Source: Acrocarpospora corrugata (lineage in GTDB: Bacteria; Actinomycetota; Actinomycetes; Streptosporangiales; Streptosporangiaceae). Taken from it: a stretch of 64,000 nt of DNA. The DNA lies in assembly GCF_009687845.1 (NCBI RefSeq), contig NZ_BLAD01000061.1, positions 1 to 64,000 of the forward strand, written 5' to 3'. The notes under the pieces are model-generated. The model saw only the letters and a list, made by a program, of their open reading frames with translations, made no database searches and was not told the DNA's origin. Positions within the stretch are counted from its first letter, which is position 1, and every line of letters begins with the position of its first letter. The translations under genes and the position numbers were made by a program. Positions 1 through 64,000 of this stretch are shown here, one piece after another.

Positions 1-399
1 TCACGGACGACCTCACGTCTGTTCGTGCTGTGGCTCGACGAGCCACAGTTCGAGATCCTCGACGCCACCAAACCCAACTACGACCGGCGGGTACTTCCCC
101 TCGACGACTTCCCCGTAGTCCTGACCTCGGGGGTGCCGCTCCCGGCCTGCTTCGTGTACGTCGGCAAACACGACCTCAGCGACGAGAACGGCCAGGCCCT
201 ACGGCTCACCGAGCAGGCCGTCTTGATCTCTCGGATACTCGCGGGCCTGTGCGGGAGCACCGTTCTCGAGCTCCTGACACATATCCAGGACGCGGCGGTC
301 CGCGAGGCCGCGTACGAGATAAAAGGCGCACTGGTAACCCGAGTTCTCCAGCGCTCAATCGGGACGAATTGCAGAATTGCATATGCCAACTCTCCCTAG
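1..399 (+). CDS. C-terminal part of a hypothetical protein
   Basis: The reading frame is open from the first base of the window to a TAG at 399, so only the last 132 codons are present. The visible part has acidic and aliphatic segments (for example LPLDDFPVVL and ACFVYVGKHDL) and no signal peptide, membrane helix or catalytic motif I can name. The layout faintly recalls gamma-glutamylcyclotransferase-like actinobacterial proteins, but I cannot support that assignment. About 200 bases separate it from the radical SAM gene on the same strand, so they may or may not be co-transcribed. Confidence 0.5.
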   Translation, partial: SRTTSRLFVLWLDEPQFEILDATKPNYDRRVLPLDDFPVVLTSGVPLPACFVYVGKHDLSDENGQALRLTEQAVLISRILAGLCGSTVLELLTHIQDAAVREAAYEIKGALVTRVLQRSIGTNCRIAYANSP

Positions 400-597
400 T
401 GGCATTTCGCAGGCAATTCGACTAAGGCGGGGTGGCTGGCACGTCAAATCGCGCTCAGTCACCCCGCCGCCTACCGTCAGACCGGGGCCGTCCACGCTGT
501 GGGGGCAGTACGCAGACGACTCAAAACTGAAATATCTGCACAGAACAGGCACACACCCTTCGCCGTGGTTCCACATTCGCTCTCTACCATCCAGGGC

Positions 598-2022
598 ATG
601 CGTGTCACGATGGTGCTCCCGGCGCTGACCGAGGCGACCAGCCCGCTGTTCCGGCCGGTCAAATATGCGCTGTTCCCGCCGCTGGGCCTCGCCACTCTGG
701 CCGGCTACCTCCACGACGACGATGAGGTGCGAATCTGGGACGAGCACGTCCAGCGGCTGCGCCTCGACGACGACCGCCCCGATCTGGTGGTGATCCAGCC
801 CTACATCACCTCCGCCCGGCGGGCCTACGAACTCGCCAACGCCTACCGGGCCCGAAATGTGCACGTGGTGATGGGTGGCCTGCACGTCACCTCGCTGCCC
901 GACGAAGCCGCCGCTCACGCGGACACCGTCATCACCGGACCGGGCGAAGACACCTGGCCCGAGTTCCTGGCCGACTTCCGCCGCGGCCGCCCCCGGGCCC
1001 GCTACCACTCCACCCAGCGGACGCTGACCGGCCTTCCACCGGTACGGCGAGATCTGATCGATCGGCGCCGCTATCTGGTGCCCAACTCGATCGTGGTCTC
1101 CCGCGGGTGCCCGCACCACTGCGACTTCTGCTACAAGGACGCGTTCTTCGCCGGTGGCCGATCCTTCTACACCCAGACGGTGGACGCCGCGCTGGCCGAG
1201 ATCGACCGGCTGCCCGGACGGCATCTGTACTTCCTCGACGACCACCTGCTCGGCAACCGGCGCTTCGCCGAGGAACTCTTCACCGGCATGGCCGGGATGG
1301 GGCGGCTGTGGCAGGCCGCCGGCACGGTCGACTCCGTCCTCGCCACAGGGCTGCTGGAGCAGGCGGTCGCGGCGGGGCTGCGCAGCCTGTTCGTCGGCTT
1401 CGAGACCATCAACGGCGACAACCTGGCCGCGCAGCGCAAGCGGCAGAACATCGGGCGTGATTACGCCGCGGTGGTCCGGCGGCTGCACGACCAGGGGGTG
1501 ATGGTGAACGCCAGTTTTGTGTTCGGCATGGACGGCGACGGGCCCGACGTGTTCGACCGCACCGTCGACTGGGCGATCGAGCAGGGCATCGAGACCGCCA
1601 CCTTCCACATCATGACCCCCTACCCGGGCACAGCGCTGTATCAGCGGATGGCGGCCGCGGGCCGGATCCTCCACCAGGACTGGGACCTGTTCGACACACG
1701 GCACGTGGTGTACCGGCCGGTGGGGCTGAGCGCCCGGCAGCTCGAGGACGGGTACTGGCGGGCCTACCGCGCCTTCTACCGGTGGAGCGCGATCTGGCGC
1801 GGCGCCGCCACCAAGCCACTCCTGGGCGACCGGCTACGCCACCTCACCTACGCCGGCGGATGGAAGAAGCTCGAACCGCTGTGGAACCTGGCCATCCGGG
1901 CGCGGCAGGTGACACGCGCGCTGCCCTTCCTCGAAACCCTGCTGGGAAGTTTCGGCGCGCGCCACCCGGAGAAGAGGAAATCCCGCGACGATCGGCGTAC
2001 TGCCCCGGCCGAGGCAACATAA
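598..2022 (+). CDS. B12-binding radical SAM protein
   Basis: 474 residues. The N-terminal third (about 1-130) has the beta/alpha pattern of a cobalamin-binding domain, with VMGGLHVTSLPDE and GPGEDTWPEF resembling class B (B12-dependent) radical SAM enzymes of the BchE/HpnJ type. The radical SAM cluster motif is C171-x3-C175-x2-C178 (RGCPHHCDFC), which binds the 4Fe-4S cluster that cleaves SAM. YFLDDHLLGN and FVGFETIN fit later barrel strands. The start is set at ATG 598 because residues from there match the family opening (VLPALTEATSPLF); upstream in-frame codons look non-coding. Substrate is unknown. Neighbours do not form an obvious biosynthetic cluster inside the window. Confidence 0.88.
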   Translation: MRVTMVLPALTEATSPLFRPVKYALFPPLGLATLAGYLHDDDEVRIWDEHVQRLRLDDDRPDLVVIQPYITSARRAYELANAYRARNVHVVMGGLHVTSLPDEAAAHADTVITGPGEDTWPEFLADFRRGRPRARYHSTQRTLTGLPPVRRDLIDRRRYLVPNSIVVSRGCPHHCDFCYKDAFFAGGRSFYTQTVDAALAEIDRLPGRHLYFLDDHLLGNRRFAEELFTGMAGMGRLWQAAGTVDSVLATGLLEQAVAAGLRSLFVGFETINGDNLAAQRKRQNIGRDYAAVVRRLHDQGVMVNASFVFGMDGDGPDVFDRTVDWAIEQGIETATFHIMTPYPGTALYQRMAAAGRILHQDWDLFDTRHVVYRPVGLSARQLEDGYWRAYRAFYRWSAIWRGAATKPLLGDRLRHLTYAGGWKKLEPLWNLAIRARQVTRALPFLETLLGSFGARHPEKRKSRDDRRTAPAEAT

Positions 2023-2223
2023 ATTTCCCAGCCTGCGGCGACGAATCGGGCCGTACCGGGGCCGAATTGCTGAGCCGCCCATCCGGTGGGCTCATCCAAC
2101 CCGACCATCGCACGTCAGAAAATTCTGCCGGATCCGGCGCAGTCGGCTCCCGCAGACATCGCGGGGGTCACCACGCGCCAGAGGTGGTACGGAGTCCACA
2201 AGGCAGCGGCTCCGCAACGGCTC

Positions 2224-3846
2224 CTAGGGTGTTCGCGTGCAGGTGACCGTGGGCGGGCTGTTGCTGCCGTTCCAGCTCACCAGGAAGCCGAACGTGGTGG
2301 ACGCGTTCGGTGCCAGTGCTCCGTTGTAGCTCTCGTTCGTGATCGTGTACGGGCTGGCCGTGCTGTTGGTCCGGCCACCCCAGATCTGCGTGATCCGCTG
2401 ACCACTGGCGAAGGTGAGTATCACCGTCCACCCGGTGGTCGCGGCGGCGCCGGTGTTGGTCACCGTCACCTGACCCTGGAACCCGCCGGACCAGCTGCTG
2501 CCCTGGCTGTACACCGCCGCACACGTGCCGGTGCCCGGACAGGCCGGCACGACCACGGTGACAGGTCCGGTGGCAGCGGATATGTTGCCGGCCGCGTCAC
2601 GTGCCCGGATCTGGTAGCGGAAGGTCCCCGCGCCGGACTGCGTGAACGACGTGGTCGCCGAGGTGCCGACGGAGGCGAACGTGCCGCCGCTGGTGCCGGG
2701 CGCGCGCCAGATCTCGTACCCGGTGACACCCACGTTGTCCGTCGACGCGGTCCAGTTCAGCGTCACCGAACCACAGGTGATGCTCGCGGTCGGCGTGCCC
2801 GGGGTGGTGGGCGGCTGCGTGTCCTGCGGCGGCGGGCTGCTCGGGCAGGGCGGCGGCACGGGGGTGATCGGCGCGGTGAAGGCGGAGGTGTTGCCGGCGG
2901 CGTCGCGTGCTCGGATCTGGTACCGGTACGGCCCGTTGAAGGGCTCGGTGAACGTGGTGGTCGTGGTGGTTGCGGCCGAAGTGAACGGGCCGCCGCTGGT
3001 CGAGCGGTAGACGTCGTAACCGGTGACTCCGACGTTGTCGGTGGAGGCGGTCCAGTTCAGGGTCATCGTCAGCGCGCACGTGACCGTGACCGTCAGCCCG
3101 GCCGGGGTCGTCGGCGCAGTGGTGTCGGTGGGTGGAGTGGTCCCTCCGAGGAGGGGAGTCAGCGCCGGGTACCAGCGGTCGGACATCTTCTGGAAGCCCG
3201 AGTCGTCCGGGTGCACCCCGTCCCCTGTCGTGTCGGCCACCGGGTCGAAGCCGGTGAACTGATCGACCACCGTGATCGGCGACTGGGCGGTGGTCTTACC
3301 GGCGGCCCAGCCGGGGATGGCGTTGTTCAGCGCGGCCACGCCAGGAGGGCACCAGGTGCACCCGCTCGGGGCCATCGGAATGATTTTGGCGACGACGATC
3401 TTCATGCTCGGGTTGCCGGCCCGCATCTGGTCGACCAGTTTGCTGTACGCGGCGAGGATGGTCGCGGCCGGAATGTTGCCCCAGATGTCGTTGGTGCCCA
3501 GGTGCATGAGCACGATGTCCGGCCGGGTGGCGGCCAGCCACGGTGGGAGCTGATTCTGATTCGCGATGCCGGTGGCCTGGAACCCCCCGTGGCCCTCGTT
3601 GTCGCCGTCGTGGGCCACGGAGCAGCCGCCGCCCGGCAGGGTTCCGACGAAGTCGATGTTCGTGAAGCCGGTCCGTTGCAGGCGGTCCCAGAGCAGGGCT
3701 CGCCAGCACCCGGGCCCGCCGGTGATGGAGTCGCCGAGCGGCATGATCCTTACGGGCGCCGCCGCGGAGAACGCGGGCGTGGTCACCACGAGTCCGGCCG
3801 ACGCCACAAGTGCCACCAGGATGGCGTGGACAAGTCGCTGTCGCAT
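2224..3846 (-). CDS. Secreted SGNH/GDSL esterase with two FN3 domains and CBM2
   Basis: 540 residues. A signal peptide (about 1-30) is followed by an SGNH hydrolase domain (about 31-235) with GDSIT (Ser40), GTND (Asn119) and DGVHP (Asp209, His212), the layout of CE3-like acetylxylan esterases. Two FN3 modules (about 240-332 and 343-432) share near-identical segments (LNWTASTDNVGVTGY) and are joined by Pro/Thr-rich linkers. A C-terminal CBM2-type cellulose-binding module ends the protein (about 436-540). It is probably exported and deacetylates plant polysaccharides while bound to cellulose. A GGAGCCACC ribosome site precedes the ATG. It is transcribed toward the radical SAM gene and appears to stand alone. 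Confidence 0.9.
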   Translation of the reverse strand: MRQRLVHAILVALVASAGLVVTTPAFSAAAPVRIMPLGDSITGGPGCWRALLWDRLQRTGFTNIDFVGTLPGGGCSVAHDGDNEGHGGFQATGIANQNQLPPWLAATRPDIVLMHLGTNDIWGNIPAATILAAYSKLVDQMRAGNPSMKIVVAKIIPMAPSGCTWCPPGVAALNNAIPGWAAGKTTAQSPITVVDQFTGFDPVADTTGDGVHPDDSGFQKMSDRWYPALTPLLGGTTPPTDTTAPTTPAGLTVTVTCALTMTLNWTASTDNVGVTGYDVYRSTSGGPFTSAATTTTTTFTEPFNGPYRYQIRARDAAGNTSAFTAPITPVPPPCPSSPPPQDTQPPTTPGTPTASITCGSVTLNWTASTDNVGVTGYEIWRAPGTSGGTFASVGTSATTSFTQSGAGTFRYQIRARDAAGNISAATGPVTVVVPACPGTGTCAAVYSQGSSWSGGFQGQVTVTNTGAAATTGWTVILTFASGQRITQIWGGRTNSTASPYTITNESYNGALAPNASTTFGFLVSWNGSNSPPTVTCTRTP

Positions 3847-4182
3847 GGTGGCTCCCGGCCGTTGCGCAAACCGATCGAACGCGGTGCGCGGACCGTAGAC
3901 GCGTGCGCCAGCGCGCGCAACGCTGCGGCCAGACGGAGCCGCGGAGTGCCAGGTCGGGGCTGGAAGTTACATGGGTTCACGAGACGGAGGCGTTGACCCC
4001 CCTGGTGCCGAAAGCAGCACCGTGGTCGTCACCAGCATCCTGCCGGTCCGCCCGAGTGGATCAATGACGGGCGCCGTCGAGGATTATGGTGCGCTTAAGG
4101 TTCGCTGAGACCCGCGGTAAGGCGTGCGCGATCTCCTGAGGGCACGGCGCCGGACAGTCCGGCGTCATCGGGAGGAGAAAAC
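3847..4182. other. Divergent intergenic region
   Basis: 336 bases between the divergent esterase and secreted-repeat genes. It should hold both promoters. I see no convincing small ORF. An odd palindrome (4148-4164) and a strong GGGAGGAG ribosome site lie just before the ATG at 4183. Confidence 0.5.
4148..4164 (+). promoter_or_regulatory. Palindrome in the leader of the repeat-protein gene
   Basis: CGCCGGACAGTCCGGCG has 8-base arms around a single central A, 18 bases before the start codon and next to the ribosome site. It could be an operator or a 5' leader hairpin; nothing distinguishes the two. Confidence 0.35.
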
Positions 4183-4905
4183 ATGCGCACCAGAAAGCGC
4201 CTTCTCGTGGCGACCATTGCCTTGATCGTCGCGGGCGGGACGACCGGCTCCGCCCTGGCCGGCGCCGACCCGAAAGCGGGCGCCGCCGCGGGCCCGGCGG
4301 CGAAGGGCGGTCCGAGCGCCTGTTCCGCCGACGGGCTGAAGACGGGGGCACCCGAGCCGGAACCGGCCCAGCCGCTCAAGAAGCCGGGAGGGTCCATCGC
4401 CAAGCCGGGGGCACCGGACGACAAGCCCAACGACATGCCCAAGGACAAGCCCGAAGACGGCAGCCTCCTGTTCAACGGACCCGCCCCGGACCTGATGGCC
4501 CAGGCGCTCGGGATCACCCACGACCAGGCCGTGCAGGTGGCGCACCAGATCGAGGACCTGGCAGCCGCCAACAACGGCATCGACGTCGGCAGGACGAGCG
4601 CCGAACTGCGGGACGCCCTGAACCTGGTCAAGCGTTCGCTCGACTGCTCGACCCCCTCCGACGACAAGAAAGGGGATCCAGGCCAGAAGCAGGACGACGG
4701 GCACGGCACCGAGATCCTCGCCGCCGCGCTCGGCGTGACCAAGGACCAGGCGGAAGCCGTACGGGCCAAGGTCGACGCGCTGTCGGCGCGGACGAACGGC
4801 ATCGACCCGAACGGGGCCGACTTCGCCCAGATCGCCGCCGGCGTGGGCAAGACACCCGCTGAACTGCGCGATGCCCTCAACCAGGTCAAGCAGGCACCTC
4901 GCTAA
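4183..4905 (+). CDS. Secreted hypothetical protein with two copies of a helical repeat
   Basis: 240 residues. A signal peptide (about 1-26, ending SALAGA) is followed by a low-complexity region rich in Pro, Lys, Asp and Gly (about 27-100). Two copies of a roughly 45-50 residue module follow, one beginning [14 protein letters not shown] and the other [14 protein letters not shown]. Both end ELRDALN(L/Q)VK and both carry NGID in the middle. The copies are separated by a charged linker. No catalytic motif is visible. It lies directly upstream of a two-component system, with only 41 bases to that regulator, so it could be the sensed or regulated envelope protein (inference). The strong GGGAGGAG ribosome site supports this start. 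Confidence 0.8.
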
Positions 4906-4946
4906 CAGTCTGGAACGAGCGGATGAGCCCACCCCACAATGGCGGG

Positions 4947-5615
4947 ATGCGGGTACTGGTGGTCGACGACGACCCGGCCGTACGGCGGTCGCTGACGAAC
5001 GCGCTTCGGCGCGACGGGATGGATGTCGGCGAGGCTGAGGACGGTTTGTCGGCCCTCGACCGGCTGGCCAGGGTCAGGTACGACGCACTCGTTCTGGACG
5101 TCATGCTGCCCGAGCCCAACGGGCTGGAGGTGTGCCGCCGGCTGCGGGACCGGGGCGACCAGACCCCGATCCTCATGCTCACCGCCCGCGACCTGGTCGC
5201 CGACCGGGTCGCGGGCCTGGACGCGGGCGCCGACGACTACCTGGCCAAGCCGTTCGCGCTGGAGGAACTGCGGGCCAGGCTACGGGCGCTGATGCGGCGC
5301 AGCGGCGCCTCCCGCGAGGTGCTCGGCTTCGCCGACGTCGAACTCGACCTGGCAGGACGGGTGGCCAGGCGGGCCGGTGTGGAACTCACGATGACGCGTA
5401 CCGAACTGGCGCTGCTGGAACTGTTCCTGCGCAACCCGGGGCGGGTGCTGACCCGGGAGATCATCTACGAGTCGGTGTGGGGCTACGACTTCGGCGGCGG
5501 TTCCAACGCGTTGTGGGCGCACATCAGCTACCTGCGTACCAAGCTGGAAGCGCACGGCCCCCGGCTGATCCAGACGGTCAGGGGCGTGGGCTACGTGCTG
5601 CGGGAGCGCACGTGA
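4947..5615 (+). CDS. OmpR/PhoB-family response regulator
   Basis: 222 residues from ATG 4947. An in-frame ATG at 4923 adds eight residues, but the family opening is [13 protein letters not shown]. The receiver domain (1-115) has the acidic pocket DDD at 7-9, phosphoacceptor Asp51 (LVLDVMLPE) and the conserved Lys in LAKPF. The C-terminal winged helix (about 125-220) has [22 protein letters not shown] and ends with [10 protein letters not shown]. Its stop overlaps the kinase GTG by four bases, so the two are translationally coupled. Probable targets are the adjacent secreted repeat protein or the convergent export operon (inference). Confidence 0.93.
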
Positions 5616-6910
5616 GCCTGCGCACCCGGATCGCGCTGGCCGGCGGCGCGGTCGTCATGGCCGCCCTGCTGGCCGCCTCCCTGATCCTGTACGGCGCACT
5701 CGACACCAACCTGCACGACCAGCTCGACACCTCCCTCGTCCATGGCGCCGCAAGCGCGACCGACGTACTGAGACAGCTCAAACGGCAGGACAAGGGGAGC
5801 GGAACGCACGAGCCGGTGAAGGTCGGCGGGACCGTCGTCCAGTTCATCCCGCAGCCGATCTGGCCGGGCCCGACCCGCGACTTCATCCCGCTGACCGAGC
5901 GCGACGTGCGGGTCTCCCAGTTCAACGAGCCGCCGTACTTCCAGGACCTGGACGGCATGCGCGTCTACACCACGGTGGTGCCCAACACGGACGGCATGCT
6001 GGTGCGCGTGGCCCGTCCGCTGTCCGATGCCACCGAGACGCTGCGCTGGATCGCCGTGCTGCTGGCCGCGCTCACGATCGGCGGCGGCCTGACGGCGGGC
6101 ACCCTGTCCCGGCTGGCCGCCGGCCGCCTGCTGCGCCCGGTCGGCCGGCTGACCGACCTGGTCGAGCACGTCAGGGCCACGCACCGGCTCGACGCCCGCC
6201 TGGAGGTCGCCGGACGTGACGAGATCGGCCGCCTGGCCATCGCGTTCAACGGAATGCTGGCCGCGCTGGAGACGTCCGTGGAGGCGCAGCACCGCCTGGT
6301 CGGGGACGCCTCGCACGAGCTGCGCACCCCGCTGACCAGCCTCACCACCGACCTGGACCTGCTGGCCGAGACGGACGCCGACCCGGAACTGGTGTCGGGT
6401 GCGCGTCGGCAGGCCGGCCGGCTGAACGCCCTCATCCGCGACCTGCTCGATCTCGCCCGCGCGGGCACCGGCCCGGCTCGCACCGAGGATCTGCGCCTGG
6501 ACCTCATCGCCCGCAGCGCCGCCGCCCACATCGCCCGCCGGGCCGAAGGCGTCCACTTCGAGCTGGACACCAAGGAGACGTACGTGCACGGCGACCCCGA
6601 CGCGGTCGAGCGGGCCATCGGCAACCTGATCGACAATGCCGCCAAGTGGAGCCCGCCCGGCGGGCGCGTCCATGTGGAGGTCCGGGAAGGTCAGGTGGAC
6701 GTACGGGACGAGGGGCCCGGGATCGACGCCGCCGACCTGCCTTATGTGTTCGACCGTTTCTACCGTTCGGCCGCCGGCCGGTCGCGGGAGGGGGCGGGGC
6801 TGGGGCTGGCCATCGTGCGGCAGATCGCGCAGACGCACCACGGGGTCGTTGAGGTCGTCCCTGCGAAGAGGGGCGCGCACCTGCGGCTGTCGCTACCGGC
6901 GATCATCTGA
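5612..6910 (+). CDS. Membrane sensor histidine kinase (HisKA/HATPase_c)
   Basis: 432 residues from GTG 5612, which overlaps the regulator stop as GTGA. TM1 (about 8-30) and TM2 (about 148-170) enclose an extracellular sensor region of roughly 115 residues. A HAMP segment follows ([16 protein letters not shown]), then the H-box [13 protein letters not shown], an N-box ([11 protein letters not shown]) and the G1/G2 boxes DEGPGI and GAGLGLAIV. It phosphorylates the preceding regulator. It converges on the export permease with only eight bases between the stop codons, so there is no room for a long terminator. Confidence 0.93.
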
Positions 6911-6918
6911 CGGCGGCG

Positions 6919-8097
6919 TCAATGCAGGGCCTCCACCGGTGATGTGGTGGCCGCGCGCCAGGCGGGGTAGACGCCGGCCGCCGCGCCGATGACGAGGGTG
7001 GCGGCCAGGCCCGCGAGGACGGCCCAGGCGGGGACGACCACCGGCCAGCCTTGGGTGAACGCGTACCCGGCCGTGACGGCGGCGCCCAGCAGGATCCCGG
7101 CGGCTCCGCCGGCCGCCGACAGCAGTAGCGACTCGGCCAGGAACTGCAGGCGGACGTGCCTGCGGGTGGCGCCCAGAGAACGGCGCAGGCCGATCTCGGG
7201 ACGACGTTCCAGGACCGACACCACCATCGTGTTGGCGACGCCGACGCCGCCGACGAGCAGGGCGACCGCGCCGAGGCCGAGCAGCAGCGCGGTGAGCGTG
7301 CTCGTGGCGGCCCGTTTGGCGGTCAGGGCCTCCGACGGGCGCGACACCCTGACCTCGTTGGGCGCCTCGGGGTTGGCGGTGGCGGCGAGCACGGCGCGTA
7401 CGACCTCGACGGCGTCGTCCCTGGTTCGCGTGTACACGACCGTGGGGCGACCGTCGAAGCGCAGGTACGTGCGGGCGGCCGGCCAGCCGATGAGGGCGGC
7501 GACATCGAGCTCGGGGGCCAGTGCCACCGGGCGCAGAACCCCGGCGACGCTGAACCACTGCCCGCCCAGCCACACGCGCTCCCCTGGTTTGAGTACGCCG
7601 AGCCGCTTGGCCGCCGTCGCGCCGAGCACCACGACGGGGAACCTCTCGGTGGCCGCGTTCAGCCACGCGCCGCGCGCCAGCCCGGCCCGGACGGCGACCA
7701 TCAGGTCGGTGCGCGCGGCCAGCACGGCGAGGCTGCCGGTCTCCCCGCCGGGCACCAGATCGCTGCGGTAGACGTCGGCCTCCAGCGTGGCCGTGGCGGT
7801 CACCGAGGTGACGGGCCCGATGCGTCCGATCATGGCGATGGAGTCGGCGGGCAGGTGCGCGGACTCGCCCTCCAGGGTCTGGCCGGGCGCGATGGTCAGG
7901 AGGTTGGTGCCGAGTGCGTCGAGCCGCCGGTTCAGGCTCTCCTGGCTGGAGGCCGCCACCCCGACGACGCAGGCCATGGCCGCGATGCCGATGGCGATGC
8001 CGAGCGCCGCCAGCACCGTACGGCCGGGCCGGGCGCGCAGCCCGGCGGACCCGAGCCGGACGAGGTCGCGCCCGAGGAGCCGCGCTCGCGTGCTCAC
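6919..8097 (-). CDS. MacB/FtsX-type ABC transporter permease
   Basis: 392 residues. An N-terminal helix ([17 protein letters not shown]) is followed by a large extracellular MacB-like periplasmic-core domain (about 50-260). Three C-terminal helices of the FtsX domain follow ([19 protein letters not shown], then two near the C-terminus), with the typical cytoplasmic motif [19 protein letters not shown]. It is the last gene of a four-gene minus-strand operon (lipoprotein, adaptor, ATPase, permease) with 4-base overlaps. The complex probably exports an antibiotic, peptide or lipid using the adjacent ATPase. The start overlaps the ATPase stop. Confidence 0.92.
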
Positions 8098-8747
8098 GCG
8101 ATCACCTTCCCGTCGCGCAGCTCGACGCGCCGGTCCAGCCCGGCCGCCACCTCGCGGTCGTGGGTGATCACCACGACGGTGGTCCCGGTATCGCGCAGGT
8201 CGCGCAGGAGCGCCAGCACGGACGCGCCGGAGACGGAGTCGAGGTTGCCGGTCGGCTCGTCGGCCAGCAGCAGCTCGGGGTCGCCGACGACGGCGCGGGC
8301 GATGGCGACGCGCTGCCGTTCGCCGCCGGAGAGCTGATGCGGGCGGTGCGTCAGGCGGTGCCCGAGCCCGACCCGCTCCAGGGCGGCGGCCGCGCGAGCA
8401 CGGCGTTCGCGCAACGGCACACCCGTGTACAGCAGCCCGTCGGCGACCCCGTCCAGGGCGGGCATGCCGTCGGCGAGGTGGAAGCGCTGGAAGACGAAGC
8501 CGATGGCATGTCCCCTCAGCGCCGACAGCCGATCGTCCGACAGCCGCGACAGGTCCTGCCCGGCCACGGTCACCACTCCGCCGGAGGGCACGTCGAGTGC
8601 CCCCATCAGGTGCAGCATCGTCGACTTGCCCGACCCGGACGGCCCCACCACGGCGACCAGCTCACCGGGTTCCACCCGCAGGCTCACCTCGTCGAGCGCG
8701 CGCACGCCCCCCGCGTACGCCTTGCTCACGCGGTCGAACTCGATCAT
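8094..8747 (-). CDS. MacB/LolD-like ABC transporter ATP-binding protein
   Basis: 217 residues from ATG 8747, which overlaps the adaptor stop as ATGA. Walker A is GPSGSGKST, the Q-loop region is GFVFQRFHL, the signature is [15 protein letters not shown], and Walker B plus D-loop is [12 protein letters not shown]. The H-loop is VVVITHD. The short single-domain form and the neighbouring FtsX permease fit the MacB/LolD class of exporters that work with a separate permease and adaptor. An open frame continues upstream of 8747 but lies antisense-like across the adaptor gene, so it is not used here. Confidence 0.93.
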
Positions 8748-9766
8748 GACGGCACCCCCACCAGGGCGCCCTCGGCCACGCCGTCGACCTCGACCAGTCC
8801 GTCGGCGAACAGGCCGAGCCGGACCTGGACATACCGGCCGCCGACCTGGACGCCGTAGCCGCCGCCGGACAGGGCCAGCAGCGCGGTGACGGGCACGGCC
8901 AGCACGTTCTCTGCGGTGGCGGCGACCAGGTCGACGACCACCGGGGCCTGGTCGAGGCGGCCCAGCGCCTTCTGGTCCTTGACCGTCACCGTGACGTCGA
9001 TCGTCGCCGGCTGCCCCTCCTCGGGGGCCGCCGTGGCGACCGACCCGATCGCGGCGACGCGCCCTTCGACGGTGCGCCCGTCGGGCAGCGTGACGACGGC
9101 CTTCCGGCCGCGCGTGACGAGGGCCTGGAGCGAGACGTCGAGGTGGACGGTGACGGCGCGCGTCGTCCCGGCGTACGACAGGAGCGGACCGTTCGCGGGG
9201 TCGCCCGGCCGGGCGGTGCGCGCGGCGATCCGGATGGGCCCCGGCGCGACGACGACGCTCGACGGCGACAGCACACCCGTCTGGGGCTGCCGGTTGGCCT
9301 TCTGCCATCGCCGTACGGCCCGAGCGGTCGACCACGTGTAGGCGCCGTCGGCGGTGAATCCGGTGTACCCCAGGGCGCGGAGGTTGCGCTCGACCTCCCG
9401 TACGTCGGCCCCGGAATTGCCAGGGCGCAGGTCGCGGAAGAGCGGGAGCCGCCCGTAGAACAGCGGCACGGGCCGGTTGTCGGCGCGGAACACGGCCGCG
9501 CCGCGCCGGACGACCGAGCCGAGCGGCGGCAGCCACGTGACCGTGCCCTGCCCGGCGCCGGCCACCGGGACGGCCGTCCCGTACCCGAGGACGCCATTGA
9601 CCGGTTGCGACTTCACGAGCGTCGTGCGGATCACCGGGGCAGTCGCGGTGGCGGCGGCGGGCGGCGTGGCGCGAGGGGTTCCACCGAACCCGGCCGCGGC
9701 GACGGCGACCGCGGCGACCGCCCCCGCGGCGACGACGGCGACGCCGAGCAGCGCGACCCGCCTCAT
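8744..9766 (-). CDS. Membrane-fusion-type adaptor with peptidoglycan-binding domain
   Basis: 340 residues. One N-terminal helix (about 4-28) anchors the protein. Residues about 112-172 form a PG_binding_1-type domain ([20 protein letters not shown], then [19 protein letters not shown]). The C-terminal half has HlyD/MacA-like beta-barrel segments ([20 protein letters not shown] and a late VPVTALLAL strand). In Gram-positive exporters of this type it links the FtsX permease to the cell wall. It overlaps both the preceding lipoprotein gene and the following ATPase gene by four bases. Confidence 0.88.
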
Positions 9767-10242
9767 CCCTTCTCCTTGGGGTCGACGGGCAGCCGGTCGC
9801 GGCAGGCGGCGGTGGCGGCCTTGTAGACCGGGTCAGCCTCCAACTGGGCCCGGTTGGCGTGCTCGAACCGGCCGTGGATCTTCATGTTGCCGTCGGGCAG
9901 CGGGTCGGTCATCTCGATCTTGTGCGCGCGCATGCAGACGGCGAACGCCCGCAACTTGGCTATGTCCTCAGGCGACGGCCCGCTCACCCGCCGGTCGGGG
10001 CCGCCGGGCATGAACCGCTGACAGGCCCGGTACGCCGCCTGCCAGGCGGGGCTCCGGTCGCCCGCGTCGCCGATCTCGCGGTCGGCGGGAACGGTCTGCC
10101 CCTTGTCCCGCATGCACTTCACGAACGGGTCCGCGGTCGCCGAGGGCGATGCCGAGGGCGCGGCGGACGGCGCCATGGCGACCCCCGGACCGGGTGCGGC
10201 GCATCCCGCGGCCAGCGCCAGAACGACAAGTGTTCGTCTCAT
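9763..10242 (-). CDS. Small lipoprotein of the export operon
   Basis: 159 residues. The N-terminus [14 protein letters not shown] has a lipobox (LAAGC), so the mature protein should be lipid-anchored at Cys14. A Pro/Ala/Ser linker leads to a small domain with three conserved-looking Cys in C-x2-(D/A)K/H contexts ([27 protein letters not shown]). It is the first gene of the exporter operon and ends with a 4-base overlap into the adaptor gene. The function is unknown; such lipoproteins often accompany PG-binding adaptors and may bind substrate. It is divergent from the response regulator at 10328, which probably regulates it. Confidence 0.8.
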
Positions 10243-10327
10243 GTTCCGAGGTGTACGCGTTCCCCAGTGATACTGGCGCTACGGCCGACGTCGGACGGAT
10301 GTCATCCCGTACCCGCAGAATGTGGTC

Positions 10328-10972
10328 ATGCGTGTACTGGTGGCCGAGGACCATAAGGTGCTGGCCGGTCGGCTGGCGGAAGGGCTGCGCGACGCCGGGC
10401 TGGCCGTCGACGTGGTCCTGGACGGCGCGGCGGCGATCGAGGCCGCGGGCTGCACGGCGTACGACGTGATCGTGCTGGACCGGGACCTGCCGCTGGTGCA
10501 CGGGGACCGGGTCTGCCGCACGCTCGCCGGGAAGGGCCCGCGCATCATCATGCTCACCGCCGCCGCGGGCGTGGACGACCGGGTCGACGGCCTCGAACTC
10601 GGCGCCGACGACTACCTCGGCAAGCCGTTCGCCTTCCACGAACTCGTCGCCCGCGTCCGCGCCCTCGGACGGCGCGCCCCCTCGGCGCCTCCGATCATGC
10701 GCGTCGGCGACCTCACCGTCGACCGGGCCCGCCACCGCGCCACCCGCGGCACGCGCCCGCTGTCGCTGACGCGCAAGGAGTTCGGCGTCCTGGAGACCCT
10801 GATCGCCGCGGAAGGCGGCGTCGTCAGCGCCGAGGACCTGCTGGAACAGGTGTGGGACGCGAACGCCGACCCGTTCAGCAACATCGTCTCCGTCACGATG
10901 ACCCGACTGCGCCGCAAACTCGGCCCGCCACCGCTCATCGAGACCGTCGTCGGCCGGGGCTACCGCCTGTGA
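10328..10972 (+). CDS. OmpR/PhoB-family response regulator
   Basis: 214 residues from ATG 10328 (MRVLVAEDHKVLAG); another ATG lies six bases upstream. The receiver domain has Glu7/Asp8, phosphoacceptor Asp51 (IVLDRDLPL), Thr in MLTAAAG and Lys in LGKPF. The winged helix includes SLTRKEFGVLETL and ends ETVVGRGYRL. It lies 85 bases from the divergent exporter operon, so it is the likely regulator of that operon and perhaps of itself. The stop overlaps the kinase GTG by four bases. Confidence 0.93.
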   Translation: MRVLVAEDHKVLAGRLAEGLRDAGLAVDVVLDGAAAIEAAGCTAYDVIVLDRDLPLVHGDRVCRTLAGKGPRIIMLTAAAGVDDRVDGLELGADDYLGKPFAFHELVARVRALGRRAPSAPPIMRVGDLTVDRARHRATRGTRPLSLTRKEFGVLETLIAAEGGVVSAEDLLEQVWDANADPFSNIVSVTMTRLRRKLGPPPLIETVVGRGYRL

Positions 10973-11973
10973 CGGCCCTGCGGGTCCGGCTGACCCTGCT
11001 GTACACCGCCCTGTTCCTCGTGTCCGGGGCCGCCGTCGTCGCCATCGTGTACGGCCTGGTCGCCGCGCTGCCGAAGGACGGCGCCATCCGCGTCGAGCAC
11101 CCGATGGACTTCCTCGCCTACTGCCGCCAGGCGATCCGGGCGGCGAACCCGGACCTGGAGCGCAAGTGCGAGGCCGCGTTCCGCCAGGGCGTCGTCTTCG
11201 GCGGCGAACGCGAGACGACCCTCGCCGCCCTGCTCCAGTACGGCGGCCTGGCCCTCGCCGTCGCCACCGTGTTCGCCGCCGCCGCCGGGTGGATCGTGGC
11301 CAGCCGCGTGCTGCGCCCCATCGAGGCCGCGCACGCCGCGCAGCGCCGCTTCATCGCCAACGCCGCGCACGAACTGCGCACCCCGCTGACGGTGATGCGC
11401 ACCGCCGTCGACGTCGTGCTCGGCAAACCGGCCCCCACGAACGCCGAGCTGACGGGCATGGGCCGGGAGGTGGCGCAGGCCGTACAGCAGGCAGAGGTGA
11501 TGATCGACGGGTTGCTGACTCTCGCCCGCACCGCACGGCCTCCCACCCGCGAAGACCTCGACCTCGCCACCCTCGCCGAGGACGTCATCGACGCTGCCGG
11601 CAGCCCCGTCCACGCCGATCTCGGTGAGGCGCCCACCTCCGGCGACCGGGTCACGCTGGAACGCCTGGTGGCCAACCTCGTCGACAACGCCGTCCGGTAC
11701 AACGTGCCCGGCGGCGAGGTGTGGGTCAGCACCGAGCGGCACGAGGGCCGGGCGACGCTGACGGTCGCCAACACCGGGCCCGTCATCGACGCGGCGGTCG
11801 TGCCCGGCCTGTTCGAGCCGTTCCGGCGGCTGCGCGACCGCACCTCGGCCGACGGCCACGGCCTGGGCCTGGCGATCGTCGCCCAGATCACGGCCGCCCA
11901 CGACGGGACCCTGAGCGCCGTACCCCGGCCGGGCGGCGGACTGACGGTCACCGTGGCGCTGCCCGGCCGGTAA
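10969..11973 (+). CDS. Membrane sensor histidine kinase
   Basis: 334 residues from GTG 10969 (overlap GTGA with the regulator stop). TM1 is about residues 8-30 and TM2 about 92-115. The extracellular loop of roughly 60 residues is short and contains two Cys (YCRQAIR, RKCEAAF). The H-box is [13 protein letters not shown], the N-box NLVDNAVRYN, and the G2 box GHGLGLAIV. The D-box is degenerate (ANTGPVI rather than the usual DxGxGI), but overall kinase architecture is intact. Small sensor loops of this kind are common in kinases that detect cell-envelope stress or transporter substrates (inference). Confidence 0.92.
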   Translation: MTALRVRLTLLYTALFLVSGAAVVAIVYGLVAALPKDGAIRVEHPMDFLAYCRQAIRAANPDLERKCEAAFRQGVVFGGERETTLAALLQYGGLALAVATVFAAAAGWIVASRVLRPIEAAHAAQRRFIANAAHELRTPLTVMRTAVDVVLGKPAPTNAELTGMGREVAQAVQQAEVMIDGLLTLARTARPPTREDLDLATLAEDVIDAAGSPVHADLGEAPTSGDRVTLERLVANLVDNAVRYNVPGGEVWVSTERHEGRATLTVANTGPVIDAAVVPGLFEPFRRLRDRTSADGHGLGLAIVAQITAAHDGTLSAVPRPGGGLTVTVALPGR

Positions 11974-11984
11974 CAGGACATTGG

Positions 11985-13232
11985 CTAACACATCTTCTTC
12001 TCGACATCGCACAGCCTGAGCTCCGGGTAGCGCTTCGACGGATCGTCCAACAGGGGCTGCGGCTTCCCCCGAAGGTGCAGGTCGAAGAACGCCGCGACGT
12101 AGCTTCGGGTGACCTCCAGTGCGCGGGCCCCGGACACCTTGGCGCCATAGTCGATTCCGAGCTGATCCGCCATCAGCGAGACATCGGTGAAAGAGGCATG
12201 CTCTGCCCCCGACAACACCACCCAGCGTTTCCACCCGGTCAGGTTCTCCCAGGCGTGCTCCCACGAGGTGTCCCTTCCTCCGGGGCTGTGCGACACCTGC
12301 GCCCCAAGAAAGAGGAACGGCCGCGACAACCCGCTCTCCGGAACCGAAACGAACGCCGTGCCGTCGATGTTGATCCCGGCCCGCACCCGGGAGTCCGTCA
12401 CCATGGCTCCAACGGCACTCGCGCCACCGGCGGAGTGCCCCGCCATCGCGATCCTGGACGGATCGATCAGCGCGGCACCCGCCCACTTGGCGTGCGACCC
12501 GGTCAGCTCGTCGAGCACAAACGACACGTCGGCCGCCCTCGTCGCCCCTACCTTGTCCCAGAACGCTTGATCCCTCTGTTCGGACTCACACGCGACACAC
12601 TCGGTGACCCGCCCGTCGGGGAAGGTCGTGGCGACGTCCTCATACGTGTGACCGATGGCAACCACCACGTACCCCCTGCTGGCCAGATCTTCGGCCAAGC
12701 CCGTGAGCGAGTTCCGGGGCTTGGTGAATCCGGGCGAGAGCACCACCAGCGGCAGGCGGCCCTTCCGCCCAACCGGTTCCGCGTCCCTGGACGCGTTGGT
12801 CCGCGTCTTACTCAGCAGATCGAGCGGTACGCCGGAGATCTCCCCATCCTTCAGAGTGAGCTCAGATTCCTTCGGAGTCATGTACTGCGCCCGCTTTCCC
12901 GCCGACGACCTGGCCGGATACCACAGGGAGACCATGAGCTCTCTCGCCTTCTCACTGGGAACCCAGGGGTCAGGACGAGAGCTGTCCTTGAGATGAATAG
13001 ACGTGGTCCCGACCAGCTGAGAGCCGGTCGGTTTCGGAAGGTACGGCACGCCGTGCCGGACAGCTGGCGACTCGGTGGAAGCGGGCGAGGTGGCGTCGGC
13101 AGCCGGTTTGCGATGGGGGCGGTCGGACGCGGTGGTCCCCGGGCCGACGGGGACAGAAGCGCAGGAGACAGCGGCCGCGAGGACGAGCAGTCCCGCGACC
13201 ACCGCCATGCCGCTGATGTTTCCATGACCCAT
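11985..13232 (-). CDS. Lipoprotein alpha/beta hydrolase, PAF-acetylhydrolase II-like
   Basis: 415 residues. The start is ATG 13232 because a GGAGGGA ribosome site sits just upstream and the hydrophobic export segment follows at once (VVAGLLVLAAAVSC). AVSC is a plausible lipobox. The hydrolase region includes LMVSLWYPA, LVVLSPGF, nucleophile elbow GHSAGG, then NIDGT and GAEHASFTD, in the order Ser-Asp-His expected for platelet-activating-factor acetylhydrolase isoform II. It probably hydrolyses lipid or polyester esters outside the cell. It is convergent with the kinase at 10969 (11-base gap) and divergent from the kinase at 13436. The protein ends with two Cys near the C-terminus (LCDVEKKMC), possibly a disulfide. 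Confidence 0.85.
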   Translation of the reverse strand: MGHGNISGMAVVAGLLVLAAAVSCASVPVGPGTTASDRPHRKPAADATSPASTESPAVRHGVPYLPKPTGSQLVGTTSIHLKDSSRPDPWVPSEKARELMVSLWYPARSSAGKRAQYMTPKESELTLKDGEISGVPLDLLSKTRTNASRDAEPVGRKGRLPLVVLSPGFTKPRNSLTGLAEDLASRGYVVVAIGHTYEDVATTFPDGRVTECVACESEQRDQAFWDKVGATRAADVSFVLDELTGSHAKWAGAALIDPSRIAMAGHSAGGASAVGAMVTDSRVRAGINIDGTAFVSVPESGLSRPFLFLGAQVSHSPGGRDTSWEHAWENLTGWKRWVVLSGAEHASFTDVSLMADQLGIDYGAKVSGARALEVTRSYVAAFFDLHLRGKPQPLLDDPSKRYPELRLCDVEKKMC

Positions 13233-13435
13233 GAAATGGTCCCTCCAATTGGGGGATGGCTGGAACGAAGCTAGGTGCGCCTGGGTGTCGCCCGCGTCGG
13301 CTGTCACACCGATATCGGATCCCTCTCGGGAACGACCCGCGGCGTTGTCATCCCTGCGATGTACTCCCAAAGGGAGACTGCTAATGGTCCCTGCGGCCGA
13401 CGCGGGACAGGCCGAACAACCGAGAGAATGCGCTG

Positions 13436-14725
13436 GTGGCCGAGAACGAACCACGGCGGTGGCGGCAGTTGGGGCTGGAGCTGCTGCGCTCTGAGAAGAG
13501 CCCCGCCCTGCGCTCACGCCGGGGCCTTATCGCCGACGTGTCGCTGGCGATCACGCTGACCATCCTGGCGCTGGTCGCGACGGCGGCCAGCGTCGACGGC
13601 GCCCACCTCGTCTACGGCGCGCACCATGTCGACGGGGGGTCACCTTCACTGATCGAGCCGTTGCGGCTCCCTCCCGGCCCCGAGTTCGGCAAGGACGCCA
13701 CCGAGTCTGCGGATACCGGCCTGCTGCCGTTGCTGGTGATCCTGACCACGCTCCCGCTGGCGGTCAGGCGGCTGTATCCGCTGAGCGCATTCTGGGCGGT
13801 GCTGCTGGCGGCGCTGGCCACCCACGACGACGTGACCTGGATCATCGTGTTGTCCTGCGCCGTCGCTGTCTACAGCGCGGTGGCGTACAGCCCGCACCGG
13901 GTGCCGGCGATAGCCAGCCTCATGCTCGCGGCCGTCCTGGCGGGGGCCGCCTTCAACGACGTGGTCGCGGGGCTGCCGAGCTGGCTGGGACCCTTCGTCG
14001 TGCTGCTGAGCGCCGGAGCCATCGCCAGTTTCGTCCGTTTCTGGCAGAAACAGCTGAGTGCTCACGACGCGGCCATGCGCCGGGCCGTTGAGGTGGAGCG
14101 CGCCCGGATCGCCAGTGAACTCCACGACGTCGTCACACACAATGTGAACGTGATGGTGATCCAGGCCGGAGCGGCGCGCAAGGTGATGGACGCGGCGCCC
14201 GACCAGTCGAAGCAGGCCCTGCTCGCGGTCGAAGCCAGCGGCCGGGCCGCCATGGCCGAACTGCGCCACGTGATGGGCCTGCTCGCCGGTCCCGAGAGCA
14301 CACGGGCGGACGGCATGGGCGACGGGCTCGAACCACAACCCGGGCTTGACCAGCTCGACGCCCTGGTGGAACGGGTCCGCGCGGCCGGAGTTCCGGTCAG
14401 TGTCGAGGTGCGCCGGCTGCCCGGTCCGCTGCCGCCGGGGGTGGATCTGGCCGCCTACCGCGTCGTGCAGGAGGCCCTGACCAACACGATCAAGCATGCG
14501 GCCGGTTCGGCGGTCTCGGTCACCATCGGCCACAGCGGCGGCTGGCTGGAGATCGAGGTCGCCGACACCGGGAGCGGACGACAGAGCCAGCCGAGAGCCG
14601 GTGCCGGCAGCGGGCTGATCGGACTGCGTGAGCGGCTCGCCATCTACGGGGGAACGCTGCACGCGGGACCGAAGAGCGACGGCGGATACCGGACCAGCGC
14701 GCGAGTCCCCTGGGCCGCCGTATGA
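13436..14725 (+). CDS. NarL-type sensor histidine kinase (HisKA_3)
   Basis: 429 residues from GTG 13436. The N-terminal half has about five hydrophobic helices (for example DVSLAITLTILALVATAAS and PFVVLLSAGAIASFV), typical of actinobacterial membrane-bound NarX-like kinases. The dimerisation motif is ERARIASELHDVVTHNV, with the phosphorylated His in ELHDV. The ATPase domain has EALTNTIKHA and GSGLIGLRERL. The stop overlaps the following regulator ATG (ATGA). It is divergent from the PAF-acetylhydrolase-like gene, a possible target (inference). Confidence 0.92.
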   Translation: MAENEPRRWRQLGLELLRSEKSPALRSRRGLIADVSLAITLTILALVATAASVDGAHLVYGAHHVDGGSPSLIEPLRLPPGPEFGKDATESADTGLLPLLVILTTLPLAVRRLYPLSAFWAVLLAALATHDDVTWIIVLSCAVAVYSAVAYSPHRVPAIASLMLAAVLAGAAFNDVVAGLPSWLGPFVVLLSAGAIASFVRFWQKQLSAHDAAMRRAVEVERARIASELHDVVTHNVNVMVIQAGAARKVMDAAPDQSKQALLAVEASGRAAMAELRHVMGLLAGPESTRADGMGDGLEPQPGLDQLDALVERVRAAGVPVSVEVRRLPGPLPPGVDLAAYRVVQEALTNTIKHAAGSAVSVTIGHSGGWLEIEVADTGSGRQSQPRAGAGSGLIGLRERLAIYGGTLHAGPKSDGGYRTSARVPWAAV

Positions 14726-15393
14726 GCGGGCCGCTCCGCGTCGTCATCGCCGACGACCAGGCGCTGGTACGCAGCGGTTTCGGGATGATCCTCGCGGCTG
14801 ACGGCATCGAGGTGACGGGAGAGGCGGCCAACGGAGCCGAAGCGGTCGCCGCCGTCCGCCGTACCAGGCCCGACGTGGTGCTCATGGACATCCGGATGCC
14901 GCAGATGGACGGCCTCGAAGCCACCAGGCAGATCATGGCGGGCGGCTCTCACGAAACCCGCGTCCTCATCCTGACCACCTACGATCTCGACCACTATGTC
15001 TACGCCGCGCTCACTGCGGGGGCCAGCGGTTTCCTGCTCAAGGACGTCTCCCCCGAGCACCTGGTGGCCGCGGTGCGCCTGGTGCGCTCAGGTGACGCCT
15101 TACTGGCCCCGACGATCACCCGTCGCCTGGTCGAGCGTTTCGCCCCGCGCGATGCCGCCAAGGCCGCACTTCACCGGGATCTGTCTGAGCTGACGCCACG
15201 AGAAGTGGAAGTACTGCGGCTGATCGCCGCCGGCTTGAGCAACGCCGAGCTCGCCGACCGGCTGACCCTCAGCCCGACGACGGTGAAGACCCACGTCGCA
15301 CGTATCCTCTCCAAGCTCGGTCTCCGCGACCGCGTCCAGGCCGTGGTCGTCGCTTATGAGACCGGACTGGTCTCCCCGGGTGGTCTTCAGTGA
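14722..15393 (+). CDS. NarL/FixJ-family response regulator
   Basis: 223 residues. The receiver domain has DDQ at 11-13, phosphoacceptor Asp56 (VLMDIRMPQMDG) and Lys in FLLKDVSPE. The C-terminal LuxR-type HTH is clear: [18 protein letters not shown], then TVKTHVARILSKLGLRDR. It is coupled to the preceding kinase by an ATGA overlap. Direct targets cannot be inferred beyond the local divergent gene. Confidence 0.94.
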   Translation: MSGPLRVVIADDQALVRSGFGMILAADGIEVTGEAANGAEAVAAVRRTRPDVVLMDIRMPQMDGLEATRQIMAGGSHETRVLILTTYDLDHYVYAALTAGASGFLLKDVSPEHLVAAVRLVRSGDALLAPTITRRLVERFAPRDAAKAALHRDLSELTPREVEVLRLIAAGLSNAELADRLTLSPTTVKTHVARILSKLGLRDRVQAVVVAYETGLVSPGGLQ

Positions 15394-15488
15394 TCCGCAC
15401 TGGATACCCGTTGGAAAAGCGGAGCCACGAACGGGGAAATCCCCTACCGCCCCACCCGGGCAACCGCCGCTCTCGGCGATCATGACGG

Positions 15489-16193
15489 TTAGCAGGTGGA
15501 CTCTCCGAGTGTATTGCTGAGCATGTAGGCATACCCCGAGGCGGTGCGGGTCGGAGTGCGGACCATACGGTATCTGCGGCCGTCTGAGGCGACGTGCTCG
15601 GGTATCTCGCGCGGGAAAGTGATCCTCGCGCCGCGCAACTTGATGGTGAGCGGGTCGAGATCCTCCGGCGAGCGGAAAACGTGTGTGTAGGGCACGATTA
15701 CCTTCGCGCAAGATATCGCGGCCTTCTCGTTGCCGGCCGAGGTCGCGTACCACGATATCCCGGCGATGACGAGCACCAAGCAAGCGCTTGATATGACGAC
15801 CCGGAAACGCGTCCGGTTTCTAGCCGGCGATTTCACGTCGGGAAGAATCGGCGGCTCCTGGATGGGCGACTGCTGGGCTGGCTCGGCGCCACGGTTGCGG
15901 CGCGCCTCCTCGGCACCGCTCCATTGTTTCTCCCACGCGCGCGAGTCGAGTTCCAGTGCCTGGACGAACCACTTCGCCTCGCTCCATGGGATACGACGCC
16001 CGTTCGACATGCGGTCGTGGACCGTTTTCGCGTTGACGGGGTGACCGCTGAGGCGGCCGACCTTGCGTGCCAGTTGTTCACGGGTCCACTGCCGTGCCTC
16101 CCGTTCACGGTCGAGTTCACGCCACAATGCAGCGAATCCGGCGTTCACAACCACACTGTCGGTATCTACGCCGACATTTACCTCATTGTCCAT
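15489..16193 (-). CDS. HTH-domain membrane protein with extracellular C-terminal domain
   Basis: 234 residues. Residues about 20-80 look like a helix-turn-helix region of the kind fused to membrane proteins in actinomycetes (REARQWTREQLARKVGRLSG, then KTVHDRMSNGRRIPW). A Pro/Glu-rich linker is followed by one transmembrane helix (VISSACLVLVIAGISWYA, about 132-150) and an extracellular domain of about 80 residues with two Cys, one near the start and one as the last residue. It may sense outside conditions and bind DNA inside, but no substrate or target is evident. It faces the secreted protein gene at 16371 from 177 bases away. Confidence 0.75.
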   Translation of the reverse strand: MDNEVNVGVDTDSVVVNAGFAALWRELDREREARQWTREQLARKVGRLSGHPVNAKTVHDRMSNGRRIPWSEAKWFVQALELDSRAWEKQWSGAEEARRNRGAEPAQQSPIQEPPILPDVKSPARNRTRFRVVISSACLVLVIAGISWYATSAGNEKAAISCAKVIVPYTHVFRSPEDLDPLTIKLRGARITFPREIPEHVASDGRRYRMVRTPTRTASGYAYMLSNTLGESTC

Positions 16194-16370
16194 TTGTTCC
16201 CCAACATTCCGAACTGGGCATGTCGGACTCCATGTCTGAAGGTCGGAAAACTGCAGCTCAGGCGCACTTCGGACATCTCGGACTCTGATGCGCTGGGAAA
16301 CTCTAGCGTCAGGACCCGGACGCGGGCAGGGTGATCAACGTTTCGCTCCCCCGAATAGGACCGAGGTCGC

Positions 16371-16925
16371 ATGAAAATCCGGAGAACTTACCTGGGACGG
16401 GCTATCTGGTTTCTGACGGTCGTGCTCGCGGTGCACGTCTTGGCCGGCATCGGGCCGGCCAAGGCGTCCACGGCGTGCGGTTCCCCGATATACGCCGCCG
16501 CCAGGCCTCCGGCGGACCGCGTCGCCCCCATCCCGATCGTCCAGAAAGGCTGGCGGAGCTATTCTCTCGGAACCGTCTCGTATCTAAGGAGATGCGGTGG
16601 ATACGTCTACGCGCAGCACCAGGTGTACATCGACACCCGCAACCTTCCGTACGGCCACAAGCTTTGGATTACCGTGTCCACCCGCCGCAGCGACGGCGTC
16701 TGGGCCCGGTCGCACAACGCCGCCCTCGTTGAAGTGACGGGACGGCAGCGAATCGAGGAGGTAATCCTCCAGCAGCGCCGAGGGGTGGGCGGCGGGCTCA
16801 GCGTCACCGACATTCACGTACAGCACACCGCCACCACTCCCGGGAGTGGGGCGCTGGTTCCCAGGAGTTCCACGCTCAAGGGTGTCTACGGGCCCTGGAA
16901 CGGCCCGGAGGCATCTCCTCGGTAG
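16371..16925 (+). CDS. Secreted hypothetical protein
   Basis: 184 residues. A clear signal peptide (about 1-33, hydrophobic core AIWFLTVVLAVHVLAGIG, cleavage near AKAS) is followed by a small domain with Cys residues at STACGS and LRRCGG that could form one disulfide. The middle reads as beta strands (GYVYAQHQVYIDTRN, HKLWITVSTRRS). No enzymatic motif is visible. It is divergent from the HTH-membrane protein gene, and those two may form a regulator/target pair (inference). Confidence 0.7.
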   Translation: MKIRRTYLGRAIWFLTVVLAVHVLAGIGPAKASTACGSPIYAAARPPADRVAPIPIVQKGWRSYSLGTVSYLRRCGGYVYAQHQVYIDTRNLPYGHKLWITVSTRRSDGVWARSHNAALVEVTGRQRIEEVILQQRRGVGGGLSVTDIHVQHTATTPGSGALVPRSSTLKGVYGPWNGPEASPR

Positions 16926-17176
16926 GCGTTGCCCATTTCCAGCACCCACACAGTGCAGGCCCACCGGAGACGTCCGGTTGGCCTGCACCGCACCGGTCGG
17001 GAAACGACGGGGGTTTCCCATTACCTCGACCAGACAAGCCGTACAAACAGAATGAAATTCGACTTTCCCCGCCATGCTCTACAAAAGCTCTCAATCTGCC
17101 CAATCTGTCGAATTAGTACAATTGCCACCGTGGCCTGATATAACTTACGTTTCAGTGATCATTCTTGGAGGCGTGC

Positions 17177-17464
17177 GTGCATTCCCACATGAGGATCTCC
17201 GATACGGATCGCGATCGGGCATGTGCGATCTTGAGAGAGCACTACGCCATCGGCCGCCTGGGCGATCGGGAATTGTCGACCCGGCTGGGCGCGGCGCAGA
17301 CCGCCGTAACCTGGGGTGATCTGCAGGCACTCCTGCACGACATGCCTCCGATCCCGGGCATGACTCTCGCGCCGACGATGGCACCCCCGCCCGTCCCTCC
17401 ACCGGTCGTCACCCACTCCCACCGCCCGCCGACCGGCTATTTCCCGGGCGCATACAACAGGTAG
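17177..17464 (+). CDS. DUF1707-domain small protein
   Basis: 95 residues from GTG 17177; an ATG at 17189 is an alternative and begins exactly at the domain. The motif MRISDTDRDRACAILREHY followed by GRLGDRELSTRLGAAQTA is the DUF1707 (SHOCT-like) signature of short actinobacterial proteins. The C-terminal half is Pro-rich (PPPVPPPVV) without membrane helices, so this is a short version lacking the usual 2TM extension. Function is unknown. Confidence 0.8.
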   Translation: MHSHMRISDTDRDRACAILREHYAIGRLGDRELSTRLGAAQTAVTWGDLQALLHDMPPIPGMTLAPTMAPPPVPPPVVTHSHRPPTGYFPGAYNR

Positions 17465-17573
17465 GCGCACCATCCGCCATCCGGGATCTTCTACTGGCCA
17501 CGCGCCGCCGGACGTCCGCGCCATCGCTGAGGTCGCCAGCCACGCCCGGGTATCCCACCCGCGTGACGCGTGG

Positions 17574-18226
17574 TCAGGCCAGGCCGGCGTCTTTGGCGCG
17601 GAGGATGGCCTGGGTGCGGTCGGCGACGCCGAGTTTGGGGTAGATGGCGGAAAGGTGGTTGCTGATTGTTTTGGTGTTGAGGCGTAGGCGGTCGGCGATG
17701 GCGTGGTTGCCCAGACCCTGGGCGATGAGGGTGAGGATTTCGCGCTCGCGTGGGGTGAGGTGGGCGAAGGATTCGACGTGCTGTTCCGGGGCCGTGCTCA
17801 GGAACGCCAGGATTCGGCGGGCGATGCCGGGGCCGAAGACGGCCTCGCCGGCGGCGACAGCGTGGATGGCGTGGATGATCCGCTCGGGGGCCGCGCCTTT
17901 GAGGACGGAGCCACGGGCTCCGGCCCGGATGGCGCCGAACAGGGAGTCGTCGTCTTCGAACATGGTGAGCATGACGATGGCGGTCAGCGGTGCGACCCTG
18001 CTGATTTCGCGGGCCGCTTCGATACCGGTGAGATCGGGCATCTGGATGTCCAGGACCAGGACGTGCGGGCGGTGCGTGACGGCGCCGCGGATGGCTTCCC
18101 GGCCGGTCGCCGCCGTGGCGACCGGGGTGATTCCCGGCACCGAGCGCTGCAGGGCGCACAGGCCGTCGCGGACACCGGGTGGTCGTCCGCGACCAGGACA
18201 CGGATGGTGGTGTCGTCGTCGGTCAT
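17574..18226 (-). pseudogene. NarL-family response regulator with a frameshift
   Basis: The start (MTDDDTTIRVLVADDHPV) is read from ATG 18226, but the rest of the receiver and the LuxR-type HTH continue in another frame, beginning near 18170. Restoring one base near 18173-18176 (GACACC where GACCACC is expected) gives an uninterrupted regulator of about 218 residues, with phosphoacceptor Asp in LVLDIQMPDLTG, Lys in SVLKGAAPE and HTH LTPREREILTLIAQGL. The ATG overlaps the stop of the upstream kinase remnant. The kinase also has frameshifts, so this is probably a decayed pair, although small base-call errors could produce the same picture. Confidence 0.75.
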
Positions 18227-19595
18227 CGCGATGCTTCCGTGACGGGGGCGTGGCTGTCGTTGGTCAGAGGGAGTCGGGCCTGCACCCGGCCGCCGTGGTG
18301 GTCAGGGCCGGCGGTGCAGGTGCCGCCGAGCTCGGCGGCTCGTTCCCGAATGGATCGCAGCCCGGTTCCCTGCGTTCCAGGGAGTCGTCGAAGGGGTGTT
18401 GTTGTCGCGAATCTGGATGGTCAGCACCTGGCCGGGCTCGATTTCGATGCTGACGTCGACGACGGTGGCGGGAGTGTGCCGCGCCGCGTTGGTGATCGCC
18501 TCGACGCCGATCCGGTACGCGGCGATCTCGACCGGCGCGGGTATCGAGGTCGGCGAGGGGGGTCCGGTGACGGTGACCTGGAGCGGGGGACCGCCAGGGC
18601 GGCCGGCCAGGTGCGCGGCGCGCTGGCGCAGCGCGTCGACCAGGCCCAGACTGTCCAGTTCCGAGGGGCGGAGTTCGTCGATCAGGTGGCGGATATGGTC
18701 GATGGCGGCCATGGACTGGTCCCGGATGCTGGTGAGCAGCGCGATGCCGGCCGGGTCCGCGGACTCCTGCATGTTGCGTACCGCCTCGGCTTGGAAGTAG
18801 ATGCCGGTGAGTGTGGGGCCGAGCCCGTCGTGCAGGTCGCGGCGCAGGCGTCGGCGCTCCTCCTCCCGCGCCGCCACGATGCGACCCTGGGAGCGGCGCA
18901 GGTCGGCTGAGAGGGTCGTGGTGTGGACCGCGAGGGCCAGCGGCGCGGCGAGTACGCGCAGCACCACCAGGTCCGCGGGGGCGGGACGGTGTTCACCGGC
19001 ACGCAGTCCGATCACCAGTGTGCCCAGGTCGATGCCGTCGTAGCGGAGGGTCAGCCCGTATTCGCCTGGCCCGCACGCGACGCCGACCGGTTCCAGCGCC
19101 ACGCGGGGCAGGCGCAACGCCTCGGCCATCACCTGGAGCACGCCGGGTAACCCCGCTTGGGTGTCCTGGACCAGGCGGTCGCCCACCCGTGAGACCGCCT
19201 GCAGCGGGTTGGACCTGTCGCCGTACAACGCCATGTCGACCAGGCGTTGCAGACGTACTCGCACGGGATTGAACGCGACGGCGATGATGCCGGTGGCGAG
19301 CAGCGAGCTGCCCAGGCCCACCTGCGGGCGGGCCAGCTGGTCCAGCAGCGTGACCATGGCCGTGTAGACGCCGACCACGCCTGCGGTCAGCAGGCCGTAC
19401 ACCAGTGTTCTGGACACCACCAGCCGGATGTCCAGGAGGTGGTGTCGCAGGATCGCCACGGTGATCGCGGCGGGGATCAGGTGGATCGCGAGGAGGGCGA
19501 GGATCGGCCCTTCGCGGACCAGTACGAACGGGGCGATCACCGCGGTCGACAGGACGGCCGCCAGCACCAGCCAGAGCAGTTGGCGGCGCACCACC
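18223..19595 (-). pseudogene. NarL-type sensor kinase, 5'-truncated and frameshifted
   Basis: Kinase similarity begins abruptly near 19595 with RRQLLWLVLAAVLSTAV, so the usual upstream membrane segments are missing. Several helices, a GAF-like middle region, the HisKA_3 motif ERRRLRRDLHDGLGPTL and EAITNAARHT are intact. Near 18391-18395 and again near 18366-18370 a base seems to be missing. After both repairs the C-terminus reads GLRSIRERAAELGG and ends in a TGA that overlaps the regulator ATG. Without repair, the frame stops at 18302 with an unrelated tail. The combination of 5' loss and two frameshifts argues for a pseudogene. Confidence 0.75.
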
Positions 19596-19915
19596 TCGTC
19601 ACCGCCGAACTGATCATCGGCTGGTCTTACGAGATCTCCGAGGTGTTGTTCACGGTCTCGGTGCCGCTCAACGGAATCGGCCTGACCTGTCTGGGGGTGG
19701 CCGTCCTGCGCGGCGGCCACAGCGCGGCAGGGTACGCGATGCTTGTGACGGGGCTGTACGTCTTCGTCGTCATGGCGCCGGCCTTCGCCGTCTTCGGCGC
19801 GCCCAACTATCCGGCTTTGGCCGGCTGGGGGCTCACCTGGCTCCTGCTGGGCATCGCGACATGGGTCCACGCCAGATCGGCACGCCGTCTCACCCTGAGC
19901 GGTGCGACACCCTGA
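19596..19915 (+). pseudogene. C-terminal remnant of a membrane protein
   Basis: About 100 codons with three hydrophobic helices (for example LFTVSVPLNGIGLTCLGVAV and YAMLVTGLYVFVVMAPAFAV) and a TGA at 19915. No plausible start or ribosome site is seen. Upstream in the same frame lies only the antisense of the kinase remnant. The intact gene probably began further left before a deletion joined it to the truncated kinase gene. Function unknown. Confidence 0.55.
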
Positions 19916-20065
19916 CGCGGCACCTCGCGTGTCCGGCCGCTGACCCCACCGGCGTTCCGTTGCACGTGCGCCCTGCGTAACTATCGCAAGGCGTGATCAG
20001 ATAGCTCCAGGGAGCATCAATCATGAAATGACACCACCCGGCCTCCGGCAGCGAGGAGAACCCGC

Positions 20066-20782
20066 ATGGCCAAGCTCACGGCGATGACCAACATCAACAA
20101 CGCGTTGCAGAACAGCGCTCTGCACACCGCCAAAGTCTGGAACGCGTTTCACTCGATCGCCGAGGGGCCGACCGCCGCCTTCAAAGCCGATCCGGGCACC
20201 GACCCGAAAGTTCCCGAGCTCATCCCCGACAGCAAGACGTTCATGGCCCTCAGCCGGAACGAGAAGATCACCTTCGCCAGCTCCGCCAAGCACAACGGGC
20301 TGCTGGACAAGGACCTGGAATGGACCGATCTAACCGCCCCGATCTTCGGACAGCTCCGCAACCGGCTGAAGACCGACTACCTGAAGCGCGGCGACGAGTC
20401 GATCGCGAACTTCCCCAGCGGTCTCTGCACCATGTTCGCCTGCGCCGTCCTGGGCTTCCTGGCGCGCAACCACCACCTGCTGGACAACGGCTCGGTCGTC
20501 GAACTGTTCAACTACCAGGGTGAGCAGGGTGGCCACGCCTTCGTCGTCGTCAACCGCGCCGGAACCGAGAATGACGTCGACTCCTGGGGCGCCGCCTGCT
20601 ACACCATCGACCCCTGGTACGCCCGGCACCGCCTCAACGCCCCCGGCTCCAACGCCGTCAAAGACATGACAGCGGGCACGAACTACTCCGACCTGGCCTT
20701 CAACCAGTTCCTGAAGGACGCCAACTCCCGCAAGGTCCACGTCACCTTCACCCACCTGGACCTGATCAACACGTTCATCTGA
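20066..20782 (+). CDS. Hypothetical protein with putative Cys-His-Asp catalytic triad
   Basis: 238 residues; a purine-rich GAGGAG ribosome site precedes the ATG. No signal peptide or membrane helix. I do not recognise the family by name. Residues occur in the order and context of papain-like or transglutaminase-like Cys enzymes: FPSGLCTMFACAVLGF (Cys121 or Cys126 at a helix start), GGHAFVVVNR (His157 at a strand start) and CYTIDPWYAR (Asp182). IDPW after a buried His strand is common in such folds. This is a motif-based inference; the protein may be a peptidase, a glutaminase or an effector-like toxin. It stands alone between the decayed locus and a small membrane gene. Confidence 0.65.
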   Translation: MAKLTAMTNINNALQNSALHTAKVWNAFHSIAEGPTAAFKADPGTDPKVPELIPDSKTFMALSRNEKITFASSAKHNGLLDKDLEWTDLTAPIFGQLRNRLKTDYLKRGDESIANFPSGLCTMFACAVLGFLARNHHLLDNGSVVELFNYQGEQGGHAFVVVNRAGTENDVDSWGAACYTIDPWYARHRLNAPGSNAVKDMTAGTNYSDLAFNQFLKDANSRKVHVTFTHLDLINTFI

Positions 20783-20813
20783 CCGTCCACCCGCGCGAGG
20801 CGGGGTCTCCCGG

Positions 20814-21116
20814 TCATTTGAACGGGTTGCGCCCCGTCATCGTCAGGTACAGCGGGATGAACGCGACCCCTGCCACCAGGCACGACATCATCCACGCCTC
20901 CGGCGTACCCGCCCGGAAGTTCCCCACGGCGAATACCACCGGATACCCGCGCTTCATGCGGCCCTTGGCGTCGGCGTACACCCAGGCATCGACCGCCACG
21001 AGCAGGGACAGGACGAGAAGCGGCACCAGCGCCGAGGCGGACAGCGAGTTCATGTCGGCGTACTTCCGATCCGTGCCGTAAATCAGTTTTGTCGCCATCT
21101 TACCGTTTTGCGACAT
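20814..21116 (-). CDS. Small two-helix membrane protein
   Basis: 100 residues, or 94 if ATG 21098 is used. Two hydrophobic segments (ALVPLLVLSLLVAVDAWVYA and WMMSCLVAGVAFIPLYLTM) flank a short charged loop (DAKGRMKRGYP). No known motif. It is convergent with the gene at 20066 and divergent from the methyltransferase gene. Confidence 0.65.
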   Translation of the reverse strand: MSQNGKMATKLIYGTDRKYADMNSLSASALVPLLVLSLLVAVDAWVYADAKGRMKRGYPVVFAVGNFRAGTPEAWMMSCLVAGVAFIPLYLTMTGRNPFK

Positions 21117-21217
21117 TCCGGGTAAGGCACGGCGCGGGCCGCAGGTCAGCGATCACGACGTACCGCCCGAATTGCCGGATCAGCAAAGAAGTTTGCCCCA
21201 ATCGGGCTACGGGCCGC

Positions 21218-21874
21218 ATGGTGTCGGACGACACCGAACGACGATTGGGAGCCGCAGTGTTCGACAAGGAGTACTGGGAAGACCGCTACAAGGCCCGCGA
21301 GCACTTCCACCAGTGGGGACCGAACCCCATCCTCATCGAGGAAGCCACGAAACTCGCCCCGGGCACCGCTTTGGACGCCGGATGCGGCGAGGGCTCCGAC
21401 GCCATCTGGCTGTCCACGCACGGCTGGCGGGCAACGGGGCTCGACCTCTCGGCGACGGTACTCGAACTCGCACAAAAGAAGGACGGAGCGGCCGACGTGC
21501 GGTGGGTCGAGGGCGACCTGGCGGACTGGGTGCCCCTGGCCGGCCGCTTCGACCTGGTGACCTCCCACTACACGCACCCCGACGGGCCATACGACCGCTT
21601 CTTCACCACCTTGGCCTCAGCCGTGGCCCCAGGCGGAACGCTACTGATCGTCGGCCATGACCCGGAGGACTTCGAACACGCGGAGGCCTGTTTCACGGCG
21701 GACCAGGTCGTGGCGGCGCTCGACCCTGCGGAGTGGAGGATCGACGTGGCCGAGAGCCGGGCTCATGAAGTGGCCGGCCATCGGCTCGTCGACGTGGTCG
21801 TACGCGCGACACGCTTCAGCAAAGAGATCGAGGCAGCCGAAGGGCCCGCGTGGCACGCGGGCCCTTCGGATTAG
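21218..21874 (+). CDS. Class I SAM-dependent methyltransferase
   Basis: 218 residues from ATG 21218. The opening FDKEYWEDRYKAREHFHQWG is typical of small-molecule or thiol methyltransferases of the tellurite-resistance/TehB-like group. Motif I is ALDAGCGEGSDAIWL, followed by GLDLSATVLELA (acidic motif II), DLADWVP and LVTSHYTHP. It transfers a methyl group from SAM to an unknown acceptor. It lies tail-to-tail with the amidase gene, nine bases from its stop. Confidence 0.88.
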   Translation: MVSDDTERRLGAAVFDKEYWEDRYKAREHFHQWGPNPILIEEATKLAPGTALDAGCGEGSDAIWLSTHGWRATGLDLSATVLELAQKKDGAADVRWVEGDLADWVPLAGRFDLVTSHYTHPDGPYDRFFTTLASAVAPGGTLLIVGHDPEDFEHAEACFTADQVVAALDPAEWRIDVAESRAHEVAGHRLVDVVVRATRFSKEIEAAEGPAWHAGPSD

Positions 21875-21883
21875 GCGATCAGG

Positions 21884-24800
21884 TTAGAAGCGGGGTGCCA
21901 GCCGGTCACCCGGGTGGCAGAACTGGCCGGTGAAGAAGGTGCTTTCCGGCACGCAACGCCACATGCTGGGGTTGGTGTAACTGGGCGCCTGGCGAATGTT
22001 GGTCGCCTGCTCCAGGGCATAGCCTCCAGCGAGGAGCTTGGCCTCACTGAACGCGCCGCCGATGAAGGTCACCCCGATCGGGTTGCGCCCGGCCGAGCTG
22101 GCCTGCACGCCGTACCCGGCCGGAATGGTCAGCGCCGGGTAGCCGGCGCGGTCGGCGTAGTCGATGACCTGGCTGCCACTCGGAACCATGATCATGTCGT
22201 ACCCGCCGGCCAGGACGGAGTCGATGGCCGCGCGGTTGGACGTCAGGCCCGCCGCCAGGTCGGCCTGGTAGGCCGACGCGGTGGCCGGGTCGGCCAGGTC
22301 GACCGCCTGCGCCGCCAGAAGCTGACCCTGCTGGTACTTGAGGCCTTCGACCGGGTTGGCGATGTTGTAGTCGATGACGCTCTGCAAGGTCGTGCCCGGC
22401 TTGGTCTTGGCCAGGTAGGCGTTCAGGTCCCGCTTGAACTCCCGGCCGACGACGCTCGCCGCGTTGGGCGCCGGGGCGCCGACGGTCACCTGGGTGGTGA
22501 TCGCCCCGAGGGCCTGCAGCTTGGCCACCATCTCCTGGTACGGCACGTTGGTGCTGGACACCACGGCGATCTTCTTGCCCTGCAGGGCGGTCGGCGACAG
22601 ATCCTTGGTGTAGTCGACGACCTGGACTCCGGCGGTGGCCGGATCGGCGGCGTCGGGACCGGCGATGATGTTCAGCACCGCCGCCGCGTCGTACACGCCG
22701 CGGGTGATCGGCCCGGGCGCGTCCTGCGAGGAGGCGACCGGCATCACACCGGCGCGGCTGACCAGTCCGACGGTCGGCTTGAGGCCCACCACGCCAGCCG
22801 CTTCAGCCGGGGCGATGAGCTGGGCCGTGTCGGGCGAGGTCTCCATGCCGATGGTCAGCGCCGCGAGCCCGGAGGCGGTGGCGCCGGCGGAACCGGCCGA
22901 AGAACCGGCGGGGGTCTTGTCGGTGTCGGACGGGACCAGCACCTGGCCGCCGAGCGAGGAGTAACCGTCCGGCAGGTTGGCGTCGAAGACGCCGTTGAAC
23001 TCGGTGATGTTGGTCTTGCCGAGCACGATCGCCCCGGCGGCCTTCAGCTTGGCCACGATGGTGGAATCCTGGCCGGGCTTGAGGTCCTGCAGCGCGATCG
23101 AGCCGCCCGTCGTCGGCAGCGACTTCACGTCGATGCTGTCGTTCACCAGCACCGGCAGGCCCCACAGCGCGGGGCGCAGCGGACGCTTGTCGTACTGGCT
23201 GGTGGGCGGGCCGGTGCGGTACTTCGAGCGCTCCTGGTCGAGTTTGCGCGCTTCCTTGACCGCGTCGGTGTTGATCTCACGTACGGCCTGGGTGGCCGGG
23301 CCCTCGGCGTTGGTCAGGGCGATGCGGTAGAGGTAGGCGCGGGTGAGCTCCTCGGCCGACACGTCGTCGGCGTTGAGCTTCTGGATGAGGCTCTGCGCCG
23401 TCTCGGTCTCCAGCGAGAAGCCGAGCGAGCGGGGCGAGTAGCCGGTCTGCTTGAGCACGTACTCGTAGTCGGGGTTGCAGTGCCCGCGCGCGGCGAACGG
23501 CGGCGCCGGCGTGGTCCTGGCGCACCGGTACATGCTCGGGTTCACCAGGCTGGCCGGCTGGCGCAGCTTGGTGGCCTGCTCGATCACGTAGCCGACACCG
23601 AGCAGGTCGTACTCGCTGTAGGCCGCGCCGTGAACCTGCACGGCCTGGGCGCGCCGCTGGGTCGCGGTGTAGCCCATCGGGATCGTGATCGTCGGGTAAC
23701 CCGCCTGCGGTCCGTTGGGCACGCTGCCCAGGATCGCGAGCACCGGGTCGGCCGGCTGCGTCGGGTCGGAGTTCGGGTAGGTGACCATGTCGATGATCGC
23801 CTTGTGCCAGGCCGCCTTACGTACCGCCAGATTCGTCCGGTACGCCTGCTCGTTGGCCCCGCCCGGCGTCACGTCGCTCGCCGAGGCGTTGAGGTGGCTG
23901 TTGTTGCCGAACTTGAGCGCCTGGTGCGCGTTGGCCTGGTTGTCGGCCACTTCGTCCAGCAGCGACTTGATCGGCGCCTGCGCGCCGAGCCTCTTGTAGT
24001 ACTCGTCGATGCTCTTGTGCTGCTCATAGCCGCTCGGCAGCGCCGGAATCGACGGGATCGACACGCTCGGCCGGAGCACCATGATCGCCCCGGCGGCCAC
24101 GAGGGCGTCGTACGCGATCTTCAGCGGGCTGCCCGCGGTCAGGTTGCCGTTGTAGCCGATCTTCTTGCCGCTGACGAAGCCCAGGTCCAGGGCCTTCATG
24201 TAGTCGGGCAGGGTCGCCGGCAGCGGCGGGATGATGCCCTTCTCTATGTAATCGGCGCCGAACATGGCCGCGTACCCGGCGTCGGCCACGGGGTCGGGCC
24301 CCGCGATCGAGGCCAGCGTCAGCGCCGCGTCGGACACGCTTCTGGTCATCGGTCCGGCGATGTCCTGCGAGGCCGAGATGGGCGCGATGCCGTACCCGGG
24401 CACAAGACCGACCGTCGGCCGCAGGCCGACCAGGCTCCCCGCGTTCGACGGCGAGATGATCGAACCCGAGGTCTCGGTGCCGATCCCCAGCGTCGACAGG
24501 GCCGCCGCCATGGCCGATCCGGTGCCCGAGGACGATCCGCTGGGGTTCTGGTCGGCGTCGATCCCGTTCAGGACCTGCCCCGTCAGGTTCGAGAACCCGG
24601 AGGGCTGGCTGCCGAAGCTGTTGGCGAACTCCGACAAACCGAGCTTGCCAAGGATGACGACACCGCTCGCCTTGAGCTTCTTGGTGATGCCGGCGTCAGT
24701 CTCCGGGTACGACTCGCGGAGCGAGAAGTTGCCCGCCGTGGTGGACATGCCGGTTACGTCAATGAGGTCCTTGAGCAAAATCGGCAGGCCGTGCGCCGGG

Positions 24801-25096
24801 CCGAGAAGCTGGCCCCGGCGCCGCATCCGGTCATACTGCTCGGCTTCCTTCAACGCGTTCGGGTTGAGCTGGGTCACCGCGTTCAGACCCGGGCCGCGCT
24901 TGTTGAGCGCCTCAATTCTGGCGATGTACGCCTTGGTCAGCTCGACCGAGGTGAGCTTGCCGTCGGCCATGAGGGAGATGGCCTCGGCACCGGTGAGCGT
25001 CTCCAGGTCCAGCTGGACCTTGGCGGAGGCGACCTGAGTCGGTAACGCGGTGATGGTGAGGGTGAGAGTGAGGAGGGAAATCAGAACTTTGCGCAC
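21884..25096 (-). CDS. Secreted double-domain amidase with a degenerate second domain
   Basis: 1070 residues, twice the normal length of an amidase-signature enzyme. A signal peptide (about 1-25) precedes the first domain (about 30-530). That domain has Lys109 (LLKDLIDVTG), the Ser-rich stretch PSGSSSGTGS (about 186-194) and nucleophile Ser212 (GTETSGSIISPS), so it should be active. The second domain (about 555-1070) aligns along its length, but the Lys position is Asn652 (VLVNDSIDV) and the nucleophile position is Gln759 after a 3-residue insertion (METSPDTAQLIAPA). Both halves end with a similar NPSM(Y/W)RC block. The second half is probably non-catalytic. Confidence 0.9.
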   Translation of the reverse strand: MRKVLISLLTLTLTITALPTQVASAKVQLDLETLTGAEAISLMADGKLTSVELTKAYIARIEALNKRGPGLNAVTQLNPNALKEAEQYDRMRRRGQLLGPAHGLPILLKDLIDVTGMSTTAGNFSLRESYPETDAGITKKLKASGVVILGKLGLSEFANSFGSQPSGFSNLTGQVLNGIDADQNPSGSSSGTGSAMAAALSTLGIGTETSGSIISPSNAGSLVGLRPTVGLVPGYGIAPISASQDIAGPMTRSVSDAALTLASIAGPDPVADAGYAAMFGADYIEKGIIPPLPATLPDYMKALDLGFVSGKKIGYNGNLTAGSPLKIAYDALVAAGAIMVLRPSVSIPSIPALPSGYEQHKSIDEYYKRLGAQAPIKSLLDEVADNQANAHQALKFGNNSHLNASASDVTPGGANEQAYRTNLAVRKAAWHKAIIDMVTYPNSDPTQPADPVLAILGSVPNGPQAGYPTITIPMGYTATQRRAQAVQVHGAAYSEYDLLGVGYVIEQATKLRQPASLVNPSMYRCARTTPAPPFAARGHCNPDYEYVLKQTGYSPRSLGFSLETETAQSLIQKLNADDVSAEELTRAYLYRIALTNAEGPATQAVREINTDAVKEARKLDQERSKYRTGPPTSQYDKRPLRPALWGLPVLVNDSIDVKSLPTTGGSIALQDLKPGQDSTIVAKLKAAGAIVLGKTNITEFNGVFDANLPDGYSSLGGQVLVPSDTDKTPAGSSAGSAGATASGLAALTIGMETSPDTAQLIAPAEAAGVVGLKPTVGLVSRAGVMPVASSQDAPGPITRGVYDAAAVLNIIAGPDAADPATAGVQVVDYTKDLSPTALQGKKIAVVSSTNVPYQEMVAKLQALGAITTQVTVGAPAPNAASVVGREFKRDLNAYLAKTKPGTTLQSVIDYNIANPVEGLKYQQGQLLAAQAVDLADPATASAYQADLAAGLTSNRAAIDSVLAGGYDMIMVPSGSQVIDYADRAGYPALTIPAGYGVQASSAGRNPIGVTFIGGAFSEAKLLAGGYALEQATNIRQAPSYTNPSMWRCVPESTFFTGQFCHPGDRLAPRF

Positions 25097-25554
25097 TACG
25101 TGCTCCTTGTGGAACCCGGTAATGCGCGTGACGCTATAGACCGTCCGTTACAGTGATATGTCATATACGTTCCCTGGGAGGTACCGGACGTACTGACCGG
25201 TTTAGCAACGCTTGCGCCCCACGTCATTGGATGTTTGGGGCATTTTCATACTTTTTGTCAAGGGGGCAGCTAGCCCACTGGGGTGGGCGTCGGACCCTCG
25301 CAGCTGGCCGCCGGTTGCGGTTCTCGGTCGCTGAGATTTCGGTCCGATGCCTCTGTTACGGGCCACCGAACCTGATTCGGTTTCATCGGCCTGAGCTCAG
25401 CGCGCCCTCTTGCTTCCTGCCAATCGATAGGATTCCGCGTCATGACGGACATCAGGGTGGCCGGTTCGGGCGGCGGCGGGCGAATGCCGGTCCTCCGTCC
25501 TGCTCCCCCGCCCGGGAGTTTCTCCTACGATCTTCGGCTCGGGGTGCGGTAGCT
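25097..25554. other. Intergenic region between amidase and ECF sigma genes
   Basis: 458 bases, in part more AT-rich than its surroundings. It holds the amidase promoter side and the region upstream of the sigma factor. A small hairpin (25273-25288: GCCCAC, TGGG, GTGGGC) is present. An open frame runs through from 25153 in frame with the sigma gene, but its codons and residues look non-coding. I see no other gene. Confidence 0.45.
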
Positions 25555-26502
25555 CTGGACGGGTTCGGTGAGCGCATCGAGGAGCATCGGCGGGAGCTGC
25601 ATGTGCACTGCTACCGACTGCTCGGTTCGTTCGATGAGGCCGAGGATCTGGTTCAGGAGACGTTCCTGCGGGCCTGGCGGCGGCAGGACACCTTGCAGAG
25701 CGAGACCGGTCTGCGTGCCTGGTTGTATCGGATCGCGACGAATGCCTGTCTCGACCATCTGAGGGCTCATCCTCGCCAGCCTCAACTACGCCCGGCGCCT
25801 GCCCTGGCGGATCCCGGGCTCGCATCGCCGACCTCGACCGCGGTCACGTGGCTTCAGCCGTACCCTGACCTGCTGCTGGACGCGGCCGACGCGGTGATCG
25901 AGCGCGAGACCATCGAGCTGGCCTTTCTGATCGCGATCCAGCATCTTCCGCCTCGGCAGCGCGCGGTGTTGATCCTGCGCGACGTGCTCGGCTGGTCGGC
26001 GCAGGAGACGGCCGAGTCGCTGGAGCTGACCGTCGCCGCGGTGAAGAGCGCGCTGCAGCGGGCACGGCCGACGGTCAAGGAGCATCTGCCCGCCCAGCGG
26101 CTGGAGTGGGCGTCCGCCGAGCCCACCGCGGAGGAGCGCACAACCCTGCAGCGTTACATCGAGGCCGTCGAGCAGGCCGATCCTGCCGCCCTCGCGGGGG
26201 TGTTGCGGGCCGACGTGTGGCAGGCGATGCCGCCGCAGCCCATCTGGCTGCTGGGACGCGAGGCGTTCATGGCGGCTTGGACGCCGGCCATGGTGGGTCC
26301 CGAGGCGTGGGGAGACTGGCGGCTGCTCGCCACCTGGGCCAACCGGCAGCCCACGGCTGCGGCTTACCTGCGCAAGGCAGGCGAAAACGACTACCGACCC
26401 ACTTGGCTGGCGATCCTGCGGGTTGAAAACGGGCTGGTCGCCCAGGTCACGACATACGGCGACGATGCGTTCCGCCGGTTCGGCCTTCCTCCGTTGCTCT
26501 AA
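25555..26502 (+). CDS. ECF sigma factor of the SigG/TIGR02960 type
   Basis: About 316 residues from the family start point. Sigma region 2 is visible in HRRELHVHCYRLLGSFDEAE and LVQETFLRAWRR. WLQPYPD is a characteristic linker motif of the TIGR02960 family, and region 4 is HLPPRQRAVLILRDVLGWS with TVAAVKSALQRARP. A C-terminal SnoaL-like domain (about 190-316) follows, as in this ECF group, where it influences activity. The start is uncertain: homology starts at a CTG codon (25555) with no ATG or GTG and no clear ribosome site nearby; the first in-frame ATG is at 25153. It lies 127 bases before a serine hydrolase gene that may be its target. Confidence 0.82.
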   Translation: MDGFGERIEEHRRELHVHCYRLLGSFDEAEDLVQETFLRAWRRQDTLQSETGLRAWLYRIATNACLDHLRAHPRQPQLRPAPALADPGLASPTSTAVTWLQPYPDLLLDAADAVIERETIELAFLIAIQHLPPRQRAVLILRDVLGWSAQETAESLELTVAAVKSALQRARPTVKEHLPAQRLEWASAEPTAEERTTLQRYIEAVEQADPAALAGVLRADVWQAMPPQPIWLLGREAFMAAWTPAMVGPEAWGDWRLLATWANRQPTAAAYLRKAGENDYRPTWLAILRVENGLVAQVTTYGDDAFRRFGLPPLL

Positions 26503-26629
26503 AGGACCTTTTACTTTCTCGACCGCCTCCGGCGGGAGCTCCGGGAGCGTCATCACGCTTCTTGCTCCGGAGCGATTCCTTTTCCGCGCGGCCTTCGTCT
26601 TAGGGGGAGCATTCGAGAGAGGAACCATC

Positions 26630-27727
26630 ATGGCTGATCTTCAGAAGGACGTGCAGGCCGCCATCGACGAGCTGGTCGAGTCGGGAGCCGAGCGCGGCGT
26701 GCAGGTCGCTGTCTACCGGCGCGGCGAGCTGCTGGTGGACGCGGTGGCAGGCGTCGCCGATCCTGCCACGGGCCGTCCCTTCACGTCCGACACCCCGGTC
26801 TACAGCACCTCCACCGGCAAGGGCGTCACCGCGACGGTCGTCCACACGCTGGCCGAGCGCGGGGCCTTCGACTACGAGACCGTGATCGCCGACGTGTGGC
26901 CGGAGTTCGCCGCCCATGGCAAGGACAAGGCGACCGTACGTCATGCGCTCACGCACGCGACCGGCGTACCGGGGGTGCCCGTCGGAACCACGCCCGAGGA
27001 TCTGTGCGACTGGGACAAGATGTGCGCGGCGATCGCCGATGCCACGCCGTGGTGGGAGCCCGGCACGCGGTTCGGCTACCACCCGCAGACCTACGGCTAC
27101 ATCCTGGGCGAGGTCGTCCGCAGGGCGACCGGCAGGCGGATCTCGCAGGTGCTCCGTGATGAGGTGGCCGGGCCGCTCGGCCTGGCCGACGAGCTGTTCT
27201 TCGGCGTTCCCGAGTCCGAGCTTGGCCGGCTGGCCAGGATCGAGGACGCCGGGCCGCCGATGGAACTGCCTGCGGAGATGCTGGCCCAGATCCCGTTCTT
27301 CAAGGTGGTGGACGGTTACACGGCCGCGCCCATGGCGGCGCTGCCGGACGCCGCTTTCAGCAACCGGACGGATGTGCTGACCTCCGATATCCCGGCGGGG
27401 GCCACGATGACCGCCCGCGCGGTGGCCCGCATGTACGACGCACTGCTCGGAGGGGAGCTTGTCTCCCCCGAACGGCTGCGGGAGCTGTCGTCTTCGGCGG
27501 TAACCGGACTGGATGAGGTCACCGGAGGTCCGTCCACTTGGGGGCTGGGCTACTCGATCGGGCTGACGCAGACGCTGAGCAGTCCGAGTGTGTTCGGGAT
27601 GGCAGGCAGCGGAGGAACCGCGGCTTTCGCGGACACGGCCACCGGGATCTGCGTCGGAGTGACCAAGAACCGCGCCTCGGCAGGCGATTTCACTACCGTC
27701 GAGAGAATCGGCCAGATCTTGCTCTAG
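26630..27727 (+). CDS. Serine beta-lactamase-like esterase (EstB/class C fold)
   Basis: 365 residues. The start is ATG 26630 after AGAGAGGAACC. The catalytic SxxK motif is STGK in VYSTSTGKGVTATV. The Tyr motif region is GYHPQTYGYILGEVVRR, and GMAGSGGTAAFAD near the C-terminus takes the place of the KTG/HGG motif. These features fit beta-lactamase-family esterases or carboxylesterases rather than true beta-lactamases. There is no signal peptide, so it is probably cytoplasmic. It follows the ECF sigma gene on the same strand and may be co-regulated. Confidence 0.9.
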   Translation: MADLQKDVQAAIDELVESGAERGVQVAVYRRGELLVDAVAGVADPATGRPFTSDTPVYSTSTGKGVTATVVHTLAERGAFDYETVIADVWPEFAAHGKDKATVRHALTHATGVPGVPVGTTPEDLCDWDKMCAAIADATPWWEPGTRFGYHPQTYGYILGEVVRRATGRRISQVLRDEVAGPLGLADELFFGVPESELGRLARIEDAGPPMELPAEMLAQIPFFKVVDGYTAAPMAALPDAAFSNRTDVLTSDIPAGATMTARAVARMYDALLGGELVSPERLRELSSSAVTGLDEVTGGPSTWGLGYSIGLTQTLSSPSVFGMAGSGGTAAFADTATGICVGVTKNRASAGDFTTVERIGQILL

Positions 27728-28043
27728 CCGGACGCCATGAGGCTGATGATCGTTGACCTCGCGTCCCAGATGGAGGCGTTGAATCGCACGCCCAGCCTCT
27801 ATGTTTCGTGATATTGGTCGGGCCGCGTAGCGGCTCGACCAATCGATGCGCTTCAGCGGCGGGCCAGCCCGGCCATCCGACTTTCGCGTCGACGAAGCGT
27901 GCCTTTTCGCCCGCGCACGCTCCACGCCGCCCTGTCAGGCGAGGATCTCTATCTCGCCCTGCCTGTCAACGACTATCGGACACCTTGCCGCTGGCGGTCA
28001 TCACCGGGTGTGCCTCCCTAACAAGGAGGACCAGATTGAGGCC
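27728..28043. other. Intergenic region at the left edge of the AT-richer islet
   Basis: 316 bases after the serine hydrolase. It carries the hairpin at 27814-27842 and a strong AAGGAGGA at 28023-28030. Open frames here give low-complexity Arg/Pro-rich translations and are not convincing genes. Confidence 0.4.
27814..27842. terminator. Hairpin after the serine hydrolase gene
   Basis: TTGGTCG and CGACCAA plus inner GCCGC and GCGGC form a long stem with one G/T position and a 3-base loop, 86 bases beyond the stop at 27727. No T-run follows, as is common for actinomycete terminators. Confidence 0.5.
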
Positions 28044-28257
28044 GTGACCGATACGCCCGTCGAACCAGTTTGGCCACGCACACATCCCTTGGTTCCCGGC
28101 TTGCACCTGGGTCAACGAAGGCCCCGGCCATGCCAGCGCGGCGCTGGGTCGTGGAAATGTCACTGGCCAGTGGCTATGGGCACTACTTCCACCCGAGCGA
28201 GAAGCCTACTTACTCTGTTTCGCTGACACAGCTGTGCCGGCATTTGGATCAAACTAG
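28044..28257 (+). pseudogene. Possible small gene with an internal frameshift
   Basis: A GTG at 28044 lies 13 bases after AAGGAGGA and begins VTDTPVEPVWPRTH. If one extra base is skipped after CGC near 28078, translation continues plausibly (IPWFPACTWVNEGPG and later TGQWLWALLPPERKAYLL) to TAG at 28255-28257. Without the shift the frame gives a Pro/Arg-rich tail. The stop overlaps the stop of the convergent ParB-like gene as CTAG. The family is not recognised. It may be a real small gene of the islet, damaged by a single-base change. Confidence 0.35.
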
Positions 28258-29063
28258 CCGACGCGGTTCGCGGCGGTTCGCCCCTTGTTCCAGCTTTCGA
28301 TGACCATCTGGTAGCACTGACTCTCTCTCGATCCGGTACCACTGTTGTTGTAGCCGCCATTCGATGCTCGGGTCAGAGCTTCTGAGCGCCAGCGCGCTGC
28401 CAGCCCTCTCTTGAGCATCTTCTTCCCGAGCTCATCATCATCAACGCTGGAACCATGACGGCCAAGGAACATCGCCACGCCACCCAGGATCACGCCGTCC
28501 CAGGACTCCTTGTCTCTGCCCCAAGCCGCCTCGACCACATTCAGGGTTCGGTCCAGAATCTCCGGTCCATATTGCCTCGTTATACGCAGTACGGCCGATA
28601 CTGCACCCACACTGTTCGTAGAGCTCGAACCCAGACCAAGACCATGGTTCTTGAGTACTCGGTCAACACTCACACAGAGAGCATCCCCGGCGGTCAAGCC
28701 AACCCTGTATTCGTCCAACGTGCTAACCTTCGCCGCCTCCCGGTTCTTGATAAGAAAGAGAGTCGCCTCCTGCTGCTGATTGAGGCCGTAGTGAATCTCC
28801 GCTTTGATCGTCCGAAGACCCCTGATCCTGCAAGCCTCCGTGCGGTGCATGCCATCGACGACATAGCGATCGCCGTCAGCACGCTCAGAGACCACAATCG
28901 AGCCGAGAGCATCCGTGATCAGGCCATCAGCGATACTCTTTGCTCGCTTCAGGTTGAGCCCGCGCTGTGCGTCCTCGTCGACCTTAAGCGAGTCGATATC
29001 GACCTCAACTCCATACTCAACAGGGTGGTCTGGGAGATCGTACTGGAAACGAGACTTGGCCAT
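28254..29063 (-). CDS. ParB/Srx-like domain protein (DUF6551-like)
   Basis: 269 residues. The N-terminal 90 residues show a ParB-like fold: VDIDSLKVDEDAQRGLN, then GSIVVSERADGDRYVVDG and the hallmark DGMHRTEACRIRG. The rest is helical and has no known motif. Proteins of this type occur in actinobacterial phages and integrative elements. Codon use is visibly less GC-biased than in neighbours, which supports recent transfer. It is followed upstream by a small membrane-protein gene on the same strand (18-base gap) and may be co-transcribed with it. Confidence 0.72.
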   Translation of the reverse strand: MAKSRFQYDLPDHPVEYGVEVDIDSLKVDEDAQRGLNLKRAKSIADGLITDALGSIVVSERADGDRYVVDGMHRTEACRIRGLRTIKAEIHYGLNQQQEATLFLIKNREAAKVSTLDEYRVGLTAGDALCVSVDRVLKNHGLGLGSSSTNSVGAVSAVLRITRQYGPEILDRTLNVVEAAWGRDKESWDGVILGGVAMFLGRHGSSVDDDELGKKMLKRGLAARWRSEALTRASNGGYNNSGTGSRESQCYQMVIESWNKGRTAANRVG

Positions 29064-29081
29064 CGAACGATACCTCCGTGT

Positions 29082-29435
29082 CTAGAGCTGGCCAGAACTG
29101 TGCCTGGGGGGTTCGTAAGGCGTATCCAGTGGTGGAGGAATACGCCTGAGAAACTCGGTCGCGACCTTCTCACTGGTAGTTGACACTGTCCTGTGGGCAC
29201 GTCCGTTCCGCTCCTCCCAGCGTAAGACCGGAGGAATCTGCGGCCCCTGGTGGTAAGTGGCTTCACGTTGTCCAGCCTGGTCAGCCATGGAACCGAGTTT
29301 CAGTGCCAGCAAGCTCAGGACAGGCACCGCAGCCCATGCCAGCACGTTGTACTTCCACTCGGTAGCAAGGTTCACTGCGACGCCCACTCCCGCCGTAGCG
29401 AAAGCGCCCCAGACCTTCCAAGACCTAAGATTCAT
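29082..29435 (-). CDS. Small membrane protein of the islet
   Basis: 117 residues. Two adjacent hydrophobic segments (VWGAFATAGVGVAVNLA and VLAWAAVPVLSLLALKL) are followed by a soluble, Pro- and Arg-rich tail. No named domain. It is the likely first gene of the two-gene minus-strand unit with the ParB-like gene. Codon use matches the islet rather than the surrounding genome. Confidence 0.6.
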   Translation of the reverse strand: MNLRSWKVWGAFATAGVGVAVNLATEWKYNVLAWAAVPVLSLLALKLGSMADQAGQREATYHQGPQIPPVLRWEERNGRAHRTVSTTSEKVATEFLRRIPPPLDTPYEPPRHSSGQL

Positions 29436-29646
29436 ACTTGATGACCTGTCAGGACGATTTCTCGATGGGAAGGCCGTCCTGTATCGGTGCTCAACACTCT
29501 TCAGCCCTGTGTGTGGTCACCATAACGACGGTAAGGGCTAGAGTACAACTAGACCGCAGCTGTCTACGGCCTCAAGTGCTGGCTCCGTGGTCCGATCCGA
29601 TGCATCATTCCAGGTTAGAAGCTTGGCGGGGTCTTGAGATGCCGAC

Positions 29647-29826
29647 ATGCAACTAATGGATAACGGAAGATCCTTTAGCCCGCGAACCCGGCCGAACGAG
29701 AGCGGTCCGCGCCGGGGAGCATCCATTGACAACACCAACAGTGACAGTCGACATACCGACGGTCGGATCAACTGGTCCGGCGAAGAACTTGCTAGCCTCA
29801 ACAAAATCGTGATGCTGAATCAATAA
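29647..29826 (+). CDS. Possible 59-residue protein of the islet
   Basis: ATG 29647 to TAA 29826. The product is hydrophilic and acidic/Arg-mixed (MQLMDNGRSFSPRTRPNE at the start, INWSGEELASLNKIVMLNQ at the end) with the same AT-richer codon use as the ParB-like gene. There is no clear ribosome site, and an alternative start is ATG 29656. A hairpin directly after the stop (29835-29851) supports a real transcript end. Function unknown. Confidence 0.4.
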   Translation: MQLMDNGRSFSPRTRPNESGPRRGASIDNTNSDSRHTDGRINWSGEELASLNKIVMLNQ

Positions 29827-29834
29827 CAAAGACA

Positions 29835-29851
29835 TCACGAATGGTTCGTGA
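29835..29851 (+). terminator. Short hairpin after the small islet ORF
   Basis: TCACGAA, TGG, TTCGTGA: a perfect 7-base stem with a 3-base loop, nine bases after the TAA at 29826. It may be a terminator or an operator. Confidence 0.4.
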
Positions 29852-29876
29852 CGTGCTTGCCGGACTCATGGAGTGA

Positions 29877-29924
29877 GCTGCTACGTGTCCGGTTGTGTGC
29901 GAAGCGCGCCGGACCCGTAGCAGC
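29877..29924. terminator. Long stem-loop at the right edge of the islet
   Basis: GCTGCTACG pairs with CGTAGCAGC, and after a 2-base internal bulge on each side TCCGG pairs with CCGGA, leaving a 16-base loop. It lies directly downstream of a minus-strand reading-frame remnant (29929-30042), so it fits a terminator for that strand. It could also mark the edge of a mobile element. Confidence 0.5.
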
Positions 29925-29928
29925 AGAA

Positions 29929-30042
29929 TCACGAAGGTGAACTTGAAGCGGTCCGAGTGACCGCCAATGGCCACAACGCCGTGGCCAGCCATACCAGTGT
30001 GGCTCCGACGAGCACGTGCAGGGCGCTGGTCAGCGGGGGATC
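29929..30042 (-). pseudogene. C-terminal remnant with a hydrophobic helix
   Basis: The minus strand reads [20 protein letters not shown] followed by a short tail and TGA at 29929-29931. It is open only from the TGA that overlaps the start of the regulator at 30045 and has no good start. It looks like the end of a membrane-protein gene cut off by rearrangement. Confidence 0.3.
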
Positions 30043-30044
30043 TC

Positions 30045-30698
30045 ATGGCCGATGAGCTGGTCCGTGTCATCGTCGTGGACGATCAGCGGCTGATCAGGGA
30101 AAGCATCGCGTCCCTACTCGACATCCAGCCTGGAATCACCGTCGTCGGCACGGCCGGGGACGGCCGCGCCGCCGTCGACCTAGTGCTCACTCTCTCCCCG
30201 GATGTCGTGCTCATGGATGTACGGATGCCCACGATGGACGGCAACGAGGCGGTTGCCGTCCTGCGCGGCCTGGCCCCGGCGTGCCGGGTGGTCATGCTCA
30301 CCACATTCGACGATGAGGAGTACGTCGTGGAGGCGCTGCGCGCGGGCGCTGGCGGATACCTGCTCAAGGACCGGCCGGCCCGGGAACTGGCGGGTGCCGT
30401 GCGGCTGGCCCATGCGGGTGTCGTCCAGTTCGACCCGGCCGCGGCGGCCCGCCTTGCCGCGGTGCTCACCCGCACCGCGGCCCGGGCACCCGCTGAACCG
30501 GCCGGGCACGCGCTCACCAGCCGGGAGGTCGAGGTGCTGCGGCTGGTGGCCGCCGGTTCCACGAACCGCGAGATCGCCAGGCGGCTGTATTTGAGCGAAG
30601 GCACGGTGAAGAACCACATTTCTCGGATTCTCGGCAGGCTCGGGCTACGCGACCGGACTCAGGCGGCGGTCTACGCTCACGACCACGGCCTGCTCTGA
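30045..30698 (+). CDS. NarL/FixJ-family response regulator without adjacent kinase
   Basis: 217 residues from ATG 30045. The receiver domain has DDQ at 12-14, phosphoacceptor Asp58 ([12 protein letters not shown]) and Lys in LLKDRPARE. The LuxR-type HTH includes [18 protein letters not shown] and [18 protein letters not shown]. Most NarL regulators in actinomycetes follow a kinase gene. Here the upstream neighbour is only a minus-strand remnant, so the partner was lost or lies elsewhere. Its last 54 bases overlap the end of the convergent acyltransferase gene. Confidence 0.9.
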
Positions 30699-31976
30699 TT
30701 TCTTACGGGCCAGCGCGCCGAGCGCGACCAGCAGCAACCCGACCGAGGCCCACGCGGCCCAGTCGCCCAGGGCGGTGTAGACGGTGGCCGAGCCCTCCCG
30801 AGGAAGCGTGGCCATAACCGTGGTCATACCCGTTCCGTCGCTGTGGCGCTCGGCCGCGATTCGGCCGCGGCTGTCGCTGACCGTCAGCCAGCCTTCGCGT
30901 GCGGCTCGGGCTACCGACAGGCCGTTCTCCACCCCGCGTACCACCGCCATGCGGCTGTGCAGCCAGGCGTCCTCGCCGAAGTCCCAGGCGGGCGCGAGTA
31001 GGGCGGCGACGCCGGCGTTGCCGTACTCCCTGACCAGGCCGGGAAAGTCGAGGTCCTTGCAGATGATGAGGCCGAGTCGGTTATCGTCCACGAAGGCCAG
31101 GCTGGTGCCGGGGCGGAACTTGCGCTCCACGCCGGGGATCATGTGGTGTTTGTCGTAGTGCGCGCCGGATGGGTAGCTCACTGCGCTGTTGGTCTCCGTG
31201 GCGATCCCTGCGATCACCTCCGCGCCCGGGCGGGTGAACGGCAGGTCGGTGGTTTTGAAAACCTTCTCGGGTAGCACCACGATCTCCGCGCCGCGGGCCA
31301 CTGCGGCGTCGATGGCCTCGCCATACCGGCGGACCAGGTCCTCGGAGTTGTCTGTTGCGATCAGTGCGACCTTCCGTCCCGAAACATCGGGAGGCGACGC
31401 GAGCCGTACGAAACCATGGCCGAGTGTGAGCGCGACCAACACGCCCGAGACGAGCGCCGCGCGTAACCGCAGGACCGCGATCGAGGCGGGCACGAACAGC
31501 AGGAGGAAGGTGATGCCCCAGATCCCGGTGACGGAGGCGGTTTGCAGCACGGGCAGGAGGTCGGCCTGCGTGTACGCCAAGCTCCACCAGGCTCCGTGCG
31601 GCCCGGCGAGATTCATGACGTACTCGGCGGTGACCCACACGGCCGGTACGGCCAACGCCGCCAGCAGCGGCCTGCCACGCACGTACAAGGTACGGAACAG
31701 CAATACACCGAGGCCGTAACAAAGCGCGGGACCGACGATAAAAGCAGCAGCCAGCGCGGGCGGCATTTCAAGGGTCCGAGTGAAATACGGCCACATCTGC
31801 GCCTGACTGGCAAGCCAGACGAGCGTCCCGGCCGCGAAAGCCGTGAACCTGCCCGCCCCGCGGGCCAAGAGCAGAACGGGCAGCGGAGCGAGCCAGGTAA
31901 GCCACCACACGGGATGAAGACCGGTGCCGAAGTGCATCAGAACGGCGGATGCGAGGGTGAGGAGGATTCGTTCCAT
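30645..31976 (-). CDS. Apolipoprotein N-acyltransferase-like protein (Lnt family)
   Basis: 443 residues. Six or so N-terminal hydrophobic helices (for example [34 protein letters not shown] and [15 protein letters not shown]) are followed by a C-terminal nitrilase domain (about 205-400). Catalytic residues fit Glu in VLPEKVF, Lys in YDKHHMIPG and Cys in [11 protein letters not shown] final helix sits near residue 415-432. The domain order is that of Lnt, which adds the third acyl chain to lipoproteins in the membrane. The sequence around the Lys and the absence of a Ppm1 partner suggest a divergent paralogue that may acylate another substrate (inference). Confidence 0.82.
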
Positions 31977-32011
31977 GCCGACGATCGTGCGTTTCTCACC
32001 CTGCCGGCGCG

Positions 32012-32698
32012 TCAGCCGCGAGCGTGATCTCCGCTGTCACTCTCACCGGTGACCACCAGCCCGGACTCGTACGCGAGCACCACCGCCTGCACCCGATCCC
32101 GAAGATCCAGCTTGGTAAGCATCCGGCTGACGTGCGTCTTGACCGTGTGCTCAGTGACCACGAGCGCGGCGGCGATCTCCGCATTCGACAGACCACGCGC
32201 GACCAGTTTCAACGTCTCACGCTCACGTTCGGTGAGCGCGCCCAGCCTGGCCGCCAGCCGGGGCGCGACACCGTGAGCGGGCTTGCGCACCAGGTCTTCA
32301 AGCAGTCTCCTGGTCGCCGCCGGAGCGAGCAGGGCTTCACCCGCGGCGACAGTACGCACGGCATGCGCCAATTCGTCACGCCGAATGTCCTTCAGCAGGA
32401 AACCGCTCGCTCCGGCCCGGATCGCGTCATAGACATACTCGTCGAGGTCGAACATGGTCAGCACGAGCACTTTGGCAGTGGTCGTGGCACAGATTTCCTT
32501 GGTCGCCTCAATGCCGTTCTTGCGTGGCATGCGTACATCCATCAGGACCACGTCCGGCTGGAGTCGCCTGGCCTCGGCGATCGCCTCTTCGCCGTCGGGA
32601 GCCTCGCCGACCACCTCCATGTCGGGTTGCGCATTCAGGATCAGCCCGAACCCGGCGCGGAAGAGGTCCTGGTCGTCGGCGATGAGCACCCGTAACAT
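32012..32698 (-). CDS. NarL/FixJ-family response regulator
   Basis: 228 residues. The receiver domain has DDQ at 8-10, phosphoacceptor Asp54 ([12 protein letters not shown]) and Lys in FLLKDIRRDE. The LuxR-type HTH includes LTERERETLKLVARGLSN and TVKTHVSRMLTKLDLRDR. It starts five bases after the stop of the upstream kinase gene, so the pair is co-transcribed. The following acyltransferase gene is on the same strand 35 bases downstream and may belong to the same operon. Confidence 0.93.
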   Translation of the reverse strand: MLRVLIADDQDLFRAGFGLILNAQPDMEVVGEAPDGEEAIAEARRLQPDVVLMDVRMPRKNGIEATKEICATTTAKVLVLTMFDLDEYVYDAIRAGASGFLLKDIRRDELAHAVRTVAAGEALLAPAATRRLLEDLVRKPAHGVAPRLAARLGALTERERETLKLVARGLSNAEIAAALVVTEHTVKTHVSRMLTKLDLRDRVQAVVLAYESGLVVTGESDSGDHARG

Positions 32699-32703
32699 GC
32701 GGG

Positions 32704-33879
32704 CTATTCAAGCGGAAATTCGGCTTTCACCACGAATCCCCCATTCTGTCTAGCCCCGGCCTTGAGGGTTCCGCCGCAGGCCATCGCCCGTTCCCGCATC
32801 CCAGCCAGACCGTACCCACTGCTGTCACCCGGCCCTCGTCCGTTGTCGGCGATCTCCACCGTCAGGCTCTCCCGCCAGGCCAGAGTCAGGTGTACGGCAT
32901 CCGCACCGGCATGCTTGCGCACGTTCGTCAGCGCCTCCTGAACGATGCGGTAGACGGCGGCCTCAACGCTTTCGGCGACCGGACGCGGAATGCCGACGGT
33001 CGTGCTGGCCACGGCGAGACCGCTGCGCTCGATCAGCGTGGGGAGATTGGCCAGACGTGGCTGGAACAACGACTCCCCCGGGGTGCGCAAGGCAGTGAGC
33101 ACCCCCCGAAGCTCAGCCAGCGCGCCCCTCCCCGTGTCGGCGATCGCGTCGAAGACCTCCTCGGCCCGGTCAGGGTCACTCCGTACCACCACCGGCCCGG
33201 CTTCGGCCTGAACCACCATCAACCCGACGGAATGGGTGACGATGTCGTGCATGTCGCGCGCGATCCGGGTGCGTTCCTCGGCCGCGGCGGCGATGTGCTC
33301 CTGCTCCCGCCGCCGCGCCCGCTCGGCCAGTTCCGCCGTCCGCGAGCGGCTCGCCCGGACGCTGGTGCCCAGCGCGTACGCGGCGGCGAAGGCAGTCCCC
33401 ACCAGCCGGAAGGTCTCGTCGTTCTCCCCCGGCAGCACCAACGAAGCACCCACGACCGCCACAATCGCCGGGATCGCCGCCAGTCGCTTCCAGCTGGGGC
33501 TCAGGTCGGCGATCGTGTAGACGGCCAGCAGCGGGCCGAAGGGCAGGAACGGCTTCTCCCACGTCACCAGCACTGACATCGCCGCCCCGACCAGCACCGC
33601 CACCGCTATCGGCGCCCGCTTCCGCCACCACACCGGCACCGATGCCAGCAGACCCAGCCCGATGATCCACCACGGCTTGGGTTCTGGCAGGAGAAGCGGC
33701 CCCACCGTGGCCAGGACCACGGCCGCCGTAAGCGCGCCGTGGACCGCCCTGCCTACTGCAAGCATCCGCCCATTATCAGGACTTATCCGGCCGCTGCCCT
33801 CACTCTCCAGAGTGATCCTGGGAGCCGGCTCTGACACCCCGCTCACACCCTTCTGACCCCGGCATTGACAGCGGACCAC
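32704..33879 (-). CDS. NarL-type sensor histidine kinase (HisKA_3)
   Basis: Up to 391 residues from GTG 33879. Other possible starts are GTG 33846, GTG 33837 and ATG 33765; the first membrane helix begins just after 33765 (VHGALTAAVVLATVG). About four to five helices are followed by ERTRIARDMHDIVTHSVGLM with the phosphorylated His, EALTNVRKHA and GYGLAGMRERAMA. It phosphorylates the regulator five bases downstream. It is divergent from the ThuA/ricin gene across 163 bases that include an imperfect palindrome. Confidence 0.9.
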   Translation of the reverse strand: MVRCQCRGQKGVSGVSEPAPRITLESEGSGRISPDNGRMLAVGRAVHGALTAAVVLATVGPLLLPEPKPWWIIGLGLLASVPVWWRKRAPIAVAVLVGAAMSVLVTWEKPFLPFGPLLAVYTIADLSPSWKRLAAIPAIVAVVGASLVLPGENDETFRLVGTAFAAAYALGTSVRASRSRTAELAERARRREQEHIAAAAEERTRIARDMHDIVTHSVGLMVVQAEAGPVVVRSDPDRAEEVFDAIADTGRGALAELRGVLTALRTPGESLFQPRLANLPTLIERSGLAVASTTVGIPRPVAESVEAAVYRIVQEALTNVRKHAGADAVHLTLAWRESLTVEIADNGRGPGDSSGYGLAGMRERAMACGGTLKAGARQNGGFVVKAEFPLE

Positions 33880-33909
33880 GCTGATCGTAGCCTCAACGAA
33901 GGCTTATTA

Positions 33910-33926
33910 TTAGTAAAGTTTCCTAA
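33910..33926. promoter_or_regulatory. Imperfect palindrome upstream of the ThuA/ricin gene
   Basis: TTAGTAAAGTTTCCTAA matches its own reverse complement at 14 of 17 positions and lies 116 bases before the ATG at 34043. Similar AT-rich TTAG..AAA..TTT..CTAA elements precede secreted carbohydrate-active genes in actinomycetes (recalled knowledge, not checked here), so it is a candidate regulator site. Confidence 0.45.
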
Positions 33927-34042
33927 GGAAAGGGCTTTCGTCGGCCGTTGGGCTGAGCCTTCCCGACGATGACACCCAGGCCACGGCACCGGCGGCCAAC
34001 ACCACTCTCGGCAGCAGTCACCCCCACCGCTGAAGGATCCCT

Positions 34043-35344
34043 GTGCCCAGAAAATTCATGAAACGATCGCTCGCCGCACTCGTCGGCATCACCGTCGCGG
34101 CCTCCGTCGGCTTGACCGCCAGCCCCGCCACCAGCGCCGTCGCCCCGTTCAAGGTGCTCGCCTTCTACAACGGCACCTGGGACGCCGCCCACATCGACTT
34201 CGACAAAGACGCCAGGGAATGGTTCCCCACGGCCGCCGCCCAGAACGGTTTCACCTGGGAGGCCACCACCGACTGGAGCCGCCTCAGCGCCTCGGGCCTG
34301 GCGCAGTACAAGGTCATCATGTTCCTGGACGACGCTCCGCCCGCGAGCCAGCGCGCCGCCTTCCAGACGTACCTGCAGAATGGCGGCGCCTGGATGGGCT
34401 TCCACGTCAGCGCCTTCACCACCGACCCCAACTCGTGGAGCTGGTACTACAACACCCTGCTGGGCTCGGGTGCGTTCCAGACGAACACCTGGGGACCGAC
34501 CGCCGAGACCCTGAAGATCGAGGATCGCAATCACCCGTCCACGGCGGGGCTGCCTGCCACCATCCAGTCCTCGGTGAGCGAGTGGTACTCGTGGAGCCGT
34601 GACCTGCGGCAGAACCCCGACATCGACATCCTGGCGTCGATCGACAACTCCAGCTTCCCGGTCGGCACCGACCCGAACCAGCAGTGGCGCAGCGGCTTCT
34701 ACCCGATCATGTGGACCAACACCCGATACAAGATGCTGTACGCCAACTTCGGCCACAACGGCATGAACTACGCCACGAACACGCGTACCTCGTCGACCTT
34801 CGCGAGTGCCCAGCAGAACCAGTGGCTGATCAACGGCCTGCTCTGGCTGGCCGGTGCGGGCACTCCCCCGACCACGCCGCCCACCACCCCGCCGACGACA
34901 GGGCCGATCTCCCCCACGACGTGGTACACGGTCGTCAACAAGAGCAGCGGCAAGTGCGTCGACGCCCGCGCGGCCGGCACCACCAGCGGAACCGCGATCC
35001 AGCAGTACACCTGCAACGCGACCAACGCCCAGCAGTACCAGTTCGCGCCGACGAGCGGTGGCTACGTCCGCGTCAACAACCGCGGCAACAGCGCCCAGGC
35101 GCTCGACGTGACCAACGTGTCGACCGCCGACAACGCCCCGATCCAGACCTGGACGTACGGCGGCGGCAACAACCAGCAGTGGCAGCCGGTGTCCGAAGGC
35201 GACGGCTACTACCACTTCGTCAACCGCAACAGCGGTAAGTGCCTGGACGTTCCGGCCGCGTCGACCGCCAACTCGGTCCAACTCGTTCAGTACACGTGCA
35301 ACGGCACGGCCGCCCAGTCCTACCGGCTGGTCGCGCAGAGCTGA
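34043..35344 (+). CDS. Secreted ThuA-like domain protein with ricin-type lectin domain
   Basis: 433 residues. A signal peptide (about 1-32) precedes a ThuA-like domain (about 35-270; FKVLAFYNGTWDAAHIDF and a Gly-rich LQNGGAWMGFHVSAF segment, then a YANFGHNGMNY region). A Pro/Thr linker (PPTTPPTTPPTT) leads to a ricin B-type beta-trefoil lectin (about 297-433) with repeated segments KCVDARAAGTTSGTAIQQYT and KCLDVPAASTANSVQLVQYT, each followed by a QxY/QxW-like motif. It is probably a secreted carbohydrate-binding protein, often annotated as a trehalose-utilisation or glycosyl-hydrolase-associated protein; exact chemistry is unknown. Confidence 0.88.
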   Translation: MPRKFMKRSLAALVGITVAASVGLTASPATSAVAPFKVLAFYNGTWDAAHIDFDKDAREWFPTAAAQNGFTWEATTDWSRLSASGLAQYKVIMFLDDAPPASQRAAFQTYLQNGGAWMGFHVSAFTTDPNSWSWYYNTLLGSGAFQTNTWGPTAETLKIEDRNHPSTAGLPATIQSSVSEWYSWSRDLRQNPDIDILASIDNSSFPVGTDPNQQWRSGFYPIMWTNTRYKMLYANFGHNGMNYATNTRTSSTFASAQQNQWLINGLLWLAGAGTPPTTPPTTPPTTGPISPTTWYTVVNKSSGKCVDARAAGTTSGTAIQQYTCNATNAQQYQFAPTSGGYVRVNNRGNSAQALDVTNVSTADNAPIQTWTYGGGNNQQWQPVSEGDGYYHFVNRNSGKCLDVPAASTANSVQLVQYTCNGTAAQSYRLVAQS

Positions 35345-35463
35345 GACAACAGACTCACGAGCAGGCGAAAAGCGATGGCGGGATGCCAGGGCGTCCCGCC
35401 ACACCTGTCATCGAGTACGGCGCTCCCCAGCTGGGTCGTCGCGCCCGCGCTGGTCGACAGGTT

Positions 35464-36387
35464 TCAAAGCGCGGCGAGTGCCTGTTCAGCGCGGTCCAGG
35501 GCTGTCTCCACCTCGGTTGTGGTCAGGTTCTCGATCATCCAGGGCAGGTACTGGATGGGGATCTGCAGCGCGGCCCATCGGTAACCGAGATCGGCCTGGT
35601 CGGCGTCGAAGGGGATTTCCGTCGATTCCTCCCAGGCCCGGCGGTAGATGGCGAACTCCTCGGAATCCAAGGCGACCAGGTTGGCCAGATCCAGCATGGC
35701 CGGGCCGACCCGGCAACTGCCCCAGTCGATCAGCCACGCGCTCTGCCCGTCGATGAGCACATTGCCCGGGTGTACGTCGCCGTGCAGCAGCGTAGGACTT
35801 AGCTGGGTGAGCGTTTGCCCATGGGTGGCGGCATCCGTGACGACCGCTGACGCGCGCGTGATCGTGGCCAGCGGGTGGCGGTCGCTATGCCGGGCGATCT
35901 GCGGGAGAACCCACTCAAGACACAACTGCTGCCACCAGCGGACATCTACGCGGGGCAGTTCGTCAGGCAGGTCGGCGGCACCGTGAAAGTGACCGTGCAG
36001 ACGGGCCAGCGACTCGAACAGGTTCGCCGGTGCCTCCTGGTCGGAAAGCAGAACTCCAGCGACAAAGGGGGTGATGAGCCACAGCCCGTACTGGTCCCGC
36101 CCCCAAGTGATCAGCTCGGGAATCGCGGTCGCAGCCGGCCGGAGTGCCTGCGCCGCACTCAGCCCAGCGACTTCGTGCGGAAATGCGCGCTTGCGCACTA
36201 CTTGAACTTCTCGGGTCGCCGGGTCAGCGTCGCCCGAAATGCCGCTCATATGCAGCGTGATCCGCTCCACCGAACCCGAGACCGTGCCGCCGCTCAGCGG
36301 CTGCACCGTGTATCGCCCGATGCGCTCACATCCGGTTGTCCGGACCGCCCACTCCGCCACCGCAGGCGGCACAACCGGCCCGGTCAC
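35464..36387 (-). CDS. Aminoglycoside phosphotransferase-family kinase
   Basis: About 307 residues from GTG 36387; a longer frame opens at ATG 36426, inside an inverted repeat, so the shorter start is preferred but not proven. The catalytic loop is LLHGDVHPGN and the metal-binding motif is WLIDWGSCRVGP, both diagnostic for APH/choline-kinase-like enzymes. The N-lobe has QPLSGGTVSGSVERITL. It transfers phosphate from ATP to an unknown small molecule. It is divergent from the uridine-kinase-like gene. Confidence 0.85.
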   Translation of the reverse strand: MTGPVVPPAVAEWAVRTTGCERIGRYTVQPLSGGTVSGSVERITLHMSGISGDADPATREVQVVRKRAFPHEVAGLSAAQALRPAATAIPELITWGRDQYGLWLITPFVAGVLLSDQEAPANLFESLARLHGHFHGAADLPDELPRVDVRWWQQLCLEWVLPQIARHSDRHPLATITRASAVVTDAATHGQTLTQLSPTLLHGDVHPGNVLIDGQSAWLIDWGSCRVGPAMLDLANLVALDSEEFAIYRRAWEESTEIPFDADQADLGYRWAALQIPIQYLPWMIENLTTTEVETALDRAEQALAAL

Positions 36388-36409
36388 GGCACTCGCCCGG
36401 CTTCGGCAG

Positions 36410-36470
36410 GCCGAGACCGGCGGCATGCCTGCCGGTCTTCACGACCGGCCGCGGACAGGCCGGTCTCGGC
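36410..36470. repeat. Nested inverted repeat between two divergent kinase-like genes
   Basis: Outer arms GCCGAGACCGGC (36410-36421) and GCCGGTCTCGGC (36459-36470) are perfect 12-base complements. Inside lies a second hairpin GCCGGTC, TTCAC, GACCGGC (36431-36449). Such a nested cruciform in a divergent promoter region is more suggestive of a regulator site than of a terminator. Confidence 0.6.
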
Positions 36471-36576
36471 TGACCGTTGACATCGACACTCGTCATGCAC
36501 CGTCGGAGTATCTCCGCTCGCCACCTCTGACGGCATCTGCTTTTCCGTTGGCCCAGCAAGGAGCGGCGCAGCGAGC

Positions 36577-37218
36577 ATGATGCAGGATGAGGAGATGCGC
36601 GCGCGACCGATCACCACCGAACGCCTCATCGAGGACCTCGCTGACCGGATCGCCGCATACTCCCGCCAGGACTGGGTCCGGGTAGCCGTCGACGGCGCCC
36701 CCGCCACCCATCCCGCCGACCTGGCCGACGCCTTGGTTGAGCCGCTGCGCGTACGCGGCCGGGGCACCTTGCGCGTCTCCTCGTGGGACTTCCTGCGCCC
36801 CGCCTCCCTGCGGTTCGAGTACGGCAAACAGGACCCCGACGCCTACTACGACGACTGGCTGGACGCGAACGCCCTGACCCGCGAGGTCCTGGCCCCACTG
36901 GACCCGGGCGGCTCCGGCAAGGTCCTGCCCAAGTTGTGGGACCCGGTGAAGGACCGCGCCACCCGCACGCCGTACACCATGGTGGCGCCAGGCACGATCT
37001 TGCTGCTGGACGGGACGCTGCTGCTGGGCCGCTGGCTGCCGCTGGAGTTCACCGTTCACCTGCGCCTGTCGCCGGCGGCGTTGGAGCGCCGGGTGACCGA
37101 CGCGTGGACGATCCCCGCCTTCCTGCGCTACGAGCAGGAGGTGGCCCCGGCGAGCGTCGCCGACGTGGCGGTCAGCGTGGACCGCCCCCACCACCCCGCG
37201 CTGATCGAAGAGCCGTGA
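36577..37218 (+). CDS. Uridine-kinase-like protein lacking a normal P-loop
   Basis: 213 residues from ATG 36577 (alternatives at 36580 and 36595). The fold pattern is that of uridine kinase/phosphoribulokinase proteins: VRVAVDGAPATHPADLADAL at the Walker A position, RVSSWDFLRPASLRFEYG with an acidic YYDDWLD stretch, then APGTILLLDGTLLL. The Walker A segment lacks the Gly-Lys-Ser/Thr of an ATP-binding P-loop, so ordinary kinase activity is doubtful. Actinobacterial members of this group are often annotated as uridine kinase. Its role is unknown. Confidence 0.72.
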   Translation: MMQDEEMRARPITTERLIEDLADRIAAYSRQDWVRVAVDGAPATHPADLADALVEPLRVRGRGTLRVSSWDFLRPASLRFEYGKQDPDAYYDDWLDANALTREVLAPLDPGGSGKVLPKLWDPVKDRATRTPYTMVAPGTILLLDGTLLLGRWLPLEFTVHLRLSPAALERRVTDAWTIPAFLRYEQEVAPASVADVAVSVDRPHHPALIEEP

Positions 37219-37468
37219 ACCGCCTCAAACCCAAGGTCAGCGAGCACCCGCCCAGGAAGAATGCAGCTCCACGGCCACGTCCCCGCCGAACCGATTACGC
37301 GCCAGCCTTAATCCTGTTTCTGCAGATAAAGCGATAAATCGCAATTACACCCGCGACCTCCGCATCTGCAATCCCGCTCAATACCGGCCCGCGAAAAATG
37401 GTTCGCACCGGCCGCGCGCCCTGCGGCACCATGGCTACGGCGATCGGTATTCAGGGGGTGAATGGGCG

Positions 37469-39277
37469 GTGCACGAATCACTCGACTCCCCCACGGACAA
37501 GTCGGCCGTCCTGCTGGCGCTGCGGTACTACAGCAGGGAGCTACGGAACCAGTGGCGGGTCTCCACACCTGCGATGATCTTCCCGGCGCTGGGGAACATC
37601 TGCCTGTTCTACCTGGCGCCGCTGGCGGTCGCCGGGCTCGTGGGGCATCTGTCCGGTGGCGGGGACGGCACCATCGGGGTGCTCCTGCCGTACGTGCTCG
37701 GCTTCGGCGCGGTGCTGATCGCGGGCGAGGCGCTGTGGCGGGTGGGCCTGCACTTCCTGAACCGTACCGACGCCTGGGGCATCGAGCGGCTCGGCCGGGT
37801 CGGCATGGACGAGTTACTCGCCAAGGACGCCGCGTTCTTCCACGACAACTTCGCCGGTTCGCTGACCAAACGGGTGCTGAGTTTCGCCAGCGGCTTCGAG
37901 GAGTTCGCCGACACGCTCACGTTCTCGATCATCGCCAAGCTGGTGCCGCTGGCGTTCGCCTCGGTGGTGCTGTGGCAGTACCACCCGGTGCTGGTCCTCG
38001 TGCTCGTGGGCCTCATCCTCCTGACCGGGTTCCTCGTCGCCCCGCTCATCAGCCGCCGCCAGAAGCTGGTGGACCAGCGCGAGGCCGCCAAGGTACGGGT
38101 GTCGGGGCACGTCGCCGACGTCCTGGCCAACATGGAGACGGTTCGCGCGTTCGCCGCCGAGGGCCGCGAAGCCGTGGAGCACCGGGCCAGGCTCGCCGAG
38201 CAGAGCCGGCTGTCGCTGCGGTCCTGGGACTACGGCAACCTGCGGGTGGACACCGTCGTCGCGCCACTGTCGGTCATCACCAGCACCCTCGGCCTGCTGC
38301 TCGCCGTCGTCCTCCGGGGCGGCCTGGGGGTGGAGGCGATCGTGGTGACCTTCAGCTACTACTCGAACTCGATCAGCCTCATGTTCGAGTTCAACCAGAT
38401 CTACCGTCGGATGGAAAGCGTGCTGACCGAGGCCGCCCAGTTCACCGCGCTGCTCCTCACCCCGCCGAGCGTGGTCGACCCGGCCGAGCCGGAGCCGCTG
38501 CGGCCCGCCGACGCCAGTGTCCGCTTCGAGCGGGCGACGTTCGCGCACGGCGGCAGTCCGCTCCTGTTCGACCGCCTGGAGCTGGACATCCCCGCCGGCA
38601 CCAAAATCGGCCTGGTCGGCCGGTCCGGCGGCGGCAAGACCACGCTCACCCGGCTGCTGCTCCGGCTGATGGACATCGACGGCGGCCGGATCCTGGTCGG
38701 CGGCCAGGACATCAGCCGCCTCCGCCAGGCCGACCTGCGCAGCCTGATCGCGTACGTCCCGCAGGAACCCGCCATGTTCCACCGCTCGCTGCGCGAGAAC
38801 ATCGCCTTCGCCCGGCCCGGCGCCACCGAGGCCGACATCCGCCAGGCCGCGGCGGCGGCACACGTCATGGAGTTCGCCGAGGCCCTTCCGCTGGGCTTCG
38901 ACACGCTGGTCGGCGAACGCGGCGTCAAGCTCTCCGGCGGCCAGCGCCAGCGGGTGGCCCTGGCCCGCGCCATTCTGCGTGACGCGCCGATCCTGCTGCT
39001 GGACGAGGCCACCAGCGCGCTGGACTCCGAGAGCGAGATCCTCGTCCAGGAAGCTTTGTGGCGCCTGATGCGGGACCGTACCGCCCTGGTGGTGGCGCAC
39101 CGGCTGAGCACCGTCGTCCGGATGGACCGCCTGGTCGTGCTCGATCAGGGGCGCGTCGTGGAACAGGGCAGCCACAACGAACTCCTCCAGGCCCAGGGCC
39201 CGTACGCCCGCCTGTGGCACCACCAGTCCGGCGGATTTCTGGTCGAAGCGGACACCCCAGAGGCCGTCCGCCGCTAG
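37469..39277 (+). CDS. ABC transporter, fused permease and ATPase
   Basis: 602 residues from GTG 37469, with AGGGGGTG about 11 bases upstream. Five to six membrane helices (about 30-320; for example VLLPYVLGFGAVLIAGEALW) precede the nucleotide-binding domain (about 345-590). Walker A is GRSGGGKTT, the signature LSGGQRQRVALARAI, Walker B LLLDEATSALD, and the H-loop VVAHRLS. This is an MsbA/MDR-like exporter half-transporter, acting as a homodimer or with an unlinked partner. No partner ABC gene is adjacent, and the substrate is not evident. Confidence 0.9.
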   Translation: MHESLDSPTDKSAVLLALRYYSRELRNQWRVSTPAMIFPALGNICLFYLAPLAVAGLVGHLSGGGDGTIGVLLPYVLGFGAVLIAGEALWRVGLHFLNRTDAWGIERLGRVGMDELLAKDAAFFHDNFAGSLTKRVLSFASGFEEFADTLTFSIIAKLVPLAFASVVLWQYHPVLVLVLVGLILLTGFLVAPLISRRQKLVDQREAAKVRVSGHVADVLANMETVRAFAAEGREAVEHRARLAEQSRLSLRSWDYGNLRVDTVVAPLSVITSTLGLLLAVVLRGGLGVEAIVVTFSYYSNSISLMFEFNQIYRRMESVLTEAAQFTALLLTPPSVVDPAEPEPLRPADASVRFERATFAHGGSPLLFDRLELDIPAGTKIGLVGRSGGGKTTLTRLLLRLMDIDGGRILVGGQDISRLRQADLRSLIAYVPQEPAMFHRSLRENIAFARPGATEADIRQAAAAAHVMEFAEALPLGFDTLVGERGVKLSGGQRQRVALARAILRDAPILLLDEATSALDSESEILVQEALWRLMRDRTALVVAHRLSTVVRMDRLVVLDQGRVVEQGSHNELLQAQGPYARLWHHQSGGFLVEADTPEAVRR

Positions 39278-39278
39278 G

Positions 39279-39312
39279 CGGGTTAGCCCTGACGCAGTGG
39301 GGGGCTAACCCG
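39279..39312 (+). terminator. Terminator after the ABC exporter
   Basis: CGGGTTAGCCC and GGGCTAACCCG form a perfect 11-base stem with a 12-base loop, two bases beyond the TAG at 39277. Confidence 0.75.
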
Positions 39313-39657
39313 GGGGTGAAGTTCTGGGTTCGGGATTAGCCTGAGCGTAACGAAAAGACCCGGGGCCAACTCTGGTTACCCCTGCCCATCAATGGCCGCG
39401 CAGACGGCCGAGGACTATTACCTCTGGGCATTTCCATGCTTTTTATCGACATTTCCCAGCATGGCCGATCACATATTTGATCATGGCCCTGAGCTGCGCA
39501 TATGCGACAAAACGAGAGCAACAATCCGAACGACGCTCGCTTTCGCATACTTGCAGTCAATGATTTAAGTGGCTTGCAAGTCGAAGCAGTCGGATTGAAA
39601 GCTATCTGACCTAAAAAGGTGGTGCGAACAACAAAACCCCGCTGAAAGGACCCTCCC
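39313..39657. other. AT-richer promoter region of the tandem secreted paralogues
   Basis: 345 bases without a gene. It is clearly more AT-rich than the flanking genes, with several A/T tracts and a ribosome site AAAGGA before the ATG at 39658. No small ORF stands out. Confidence 0.45.
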
Positions 39658-40248
39658 ATGAACCGCACCGGACGCGCCCTGCTCGGCCTCGCCGCCACCG
39701 TCGCCACCGCCGCCGCCATCCTGGCCACCCCGTCGGCCGCCCAGGCCACCACCTGCGACCCCGCCCTGGTCGCCCCGAACGGCAGCCTCGTCGGCGGATT
39801 CTGGCGCTCCAACGGCGGCGAGACCAGCGTCTTCGGCTGCCCCACCACCAAGGAGTTCGGCTACCCGGACAAGCGCGGCTCCTGGCAGCGCTTCCGGAAC
39901 GGCAAGATCGTCTGGTCGCCGAACCTGGGCGACGGCACCCTCGTCCGGGTCTTCCAGAAGAACGGCGACATCGTCCTCAAGTGGAGCGGACTCGGCCGCG
40001 ACTGGGACTTCTTCAACGTCCGCTGGAGCCAGGACGGCAGCCCGGCCACCCAGGTCAAGAAGGCCCGGCTGACCCCGTGGAGCGGCCAGTTCACCATGAC
40101 GCCCTTCGTCAAGGACGGCGTCGGCACCACCACGAACGGCCACTCCAACAGCACCTTCGCCTTCATCGTGCAGGGCTGCGACCGGGGCACGTTCAGCTCC
40201 GACTGCGGCCCGTGGAGCATCCCCACCTCGATCACCCTGGCCCACTGA
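39658..40248 (+). CDS. Secreted LGFP-like protein, first tandem copy
   Basis: 196 residues. A signal peptide (about 1-31, ending AAQA) precedes a small domain starting TTCDPALVAPNGSLVGGFW. The segment EFGYPDKRGSWQRFRNGKIV followed by WSPNLGDG resembles LGFP-type repeats that bind cell-wall or cell-surface glycans. Four Cys in the mature protein (TTCDP, FGCP, QGCDRG, SDCGP) probably form two disulfides. The following gene encodes a close paralogue, with long stretches of near-identical DNA. The job of the protein is unknown. Confidence 0.78.
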   Translation: MNRTGRALLGLAATVATAAAILATPSAAQATTCDPALVAPNGSLVGGFWRSNGGETSVFGCPTTKEFGYPDKRGSWQRFRNGKIVWSPNLGDGTLVRVFQKNGDIVLKWSGLGRDWDFFNVRWSQDGSPATQVKKARLTPWSGQFTMTPFVKDGVGTTTNGHSNSTFAFIVQGCDRGTFSSDCGPWSIPTSITLAH

Positions 40249-40281
40249 CCTCGGTCCGGTACGCCTCCAAGGAGTTCTCCC

Positions 40282-40869
40282 ATGTCGATCACCCGCGCCC
40301 TGCTGGCAGCCGCGACGCTCGCCGCCGGCCTCACTCTCCTGGCCCCCACCGCGGCCCAGGCCACCACCTGCGACCCCGCCCTGATCGCCCCGAACGGCAG
40401 CCTCATCGGCGGATTCTGGCGCTCCAACAACGGCGAGAACAGCGTCTTCGGCTGCCCCGTCACCAAGGAGTTCGGCTACCCCGACAAGCGCGGCTCCTGG
40501 CAGCGCTTCGAAACCGGCAAGATCGTCTGGTCCCCCAATCTCGGTGACGGCACACTGGTCCGCGCGTTCGAGAAGGGCCCGAACATGGTCTTCAAGTGGA
40601 GCGGGCTCGGCCGCGACTGGGACTTCTTCAACGTCCGCTGGAGCAAGGACGCCCAGCTGGGCAACCGGACCTACCAGGTCAAGGTCGGCCGCCTGACGCC
40701 GTGGAGCGGCCAGTTCACCATCACCAAGAACCCCGCCGTCGACTTCGAGAGCACCGTGAGCCATGGCAGGACCACCGACACCTGGCGCTTCGTCGTCCAG
40801 GGCTGCGACCGCGGCACGTTCAGCTCCGACTGCGGCCCGTGGAGCATCACCAACGTCTACGAGTTCTAG
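40282..40869 (+). CDS. Secreted LGFP-like protein, second tandem copy
   Basis: 195 residues. It has a different signal peptide from the preceding gene, but the mature part is closely similar (same CDPAL, FGCP, GCDRGTFSSDCGPWSI blocks). The most variable part is the stretch before GCDRG (FTITKNPAVDFESTVSHGR here, FTMTPFVKDGVGTTT in the first copy). The start follows AAGGAG at a good distance, 33 bases after the previous stop, so the two genes are probably one operon produced by a recent duplication. Confidence 0.78.
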   Translation: MSITRALLAAATLAAGLTLLAPTAAQATTCDPALIAPNGSLIGGFWRSNNGENSVFGCPVTKEFGYPDKRGSWQRFETGKIVWSPNLGDGTLVRAFEKGPNMVFKWSGLGRDWDFFNVRWSKDAQLGNRTYQVKVGRLTPWSGQFTITKNPAVDFESTVSHGRTTDTWRFVVQGCDRGTFSSDCGPWSITNVYEF

Positions 40870-40945
40870 ACCCGCCGGATGGCCGGATACGAAATCTACC
40901 CGCGGCAAGTCCCGCGCGCCCCGTCCAGAGCGCGCGGGACCATTG

Positions 40946-41281
40946 TCAGCGGATCTCGCGAGCCTGCCGGCACGGCATGCAGTGCCGGGTCAGCGGCCGG
41001 ATCTTCAGCCGCTCGTACGGAATCGACGTCCCGCAGTCCTCGCACTGCCCGTAGTCGCGCTCGGACAGCCGGACCAGGCCCTTCTTGATCTCCGCGATCG
41101 CCCGTTCCGTGGCCGCGAGATCGGCCATGGTCCGCTGGCGGAGGTCGCCGTCCACCTCCGTGACCAGCCCGGTCAGCTCCCGCAGCCGGGAGGTGCGCCA
41201 CACGAGCTGCTCCCGCAGCTCATCGCCGATGGCACCGGCCTGCACCCCGCTGAGAACGGTACGCGCGCCCTCGCCGCTCAT
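40946..41281 (-). CDS. DksA/TraR-type C4 zinc-finger protein
   Basis: 111 residues from ATG 41281, which overlaps the stop of the upstream gene (ATGA). A long helical region (about 15-75) is followed by a C4 zinc finger C-x2-C-x17-C-x2-C (CEDCGTSIPYERL, then RHCMPC), the layout of the DksA/TraR family that modulates RNA polymerase through its secondary channel. The family acts in the cytoplasm. The tight coupling with a second zinc-finger gene suggests that the two products work together. Confidence 0.85.
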   Translation of the reverse strand: MSGEGARTVLSGVQAGAIGDELREQLVWRTSRLRELTGLVTEVDGDLRQRTMADLAATERAIAEIKKGLVRLSERDYGQCEDCGTSIPYERLKIRPLTRHCMPCRQAREIR

Positions 41282-41598
41282 ACCGCCATCTCCATCGTCG
41301 AACTCTGCTCGGCGCAGCCGGGGCACCGCTGCTCCTGCGGCGCCCGGAACAGTACGGCAAGCGGAATGAACGCCCCGCACCGACGGCAGGTGCCGTACAG
41401 CCCGCGGTCCATCCGCTCGATGGCGGCCTCGATCTCGGCGGCGTGGGCGGCCAGCCGGAGCTGGTCCCCTGATTCGGACGTGACGGCCCCGAGCTCGGCG
41501 ACGGCCGCGGCATGCTGCTCCTGCAGCAGGGCGCGCAGCTCTTCGAGCTGGGCCAGGTGCCGCTCGTTATCCTGCATGAATGTGTGCAATGACGCCAT
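41278..41598 (-). CDS. DksA/TraR-type C4 zinc-finger protein, coupled partner
   Basis: 106 residues. Predicted coiled coil (about 8-55, DNERHLAQLEELRALLQEQH) followed by CRRCGAFIPLAVLF and CPGC, the same C4 finger as in the downstream gene. The paralogues share the finger framework (G-x-C-x2-CG-x2-IP) but little of the helical part. The first gene of the two-gene unit; its stop overlaps the next ATG. Confidence 0.83.
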   Translation of the reverse strand: MASLHTFMQDNERHLAQLEELRALLQEQHAAAVAELGAVTSESGDQLRLAAHAAEIEAAIERMDRGLYGTCRRCGAFIPLAVLFRAPQEQRCPGCAEQSSTMEMAV

Positions 41599-41703
41599 GA
41601 TGGTGTCGCTCCTAGCGTGAGAATTCAGCGGTCTCCGCGTCGTCGCGGGCGGACCGATGAGCCCCCGGACGCGGCTTGCGCGGGCGGGGGAAGGAGAGAA
41701 CCT

Positions 41704-42060
41704 CTAGAGCGTCGGCGGGCTGCGCGAGCCCGGTGCGCGATGCCCCGACTGCTGGGGGTCGCGGATGTCGGCCGAGCCGGCGTCAGGCCAGACCTGCCGG
41801 AAGGCCGAGGCCGGTTGGGCCCAGTTGGGCGCCGGGAGCAGCCGGGACACGAGTCCGGGTGTCCGGGCCGCCGTCGGCGGCAGTGCCAGGCCCGAGGACA
41901 CCTGCGTCCCCGGGGTGATCACATCGGCGGAGCACTCACTCGACTGGCGGGCGGTGTCGGCGGCCCAGGCGGGCGTGGAGGCGAACATCGCCAGCGCGAG
42001 CAGGAGAAAGCCCACCGCCGCCGTGAAGGCGGCGGAGCCAGGCGTTCTCCCAGTCCACAT
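41704..42060 (-). CDS. Secreted hypothetical protein
   Basis: 118 residues from ATG 42060. A signal peptide (about 1-34, core AAVGFLLLALAMFASTPAW) precedes a Pro/Ser/Ala-rich mature region without recognised motifs; one Cys is present (SSECSAD). An upstream ATG at 42090 is possible. Divergent from the gene at 42149. Confidence 0.5.
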   Translation of the reverse strand: MWTGRTPGSAAFTAAVGFLLLALAMFASTPAWAADTARQSSECSADVITPGTQVSSGLALPPTAARTPGLVSRLLPAPNWAQPASAFRQVWPDAGSADIRDPQQSGHRAPGSRSPPTL

Positions 42061-42148
42061 ATTTCGACCATAGCTCACTTCACCCACCAAGGCGCTGACT
42101 GCAAACGCGAGCTACGGTGGAGGGCCACCGGTCCGGGAGGGAGACGTC

Positions 42149-42568
42149 GTGCGCACCAGACTGCCCGCCCTCCTACTCCTCCTGACCTGGCTACTCCCCG
42201 GCATCGCCCACGGCCCCCGCGCCACCGCAACCACGCAACCCGGAATCACCGCACCCACCCGACTCGCGACAGCCTCCACCGCGTCCACCCGCCCCAGACC
42301 CAACGCGCGCACGTTCGGGGCCAACCAGGCGACCCCCGCATGGCACGCGCACGGCCACGACGCGCAGTCCACCGCCACGCGGCTGGCTCAGTTGGTGCAG
42401 GGGCGTTCTGGGGCGCATGAGGGGTTTGGGGCGGCGGTCCTCGGCTTCGGTGGTTCTCGGCCGCCGGGTTCCTGGCATGTCGGAATGGCGCCGGGCGACG
42501 GTTCGGCGCCATCAGACTGCCGCCGGTGTGCGCCGCCTGCTCGTGCTCCGCCCTCCGCAACGCTCTGA
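42149..42568 (+). CDS. Small secreted hypothetical protein upstream of SecDF
   Basis: 139 residues from GTG 42149 with a GGGAGGGAG ribosome site. The first 22 residues form a signal peptide (LPALLLLLTWLLPGIAHG). The rest is rich in Ala, Thr, Pro and Arg. The end of the frame (about 42410-42568) is low complexity; another frame from 42417 to 42611 runs into the SecDF start, so a frameshift near 42415 is possible. Function unknown. Confidence 0.45.
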   Translation: MRTRLPALLLLLTWLLPGIAHGPRATATTQPGITAPTRLATASTASTRPRPNARTFGANQATPAWHAHGHDAQSTATRLAQLVQGRSGAHEGFGAAVLGFGGSRPPGSWHVGMAPGDGSAPSDCRRCAPPARAPPSATL

Positions 42569-42607
42569 CCAGTCCTTTTACGTACTTCTGAGCCTGCGGA
42601 GGCTTTC

Positions 42608-44833
42608 ATGACTCGTACGTCTGTTTGGCGTGCGCTGGCGGCGCTGGCCGTCATTGCTACTTCGTTGACCATCGCTGTGGGGGTTTCGCCGCGGCTGGGG
42701 CTTGACCTGCGCGGTGGTACCCAGCTCGTCTTCGAGGCGAGAGATTCGCCCACCGCTGCGGCTGATTCCGACGCCGCCGACCGGGCCTTGGATGTGTTGC
42801 GGCGCCGGGCCGACATGCTTGGGGTGGTCGATCCGGCCCTGGTGCGTTCCGGGGAGCGGAGGATCATCGTCGAGTTGCCGGGGGTCTTGGATCCCCGGCA
42901 GGCCGCCGAGGTCATTGGCAGGACCGCGCAGCTGACCATTCATCCCGTGCTCGCGCTCGCTGAGGAGAATGACCAGGCCGCGCCGCGTGACGAGAGCGGG
43001 CAGCGGCTGCGGCTCGGGCCGGCCGCGATCAGCGGGGACGGTGTCAGCGGCGCGGGCGAGCGCACCGACCCGCAGCGCGGGCCCGGCTGGTCGGTCGGGG
43101 TCGAGTTCCGGGATGCGCGGGCCTGGCAGCGGCTGACCGGAGCCGCGACCTGCGCGGACCCCGGAGATCCGAGGCGCAGGATCGCGATCGTCCTCGACCG
43201 GGAGATCATCTCCTCACCGCGGCTCAACCCCTCGGTGCCCTGCGGGACGGGCATCCCCGGCGGTTCCACGGACATCACCGGCTCTTTCGGGTACGAGCAG
43301 GCTCGCGACCTGGCCGTGCTCATCAAGGGCGGCGCGTTGCCCGTCCCGCTCGATCTCGTCGAGCAGCGCAGTGTGGGCCCGACCCTCGGCGCGGAGGCGA
43401 TCGAGGCGAGCGCCAAGGCCGCGATCACCGGGCTCGCGCTGACCGCGCTGTTCATCATCACCGTCTACCGCCTGGCCGGCCTGCTCGCGACGGTCGCGCT
43501 GGCCGCCTACGGCCTGATCTCGTACGCGGCGCTCACCGCGATGGGCGCCACCTTCACCCTCCCCGGCCTGGCCGGTTTCGTGCTGGCTGTCGGCATCGCC
43601 ATCGACGCGTGCGTTCTGATCTTCGAACGGGCCAGGGAGGAACACGCCCGGTCCTCCCGCCGTGCTCTCGACCTGGGCTTCAAGCACGCGTGGAGCGCCA
43701 TCGCCGACTCCAACACCACCACGTTGATCGCCGCCGGGATCCTGTTCCTGCTGGCGGCGGGACCGGTGAAGGGCTTCGGGGTGACGCTGGGGATCGGGGT
43801 GCTCGCCTCGCTCGTGTCGGCCATGCTGATCACCCGCGTACTCACCCAGGCGTTCCTCGGCCGGGTCGGGCCGAAGGTGACCGGTATCGGGTCACCTGGG
43901 CGAATCAAGACCTGGCTCACCCGCAGGAACCCTTCGCTCATGTCGGGTCGCCGCTGGTGGCTGGCCCTGGCCGGCGGGCTCGTCGTGGTCGCCCTCGCCG
44001 GGACGTTCACCCGGGGCCTGAATTTCGGCGTCGAGTTCACCGGCGGCAGAGCCGTCGAGTTCACCACCACCGGCACGATCCCCGCCGAGGTCGCCCGGCA
44101 GGCGGTCGCCGGTCACCCATCCGCCGTCGTGCACTCCTCAGCCGGGGTCGTCTCGGTACGGGCCGGGCAACTCACCCCCGCCGACGTCGCCGGGATCCAG
44201 GACGCGCTGGCAGCCCAGGCGGGAAAGGTGACCAAGCTTCGCGACGAGTTCATCGGCCCCAGCATGGGCGCAGAACTGCGCCGCAACGCCGCCATCGCGC
44301 TCGGCGTCGCGGTGGCCGCCCAGCTGGCCTACCTGGCCGTACGGTTCCGGTGGACGTTCGGGGCGGCGGCGGTGCTGGCCCTGCTGGTGGACGTGACGGT
44401 CGTGGTGGGCCTGTTCGCCTGGCTGAACAAGCCGGTGGACGGCATCTTCCTGGCCGCGCTCCTCACCATCATCGGCTACTCCGTCAACGACAAGGTCGTC
44501 GTCTTCGACCGGGTCAGGGAGCTGTGGACGGGCCGGGCCAAACACGACCTCACCGAGGTCGTCAACAGCGCGATCCTGCGGACCGTCCCCCGAACGGTCA
44601 ACACCGGCCTCGGCGCCCTGTTCGTCCTCATCGCCCTGGCGACCTTCGGCGGCGAAACACTCCACGACTTCGCCATCGCCCTGATCACCGGCATCGTCGC
44701 AGGCACCCTGTCGTCCTCATTCGTCGCGGGCCCGATCGCCATCGCCCTGAACCGCTTCGACCGCCGGCCACCCCCGGAACCGGCAGGACCCCGAACCTCC
44801 CGCCCTCGTCCGGGCACCGGAGCAGTCCTGTGA
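42608..44833 (+). CDS. secDF: Single-chain SecDF protein-export protein
   Basis: 741 residues. The SecD half has TM1 (about 8-26), LGLDLRGGTQL, a soluble P1-like region (about 50-270) and a five-helix block (about 280-430). A linker leads to the SecF half with RGLNFGVEFTGGRAVEF, VTKLRDEFIGPSMGAELRR and its own helices (about 560-700), ending in a short tail. The D1/D4/D5/D6 signatures are recognisable (for example IGYSVNDKVVVFDRVRE). It pulls secreted proteins across the membrane using the proton gradient, with SecYEG. Actinomycetes normally carry separate secD and secF genes beside yajC, so this fused copy away from ruvB/yajC is likely a paralogue. Confidence 0.85.
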   Translation: MTRTSVWRALAALAVIATSLTIAVGVSPRLGLDLRGGTQLVFEARDSPTAAADSDAADRALDVLRRRADMLGVVDPALVRSGERRIIVELPGVLDPRQAAEVIGRTAQLTIHPVLALAEENDQAAPRDESGQRLRLGPAAISGDGVSGAGERTDPQRGPGWSVGVEFRDARAWQRLTGAATCADPGDPRRRIAIVLDREIISSPRLNPSVPCGTGIPGGSTDITGSFGYEQARDLAVLIKGGALPVPLDLVEQRSVGPTLGAEAIEASAKAAITGLALTALFIITVYRLAGLLATVALAAYGLISYAALTAMGATFTLPGLAGFVLAVGIAIDACVLIFERAREEHARSSRRALDLGFKHAWSAIADSNTTTLIAAGILFLLAAGPVKGFGVTLGIGVLASLVSAMLITRVLTQAFLGRVGPKVTGIGSPGRIKTWLTRRNPSLMSGRRWWLALAGGLVVVALAGTFTRGLNFGVEFTGGRAVEFTTTGTIPAEVARQAVAGHPSAVVHSSAGVVSVRAGQLTPADVAGIQDALAAQAGKVTKLRDEFIGPSMGAELRRNAAIALGVAVAAQLAYLAVRFRWTFGAAAVLALLVDVTVVVGLFAWLNKPVDGIFLAALLTIIGYSVNDKVVVFDRVRELWTGRAKHDLTEVVNSAILRTVPRTVNTGLGALFVLIALATFGGETLHDFAIALITGIVAGTLSSSFVAGPIAIALNRFDRRPPPEPAGPRTSRPRPGTGAVL

Positions 44834-44908
44834 CCAGGCACCTCTGACAGGCTCAATTGGACGAGGGTCTCCCACGATCACGGAGACCTTCGTCCGCTGG
44901 AGGCCGGA

Positions 44909-46549
44909 TCAGGCGATGTCCGAGTCGCCGCACAGGTGCACCTTGACGCCGAGTTCGGCGAACAGGGCGGCCTTGGCGACGAGGGCCTTGTCGGCGGTTT
45001 CTGGGTCAGGGGCGTACGCGACGTTGAGGTGGTTGGCCTTGTGGCGGGCCATGAACTGGTCGCGGGTGACGCCGTGGAAGACGGCGTGCATGATGGGCCA
45101 GGCGGGGGTGGTGGCCTGGGAGCGGCGGTCGGTTTCCTCGGTGGGGAGGGTGATCGCGGAGGCGCGGCCCAGGTCGGCGTGGAGTTCGCCGCCCTGGACG
45201 AAGACGCGACTCCAGACGATTTCGCCGGGCTTGCAGACGCCCTTGATGGTGGAGCCGCCGAGCGGGAAGTAGACGGGGTCCTGCCGCCAGCCGACCGCGC
45301 CCGCGTAGCCGTCGGCGAAGTGCGAGGGCGGCACCGAGCCGGAGATCTCGAAGACCCAGACGAACTGGCCGTCGTAGTCCTCACCCCAGCGGACGTCGTG
45401 CAGGGTGGTCGCGGGATCGAGGCCCATGGCCGTCCAGATGCGGTTGGTGACGAGGGCGTCGACGGCGACTCCTTCGTCGACCTCGTTGAAGTGCGGCAGG
45501 GCCTGGCCGTCCCACAGCACCCGGGATCCGTCGCGGGAGGTCACCGGCGGGCGGTCGACGTTGTTGAGGATGCCTTCGGCGAGGTCCGAGGCGGGGGACA
45601 GATCCTTGAGCCCCTGCTGGTACTGGATGCCGACGGCGTCGAGGCCGAAGTCGTCGCTGATGCGCAGGGCGGCGACGTACATCTTGTACTGCCAGCGCAG
45701 CTGCGCCGGGGTGAGTTCGGTGGCTTCGTCGGTGCCGAGCCGGAATGTCATGCCCTTGCCGATGAGCCAGTCGCCGACCGCGTCGGCCTCCTCGTCGGAG
45801 ACGGTCTGCATTTCGGCCCAGAGGGCGCTCTGGGAGAGGCGCTCCTTGTAGATGCCGATCGGGTTGAGCAGTTCGTCGTCGATGATGGCGTTGTACATGC
45901 CCATGCAGCCCTCGTCGAAGACGCCGATGATCGCCTTGTCTAGGAGGAGTTGCCGGGCGAGGGCCTGACCGAGGTCGCGTTCGGGGCTTTCTGGCAGGGC
46001 CGGCAGGTCACGCACGTGGGACGCGTCGTGGTCGATGGTCCCGGTCTCCACCCAGCTTTTGATGCCCGCTTTGAACCAGTCGTCGGTGAAGTCGACACTC
46101 CAGATCGTCGAGTACGCCACTCCCATCTTCGCCATCCCGGCATTGAGGCCGAGCAGCCCGACGAGCCCCGGCCACTGGCCGTGGAAGTTCGCGACGGTGA
46201 GGATCGGGCCGCGGTGGGTGCGCAGCCCGGCGAGGACGTGGTGGCTGTACTGCCAGACGGCTTCGGCGACGATGAGCGGCGCGTCGGGCGGGATGTTCTT
46301 GAAGACCTCCAGCCCCATCCGCTGGCTCGAAACGAAGCCGTGGCCGGTGGCGGGGTCGACGGGGTTGGCCCGCAGCACCGTCCAGCCGAGTTCGGCGAAG
46401 GCTGCGGTGACGTCGGCCTCCATCCGCGTCTGGGTGGGCCAGCCTGCCAGGTTGGCCGACAGGCGCAGGTCCCCGCTCGCGATCAGGTAGGCGGTGTTCG
46501 GCTGCGCGGCCGGGCGGTCGGGTGGGGCGGGGAGCGTGTAGGTGGTCAT
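44909..46549 (-). CDS. L-fucose/L-arabinose isomerase-family protein
   Basis: 546 residues from ATG 46549 (upstream codons in frame are antisense-like over the kinase gene). The layout matches the FucI/AraA superfamily: N-terminal substrate region with SSQRMGLEVFK, a central VFDEGCMGMYNAIIDD (Glu of the metal site) and a FGLDAVGIQYQQGL region, then a C-terminal beta-barrel with HFADGYAGAVGW. Such enzymes convert aldoses to ketoses using Mn2+. It follows the FGGY kinase by 19 bases and is the last gene of the sugar unit, so the ketose product is probably phosphorylated by that kinase. Exact sugar is unknown. Confidence 0.82.
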   Translation of the reverse strand: MTTYTLPAPPDRPAAQPNTAYLIASGDLRLSANLAGWPTQTRMEADVTAAFAELGWTVLRANPVDPATGHGFVSSQRMGLEVFKNIPPDAPLIVAEAVWQYSHHVLAGLRTHRGPILTVANFHGQWPGLVGLLGLNAGMAKMGVAYSTIWSVDFTDDWFKAGIKSWVETGTIDHDASHVRDLPALPESPERDLGQALARQLLLDKAIIGVFDEGCMGMYNAIIDDELLNPIGIYKERLSQSALWAEMQTVSDEEADAVGDWLIGKGMTFRLGTDEATELTPAQLRWQYKMYVAALRISDDFGLDAVGIQYQQGLKDLSPASDLAEGILNNVDRPPVTSRDGSRVLWDGQALPHFNEVDEGVAVDALVTNRIWTAMGLDPATTLHDVRWGEDYDGQFVWVFEISGSVPPSHFADGYAGAVGWRQDPVYFPLGGSTIKGVCKPGEIVWSRVFVQGGELHADLGRASAITLPTEETDRRSQATTPAWPIMHAVFHGVTRDQFMARHKANHLNVAYAPDPETADKALVAKAALFAELGVKVHLCGDSDIA

Positions 46550-46568
46550 GCGGTGTCCTCCGTGAGGG

Positions 46569-48032
46569 TTACGCGAGCTTCCGTTGCCGGGCCGCGAGCG
46601 TGTGGGCGATGGTGCGGGTGGCCGGGTAGAGCTCGCGGTACATCGCGTACAGCTCGTCATAGCCGGAGCGCCGCGCGGCATCGGGAATGACCGTCTCTAC
46701 CGGCGGATTCCAGTCGGTGATGGCGGCGTCGACGGTTGTGCGGGCAGCCAGGTAGGCGGCGCCGTAGGACGCCCCGATCGTCGTGGTCGGGATGATCTGG
46801 GGCAGACCGGTGACGTCGCTGACGATGCGCGTCCACAGCCCGCCGCGGGTGCCGCCGCCGACGGCCACGACGCGTTCGACGGACGCGCCGGCGGCGTGCA
46901 TGGCCTCGATGTTGTGCCGCACGCCGAGGGCGGTCGCCTCCAGGGCGGCCCGGTAGAGATCGCCCCGGGTGTGGCTCATCGTCAGCCCGGCGATGACGCC
47001 CCGCGCGTCCGGGTCCTGCAGCGGCGTCCGTTCCCCCGCGAAGTAGGGCAGCATGAGCAGCCCGTGCGCCCCCGGCCCCGACGCCTCCGCTTCGGCCAGC
47101 AGGGTCTCGTAGCCGGGCGAGCCGACGAGATCGCGCAGCCACCCGGTGAGCGCGCCCGAGGTCGCCATGCCGCCCGCGAGGTTGTGCGAGCCGCGGAACG
47201 CCCCGACCGTGCCCCACATCGACGGCGTCCGGAGGGGCAGTTCGACGGTGGCGATCAGGAACATGGTGGTGCCGTACATCAGCATGAGGTCGCCGGGGTT
47301 CTGGGCGTCGACGCTCACCGCCTCGGTCCACGCGTCGATGGAGCCGGTGATGACGGGGGTGCCGGCGGGGATGCCAGCGATCGGCTCCCTGGTGGTGCCG
47401 GCGATCTCGTCGGACCAGGCCAGGGCCGGGAGTTCCAGCTGGGGGGCGATCCGGTCCGCCCACGGCCGGTACCAGTCGACGGCCCTGATGTCGAACATCG
47501 GGGCGCACTGGCTGGCCGAGTGGTAGTCCAGCGTGTACGCGCCGGTGAGGCGGTGAACGAGCCAGGAGGCCGGCATGAACAGGCGGCGGGCGCGGCGCCA
47601 GGTGTCCGGTTCGTGTTCGGCGAGCCAGCGGAGTTTCGGGCCGACGGCCTGCGAGGACAGGACCGATCCGCATCGGTCGAGGATCGCGTCGGGGCCGCCG
47701 AGTTCGGTGGTGAGGTCCTCGATCTGGGTGGCGGCCCGGGTGTCGACGCCGTACAGGATCGCGGGCCGGAGCGGCCGTCCTGCCTCGTCGGTCAGCAGCA
47801 CGCACGGGCCCATCCCGCTGACGCCCACCGCCGTGACCTCGGCGCCGGCGGTCAGTTCGGCGGCGAGCTCCCGGAATTCGGTCCACCACGCCTCGCCGTC
47901 CATCTCGACGTGCCCGGGTCGCGGACGGCTGACCTCATGTTCACGTACGGCTGACGCCAGCACCCGCCCTGCCGAGTCGACCAGCACACCCTTGCTGCTC
48001 GACGTCCCGATGTCGACGCCCAGAAAGCTCAC
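46569..48032 (-). CDS. FGGY-family sugar kinase (xylulokinase/gluconokinase-like)
   Basis: 487 residues. The start overlaps the LacI stop (ATGA). FGGY motifs are present: FLGVDIGTSSSKGVLVDSAG at the N-terminus, VGVSGMGPCVLL, LMLMYGTTMF and VVAVGGGTRGGLWTRIVSD (adenosine-binding). It phosphorylates a ketose or polyol with ATP in the cytoplasm. The preceding LacI and following isomerase mark it as part of a catabolic route (isomerise, then phosphorylate). Confidence 0.88.
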   Translation of the reverse strand: MSFLGVDIGTSSSKGVLVDSAGRVLASAVREHEVSRPRPGHVEMDGEAWWTEFRELAAELTAGAEVTAVGVSGMGPCVLLTDEAGRPLRPAILYGVDTRAATQIEDLTTELGGPDAILDRCGSVLSSQAVGPKLRWLAEHEPDTWRRARRLFMPASWLVHRLTGAYTLDYHSASQCAPMFDIRAVDWYRPWADRIAPQLELPALAWSDEIAGTTREPIAGIPAGTPVITGSIDAWTEAVSVDAQNPGDLMLMYGTTMFLIATVELPLRTPSMWGTVGAFRGSHNLAGGMATSGALTGWLRDLVGSPGYETLLAEAEASGPGAHGLLMLPYFAGERTPLQDPDARGVIAGLTMSHTRGDLYRAALEATALGVRHNIEAMHAAGASVERVVAVGGGTRGGLWTRIVSDVTGLPQIIPTTTIGASYGAAYLAARTTVDAAITDWNPPVETVIPDAARRSGYDELYAMYRELYPATRTIAHTLAARQRKLA

Positions 48033-49021
48033 TTCTTCCCCCTCGATATCTGATCGGTGCGCAGAATCACCGTCCGCGCCGGGCCGTCGTCACCGGCGAT
48101 GCGCTCCAGCAGCAGCCCGGCCGCCGCCTCGCCCAGGTCCCGGGCGGGCAGGTCGACGACCCGGATGCCCTGCCGCTCGAACGACGCGTACGGCAGGTCG
48201 CCGAACACGGCCAGCCCGAACCCGGGCGGCGTCAGCCCGGCGTCGTGCAGCGCGTCGAGCGCCCCCGCCGCCATCAGGTTGTTGGCGACGACGGCGGCGT
48301 CCGGCGGCTCATCCAGCGCGAGCAACTCGGCCATCGCGGCCCGGCCGCCGTCCACCCGGTAGTCGGCATAACGCAGCAACTCCTCATCCCCTCTTCCGTG
48401 GCGTTTCCTGCTCGCCTGCTGCCACCCCTCCATCCGCAGCTGCGCGGTCTCCACCGAACTGGGCCCGGTGATACACGCCACCCGGGTGAACCCGGCGTCG
48501 AACAGCGACTCCGCCGCCGACAGCCCGCCCGCCCGGTTGTCGACGGTGACCGCGTCGATGCCGGGCCGGTTCAGGCTCCGGTCCACCGCGACGACGGGAC
48601 GCTGCCGCGCGATGAGCCTGCTGACGTCGCTGCCGTCGTCGGCGGGCGCCAGGATGACCCCGGCCATGTGCTCGGCGAGCGCGATGTCGATGTACGTCGA
48701 CTCGCGCGCCGGATCGTCGTCGGTGTTGCACAGCACGACCGAGTAGCCCCCGGCGCGGGCCCGGTTCTCCACGCCACGGGCGAGCGCGGTGAAGAAGGGG
48801 TTCTCGATGTCCGGGATGATCAGCGCGATCACCTCCGAGTACTGGCGGCGCAGCCGCCGCGCGGTCCGGTTGGGGGTGAAGGCCAGGTCTTCGGCGGCGG
48901 CCCGGACGAGGCGTTCGGACTCCGGTGAGACGCGGGCGCCGTTCATGACCCGGCTCACGGTGGCCGCCGAGACACCGGCGCGTGCGGCCACCTGGTAGAT
49001 CGTTACTTTCGCGCCGGCCAT
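48029..49021 (-). CDS. LacI-family transcriptional regulator (within the sugar unit)
   Basis: 330 residues from ATG 49021. HTH: VTIYQVAARAGVSAATVSRV with the LacI hinge-like ARRLRRQYS. The ligand-binding domain has IALIIPDIENPFFTALARGV and a VDNRAGG motif. It closely resembles the second LacI protein at 52943-53935 (long shared blocks such as YSVVLCNTDD or FSVVLCNTDD and IPDIENPF). No own operator is evident upstream. It probably answers to a sugar from the same pathway. Confidence 0.9.
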   Translation of the reverse strand: MAGAKVTIYQVAARAGVSAATVSRVMNGARVSPESERLVRAAAEDLAFTPNRTARRLRRQYSEVIALIIPDIENPFFTALARGVENRARAGGYSVVLCNTDDDPARESTYIDIALAEHMAGVILAPADDGSDVSRLIARQRPVVAVDRSLNRPGIDAVTVDNRAGGLSAAESLFDAGFTRVACITGPSSVETAQLRMEGWQQASRKRHGRGDEELLRYADYRVDGGRAAMAELLALDEPPDAAVVANNLMAAGALDALHDAGLTPPGFGLAVFGDLPYASFERQGIRVVDLPARDLGEAAAGLLLERIAGDDGPARTVILRTDQISRGKK

Positions 49022-49064
49022 CCGGTCTCGCCTGGTTCCGCGCCGTCTCCGGCGACTACGACGG

Positions 49065-49703
49065 TCATGTACGGGCCTGCAGTGCGTCGACCTCGTCAAG
49101 AAGAGCGACTGTCAGCACGCCAGTGATCGCGAGCAGCAGCGGGAGCACGACAACCGCCAGAACCCCGGTGGAAGCCGCGACCGCGAAGCCGCCCAGCCAG
49201 CCCAGCCCGACGAGCGTGAACGCCCAACTCGGCCGGAACGCGACGAGAATCGCCCCACCCCGCAACGCCGTCAGGCCGTACCGCCCCCGAATCGCGCCAT
49301 AAGCCAGCGCGTACGGAAACACGAGCAGCAGTCCGGCGCAGCCGACGGTCCCGGCCAGCGCGGCCCCGCCACCCGACGCGAGCCCGAGCCCGGCGAGTGA
49401 CAGACCGGCCGCGAGCAGCAGCGCGAGCACCGGGTCGAGCCGGCGCAGCAGCGCCAGGCGCGGGCCGTCGCCACAAACCGCCGCGGCGGCGAACCTGGCC
49501 ATACCCGTCAGAGCGAGCGACGGCGGCACGGTCGCGGCGGCCAGCATCCAGGCCGGGGCCGCGACGATGACCGACGCCATGAGCGGAACCGCCGACGCGA
49601 GCCCGATCACGCCGACCACGACACTGCGGGGCAGTTCGTGCCAGAACACGAGCACACCGCGCTTGACCAGCCACGGCAGCGTGGCGGTGGCAGTCGCCCG
49701 CAT
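49065..49703 (-). CDS. Small membrane protein of the sugar operon (YesL/DUF624-like)
   Basis: 212 residues with five or six hydrophobic helices (for example PLMASVIVAAPAWMLAAATV and LAGLGLASGGGAALAGTVG). Similar small membrane proteins (YesL/DUF624) often sit beside MalFG-type permease genes. The ATG overlaps the permease stop by one base (TGATG). It may help assemble or regulate the transporter; no motif proves this. Confidence 0.6.
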   Translation of the reverse strand: MRATATATLPWLVKRGVLVFWHELPRSVVVGVIGLASAVPLMASVIVAAPAWMLAAATVPPSLALTGMARFAAAAVCGDGPRLALLRRLDPVLALLLAAGLSLAGLGLASGGGAALAGTVGCAGLLLVFPYALAYGAIRGRYGLTALRGGAILVAFRPSWAFTLVGLGWLGGFAVAASTGVLAVVVLPLLLAITGVLTVALLDEVDALQART

Positions 49704-50542
49704 CAGAGCTTCAGCCCGCTCGACGCGATGGACTGCACGATGTACCGCTGCGCCGCGATGAACACGATCAGCACGGGCACGATCGCCATCGCGATACCGG
49801 CTGCGATCGTCCCCAGCGACCCGGTCGAGAACCGGCCGGCCAGCAGCACCAGACCCACCGGCAGCGTCTGCCGCTCGGTGTCGCTGATCATCACCAGCGG
49901 CAGCAGCAGGTCATTCCACCAGTACGTGAAGCACAGAATGCCCAGCGTCGCGATCGACGGCCCCGACAGCGGCAGGATGATCCGCACGAACGTGTGCAAC
50001 CGCCCAGATCCGTCGATCTTGGCGGCCTCCTCCAGCTCACGCGGCAGCGTCAGGAAGTGCTGCCGCAGCAGGAAGATCCCGAACGCGCTGAAGATCCCCG
50101 GGAAGATCAGCGCCCACAGCGTGTTGGTCAGGCCGATCTTCGACATCACCAGGAACAGCGGCACGATCGTCACCTGGATCGGAATCATCAGCGACCCGAT
50201 CACCACCGCGAACAGGGCGTTCTTCCCCCGGAACCGCAGCCGCGCGAACGCGTACGCCGCCGTCGAGCAGGTGACCAGCTGCGCCGCCGTGATGACCGTC
50301 GACACGATGATCGAGTTCAGGAAGAACTGGAAGTACGGCACCTGCTCCGCGACCAGCCCGAAGTTGCGCACCGTCAGATTCCCGAGCTCCAGGCTCGGCG
50401 GCAGCCGGTACAACTCCGCGTCGGAGCCGGAGAAGGCCCCCCGGAAGATCCACAGGAACGGCGCGGTGATGGCCAGCGCCGCCACGGCCAGCACCAGGAA
50501 GGTCAGAACGCGGGCCAGCCAGAACCCGAGGCGGTGACTCAT
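49703..50542 (-). CDS. Carbohydrate ABC transporter permease, MalG-like
   Basis: 279 residues from ATG 50542, which overlaps the partner permease stop (ATGA). Six membrane helices; the EAA loop is EEAAKIDGSGRLHTFVRIILP, here beginning at LEEAAKIDG, the contact point with the ATPase. It forms the channel with the partner permease. The cluster has no ATPase gene, so the transporter probably uses a shared MsiK-type ATPase from elsewhere, as is common in actinomycetes. Confidence 0.92.
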   Translation of the reverse strand: MSHRLGFWLARVLTFLVLAVAALAITAPFLWIFRGAFSGSDAELYRLPPSLELGNLTVRNFGLVAEQVPYFQFFLNSIIVSTVITAAQLVTCSTAAYAFARLRFRGKNALFAVVIGSLMIPIQVTIVPLFLVMSKIGLTNTLWALIFPGIFSAFGIFLLRQHFLTLPRELEEAAKIDGSGRLHTFVRIILPLSGPSIATLGILCFTYWWNDLLLPLVMISDTERQTLPVGLVLLAGRFSTGSLGTIAAGIAMAIVPVLIVFIAAQRYIVQSIASSGLKL

Positions 50543-51480
50543 GAGTAGAACGTCCATCTGCGCGAGAACCAGAACTGGATGGCGGTGAGCACGATCAGGA
50601 CGAGCGCGAAGGTGATGCCGATCGCCGACGCGTAACCCAGATCGAAGTCACCGAACGCCCGGTCATAGAGGTACTCCACGATCGTGCGGCTGGAGTCCCC
50701 GGGGCCGCCCTGGGTGAGCACCCGAGGCTCGGCGAAGATCTGGAACGAGTTGATGGTGTTGATCACGACCAGGAAGAAGATGGTCGGCGAGAGCAGCGGG
50801 AAGGTGATCCGCCAGAACCGCGTCCAGGCGTTCGCGCCGTCCACGATGGAGGCCTCCCGCAGCTCGTTCGGAATCGATTGCAGGCCCGCGATGTAGACCA
50901 GGATCGAGAACCCGATCGTCTTCCACGAGTTGACGATGATCACCGACACCGGCGCGAACGCCGAGGAGCCGAGCCAGTCGATCCGGTCGATGCCGATCAG
51001 GCCGAGCAGGTAGTTGACCAGGCCCAAGTCCTTGTTGAGCAGGAATCGCCAGATCAGCGCGACCGCCGAGGCCGACACCACGAACGGGAACAGGAACGAC
51101 AGCCGGAAGAAGCCGCGCAGCCAGCGGGGCATCCGGGTTTCGAGCAGCACCGCGAGCAGCAGCCCGGCGACCACGTTGACGGCGAGGATGGCGAGCGCCA
51201 TGTACGTCGTCGAGCCGTACACGCCGAGCAGTCGCCCGTCGTGGAAGAGCCGGTCGAAGTTGTCCAGGCCGACGAACGTGCCGTCGCTGAGCAGGTTCCA
51301 GTTGTAGAAGCTCAGCACGAGCACGCCGACCGTCGGGGCGAGCACGAAGACGAGGAACGTGATGATCGACGGTGTGAGGAACGCGAGCGCGGCCGCCCCG
51401 TCGCCCCGGCGGCGCGGGGGCCGCGGGGCCGGCGGCCCGGGGTCGACGACCCCGGGCCGGAGGGTGCTACTGGTGGTCAT
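50539..51480 (-). CDS. Carbohydrate ABC transporter permease, MalF-like
   Basis: 313 residues. An N-terminal Pro-rich cytoplasmic tail (PPAPRPPRRRG) precedes six helices. The EAA loop is LREASIVDGANAWTRFWRI. It pairs with the MalG-like permease whose ATG overlaps its stop. It begins 11 bases after the binding-protein gene stop. Confidence 0.92.
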   Translation of the reverse strand: MTTSSTLRPGVVDPGPPAPRPPRRRGDGAAALAFLTPSIITFLVFVLAPTVGVLVLSFYNWNLLSDGTFVGLDNFDRLFHDGRLLGVYGSTTYMALAILAVNVVAGLLLAVLLETRMPRWLRGFFRLSFLFPFVVSASAVALIWRFLLNKDLGLVNYLLGLIGIDRIDWLGSSAFAPVSVIIVNSWKTIGFSILVYIAGLQSIPNELREASIVDGANAWTRFWRITFPLLSPTIFFLVVINTINSFQIFAEPRVLTQGGPGDSSRTIVEYLYDRAFGDFDLGYASAIGITFALVLIVLTAIQFWFSRRWTFYS

Positions 51481-51491
51481 GGTCCGCCTTC

Positions 51492-52814
51492 TCAGCAGGT
51501 GACGATGCCGCTCAACTCGCCCTGCATGTTCTTGAGCCCGTCCGAGACCGACGTCTCGGACGCGAAGATCTGCTGCAGGTGACGGAGGACGGTCGACTCG
51601 AACGTGCTGTACTTCGCCGGCGCGGGGTACGGCACGAGGGTCGGGTACTTGTCGATGCTGTGGTAGAAGAGGTCGGAGTTGGCAGGAGGAACGCCGACCT
51701 TGGAGATCGTCTCCGCCACCGAACGGCGCGACGGGATGGAGTCGCCGGGCTTGTCAGGAGTGCCGACGTACTGCTTCTCGATCTCGTCGCTGACGGTGAA
51801 CTTCTGGTATTCCCAGGCGAGGTCCGGGTTGCCCGACGACTTCAGGATCGGGTAGCCGGCGCCGCCGAAGACTGTCTTGTAGGTGTCGCCCTTAGGGTAG
51901 AGCTGGATGTCGAACGCCTTGAACCCCGCCGGCAGGAAGGTGGCGATCGGCCACCGACCGGCGCCGAACATGGCGACCTGTCCGTTCTGGAATCGGGTGA
52001 AGACGTCGCTCATCGGCATCGGGGCCGGCGCGATGCCCTCGGTGATCAGGTCCTTGAGGAAGGTCACGGCCTTGTTGACCTGGGGTGTGTCGGCGGTGGC
52101 CGTGCAGACGTCGTCGCTGGTGAGGTTGCCGCCGGCGTTGGCGACCCAGGGCATGATGCCGGGGAAGATCTCGTTGCTGGCCCAGGTGAAACCGTACTGA
52201 TCGGGTTTGCCGTCGCCGTTGGTGTCCGCGGTGAGCTTCTTGGCGGTCGCCTTGAAGTCGTCCCAGGTCCAGTCGGCGCTCGGGGGTTCGAGACCGGCTT
52301 TCTTGAAGACGTCGGTGTTGTAGTAGACGACCATGTCGTTCCAGCCGTACGTCAGGGTGACGATGTCGCCCTTGACGGTGAAGCCGTCGATGAGGCCCTT
52401 GGCGATGTCGGCGACGAGCGTCTTGGCCTCGGGGTCCTTCTCGACGTACGCGTTGATGGGCTGGACCAGGTTGTTGGCGTGCACGAACTGGGCGCCCTCG
52501 CCGGAGATGACCATGAGGTCGGGATGCTTCCCCGAGGCGATGAGGGTGGCGACGTTCGCGTAGTAGGTGCCCCAGTTCTCACCGGTGACCGGGGTCAACG
52601 AGACTTTCACATCGGAGTGCGCCGCCATGAAGGCGTCCGCGGTGGCCTTGTTGCCGCTTTCCGCGGCGGGGCCGTAGTTCCAGTAGACGATTTCGAGCGT
52701 CTTGGCCGCTGACGAGGTGTCCGCGTCATCGCTCGACGAGCATCCCGCAAGGGCGGTCACCGCCAGCGCGGCGGTCGCGCAGGCCAGCGCGACCTTGCGG
52801 TTGGGAATGTTCAT
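51492..52814 (-). CDS. Sugar-binding lipoprotein of the ABC transporter
   Basis: 440 residues from ATG 52814. The signal peptide ends in a lipobox (ALAVTALAGC), so the mature protein is lipid-anchored. The remainder has the ABC solute-binding type 1 pattern (LEIVYWNYGPAAESGNKATA, then PDLMVISGEGAQFVHANN, and later FRIG-like AMFGAGRWPIA). It captures the sugar outside and delivers it to the permeases. A palindrome at 52867-52878, 53 bases upstream, is the likely LacI site. First gene of the unit running to 44909. Confidence 0.92.
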   Translation of the reverse strand: MNIPNRKVALACATAALAVTALAGCSSSDDADTSSAAKTLEIVYWNYGPAAESGNKATADAFMAAHSDVKVSLTPVTGENWGTYYANVATLIASGKHPDLMVISGEGAQFVHANNLVQPINAYVEKDPEAKTLVADIAKGLIDGFTVKGDIVTLTYGWNDMVVYYNTDVFKKAGLEPPSADWTWDDFKATAKKLTADTNGDGKPDQYGFTWASNEIFPGIMPWVANAGGNLTSDDVCTATADTPQVNKAVTFLKDLITEGIAPAPMPMSDVFTRFQNGQVAMFGAGRWPIATFLPAGFKAFDIQLYPKGDTYKTVFGGAGYPILKSSGNPDLAWEYQKFTVSDEIEKQYVGTPDKPGDSIPSRRSVAETISKVGVPPANSDLFYHSIDKYPTLVPYPAPAKYSTFESTVLRHLQQIFASETSVSDGLKNMQGELSGIVTC

Positions 52815-52866
52815 AGGCCTGCGTCCCTCTCGATAGGGCTGTGGGGTGCGCCACAGTGAAGTCCAA

Positions 52867-52878
52867 GAAATCGATTTC
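52867..52878. promoter_or_regulatory. LacI operator candidate before the sugar-binding gene
   Basis: GAAATCGATTTC is a perfect 12-base palindrome, followed by GTCAAGA. The same palindrome followed by GT..CAAGA occurs at 54023-54034. It lies in the promoter region of the binding-protein gene. Confidence 0.75.
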
Positions 52879-52942
52879 GTCAAGAGTGCCGCACAAGTCT
52901 CCCGGTCGGCCTGTGATCAGGGAGATAACGTCATGGCATCGA

Positions 52943-53935
52943 TTACAGCGATGCCTTGCCAGGCGGCATCGGAGGGCTAACATCGGCGCGCAGCACGACG
53001 GTGCGGAGCGGCTGGGTGTCGCCGTTGATGCGGTCCAGCAGCATCGTCGCGGCGGTTCTGCCCAGGTGGCGGGCCGGAAGCCGGACCTGCACCACGGTTT
53101 CGGGGGGCAGCGTCATGAAGGGCAGCTCACCGACGGCGGCGATGCCGAACTTCTCCGGTGAGATCCCCGCCTGGATGAGGGCCTGCAACGCTCCAATGGC
53201 CATCAGGTTGTTCGTGGTGACGACGGCGTCCGGTGGCGTTTCGAGGGCGAGCAGGGCGGCCATCGCCGCGAACCCGCCGTCCACCCGGAAGTTCGCGTGC
53301 CGCAGGTAGCCCTCGTGCACGCCGGTGCCGCGCGCGGTGACGACCTGCCGCCAGCCGAGGAAACGATCCTCGGTCGTCTCGATCCCGGCCGGGCCCGCTA
53401 TGCAGGCGATTCTCCGGTATCCGGCGTCGAACAGGGCGGTCGTCGCGGCCACCCCCGCAGCCCGGTTGTCGATCTTCACGGCGTCCACCGGGTACGGCGT
53501 AGTCCGGTCCACGGCCACCACCGGACGCCCCAGCGACACTATGGCGCCGAGGTCGACCTCGTCCGAGGCCGGCGACAGGATCACGCCCGCCATCTGCTCG
53601 GACGCGGCGATCTGCAGGTAGCGCAGCTCTTTCGCGGGATTGTCGTCGGTGTTGCACAGCACGACGGAGAAATCCGACTCCTGGGCGCGGTCCTCCACGC
53701 CACGGGCGAGCGCCGTGTAGAACGGGTTCTCGATGTCAGGGATGAGCAGGGCGATGATCTCCGAGCTCTGCTTGCGCAACCGGCGGGCCGTCTTGTTCGG
53801 CGTGAAACCCAGGCTCGCGGCGGCGTCCCGGACGAGGCGCTGCTTCTCCTCCGAGACCGTGAGCCCGTTGAAGACGCGCGAGACCGTCGCCGGAGACACC
53901 CCGGCGAGCGCCGCTACCTCGTAGATCGTGGCCAT
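52943..53935 (-). CDS. LacI-family transcriptional regulator (between the two operators)
   Basis: 330 residues. HTH ATIYEVAALAGVSPATVSRV, hinge ARRLRKQSS and ligand domain IALLIPDIENPFYTALARGV. It is the closer of two LacI genes to both 12-base palindromes and is divergent from GH116, so it probably controls GH116, the transporter unit and itself. Near-paralogue of the LacI at 48029. Confidence 0.92.
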   Translation of the reverse strand: MATIYEVAALAGVSPATVSRVFNGLTVSEEKQRLVRDAAASLGFTPNKTARRLRKQSSEIIALLIPDIENPFYTALARGVEDRAQESDFSVVLCNTDDNPAKELRYLQIAASEQMAGVILSPASDEVDLGAIVSLGRPVVAVDRTTPYPVDAVKIDNRAAGVAATTALFDAGYRRIACIAGPAGIETTEDRFLGWRQVVTARGTGVHEGYLRHANFRVDGGFAAMAALLALETPPDAVVTTNNLMAIGALQALIQAGISPEKFGIAAVGELPFMTLPPETVVQVRLPARHLGRTAATMLLDRINGDTQPLRTVVLRADVSPPMPPGKASL

Positions 53936-54022
53936 GATGCCCCACTTTACCGACCCCGGGCGGACCCGAGCCCTCCGTCGTGCCTGGTCTTGACACCTCC
54001 TGTGACCTCGTCTAGCTTGTGT

Positions 54023-54034
54023 GAAATCGATTTC
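54023..54034. promoter_or_regulatory. LacI operator candidate between the LacI gene and GH116
   Basis: GAAATCGATTTC, identical to the site at 52867, 33 bases before the ATG at 54067 and 88 bases from the LacI start. A second partial element GATTTCGATTT follows at 54043-54053. Confidence 0.75.
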
Positions 54035-54066
54035 GTGATCAAGATTTCGATTTGTTCTACGAAGGG

Positions 54067-56553
54067 ATGGCCGCGGTGAGGCGGTACACCGGAGAGGCCC
54101 GGCGGGCGGTCGCGTTCCCGCTCGGCGGGTTCGGCACCGGGCACGTGGCCCTGGGCGGCGACGGGGCGTTGCGCCAGTGGCAGCTGTCCGGGGTGGCCAA
54201 CCATCGCGGCTTCCTGCCGGACAGTTTCTTCGCGCTGCGGGTCTCCTCGACCGAGCCGCCCGGCGACGTCGTCCGGCTGCTGCGCGCCGCGCCGCTGCCG
54301 CCGCACGAGCGCCCGGCGCCGAACGTCTCCGACGCCGAGGTGCCCGACGCCGACCGGCTGCCGCCCTGGCCGACGGTGACCGGCACCGAGTTCCACGCCG
54401 CCTACCCCTTCGCCGAGGTGTCCTACCTGGACGAGGAACTGCCGGTCGCGGTGTCGCTGTCGGCGTTCACACCGTTCGTCCCGCTGGATCCGGACGCCAG
54501 CGCGCTGCCGCTGGTGCGGTACCGGTTCACTCTGACCAACACCAGTGCCGAGTTCCGGCACGGGTGGCTGCTGGGAACGTTGCAGAACGCGATCGGCTGG
54601 GACGGGGTCACGCCGATCGACGGGACCCGGGGCGCGGGGTACGGCGGCAACGTCAACCGCCTGCTGCACCGGCCCGGTCAGACCGGCGTCTTGATGGACC
54701 ATCCGGGGCTGGCCGAGGACGATCCGGCGTATGGGGAGATGCTGCTGTGGACCGACGGTCCTGCGGCGGCGCTGCCCCGGGCGGTCAACGCCGAGGCGAT
54801 GCTGCGGTTCGTGGAGACGGCGAAGCTGGTGACGCCGATCCAGCTGGGTGACTACAGCGACGCGGCCCTGCGCGACGCGGTCGCGGACGGGGTGTCGCCG
54901 TTGCGCGCGCCGTCGGGGCCGAGTCAGCCGGGGCACACCTGGGACGGCGCGGTAGCGGTGGCGTTCGCGCTGCGGCCCGGGGAGACGACCACGGTGGACA
55001 TCGTGCACGCTTGGTGGTTTCCCAATAGGTATGCGGATTTCGATCGGTTCGGGCCGCGGCAGCCGTATGGGCACAGTCGGTTCTGGGTGGGCAACCACTA
55101 CGCCGGGCGGTTCGGTGGGGCGCTGGATGTGCTGGACGCCTACCTCGCCGATCGGGACCATCTGGACACCGCCTCGCGGGCGTGGGCGGACGCGGTTTCC
55201 GGCAGTGACCTGCCGGAATCGTTGCGGGAGGTGGTGTCCGCGCAGGGCACGCTGGTGCGTTCGCCGACCCTGTTCCGGACCGCCGACGGGCGCGCTTACG
55301 GGTTCGAGGGTGCGCTCGGCGCGTCCACCCGTAACTGGAACGGGGACGTCGGCGGATCGTGCCCGCTCAACTGCAATCACGTGTTCAACTACGAGCAGGC
55401 GCTCGCCCGGCTCTTCCCCGGCCTGGGCCGCAGCATGCGTGAGACCGAGCTGTCGGTGCAGGCGCCGGACGGTTCGCTGCCGCATCGGGTGGAGCTGCCG
55501 CTGTTTCTGCCGCAGTTGCATGGGGTGGCGATCGGCGGGCCGGAGCGTCCGGCCCTGGACGGCATGCTCGGCGCGGTGCTCAAGACCTACCGGTCGGTGC
55601 TGGACGGCGCGGGTGAGGACTGGCTGCGCGGGCATTGGCCGGCGTTGCGCCAGTTGATGGAGCACATCACGACGACGTGGGACGCCGACGGCGACGGCGT
55701 GTTGCAGGGCGACCAGCCGGTCACGTACGACATCAGCCTGCACGGGCCGAACATGTTCGTCGGCGCGTTGTGGCTGGCCGCGTTGCGGGGGATGCGCGCG
55801 ATGGCCGAACTCGTCGAGCCCGCCGCCGCGGCGGGCTTCGCGGAGCGGTTCTCGGTCGGCCGCGACAATTACGACAAGCTGCTGTGGAACGGGGAGTACT
55901 ACGCCCAGCCGGTCACCGGGGAGGACAATGACTTCGGTCTGGGCTGCCTGTCCGATCAACTGCTCGGGCAGTGGTGGGCGCATCAGCTCGGGCTCGGGTA
56001 TCTGCTGCCGGAGGAGCGGGTGCGGTCCGCGCTGGCCGCGATCGTGCGGCACAACCTGCGTACCGGGTTCGCGGCGCATGACTATCGGGTGTTCGCCGAC
56101 GGTGACGAGACCGGGCTGGTGGTGTGTAGCTGGCCGAACGGGGGCCGGCCGGAGGTGCCGTTGCGGTACTGCGACGAGGTGTGGACCGGGGTGGAGTACC
56201 AGGTCGCCGCCCACTGCCTGTACGAAGGGCTCACCGACGAGGCGATGCGGATCGTCACGGCGGTTCAGGGCCGGTACGACGGGACGCGGCGCAATCCGTT
56301 CAATGAGGTCGAGTGCGGCGATCACTATGTGCGGGCCATGGCCGGGTGGTCGCTGCTGGACGCTTACACGGGGTTCGGCTACGACGCGACCAAGCGGCGG
56401 ATCAAGGTCGGGCGGCGGGCGGGGCGGTTCCCGTTCGTGGCCGGCACCGGCTGGGGCATCGTCACGATCACCGAGGATGGCACCGCGACCGTCGACGTGC
56501 TCGGTGGCGAACTGCCGGACGATCTGACCATCGAGGTCGTCGACCTGCCCTGA
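54067..56553 (+). CDS. GH116-family glycosidase (non-lysosomal glucosylceramidase-like)
   Basis: 828 residues from ATG 54067 after GAAGG; an in-frame TTG at 54052 is less likely. The N-terminal part AVAFPLGGFGTGHVALGG and HTWDGAVAVAF fit the beta-sandwich domain of GBA2-type enzymes. The catalytic barrel has NCNHVFNYEQALA and VTYDISLHGPNMF (near residue 555, with the acid/base Asp expected in TYD), then GVEYQVAAHCLYEGL. No signal peptide, so it acts in the cytoplasm on imported beta-glucosides or beta-xylosides. The divergent LacI and shared operator tie it to the sugar transporter. Confidence 0.9.
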   Translation: MAAVRRYTGEARRAVAFPLGGFGTGHVALGGDGALRQWQLSGVANHRGFLPDSFFALRVSSTEPPGDVVRLLRAAPLPPHERPAPNVSDAEVPDADRLPPWPTVTGTEFHAAYPFAEVSYLDEELPVAVSLSAFTPFVPLDPDASALPLVRYRFTLTNTSAEFRHGWLLGTLQNAIGWDGVTPIDGTRGAGYGGNVNRLLHRPGQTGVLMDHPGLAEDDPAYGEMLLWTDGPAAALPRAVNAEAMLRFVETAKLVTPIQLGDYSDAALRDAVADGVSPLRAPSGPSQPGHTWDGAVAVAFALRPGETTTVDIVHAWWFPNRYADFDRFGPRQPYGHSRFWVGNHYAGRFGGALDVLDAYLADRDHLDTASRAWADAVSGSDLPESLREVVSAQGTLVRSPTLFRTADGRAYGFEGALGASTRNWNGDVGGSCPLNCNHVFNYEQALARLFPGLGRSMRETELSVQAPDGSLPHRVELPLFLPQLHGVAIGGPERPALDGMLGAVLKTYRSVLDGAGEDWLRGHWPALRQLMEHITTTWDADGDGVLQGDQPVTYDISLHGPNMFVGALWLAALRGMRAMAELVEPAAAAGFAERFSVGRDNYDKLLWNGEYYAQPVTGEDNDFGLGCLSDQLLGQWWAHQLGLGYLLPEERVRSALAAIVRHNLRTGFAAHDYRVFADGDETGLVVCSWPNGGRPEVPLRYCDEVWTGVEYQVAAHCLYEGLTDEAMRIVTAVQGRYDGTRRNPFNEVECGDHYVRAMAGWSLLDAYTGFGYDATKRRIKVGRRAGRFPFVAGTGWGIVTITEDGTATVDVLGGELPDDLTIEVVDLP

Positions 56554-56676
56554 TCGGGCGAAACCAGTGCGTGATCTCCCGCACTGACGATCATGCGGGT
56601 GCCTGGGACCGGCTCGGTGCGCCCCGGCCTGGGACCGGTGCGGTGTGGCCGGTCCCAGGCTCGTCCGGCCAGGCGG

Positions 56677-57546
56677 TCAGCCGGTCAGCGCGGCCCGGTT
56701 CTCGGTCAGGACCTCGCGCAACGTCTTGGGCTCGCTACCGGTGAGGTCGCGGACCGCGGTCGACACCCGCTCCACCCAGCCGCCGCGGGCCGCGGCGCCG
56801 AACGAGGCGATCAGCGCTGCCACCTCCGCCGGCAGCCCGGCCCCGATCAGGCCCTGAACGAAGCCCTCGTCGTCGACGTCGACCACGTCCACCGGCCGGC
56901 CGATGATCTCAGCCGTCAGCGCGGCCAGGGTGGCGGCGTCGATCGCCTCCGAGCCGGTGATGTCGTAGGCGGTGTTCTCGTGCCCTTCTGACGTCAGCAC
57001 CGCCACGGCGGTGGTCGCGCAGTCCTCACGGGAGACGTACGCGGTGCCGCCCTTGCCGCTGTTGGTCACCAGCACCCCGCTCGCCGCCGCCTGCGCGGCC
57101 GTCCCGATCTGGTATTCGGCGTAGACATTGTTGCGGAGGAACGTCCAGGTCAGCCCGCTGTCGACCAGCGCGGCCTCGGTGGCCCGGTGGTCGGGGGCGA
57201 CTCCGGCGGGGTTGTCCGGATCCGGGCTCGGCAGCGAGGTGTAGACGACGTGCCGGACCCCGGCCGCCTTGGCCGCTTCGACGGCATTGACGTGCAGGGC
57301 GACGCGCGCCGGGCCGGGGATGTCGGTCGAGATCAGCAGCAGCCGGTCGACGCCGGTCAGCGCGGCCCGCAGGCCGGCCGGGTCGGCGAAGTCCCCCTGC
57401 CGGACGTCGGCTCCCTGCTGCGCGAACTCGTCGAGCGCGGCCGGAGTGCGGCTGATCAGGACGGGTCGTACGCCCTTGTCGAGCAGGAGCCGGGCGACGA
57501 GTCGGCCGAGTTGGCCGGATGCTCCGGAGATGGCGATGGTCGGCAT
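56677..57546 (-). CDS. NmrA/QOR2-like NAD(P)H-binding oxidoreductase
   Basis: 289 residues from ATG 57546 with a GGAGGACCC ribosome site. The Rossmann motif is ISGASGQLGRLVA (GxxGxxG). VVYTSLPSPDPDN and WTFLRNNVYAEY are typical of NmrA/QOR2-type SDRs, and it lacks a classical YxxxK. It probably reduces quinones or acts as a redox sensor. It is divergent from an Rrf2-type regulator, the usual arrangement. Confidence 0.88.
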   Translation of the reverse strand: MPTIAISGASGQLGRLVARLLLDKGVRPVLISRTPAALDEFAQQGADVRQGDFADPAGLRAALTGVDRLLLISTDIPGPARVALHVNAVEAAKAAGVRHVVYTSLPSPDPDNPAGVAPDHRATEAALVDSGLTWTFLRNNVYAEYQIGTAAQAAASGVLVTNSGKGGTAYVSREDCATTAVAVLTSEGHENTAYDITGSEAIDAATLAALTAEIIGRPVDVVDVDDEGFVQGLIGAGLPAEVAALIASFGAAARGGWVERVSTAVRDLTGSEPKTLREVLTENRAALTG

Positions 57547-57569
57547 GGGTCCTCCAAGTGATTCCGCAA

Positions 57570-57605
57570 CCAGAACGGTGACGATTAAATCATATCCAGA
57601 ACGGT
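57570..57605. promoter_or_regulatory. Direct repeat in the NmrA/Rrf2 promoter region
   Basis: CCAGAACGGT occurs at 57570-57579 and 57596-57605, 26 bases apart, flanked by GCAA and TGCA. Likely binding sites of the Rrf2 regulator. Confidence 0.5.
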
Positions 57606-57625
57606 TGCAGTTATACACTGGCGGT

Positions 57626-58069
57626 GTGAGCAGTCCCACGAACACGAGGTTCTCCGTCGCCTATCACGTGCTCAGCCTGCTCGCGTCGATCCCCGGGGAC
57701 CCGCTGAGTTCCGAGCAGATGGCCGCCAGCGTCGGTTCCAGCCCCGTCTACTTGCGGCGCGTGCTCGGCTTGTTGCGGCGTGCCGGGTTCGTCCAGTCCA
57801 AGCCAGGTGTGTACGGCGGCTGGTCGCTCGCGCGCCCTTCACACGAGGTCAGCCTCGGTGACGTCTGGCGGGCCGTACAGGGGGACGAACCGGTCCTCGG
57901 CATCCACGGGCCTCCGCCCAACTGCCCGGTCGGCGGGTCGGTGAGCGTCCGGCTGGCTCAGGTCGAGCAGCGTGTAGCCCGCGCGATCGAGGCATCCCTG
58001 GACGAACTGACGGTCGCGGACACGCTTCCCGACGGCGCACCATTCACGGCCGACATCCTGTCCCGGTAG
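57626..58069 (+). CDS. Rrf2-family transcriptional regulator
   Basis: 147 residues from GTG 57626. The winged-helix region includes FSVAYHVLSLLASIPGD, SSEQMAASVGSSPVYLRRVL and YGGWSLARPSHEVSLGDVW. There is only one Cys (PPNCPVGG) near the usual cluster position, so an Fe-S cluster is unlikely; a redox-sensing single-Cys type of the YwnA/HypR kind is more probable. It controls the divergent NmrA-like gene (inference). The last 112 bases overlap the end of the convergent HTH gene. Confidence 0.85.
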   Translation: MSSPTNTRFSVAYHVLSLLASIPGDPLSSEQMAASVGSSPVYLRRVLGLLRRAGFVQSKPGVYGGWSLARPSHEVSLGDVWRAVQGDEPVLGIHGPPPNCPVGGSVSVRLAQVEQRVARAIEASLDELTVADTLPDGAPFTADILSR

Positions 58070-58887
58070 GCCGTCAGGTTGAGGCGTTGCAGGGCGGTGG
58101 AGGTGGCGTCGTCGGCCGGGAGATAGGCGATCAGGCGCTGACCTTCCGCGTCCAGAGTCTCGTACGAAAGCCTCAGCTCCCCCACCTCAGGATGGACAAG
58201 CCGTTCCACACCGGTGCGACGCGGCAGCACCAGCGAGGTCCGCATCCGTTCCGCGAACGGCGCCCCGCCCACGATGGTCAACTCCTCGACAAGGTGCACG
58301 AAGTGCGGGTCATCGGACGAGGACTCGGCTTTCAGCATCGCGACTTCCTCGTCCGCGATCCACTCCCAATCCGGGAAAACCGCCCGCGCCCGGTCGTCGG
58401 TGAACACGAACGCGGCCCGATTCGGCGGCTTACCGTCCAGCAAGCCGATCGGCCTGGCAAGGCGTTCATAAGCAGAGGTGCAGGCGAGCGTCTCCCCCAG
58501 CCGGTTGAGCAGCACGGCCGGAATGCTCGCCATCCGATCCAGCAATGACCGCATCGTGGCGCGCACCTCCCGTTCCGGCGGCATCCCACCAGGACACAGC
58601 AACCCGGCCCCGGAAGCCGCCTTGGCCAGATTGCGGAGACGCACCCGCTCACCCACGGACAACTGCAGAGCATCCGCCAGCGCGGCCAGGACCTGTGGCG
58701 ACGGATTCCGGTCGCGCCCCTGCTCCAGCCGCGTCAGATAATCCACGCTCACACCCGAAATGGTGGCCAGCTCCGCCCGCCGCAAACCGGGCGTACGGCG
58801 ACGATCACCCGTGGGCAACCCCACCTGGGCCGGACTGACCGCCTCCCGAAGCCTGCGCAGAAACGTCCCCATTTCAGTGCTGCTCAC
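57958..58887 (-). CDS. HTH regulator with MmyB-like ligand-binding domain
   Basis: 309 residues. The XRE-type HTH (about 35-90; GLRRAELATISGVSVDYLTR and LEQGRDRNPSPQVLAAL) precedes an MmyB-like domain (about 105-270; FPDWEWIADEEVAMLKAE and HPEVGELRLSYETLD). The tail of about 37 residues lies antisense to the Rrf2 gene and is not family-like, so the natural stop was probably lost. It is divergent from the aldo-keto reductase gene, which it may control. Confidence 0.88.
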   Translation of the reverse strand: MSSTEMGTFLRRLREAVSPAQVGLPTGDRRRTPGLRRAELATISGVSVDYLTRLEQGRDRNPSPQVLAALADALQLSVGERVRLRNLAKAASGAGLLCPGGMPPEREVRATMRSLLDRMASIPAVLLNRLGETLACTSAYERLARPIGLLDGKPPNRAAFVFTDDRARAVFPDWEWIADEEVAMLKAESSSDDPHFVHLVEELTIVGGAPFAERMRTSLVLPRRTGVERLVHPEVGELRLSYETLDAEGQRLIAYLPADDATSTALQRLNLTAYRDRMSAVNGAPSGSVSATVSSSRDASIARATRCST

Positions 58888-58987
58888 AGCCCGAGTGTAC
58901 GGTCGCCGCCGCCCCGGATCCTGGCCCCCGCAGGGCTAGCCTCACCTCGGTCTCCCTCCCGCCCGGCAGGCTCCACAGAATGGGATC

Positions 58988-59041
58988 ATGACCTTCGACG
59001 ACACCGACTTCTTCGAACTGGCCGCGAAGGATGTGGCGTGA
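58988..59041 (+). CDS. Possible 17-codon upstream peptide coupled to the aldo-keto reductase
   Basis: ATG 58988 to TGA 59039-59041, reading MTFDDTDFFELAAKDVA. The TGA overlaps the reductase ATG as TGATG. It may be a leader for translational coupling, a remnant of a lost gene, or chance. Confidence 0.3.
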   Translation: MTFDDTDFFELAAKDVA

Positions 59042-60030
59042 TGCGATACCGGCTGCTCGGCCCCACCGGCCTGCGGGTCTCCGAACTCTTCCTCGGCGCG
59101 ATGACCTTCGCCGGCCCGGAGGAAGCCCGCAAGATGCTCGACCTGTACGCCGACGCGGGCGGCAACGTGATCGACACCGCCTCCGCGTACGGCGACAGCG
59201 AGGAGATCCTCGGCGACCTGCTGCGGCAGCGGCGCGACCAGTTCGTGCTGGCCACCAAGTTCACGCTCAGCCGGGACGCGGGTGATCCGAACGCGGGCGG
59301 CAGCCATCGCAAGAACCTGACGCTGTCCCTTGAGGCCAGTTTGCGGCGGCTGCGGACGGAGTACGTGGATCTGTTTTGGGTGCATTCGTGGGACGAGCAC
59401 ACGCCCATTGAGGAGACGATGCGGGCGCTCGACGATGCCGTACGGGCCGGGAAGGTGCTTTATGTGGGGGCGTCGAATCTGCCGGCGTGGCTGGTTTCGC
59501 GGGCCAACACGCTGGCGGAATGGCGGGATTGGACGTCGTTCGCCGGGATTCAGGTGCCGTACAGCCTGCTGATGCGGGACATCGAGCGGGAGTTGCTGCC
59601 GATGGCGGAAGCCAGTGGGCTGTCCGTGGCGACCTTCGGCGCGCTCGCCGGGGGTGTGCTTTCCGGCAAGTTCACCAATTCCGGCGTCGTGCCGACCGGG
59701 ACGAGGGTCGATCCGGGCTCGCTGACCGCGCGGGACCACAGGGCCGCAAGTGCCGTACAGGAGATCGCCGGAGAGTTGGGGGTGACCGCGTCGCAGGTCG
59801 CGATCGCCTGGACCCGCAGCCGGTCGGTCGCGGTGCATCCGATCATCGGGGCGCGCAACGCCGAGCAGCTTCGGGACAACCTGGCCGCCGTCGACGTCAC
59901 GCTTCCGGCGGAAGCCGTGGATCGGTTGAATTCGGTGATCGAGTTCGATCTGGGTTACCCCGCCACCGACAATCTCGGGCCCCGGCCGTGGCTGTTCGGC
60001 TCCGCGGAAGGCCGACTCGACGGTCGCTGA
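59041..60030 (+). CDS. Aldo-keto reductase
   Basis: 329 residues from ATG 59041 (a GTG lies three bases upstream). The catalytic tetrad contexts are NVIDTASAYGDSEEILG (Asp and Tyr), VLATKFT (Lys) and VDLFWVHSWDEHT (His). GARNAEQLRDNLAAVD fits the NADPH-binding C-terminal region. Substrate unknown. It lies 51 bases upstream of the C39 transporter on the same strand, so it could be co-transcribed with the peptide system, but aldo-keto reductases are common and this may be coincidence. Confidence 0.9.
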   Translation: MRYRLLGPTGLRVSELFLGAMTFAGPEEARKMLDLYADAGGNVIDTASAYGDSEEILGDLLRQRRDQFVLATKFTLSRDAGDPNAGGSHRKNLTLSLEASLRRLRTEYVDLFWVHSWDEHTPIEETMRALDDAVRAGKVLYVGASNLPAWLVSRANTLAEWRDWTSFAGIQVPYSLLMRDIERELLPMAEASGLSVATFGALAGGVLSGKFTNSGVVPTGTRVDPGSLTARDHRAASAVQEIAGELGVTASQVAIAWTRSRSVAVHPIIGARNAEQLRDNLAAVDVTLPAEAVDRLNSVIEFDLGYPATDNLGPRPWLFGSAEGRLDGR

Positions 60031-60081
60031 CTTCAACTTGGCATCAAGCGGCCCCCAAGACCCGCCTGCGACGATCCCGCG

Positions 60082-62259
60082 ATGAGCATAAAAGTCCCCA
60101 TCCGGCTGCAGAGCGGGCTGGCCGAGTGCGGCGCCGCCTGCCTGGCCATGGTGCTGAGCCACCACGGGCGGCACAGCAGCGTCCGCGAGGTCAGCGAACA
60201 ATGCGGGGTCGGCAGGGACGGTCTGTCCGCGCTGGCCATCGTCCGTGCCGCCCGCGAGCACGGCCTGCGCGCCGACGCGTTCTCCGTCAAGGAGCTCGCG
60301 GGGGCTCCGCTGCCGGCGATCGCGCACTGGCAGTTCAACCACTTCGTCGTCGTCGAGCGGTACGGCTCGCGCGGCGTTGACGTGGTCGACCCGGCGGCGG
60401 GGCGGCGCAGGCTGACGCACGCGGAGTTCGAGGCGGGTTTCACCGGAGTGCTGCTGACCTTCACTCCCGGTGCCGAGTTCCAGCCTCGGCGGAGGGCCCG
60501 CAGGGGTTGGCTGCGGGCCCTCGCCGGGACCGCGCTCCTGCGGCAGCGGGCGTTGCTGGCCCCGATTCTGATGGCGTCGCTGCTGTTGCAGGGCGTCGGG
60601 CTGGTGGTGCAGAGCTTCGCCCAGGTGCTGATCGACACCGTGCTGCCCACGCGGGACGGCGGGCTGCTCGGCATGCTGGGGATCGGGCTGGCGGTGGCCG
60701 GATTGCTCCACATGGCGCTCACCTATCTGCGTTCTGCCACCCTGCTCAGGCTGCGGTTGCGGGTTGATCGGCTGCTGACCACGCAGGTGGTCGGGCATCT
60801 GTTCAGCCTCCCCTACCGGTACTTCCTGCATCGGGGTTCCGGTGATCTCGCGCAGCGCAGCGCGAGCGTGAGCCGGTTGCGGCAGTTGTTGTCCGGGCCG
60901 ATCACCACGGCGCTGCTCGACGGGCCGCTGGCCGTGGGGTATCTGACGATCGTGCTGGTCAAAGCGCCGCCGCTGGGTTTCTGCCTGCTTGGGCTCGCCT
61001 TCGTTCAGGGCGCGTTGCTGCTGCTGACCAGGCGGCGGCGGTCGGATCTGAACCAGGTTTCGCTCAACGCCCAGGTGCAGACGCAGGGTCAGCTGATCGA
61101 GGCGATCAAGGGGGTGGAGACGCTGAAGGCCAGCGGCGCAGAAAGTGCGGCGCTCGGTCGCTGGTCACGGCTGTTCAACGAGCAGCTCGCCGCCGATCGG
61201 CGGGTGGGCGCGACGGAGAACGTGGTCACGTCCGTGCTGGAGAGCATGCGGCTGGTGGCGCCGGCGATCCTGCTGTGGGTCGGTGGCTGGCTGGTGCTCG
61301 GCGGGCGGGCGGGGTTGGGGGCGACCCTGACGCTCTGTGCGCTTTCTGCGGCTGCGCTCGGGCCGATCACCTCGTTGCTGGCGAGTCTGCGGACGTTGCA
61401 GGAGGCGGCCGTACACGTCGAACGGCTGGCGGACATCCTGGGGTCCGAACCTGAGGCGCAGGGCGAGATCCAGGTGCGTGACCTGCGGGGACGGATCCAG
61501 CTCGCGGAGGTGTCCTACCGTCATGATCCGCGTGCGCCGTGGACGTTGCGGCAGATCTCATTGCATATCCGGCCAGGTGAGAAGGTCGCGCTGGTGGGCC
61601 GTACCGGGTCGGGGAAGAGTACTCTCGCCCGGCTCATGCTCGGGCTGCACGAGCCCACGCTCGGCAGCGTCAGCTACGACCGGGTGCCGCTCGGCGCGCT
61701 GCACCGGGGCACGCTGCGCCACCACTTCGGCGTCGTCACGCAGGAACCGCACCTGTTCAGCGGGACCATCCGGGAGAACATCGCGCTGACCCATCCCGAG
61801 GCGTCCCCGGCCGAGATCGTGGAGGCCGCGCGGCTGGCCTGCGTGCACGAGGACATCGAGGCCATGCCGATGGGCTACGACACGACGCTGTCGGAGGGCA
61901 TGGGCCTGTCCGGCGGGCAGCGGCAGCGGCTGGCGCTCGCCCGCGCCCTGCTCGGGCGGCCCAGAGTCCTGCTGCTCGACGAGGCGACCAGCCACCTGGA
62001 CACCGTCACCGAGACGCAGATCGAACAGCATTTGTCGCTGCTCTCCCAGACCCGGATCGTCATCGCCCACCGCCTCAGCACGGTACGGGACGCCGACCAG
62101 ATCTTCGTGATCGAGGACGGCCGGATCGCCGAGCACGGGACTCATGCGGATCTGATGGCACGCGGCGGACCCTACGCGGCCCTGGTCGCCGGCCAAGAGG
62201 GCGAGGATTCGGCGTCCAGTGCTCTTCAAGAGTTCCCCAAGTCCCCCCTGTCACATTGA
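60082..62259 (+). CDS. C39-peptidase ABC transporter (PCAT) for a double-glycine peptide
   Basis: 725 residues. The N-terminal C39 peptidase (about 1-135) has Gln10 and Cys16 (LQSGLAECGAACLAM), His87 (WQFNHFVVVERYG) and Asp103 (VVDPAAG), a full catalytic set. Six membrane helices span about 150-430. The ATPase (about 480-715) has GRTGSGKST, LSGGQRQRLALARAL, LLLDEATSHLD and IVIAHRLS. Transporters of this type cut the leader after a Gly-Gly motif and export the core. The 43-codon gene 35 bases downstream encodes exactly such a leader, so it is the expected substrate. Confidence 0.92.
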   Translation: MSIKVPIRLQSGLAECGAACLAMVLSHHGRHSSVREVSEQCGVGRDGLSALAIVRAAREHGLRADAFSVKELAGAPLPAIAHWQFNHFVVVERYGSRGVDVVDPAAGRRRLTHAEFEAGFTGVLLTFTPGAEFQPRRRARRGWLRALAGTALLRQRALLAPILMASLLLQGVGLVVQSFAQVLIDTVLPTRDGGLLGMLGIGLAVAGLLHMALTYLRSATLLRLRLRVDRLLTTQVVGHLFSLPYRYFLHRGSGDLAQRSASVSRLRQLLSGPITTALLDGPLAVGYLTIVLVKAPPLGFCLLGLAFVQGALLLLTRRRRSDLNQVSLNAQVQTQGQLIEAIKGVETLKASGAESAALGRWSRLFNEQLAADRRVGATENVVTSVLESMRLVAPAILLWVGGWLVLGGRAGLGATLTLCALSAAALGPITSLLASLRTLQEAAVHVERLADILGSEPEAQGEIQVRDLRGRIQLAEVSYRHDPRAPWTLRQISLHIRPGEKVALVGRTGSGKSTLARLMLGLHEPTLGSVSYDRVPLGALHRGTLRHHFGVVTQEPHLFSGTIRENIALTHPEASPAEIVEAARLACVHEDIEAMPMGYDTTLSEGMGLSGGQRQRLALARALLGRPRVLLLDEATSHLDTVTETQIEQHLSLLSQTRIVIAHRLSTVRDADQIFVIEDGRIAEHGTHADLMARGGPYAALVAGQEGEDSASSALQEFPKSPLSH

Positions 62260-62294
62260 GAGTGCACAAACCAACCAGGAAAGGTTCCAGGAAA

Positions 62295-62426
62295 ATGAAC
62301 AGCTTCGAGACCACCGCTCGCACCATCGACGACAGCGAGCTCGCCGCCGTGACCGGCGGAATGCCCCCGAACTACGACTGGATGAACTACGACTGGCGCG
62401 ACGCCGTCATCTCCGCTCTGCCGTAA
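62295..62426 (+). CDS. Double-glycine leader peptide precursor
   Basis: 43 residues. ATG 62295 follows an AGGAAA ribosome site. The leader is helical and acidic (DDSELAAVTGG at its end) with Gly21-Gly22, the classic C39 cleavage point, and hydrophobic residues at L16 and V19, as recognised by PCAT peptidases. The predicted core is residues 23-43: MPPNYDWMNYDWR followed by DAVISALP. It contains a tandem NYDW repeat (26-29 and 31-34), three Asp and one Arg, one Ser, and no Cys or Thr. That excludes lanthionine rings and disulfides. The net charge of about -2 differs from typical cationic bacteriocins, so a signal peptide or an unusual modified peptide is possible. Confidence 0.75.
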   Translation: MNSFETTARTIDDSELAAVTGGMPPNYDWMNYDWRDAVISALP

Positions 62427-62442
62427 ACAAGCCTGACCCACA

Positions 62443-62468
62443 GGGGTCGTCCACCCACGGACGACCCC
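62443..62468. terminator. Terminator after the peptide gene
   Basis: GGGGTCGTCC and GGACGACCCC form a perfect 10-base stem with a 6-base loop, 16 bases after the peptide stop. Confidence 0.75.
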
Positions 62469-62477
62469 CGCCCGGGA

Positions 62478-62509
62478 AAACGGGGTGACCACACCAGGTC
62501 ACCCCGTTT
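62478..62509. terminator. Second, bidirectional terminator hairpin
   Basis: AAACGGGGTGACC and GGTCACCCCGTTT form a perfect 13-base stem with a 6-base loop, with A- and T-tracts on either side. It overlaps the TetR stop codon, so it can end transcription from both sides. Confidence 0.75.
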
Positions 62510-63146
62510 CCTGTGTTTCGGGGCATTCAGCTGGGGTGAGCAGAGTGGTGAGCTGCTCGCGGCACAGCTGGCGGTAGTCCGGCGAGTCGGGGGCGACGCC
62601 GAGGAGATCCTGCACGATCTGCGGCATCGCGACAGGGGCGAAAGCGACCAGGTGCGCGAGCAGGACGACGAACTCCGGGCTCACCGCGTCCGTTAGCTCC
62701 CCTGCCTGCTGGCGATCGCGGGTACGGCGCACGCCCTCTTCGAGGCGCTGGCGCTGGGTTTCGCGGGACTCCTCGCCTCCGGACCAGTCACCGAGGGCCT
62801 GCCACACGACCAGGCGGGCCCAGTCCATGTGATCGAGAGTCAGATCCAGATACGCCCGCAGCGACTCGGCGAAGGTCGACTCCGCCGGGACGGCCGCGTC
62901 CTGCCGGGTGGACCAGCGGCGTCGAAGCTCGTCGAGCAGGCCCTGCTTTCCGCCGAAATAGTAGGCGATCAACTGCTGGTTGACCCCGGCACGGGCGGCG
63001 ATACCCGCCGTCCGGGCACCGGAGTAGCCCTTCGCGCCGAACTCGACCATCGCCGCGTCGAGGATCTTCTGCCGCGTCTGCTCGGCCGCCTCGTCCCGCG
63101 CCGTCCGACCGCGATGCCGACGAGGCGACTGTCCGGGTTCGATCAC
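62499..63146 (-). CDS. TetR-family transcriptional regulator
   Basis: 215 residues from GTG 63146; ATG 63188 is an alternative, but it lies inside the inverted repeat at 63179-63195. The HTH includes RQKILDAAMVEFGAKGYSGA, TAGIAARAGVNQQLIAYYFG, followed by KQGLLDELRRRW. The ligand-binding domain is a typical helical TetR_C domain with no known ligand. It is divergent from the medium-chain reductase gene, its probable target, and its stop sits in a terminator shared with the peptide gene. Confidence 0.9.
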   Translation of the reverse strand: MIEPGQSPRRHRGRTARDEAAEQTRQKILDAAMVEFGAKGYSGARTAGIAARAGVNQQLIAYYFGGKQGLLDELRRRWSTRQDAAVPAESTFAESLRAYLDLTLDHMDWARLVVWQALGDWSGGEESRETQRQRLEEGVRRTRDRQQAGELTDAVSPEFVVLLAHLVAFAPVAMPQIVQDLLGVAPDSPDYRQLCREQLTTLLTPAECPETQETG

Positions 63147-63170
63147 CGCCCCAGTACACCACCCAATCGA

Positions 63171-63201
63171 TTGATTGACAAACGTCATGCGTTTGATTGA
63201 T
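63171..63201. promoter_or_regulatory. TetR operator candidate
   Basis: CAAACG, TCATG, CGTTTG (63179-63195) is a perfect 6-base inverted repeat. It is flanked by TTGATTGA copies at 63171-63178 and 63193-63200, 22 bases apart, in the divergent promoter region. Confidence 0.6.
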
Positions 63202-63241
63202 GCTGCACAGGTCCGTACGGAATCATGAGGAAGGGCCAGAT

Positions 63242-64000
63242 ATGGCGAGGGTCGTAGTGTTCGCCGAGTACGGCGAACCAGAAGTGCTGCGCGTGGTCGA
63301 AGTCGACGATCCGCATCCCGGCGGCGATGAGCTCCGCATCCGCGTGAAGGCAGCAGGCGTCCAGCCCGTCGACGCGCGCTACCGGCGGGGCGATTTCTCC
63401 CAGTACAAACCAGCCGATTTCCCGGCACGACTGGGCAACGAGGCTGCCGGAGTCGTCGACGCGATCGGCCGCGACGTCACCGGATTCGCGATCGGCGACG
63501 AGGTCATCGTGTTCGTCGACTCGATCGCCTACGCCGACACCATCGTGGCCCCGGCTGCCAACGCCGCCCACAAGCCGGCCGCGATGCCCTGGCCGGAAGC
63601 CGGAGTCCTGACCGCCAGCGGACAGACCGCCGACACCGCACTCGACGCACTCGGCGTCACCACCGGCGACCGGGTCCTGATCCACGCGGCGGCCGGCGGC
63701 GTCGGCTCCTACGCGACCCAGCTCGCGATCGCCCGCGGCGCCACCGTGATCGGCACCGCCAGCGAACGCAACCACGCCTACCTCACCGAACTCGGCGCGA
63801 TCCCGGTGACGTACGGGCCTGGACTCGCCAATCGCGTCAGAGAACTCGCACCCGACGGCATCACCGCGGCCGTCGACTGCATCGGCGGCGAGGCCAACGA
63901 CGTCTCCGTGCAACTCCTCGGCACACCCGACCGCGCGATCACCTTGGTCGACTGGCAACACGCCGGCGGCGTCCGCAGAGTCGGCACCGACCGCTCCGCG
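63242..64000 (+). CDS. Zinc-independent quinone oxidoreductase (MDR family), 3' end cut off
   Basis: 253 codons are visible from ATG 63242, with no stop by the end of the window. The medium-chain reductase pattern is clear: VKAAGVQPVDARYRRGDF, LGNEAAGVVDAIGRDVTGF, then LIHAAAGGVGSYATQLA (NADPH-binding Rossmann motif) and ERNHAYLTELGA. No zinc ligands are present, as in QOR-type enzymes. It probably reduces quinones or enones. The divergent TetR gene and the inverted repeat in between are the likely control. Confidence 0.9.
   Translation, partial: MARVVVFAEYGEPEVLRVVEVDDPHPGGDELRIRVKAAGVQPVDARYRRGDFSQYKPADFPARLGNEAAGVVDAIGRDVTGFAIGDEVIVFVDSIAYADTIVAPAANAAHKPAAMPWPEAGVLTASGQTADTALDALGVTTGDRVLIHAAAGGVGSYATQLAIARGATVIGTASERNHAYLTELGAIPVTYGPGLANRVRELAPDGITAAVDCIGGEANDVSVQLLGTPDRAITLVDWQHAGGVRRVGTDRSA

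What the first reader, a model, noticed from the sequence alone, without database searches (positions are those of the whole stretch)
60082..62509. Minimal C39 transporter / double-glycine peptide system with a repeated NYDW core
Seen: an intact C39-peptidase ABC transporter, then after 35 bp a 43-codon gene whose leader ends AAVTGG, then strong terminators. The 21-residue core has a tandem NYDW repeat, no Cys or Thr, a single Ser and net acidic charge. Known: C39 PCATs cut after Gly-Gly. Inference: this is a new class of small exported peptide, perhaps a signal or a Tyr/Trp-modified RiPP. No LanM, YcaO, radical SAM or P450 gene is nearby; the aldo-keto reductase upstream is the only co-directional enzyme.
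Basis: partly seen in the sequence, partly recalled or inferred. Interest (0 to 1): 0.85.

Follow-up and report, generated by a model that had tools for sequence, protein, structure and literature searches.

The report
SARP-boxed double-glycine peptide family (NYDW)
A soil actinomycete carries a tiny exporter-plus-peptide unit that recurs, with a nearly unchanged peptide, in related bacteria; its nearest relatives sit beside genes for peptide-modifying enzymes while this branch does without, so it looks like a stripped-down secreted peptide whose job is still unknown.

Summary
A C39-peptidase ABC transporter (PCAT, 60082-62259) is followed after 35 nt by a 43-codon gene (62295-62426) with a GG leader and the core MPPNYDWMNYDWRDAVISALP. 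It is not chance: I count 31 copies in 16 genomes of four genera of one actinomycete family, core residues 26-43 nearly invariant. Nineteen copies lie beside an intact PCAT of one clade, 11 elsewhere in the genome. Flanking genes differ between genera; the aldo-keto reductase is not conserved.

(1) The PCAT clade is sister to PCATs of graspetide-like loci: 33 of 36 sister loci fetched carry an ATP-grasp maturase-like gene, 0 of 12 NYDW PCAT loci do. (2) All 11 intact NYDW PCATs have a SARP-type promoter box (CAAG-N7-CAAG-N7-TGnnAnnnT), and 29 of 31 peptide copies have it with at most one mismatch, unlinked copies included; a looser form precedes most sister precursors.

Best explanation: a SARP-type activator (unidentified) turns on scattered precursor genes and one exporter, which cuts after Gly-Gly and releases a probably unmodified 21-mer. 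Role, activator and absence of modification are not shown. New peptide family within a known kind of system.

The parts
60045..60075 (+). SARP-type promoter box of the transporter gene, CAAG-N7-CAAG-N7-TGCGACGAT; ends 6 nt before the start codon, so the mRNA may be leaderless (inference)
   Evidence: 2 matches in the window, 0 in 100 shuffles; exact box 6-7 nt before the start of 11 of 11 intact NYDW PCATs
60082..62259 (+). C39-peptidase ABC transporter (PCAT), 725 aa; Q10, C16, H87, D103 assigned as C39 active-site residues from recalled motifs; Walker A, ABC signature and Walker B present
62227..62257 (+). SARP-type promoter box of the peptide gene, overlapping the 3' end of the transporter gene
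62295..62360 (+). leader peptide, 22 codons, ending AAVTGG
62361..62423 (+). core peptide, 21 codons, MPPNYDWMNYDWRDAVISALP (stop 62424-62426)
62443..62468 (+). GC-rich RNA hairpin after the peptide gene
62478..62509 (+). terminator-like hairpin, convergent with and overlapping the end (62499) of a TetR-type gene on the other strand

Best explanation
This is a minimal secreted-peptide module. A SARP-type activator (not identified) binds CAAG direct repeats in front of the transporter gene and of the precursor genes, wherever in the genome these lie. The PCAT recognises the leader, cuts after Gly-Gly and exports a 21-residue acidic, aromatic peptide. It shares ancestry with exporters of graspetide-like loci, and a similar promoter plan, but works without a linked ATP-grasp enzyme, so the released peptide is most likely unmodified and acts outside the cell. 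Among roles I rank an extracellular signal or effector (about 0.4) above an antimicrobial peptide (about 0.3). Shown by sequence: conservation, pairing, promoter boxes, absence of linked enzymes. Inferred: activation by a SARP, cleavage, export, lack of modification, role.
For: 31 copies in 16 genomes, core 26-43 nearly invariant. 19 copies beside an intact PCAT of one clade (clade support SH-aLRT 99-100). Among 22 loci only PCAT, peptide and one alpha/beta-hydrolase family recur across genera. Exact box before 11 of 11 intact PCATs; before peptides exact in 26 of 30 copies and within 1 mismatch in 28 of 30, 34-42 nt upstream, the 31st copy with 1 mismatch. In 19 genomes 51 sites against 3 for the reversed pattern; in the 16 bearers 37 of 49 sites are NYDW promoters. 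ATP-grasp in 33 of 36 sister PCAT contexts, 0 of 12 NYDW PCAT loci. Looser box (without TG) upstream of 30 sister precursors: 15 exact, 26 within 1 mismatch.
Against: No transcript, peptide or binding data, and no SARP gene identified. Outside the bearers the box is hardly above control: over 297 genomes 115 sites against 46 for the reversed pattern, of which the 14 bearers included take 48 against 2 (my count of the tables), so many sites elsewhere are chance. It also precedes DUF5685 and other genes, so the regulon is not specific to the peptide. Two copies (G162, G083) have a box with 2 mismatches. G154 and G239 have the peptide but no PCAT of this clade genome-wide (best 58% and 56%); G299 and G310 have none in the fetched stretch and were not scanned further. 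In-trans modification by other enzyme families is not excluded. The sister loci are called graspetide-like on matches mostly below curated cut-offs. The tree does not decide loss or gain of the ATP-grasp.
Confidence: 0.55

Rival explanations
1. RiPP modified in trans: an unlinked enzyme crosslinks or otherwise alters the invariant Tyr/Trp/Asp residues (for example W-x-N and W-R-D, which resemble cyclophane motifs, by recall) before export.
For: Core strongly conserved; unlinked copies show that parts of the system need not be clustered; relatives are RiPP-like loci.
Against: No SPASM domain at E<=1e-4 in 5 of 16 bearers including the window's genome, though 11 of 16 have one; no TIGR04187 at E<=1e-30 in 6 of 16 including the window's, though 10 of 16 have one; the co-regulated DUF5685 gene is missing in 3 of 16. 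Graspetide ester/amide chemistry needs Ser/Thr/Lys (recall); 18 of 21 cores have none. P450, MNIO, YcaO and others were not searched genome-wide.
Confidence: 0.25
2. Antimicrobial peptide (unmodified, class II-like bacteriocin) exported by its own PCAT.
For: GG leader, dedicated exporter, two or three tandem copies in one genus, weak matches to bacteriocin leader models, all below cut-off.
Against: No immunity-like gene recurs beside it across genera, though ORFs under 60 aa were not compared; core hardly varies between genera apart from residues 23-25 (pN/pS 1.03 against 0.52 for 26-43 and 0.76 for the leader); net negative charge.
Confidence: 0.3
3. Secreted signal peptide sensed by an unlinked receptor.
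For: Conserved core, activator-type promoter on most copies, scattered satellites, no recurring immunity-like gene.
Against: No receptor or kinase recurs nearby across genera; known double-glycine signals usually sit beside a two-component system (recall).
Confidence: 0.35
4. The promoter box is a chance or unrelated motif and the peptide is merely co-transcribed with the PCAT.
For: The box is a consensus match only, and outside the bearers it is found little more often than its reversed control.
Against: 2 matches in the window against 0 in 100 shuffles; 51 against 3 reversed in 19 genomes; present before unlinked copies.
Confidence: 0.04

Closest known systems
Graspetide-type loci of actinobacteria with a C39 PCAT (ATP-grasp TIGR04187, precursor model TIGR04497; graspetides surveyed in PMC8939145, passages seen)
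   Same: Sister PCATs (42-62% identity), GG leader, related CAAG-repeat box before most precursors scored
   Different: No ATP-grasp gene in any of 12 NYDW PCAT loci; 18 of 21 cores lack Ser, Thr and Lys; precursor lies after the PCAT and has unlinked satellites
ComA/ComC-type and class II bacteriocin PCAT systems (by sequence, chains with solved structure include ComA 8hf4 and bacteriocin transporter 4ry2, PCAT1 by recall)
   Same: C39 peptidase, transmembrane and ATPase domains in one chain; small precursor with GG leader; no linked modifying enzyme
   Different: No recurring receptor or immunity gene beside it; family seen only in one actinomycete family in the genomes searched; different core
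SARP-controlled promoters (PimR heptamer CGGCAAG with 4-nt spacers, same heptamer for SanG and PolR; PMC5930380 and PMC10972967, passages seen)
   Same: CAAG-containing direct repeats with an 11-bp period ahead of the -10
   Different: Here the boxes lie before a PCAT and scattered small peptide genes; the SARP is unknown

Membership tests
C39 PCAT with double-glycine precursor | Transporter with N-terminal C39 peptidase, TMD and ATPase domains | tested here: met
   three Pfam models above cut-off
C39 PCAT with double-glycine precursor | Small precursor with GG leader, conserved next to the transporter | tested here: met
   GG invariant in the 21 rows of A1; 19 of 31 copies beside an intact PCAT of the clade
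C39 PCAT with double-glycine precursor | Cleavage after Gly-Gly and export | not testable with these tools
   needs peptide detection
Graspetide | ATP-grasp ligase in the locus | tested here: not met
   0 of 12 NYDW PCAT loci; TIGR04187 absent at E<=1e-30 from 6 of 16 bearers. G310 has one about 2.8 kb from its unlinked peptide, with a GG precursor of its own upstream
Graspetide | Core with Ser/Thr/Lys donors and Asp/Glu acceptors (recall) | tested here: not met
   18 of 21 cores in A1 have no Ser, Thr or Lys; 3, the window's included, have one Ser
Class II bacteriocin | Linked immunity gene | tested here: inconclusive
   across genera only PCAT, peptide and an alpha/beta-hydrolase family some kb away recur; ORFs under 60 aa not compared
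Class II bacteriocin | Killing activity | not testable with these tools
   -
SARP-controlled promoter | Direct repeats with 11-bp period ahead of the -10 | tested here: met
   literature passages
SARP-controlled promoter | Bound and activated by a SARP | not testable with these tools
   regulator not identified
SPASM radical-SAM RiPP (e.g. triceptide) | SPASM enzyme in the genome | tested here: not met
   none at E<=1e-4 in the window's genome and 4 more of 16; the other 11 have at least one, at places other than the peptide loci listed

The most novel reading that the evidence does not exclude
NYDW peptides are a secreted peptide hormone of these actinomycetes: a SARP-type activator controls one shared exporter and a set of scattered, nearly identical precursors, a signalling branch that arose beside graspetides by doing without the modifying enzyme.
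Probability: 0.15. Interest if true: 0.82.

Novelty: new variant of a known kind. Interest (0 to 1): 0.57.

Why it matters
It defines a conserved peptide family that no Pfam or NCBIfam model captures above its cut-off, shows an apparently enzyme-less branch beside a RiPP-type exporter lineage, and gives a promoter box that ties unlinked small-peptide genes to one exporter. The box is a practical handle: it led here to GG-peptide genes in other genera of the family.

Tried and rejected
Aldo-keto reductase as partner: no homologue at 1e-5 in 21 other loci. Graspetide membership: rejected. SPASM radical SAM in trans for the window's genome: none found. DUF5685 as obligatory partner: present in 13 of 16 bearers and also in G027, which lacks the peptide at the thresholds used. 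Mobile origin: no hit in the plasmid collection; in viral contigs 24 stretches matched a pattern and none was confirmed; the phage collection was not searched. Nesting of NYDW PCATs inside the graspetide-linked PCATs: not decided (AU p 0.616). Structure of the precursor: single sequence, mean pLDDT 62, helices 13-19 and 34-40, not used. Looser box (no TG): 16 sites in the window's genome against 4 for the reversed control; of these 9 were looked at and, beyond the sites already known, mostly precede secreted or unrelated genes.

Rows dropped: for the PCAT tree 12 of 88 loci had a stop or under 650 aa in the best segment, identical rows were merged to 67 (the window included), and 49 were used. 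For the sister precursors 37 loci were given: 3 had no ATP-grasp, 4 no precursor by my rule, 30 were scored.

Literature: one search listed 2 papers, one none, one showed 20 of 60, one (NYDW) showed 20 of 32 with unrelated titles, one none, 54 (DUF5685) 1 unrelated, one showed 10 of 17, one listed 5, one listed 3, one (graspetide with SARP) none. None listed is on this family by its title. Passages only were seen of PMC8939145, PMC10972967, PMC5930380 and PMC8269224; the last held nothing relevant.

Full report
Observation. The transporter carries Peptidase_C39, ABC_membrane and ABC_tran; by sequence, chains of solved structure that match it over nearly the whole length include ComA (8hf4) and the bacteriocin transporter 4ry2. 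The 43-codon gene starts 35 nt after the transporter stop and is followed by two strong hairpins. The two best named relatives of the transporter are from Acrocarpospora pleiomorpha and A. catenulata, 85% and 73% identical.

Conservation. The peptide was found in 14 of 297 genomes of the family and, with a profile of 21 peptides (A1), in 18 of 345 of the order; I set aside G139 (a peptide matching TIGR04497) and G201 as weak, leaving 16 genomes. In the class it appeared in 5 of 394, all of the same family, the weak G139 among them. The 16 genomes hold 31 copies: 19 beside an intact transporter of the same clade (one of these, A. pleiomorpha, with a broken frame), 1 beside a partial transporter (G065), 11 elsewhere. 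One genus has two or three tandem copies in each of 7 genomes and, in 6 of the 7, an unlinked divergent copy. Invariant in A1 are M1, F4, GG, Y27, W29, D33-V38, L42 and P43 (M1 partly by my typing). Over 25 distinct coding sequences pN/pS is 0.76 for the leader, 1.03 for residues 23-25 and 0.52 for 26-43; strong codon bias makes these ratios only rough. One copy has a single repeat unit (G310), so the tandem NYDW is not essential. Two loci may be decaying: in A. pleiomorpha the frame breaks inside the core, and in G065 the transporter is partial with a stop inside and the usual start codon is not a start, though an upstream start in frame exists.

Neighbours. Clustering the genes (60 aa or more) of 22 loci, only the transporter, the peptide and one alpha/beta-hydrolase family (some kb away, in the window locus and five loci of one genus) recur across genera. 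The aldo-keto reductase has no homologue in 21 other loci. Ten genes around the window locus gave GH116, NmrA-type, Rrf2, MmyB-type, TetR, zinc dehydrogenase, APH-type, ABM and alpha/beta-hydrolase families, one none; no RiPP enzyme.

Relation to graspetides. The NYDW transporters form one branch (11 rows). The nearest other transporters are 42-62% identical. I fetched context for 36 of them, taken from the ranked lists and not at random: 33 have an ATP-grasp gene within the stretch (tblastn with one such protein), against 0 of 12 NYDW transporter loci, 11 intact and 1 partial. The ATP-grasp protein of G139 matches TIGR04187 with E 2e-70 but below its curated cut-off, and three precursors match TIGR04497 below cut-off, so 'graspetide-like' is the safe name. 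A survey of graspetides lists the C39 peptidase-transporter as a frequent ATP-grasp neighbour (PMC8939145, passages). Two of the three exceptions (G196, G171) are a second enzyme-less pair of transporter and GG peptide with another core; the third (G034) shows no obvious precursor. A tree in which all non-NYDW family transporters are one clade is not rejected (AU p 0.616), so loss or gain of the ATP-grasp is undecided. TIGR04187 is absent at E<=1e-30 from 6 of 16 bearers, the window's genome included, and SPASM at E<=1e-4 from 5 of 16, again including it.

Promoter box. Upstream of transporter and peptide genes I noticed CAAG-N7-CAAG-N7-TGnnAnnnT. It occurs twice in the window and in none of 100 shuffles. 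In 19 genomes it gave 51 sites against 3 for the reversed pattern; in the 16 bearers 37 of 49 sites are NYDW promoters, 9 precede a DUF5685 gene and 3 precede other genes. It lies 6-7 nt before the start of 11 of 11 intact NYDW transporters, which suggests leaderless mRNAs, and 34-42 nt before the peptide starts: exact in 26 of 30 copies, within one mismatch in 28 of 30, the 31st with one mismatch. Against a wide regulon: over 297 family genomes there are 115 sites against 46 reversed; the 14 bearers among them take 48 against 2, leaving 67 against 44 elsewhere (my count of the tables; 65 of 297 genomes have any site). Where looked at, other sites precede GG-peptide genes of other genera, DUF5685, polyketide-synthase-like, SARP-like and unrelated genes, most named by eye. 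Sister precursors have the CAAG repeats with A and T at the -10 positions, mostly without the TG: 15 of 30 exact, 26 of 30 within one mismatch, in 200 bp; random 200-bp windows gave 0.3-0.4% exact and 0.6% within one mismatch, true sites included. One of the 30 (L235) is probably not the real precursor. SARP operators are direct heptamers with an 11-bp period, and PimR, SanG and PolR use CGGCAAG (passages). The regulator was not found; near the unlinked G310 copy, with one gene between, lies a BTAD-domain regulator, but other loci were not scanned for such genes apart from the ten window neighbours, which have none.

Mechanism and limits. From this I infer activator-controlled expression of scattered precursors and one exporter, Gly-Gly cleavage and release of a 21-mer. 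G154 and G239 have only PCATs of 58% identity or less among the matches listed and would need one of these; G299 and G310 were not scanned for PCATs beyond the fetched stretch. Modification by enzymes outside the two families tested is not excluded. Role is the weakest part: conservation and lack of a recurring immunity-like gene lean to a signal or effector; dedicated export and tandem copies also fit an antimicrobial.

Novelty. No Pfam or NCBIfam model reaches its cut-off for the peptide; PHROGs and PADLOC were not searched. The paper searches named in Tried and rejected listed nothing on it by title; most subscription papers are outside that library.

Noticed in passing
L192 8457-8591 and L236 8132-8266 (G196, G171): A second minimal pair: PCAT plus a GG peptide with core QKVEVSMGLYIDPPGICVSV (QKPEVSMGLYIDPPGICVSV in G171), with no ATP-grasp gene in the fetched stretch.
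   Followed up: partly
L268 6243-7322 and counterparts in L270, L272-L277, L279, L280, L304, L307, L311, L313, L322: DUF5685 genes of several genera have the same SARP-type box shortly before their start codon, also in genomes without the NYDW peptide.
   Followed up: partly
L314, L316-L320: The box also precedes GG precursors whose cores end in VDPPGYCAMD in G044, G133, G087, G112, G058 and G095; in G095 right after a PCAT, in the other five on a contig other than that of the PCAT listed.
   Followed up: partly
L159 1453-1596 (G201): Orphan GG-leader peptide with an aromatic core YYWACYHWEDFVPGAPGY, weakly similar to NYDW (E 0.0035).
   Followed up: no
L377, L385, L389 and L379, L383, L384: Two families of small proteins that look secreted, each with CAAG repeats and a -10 about 6-8 nt before the start codon in two genera, suggesting a wider regulon with leaderless mRNAs.
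   Followed up: no
L032 8211-8381 (A. pleiomorpha): The NYDW frame breaks inside the core in this assembly; error or natural decay not decided.
   Followed up: no
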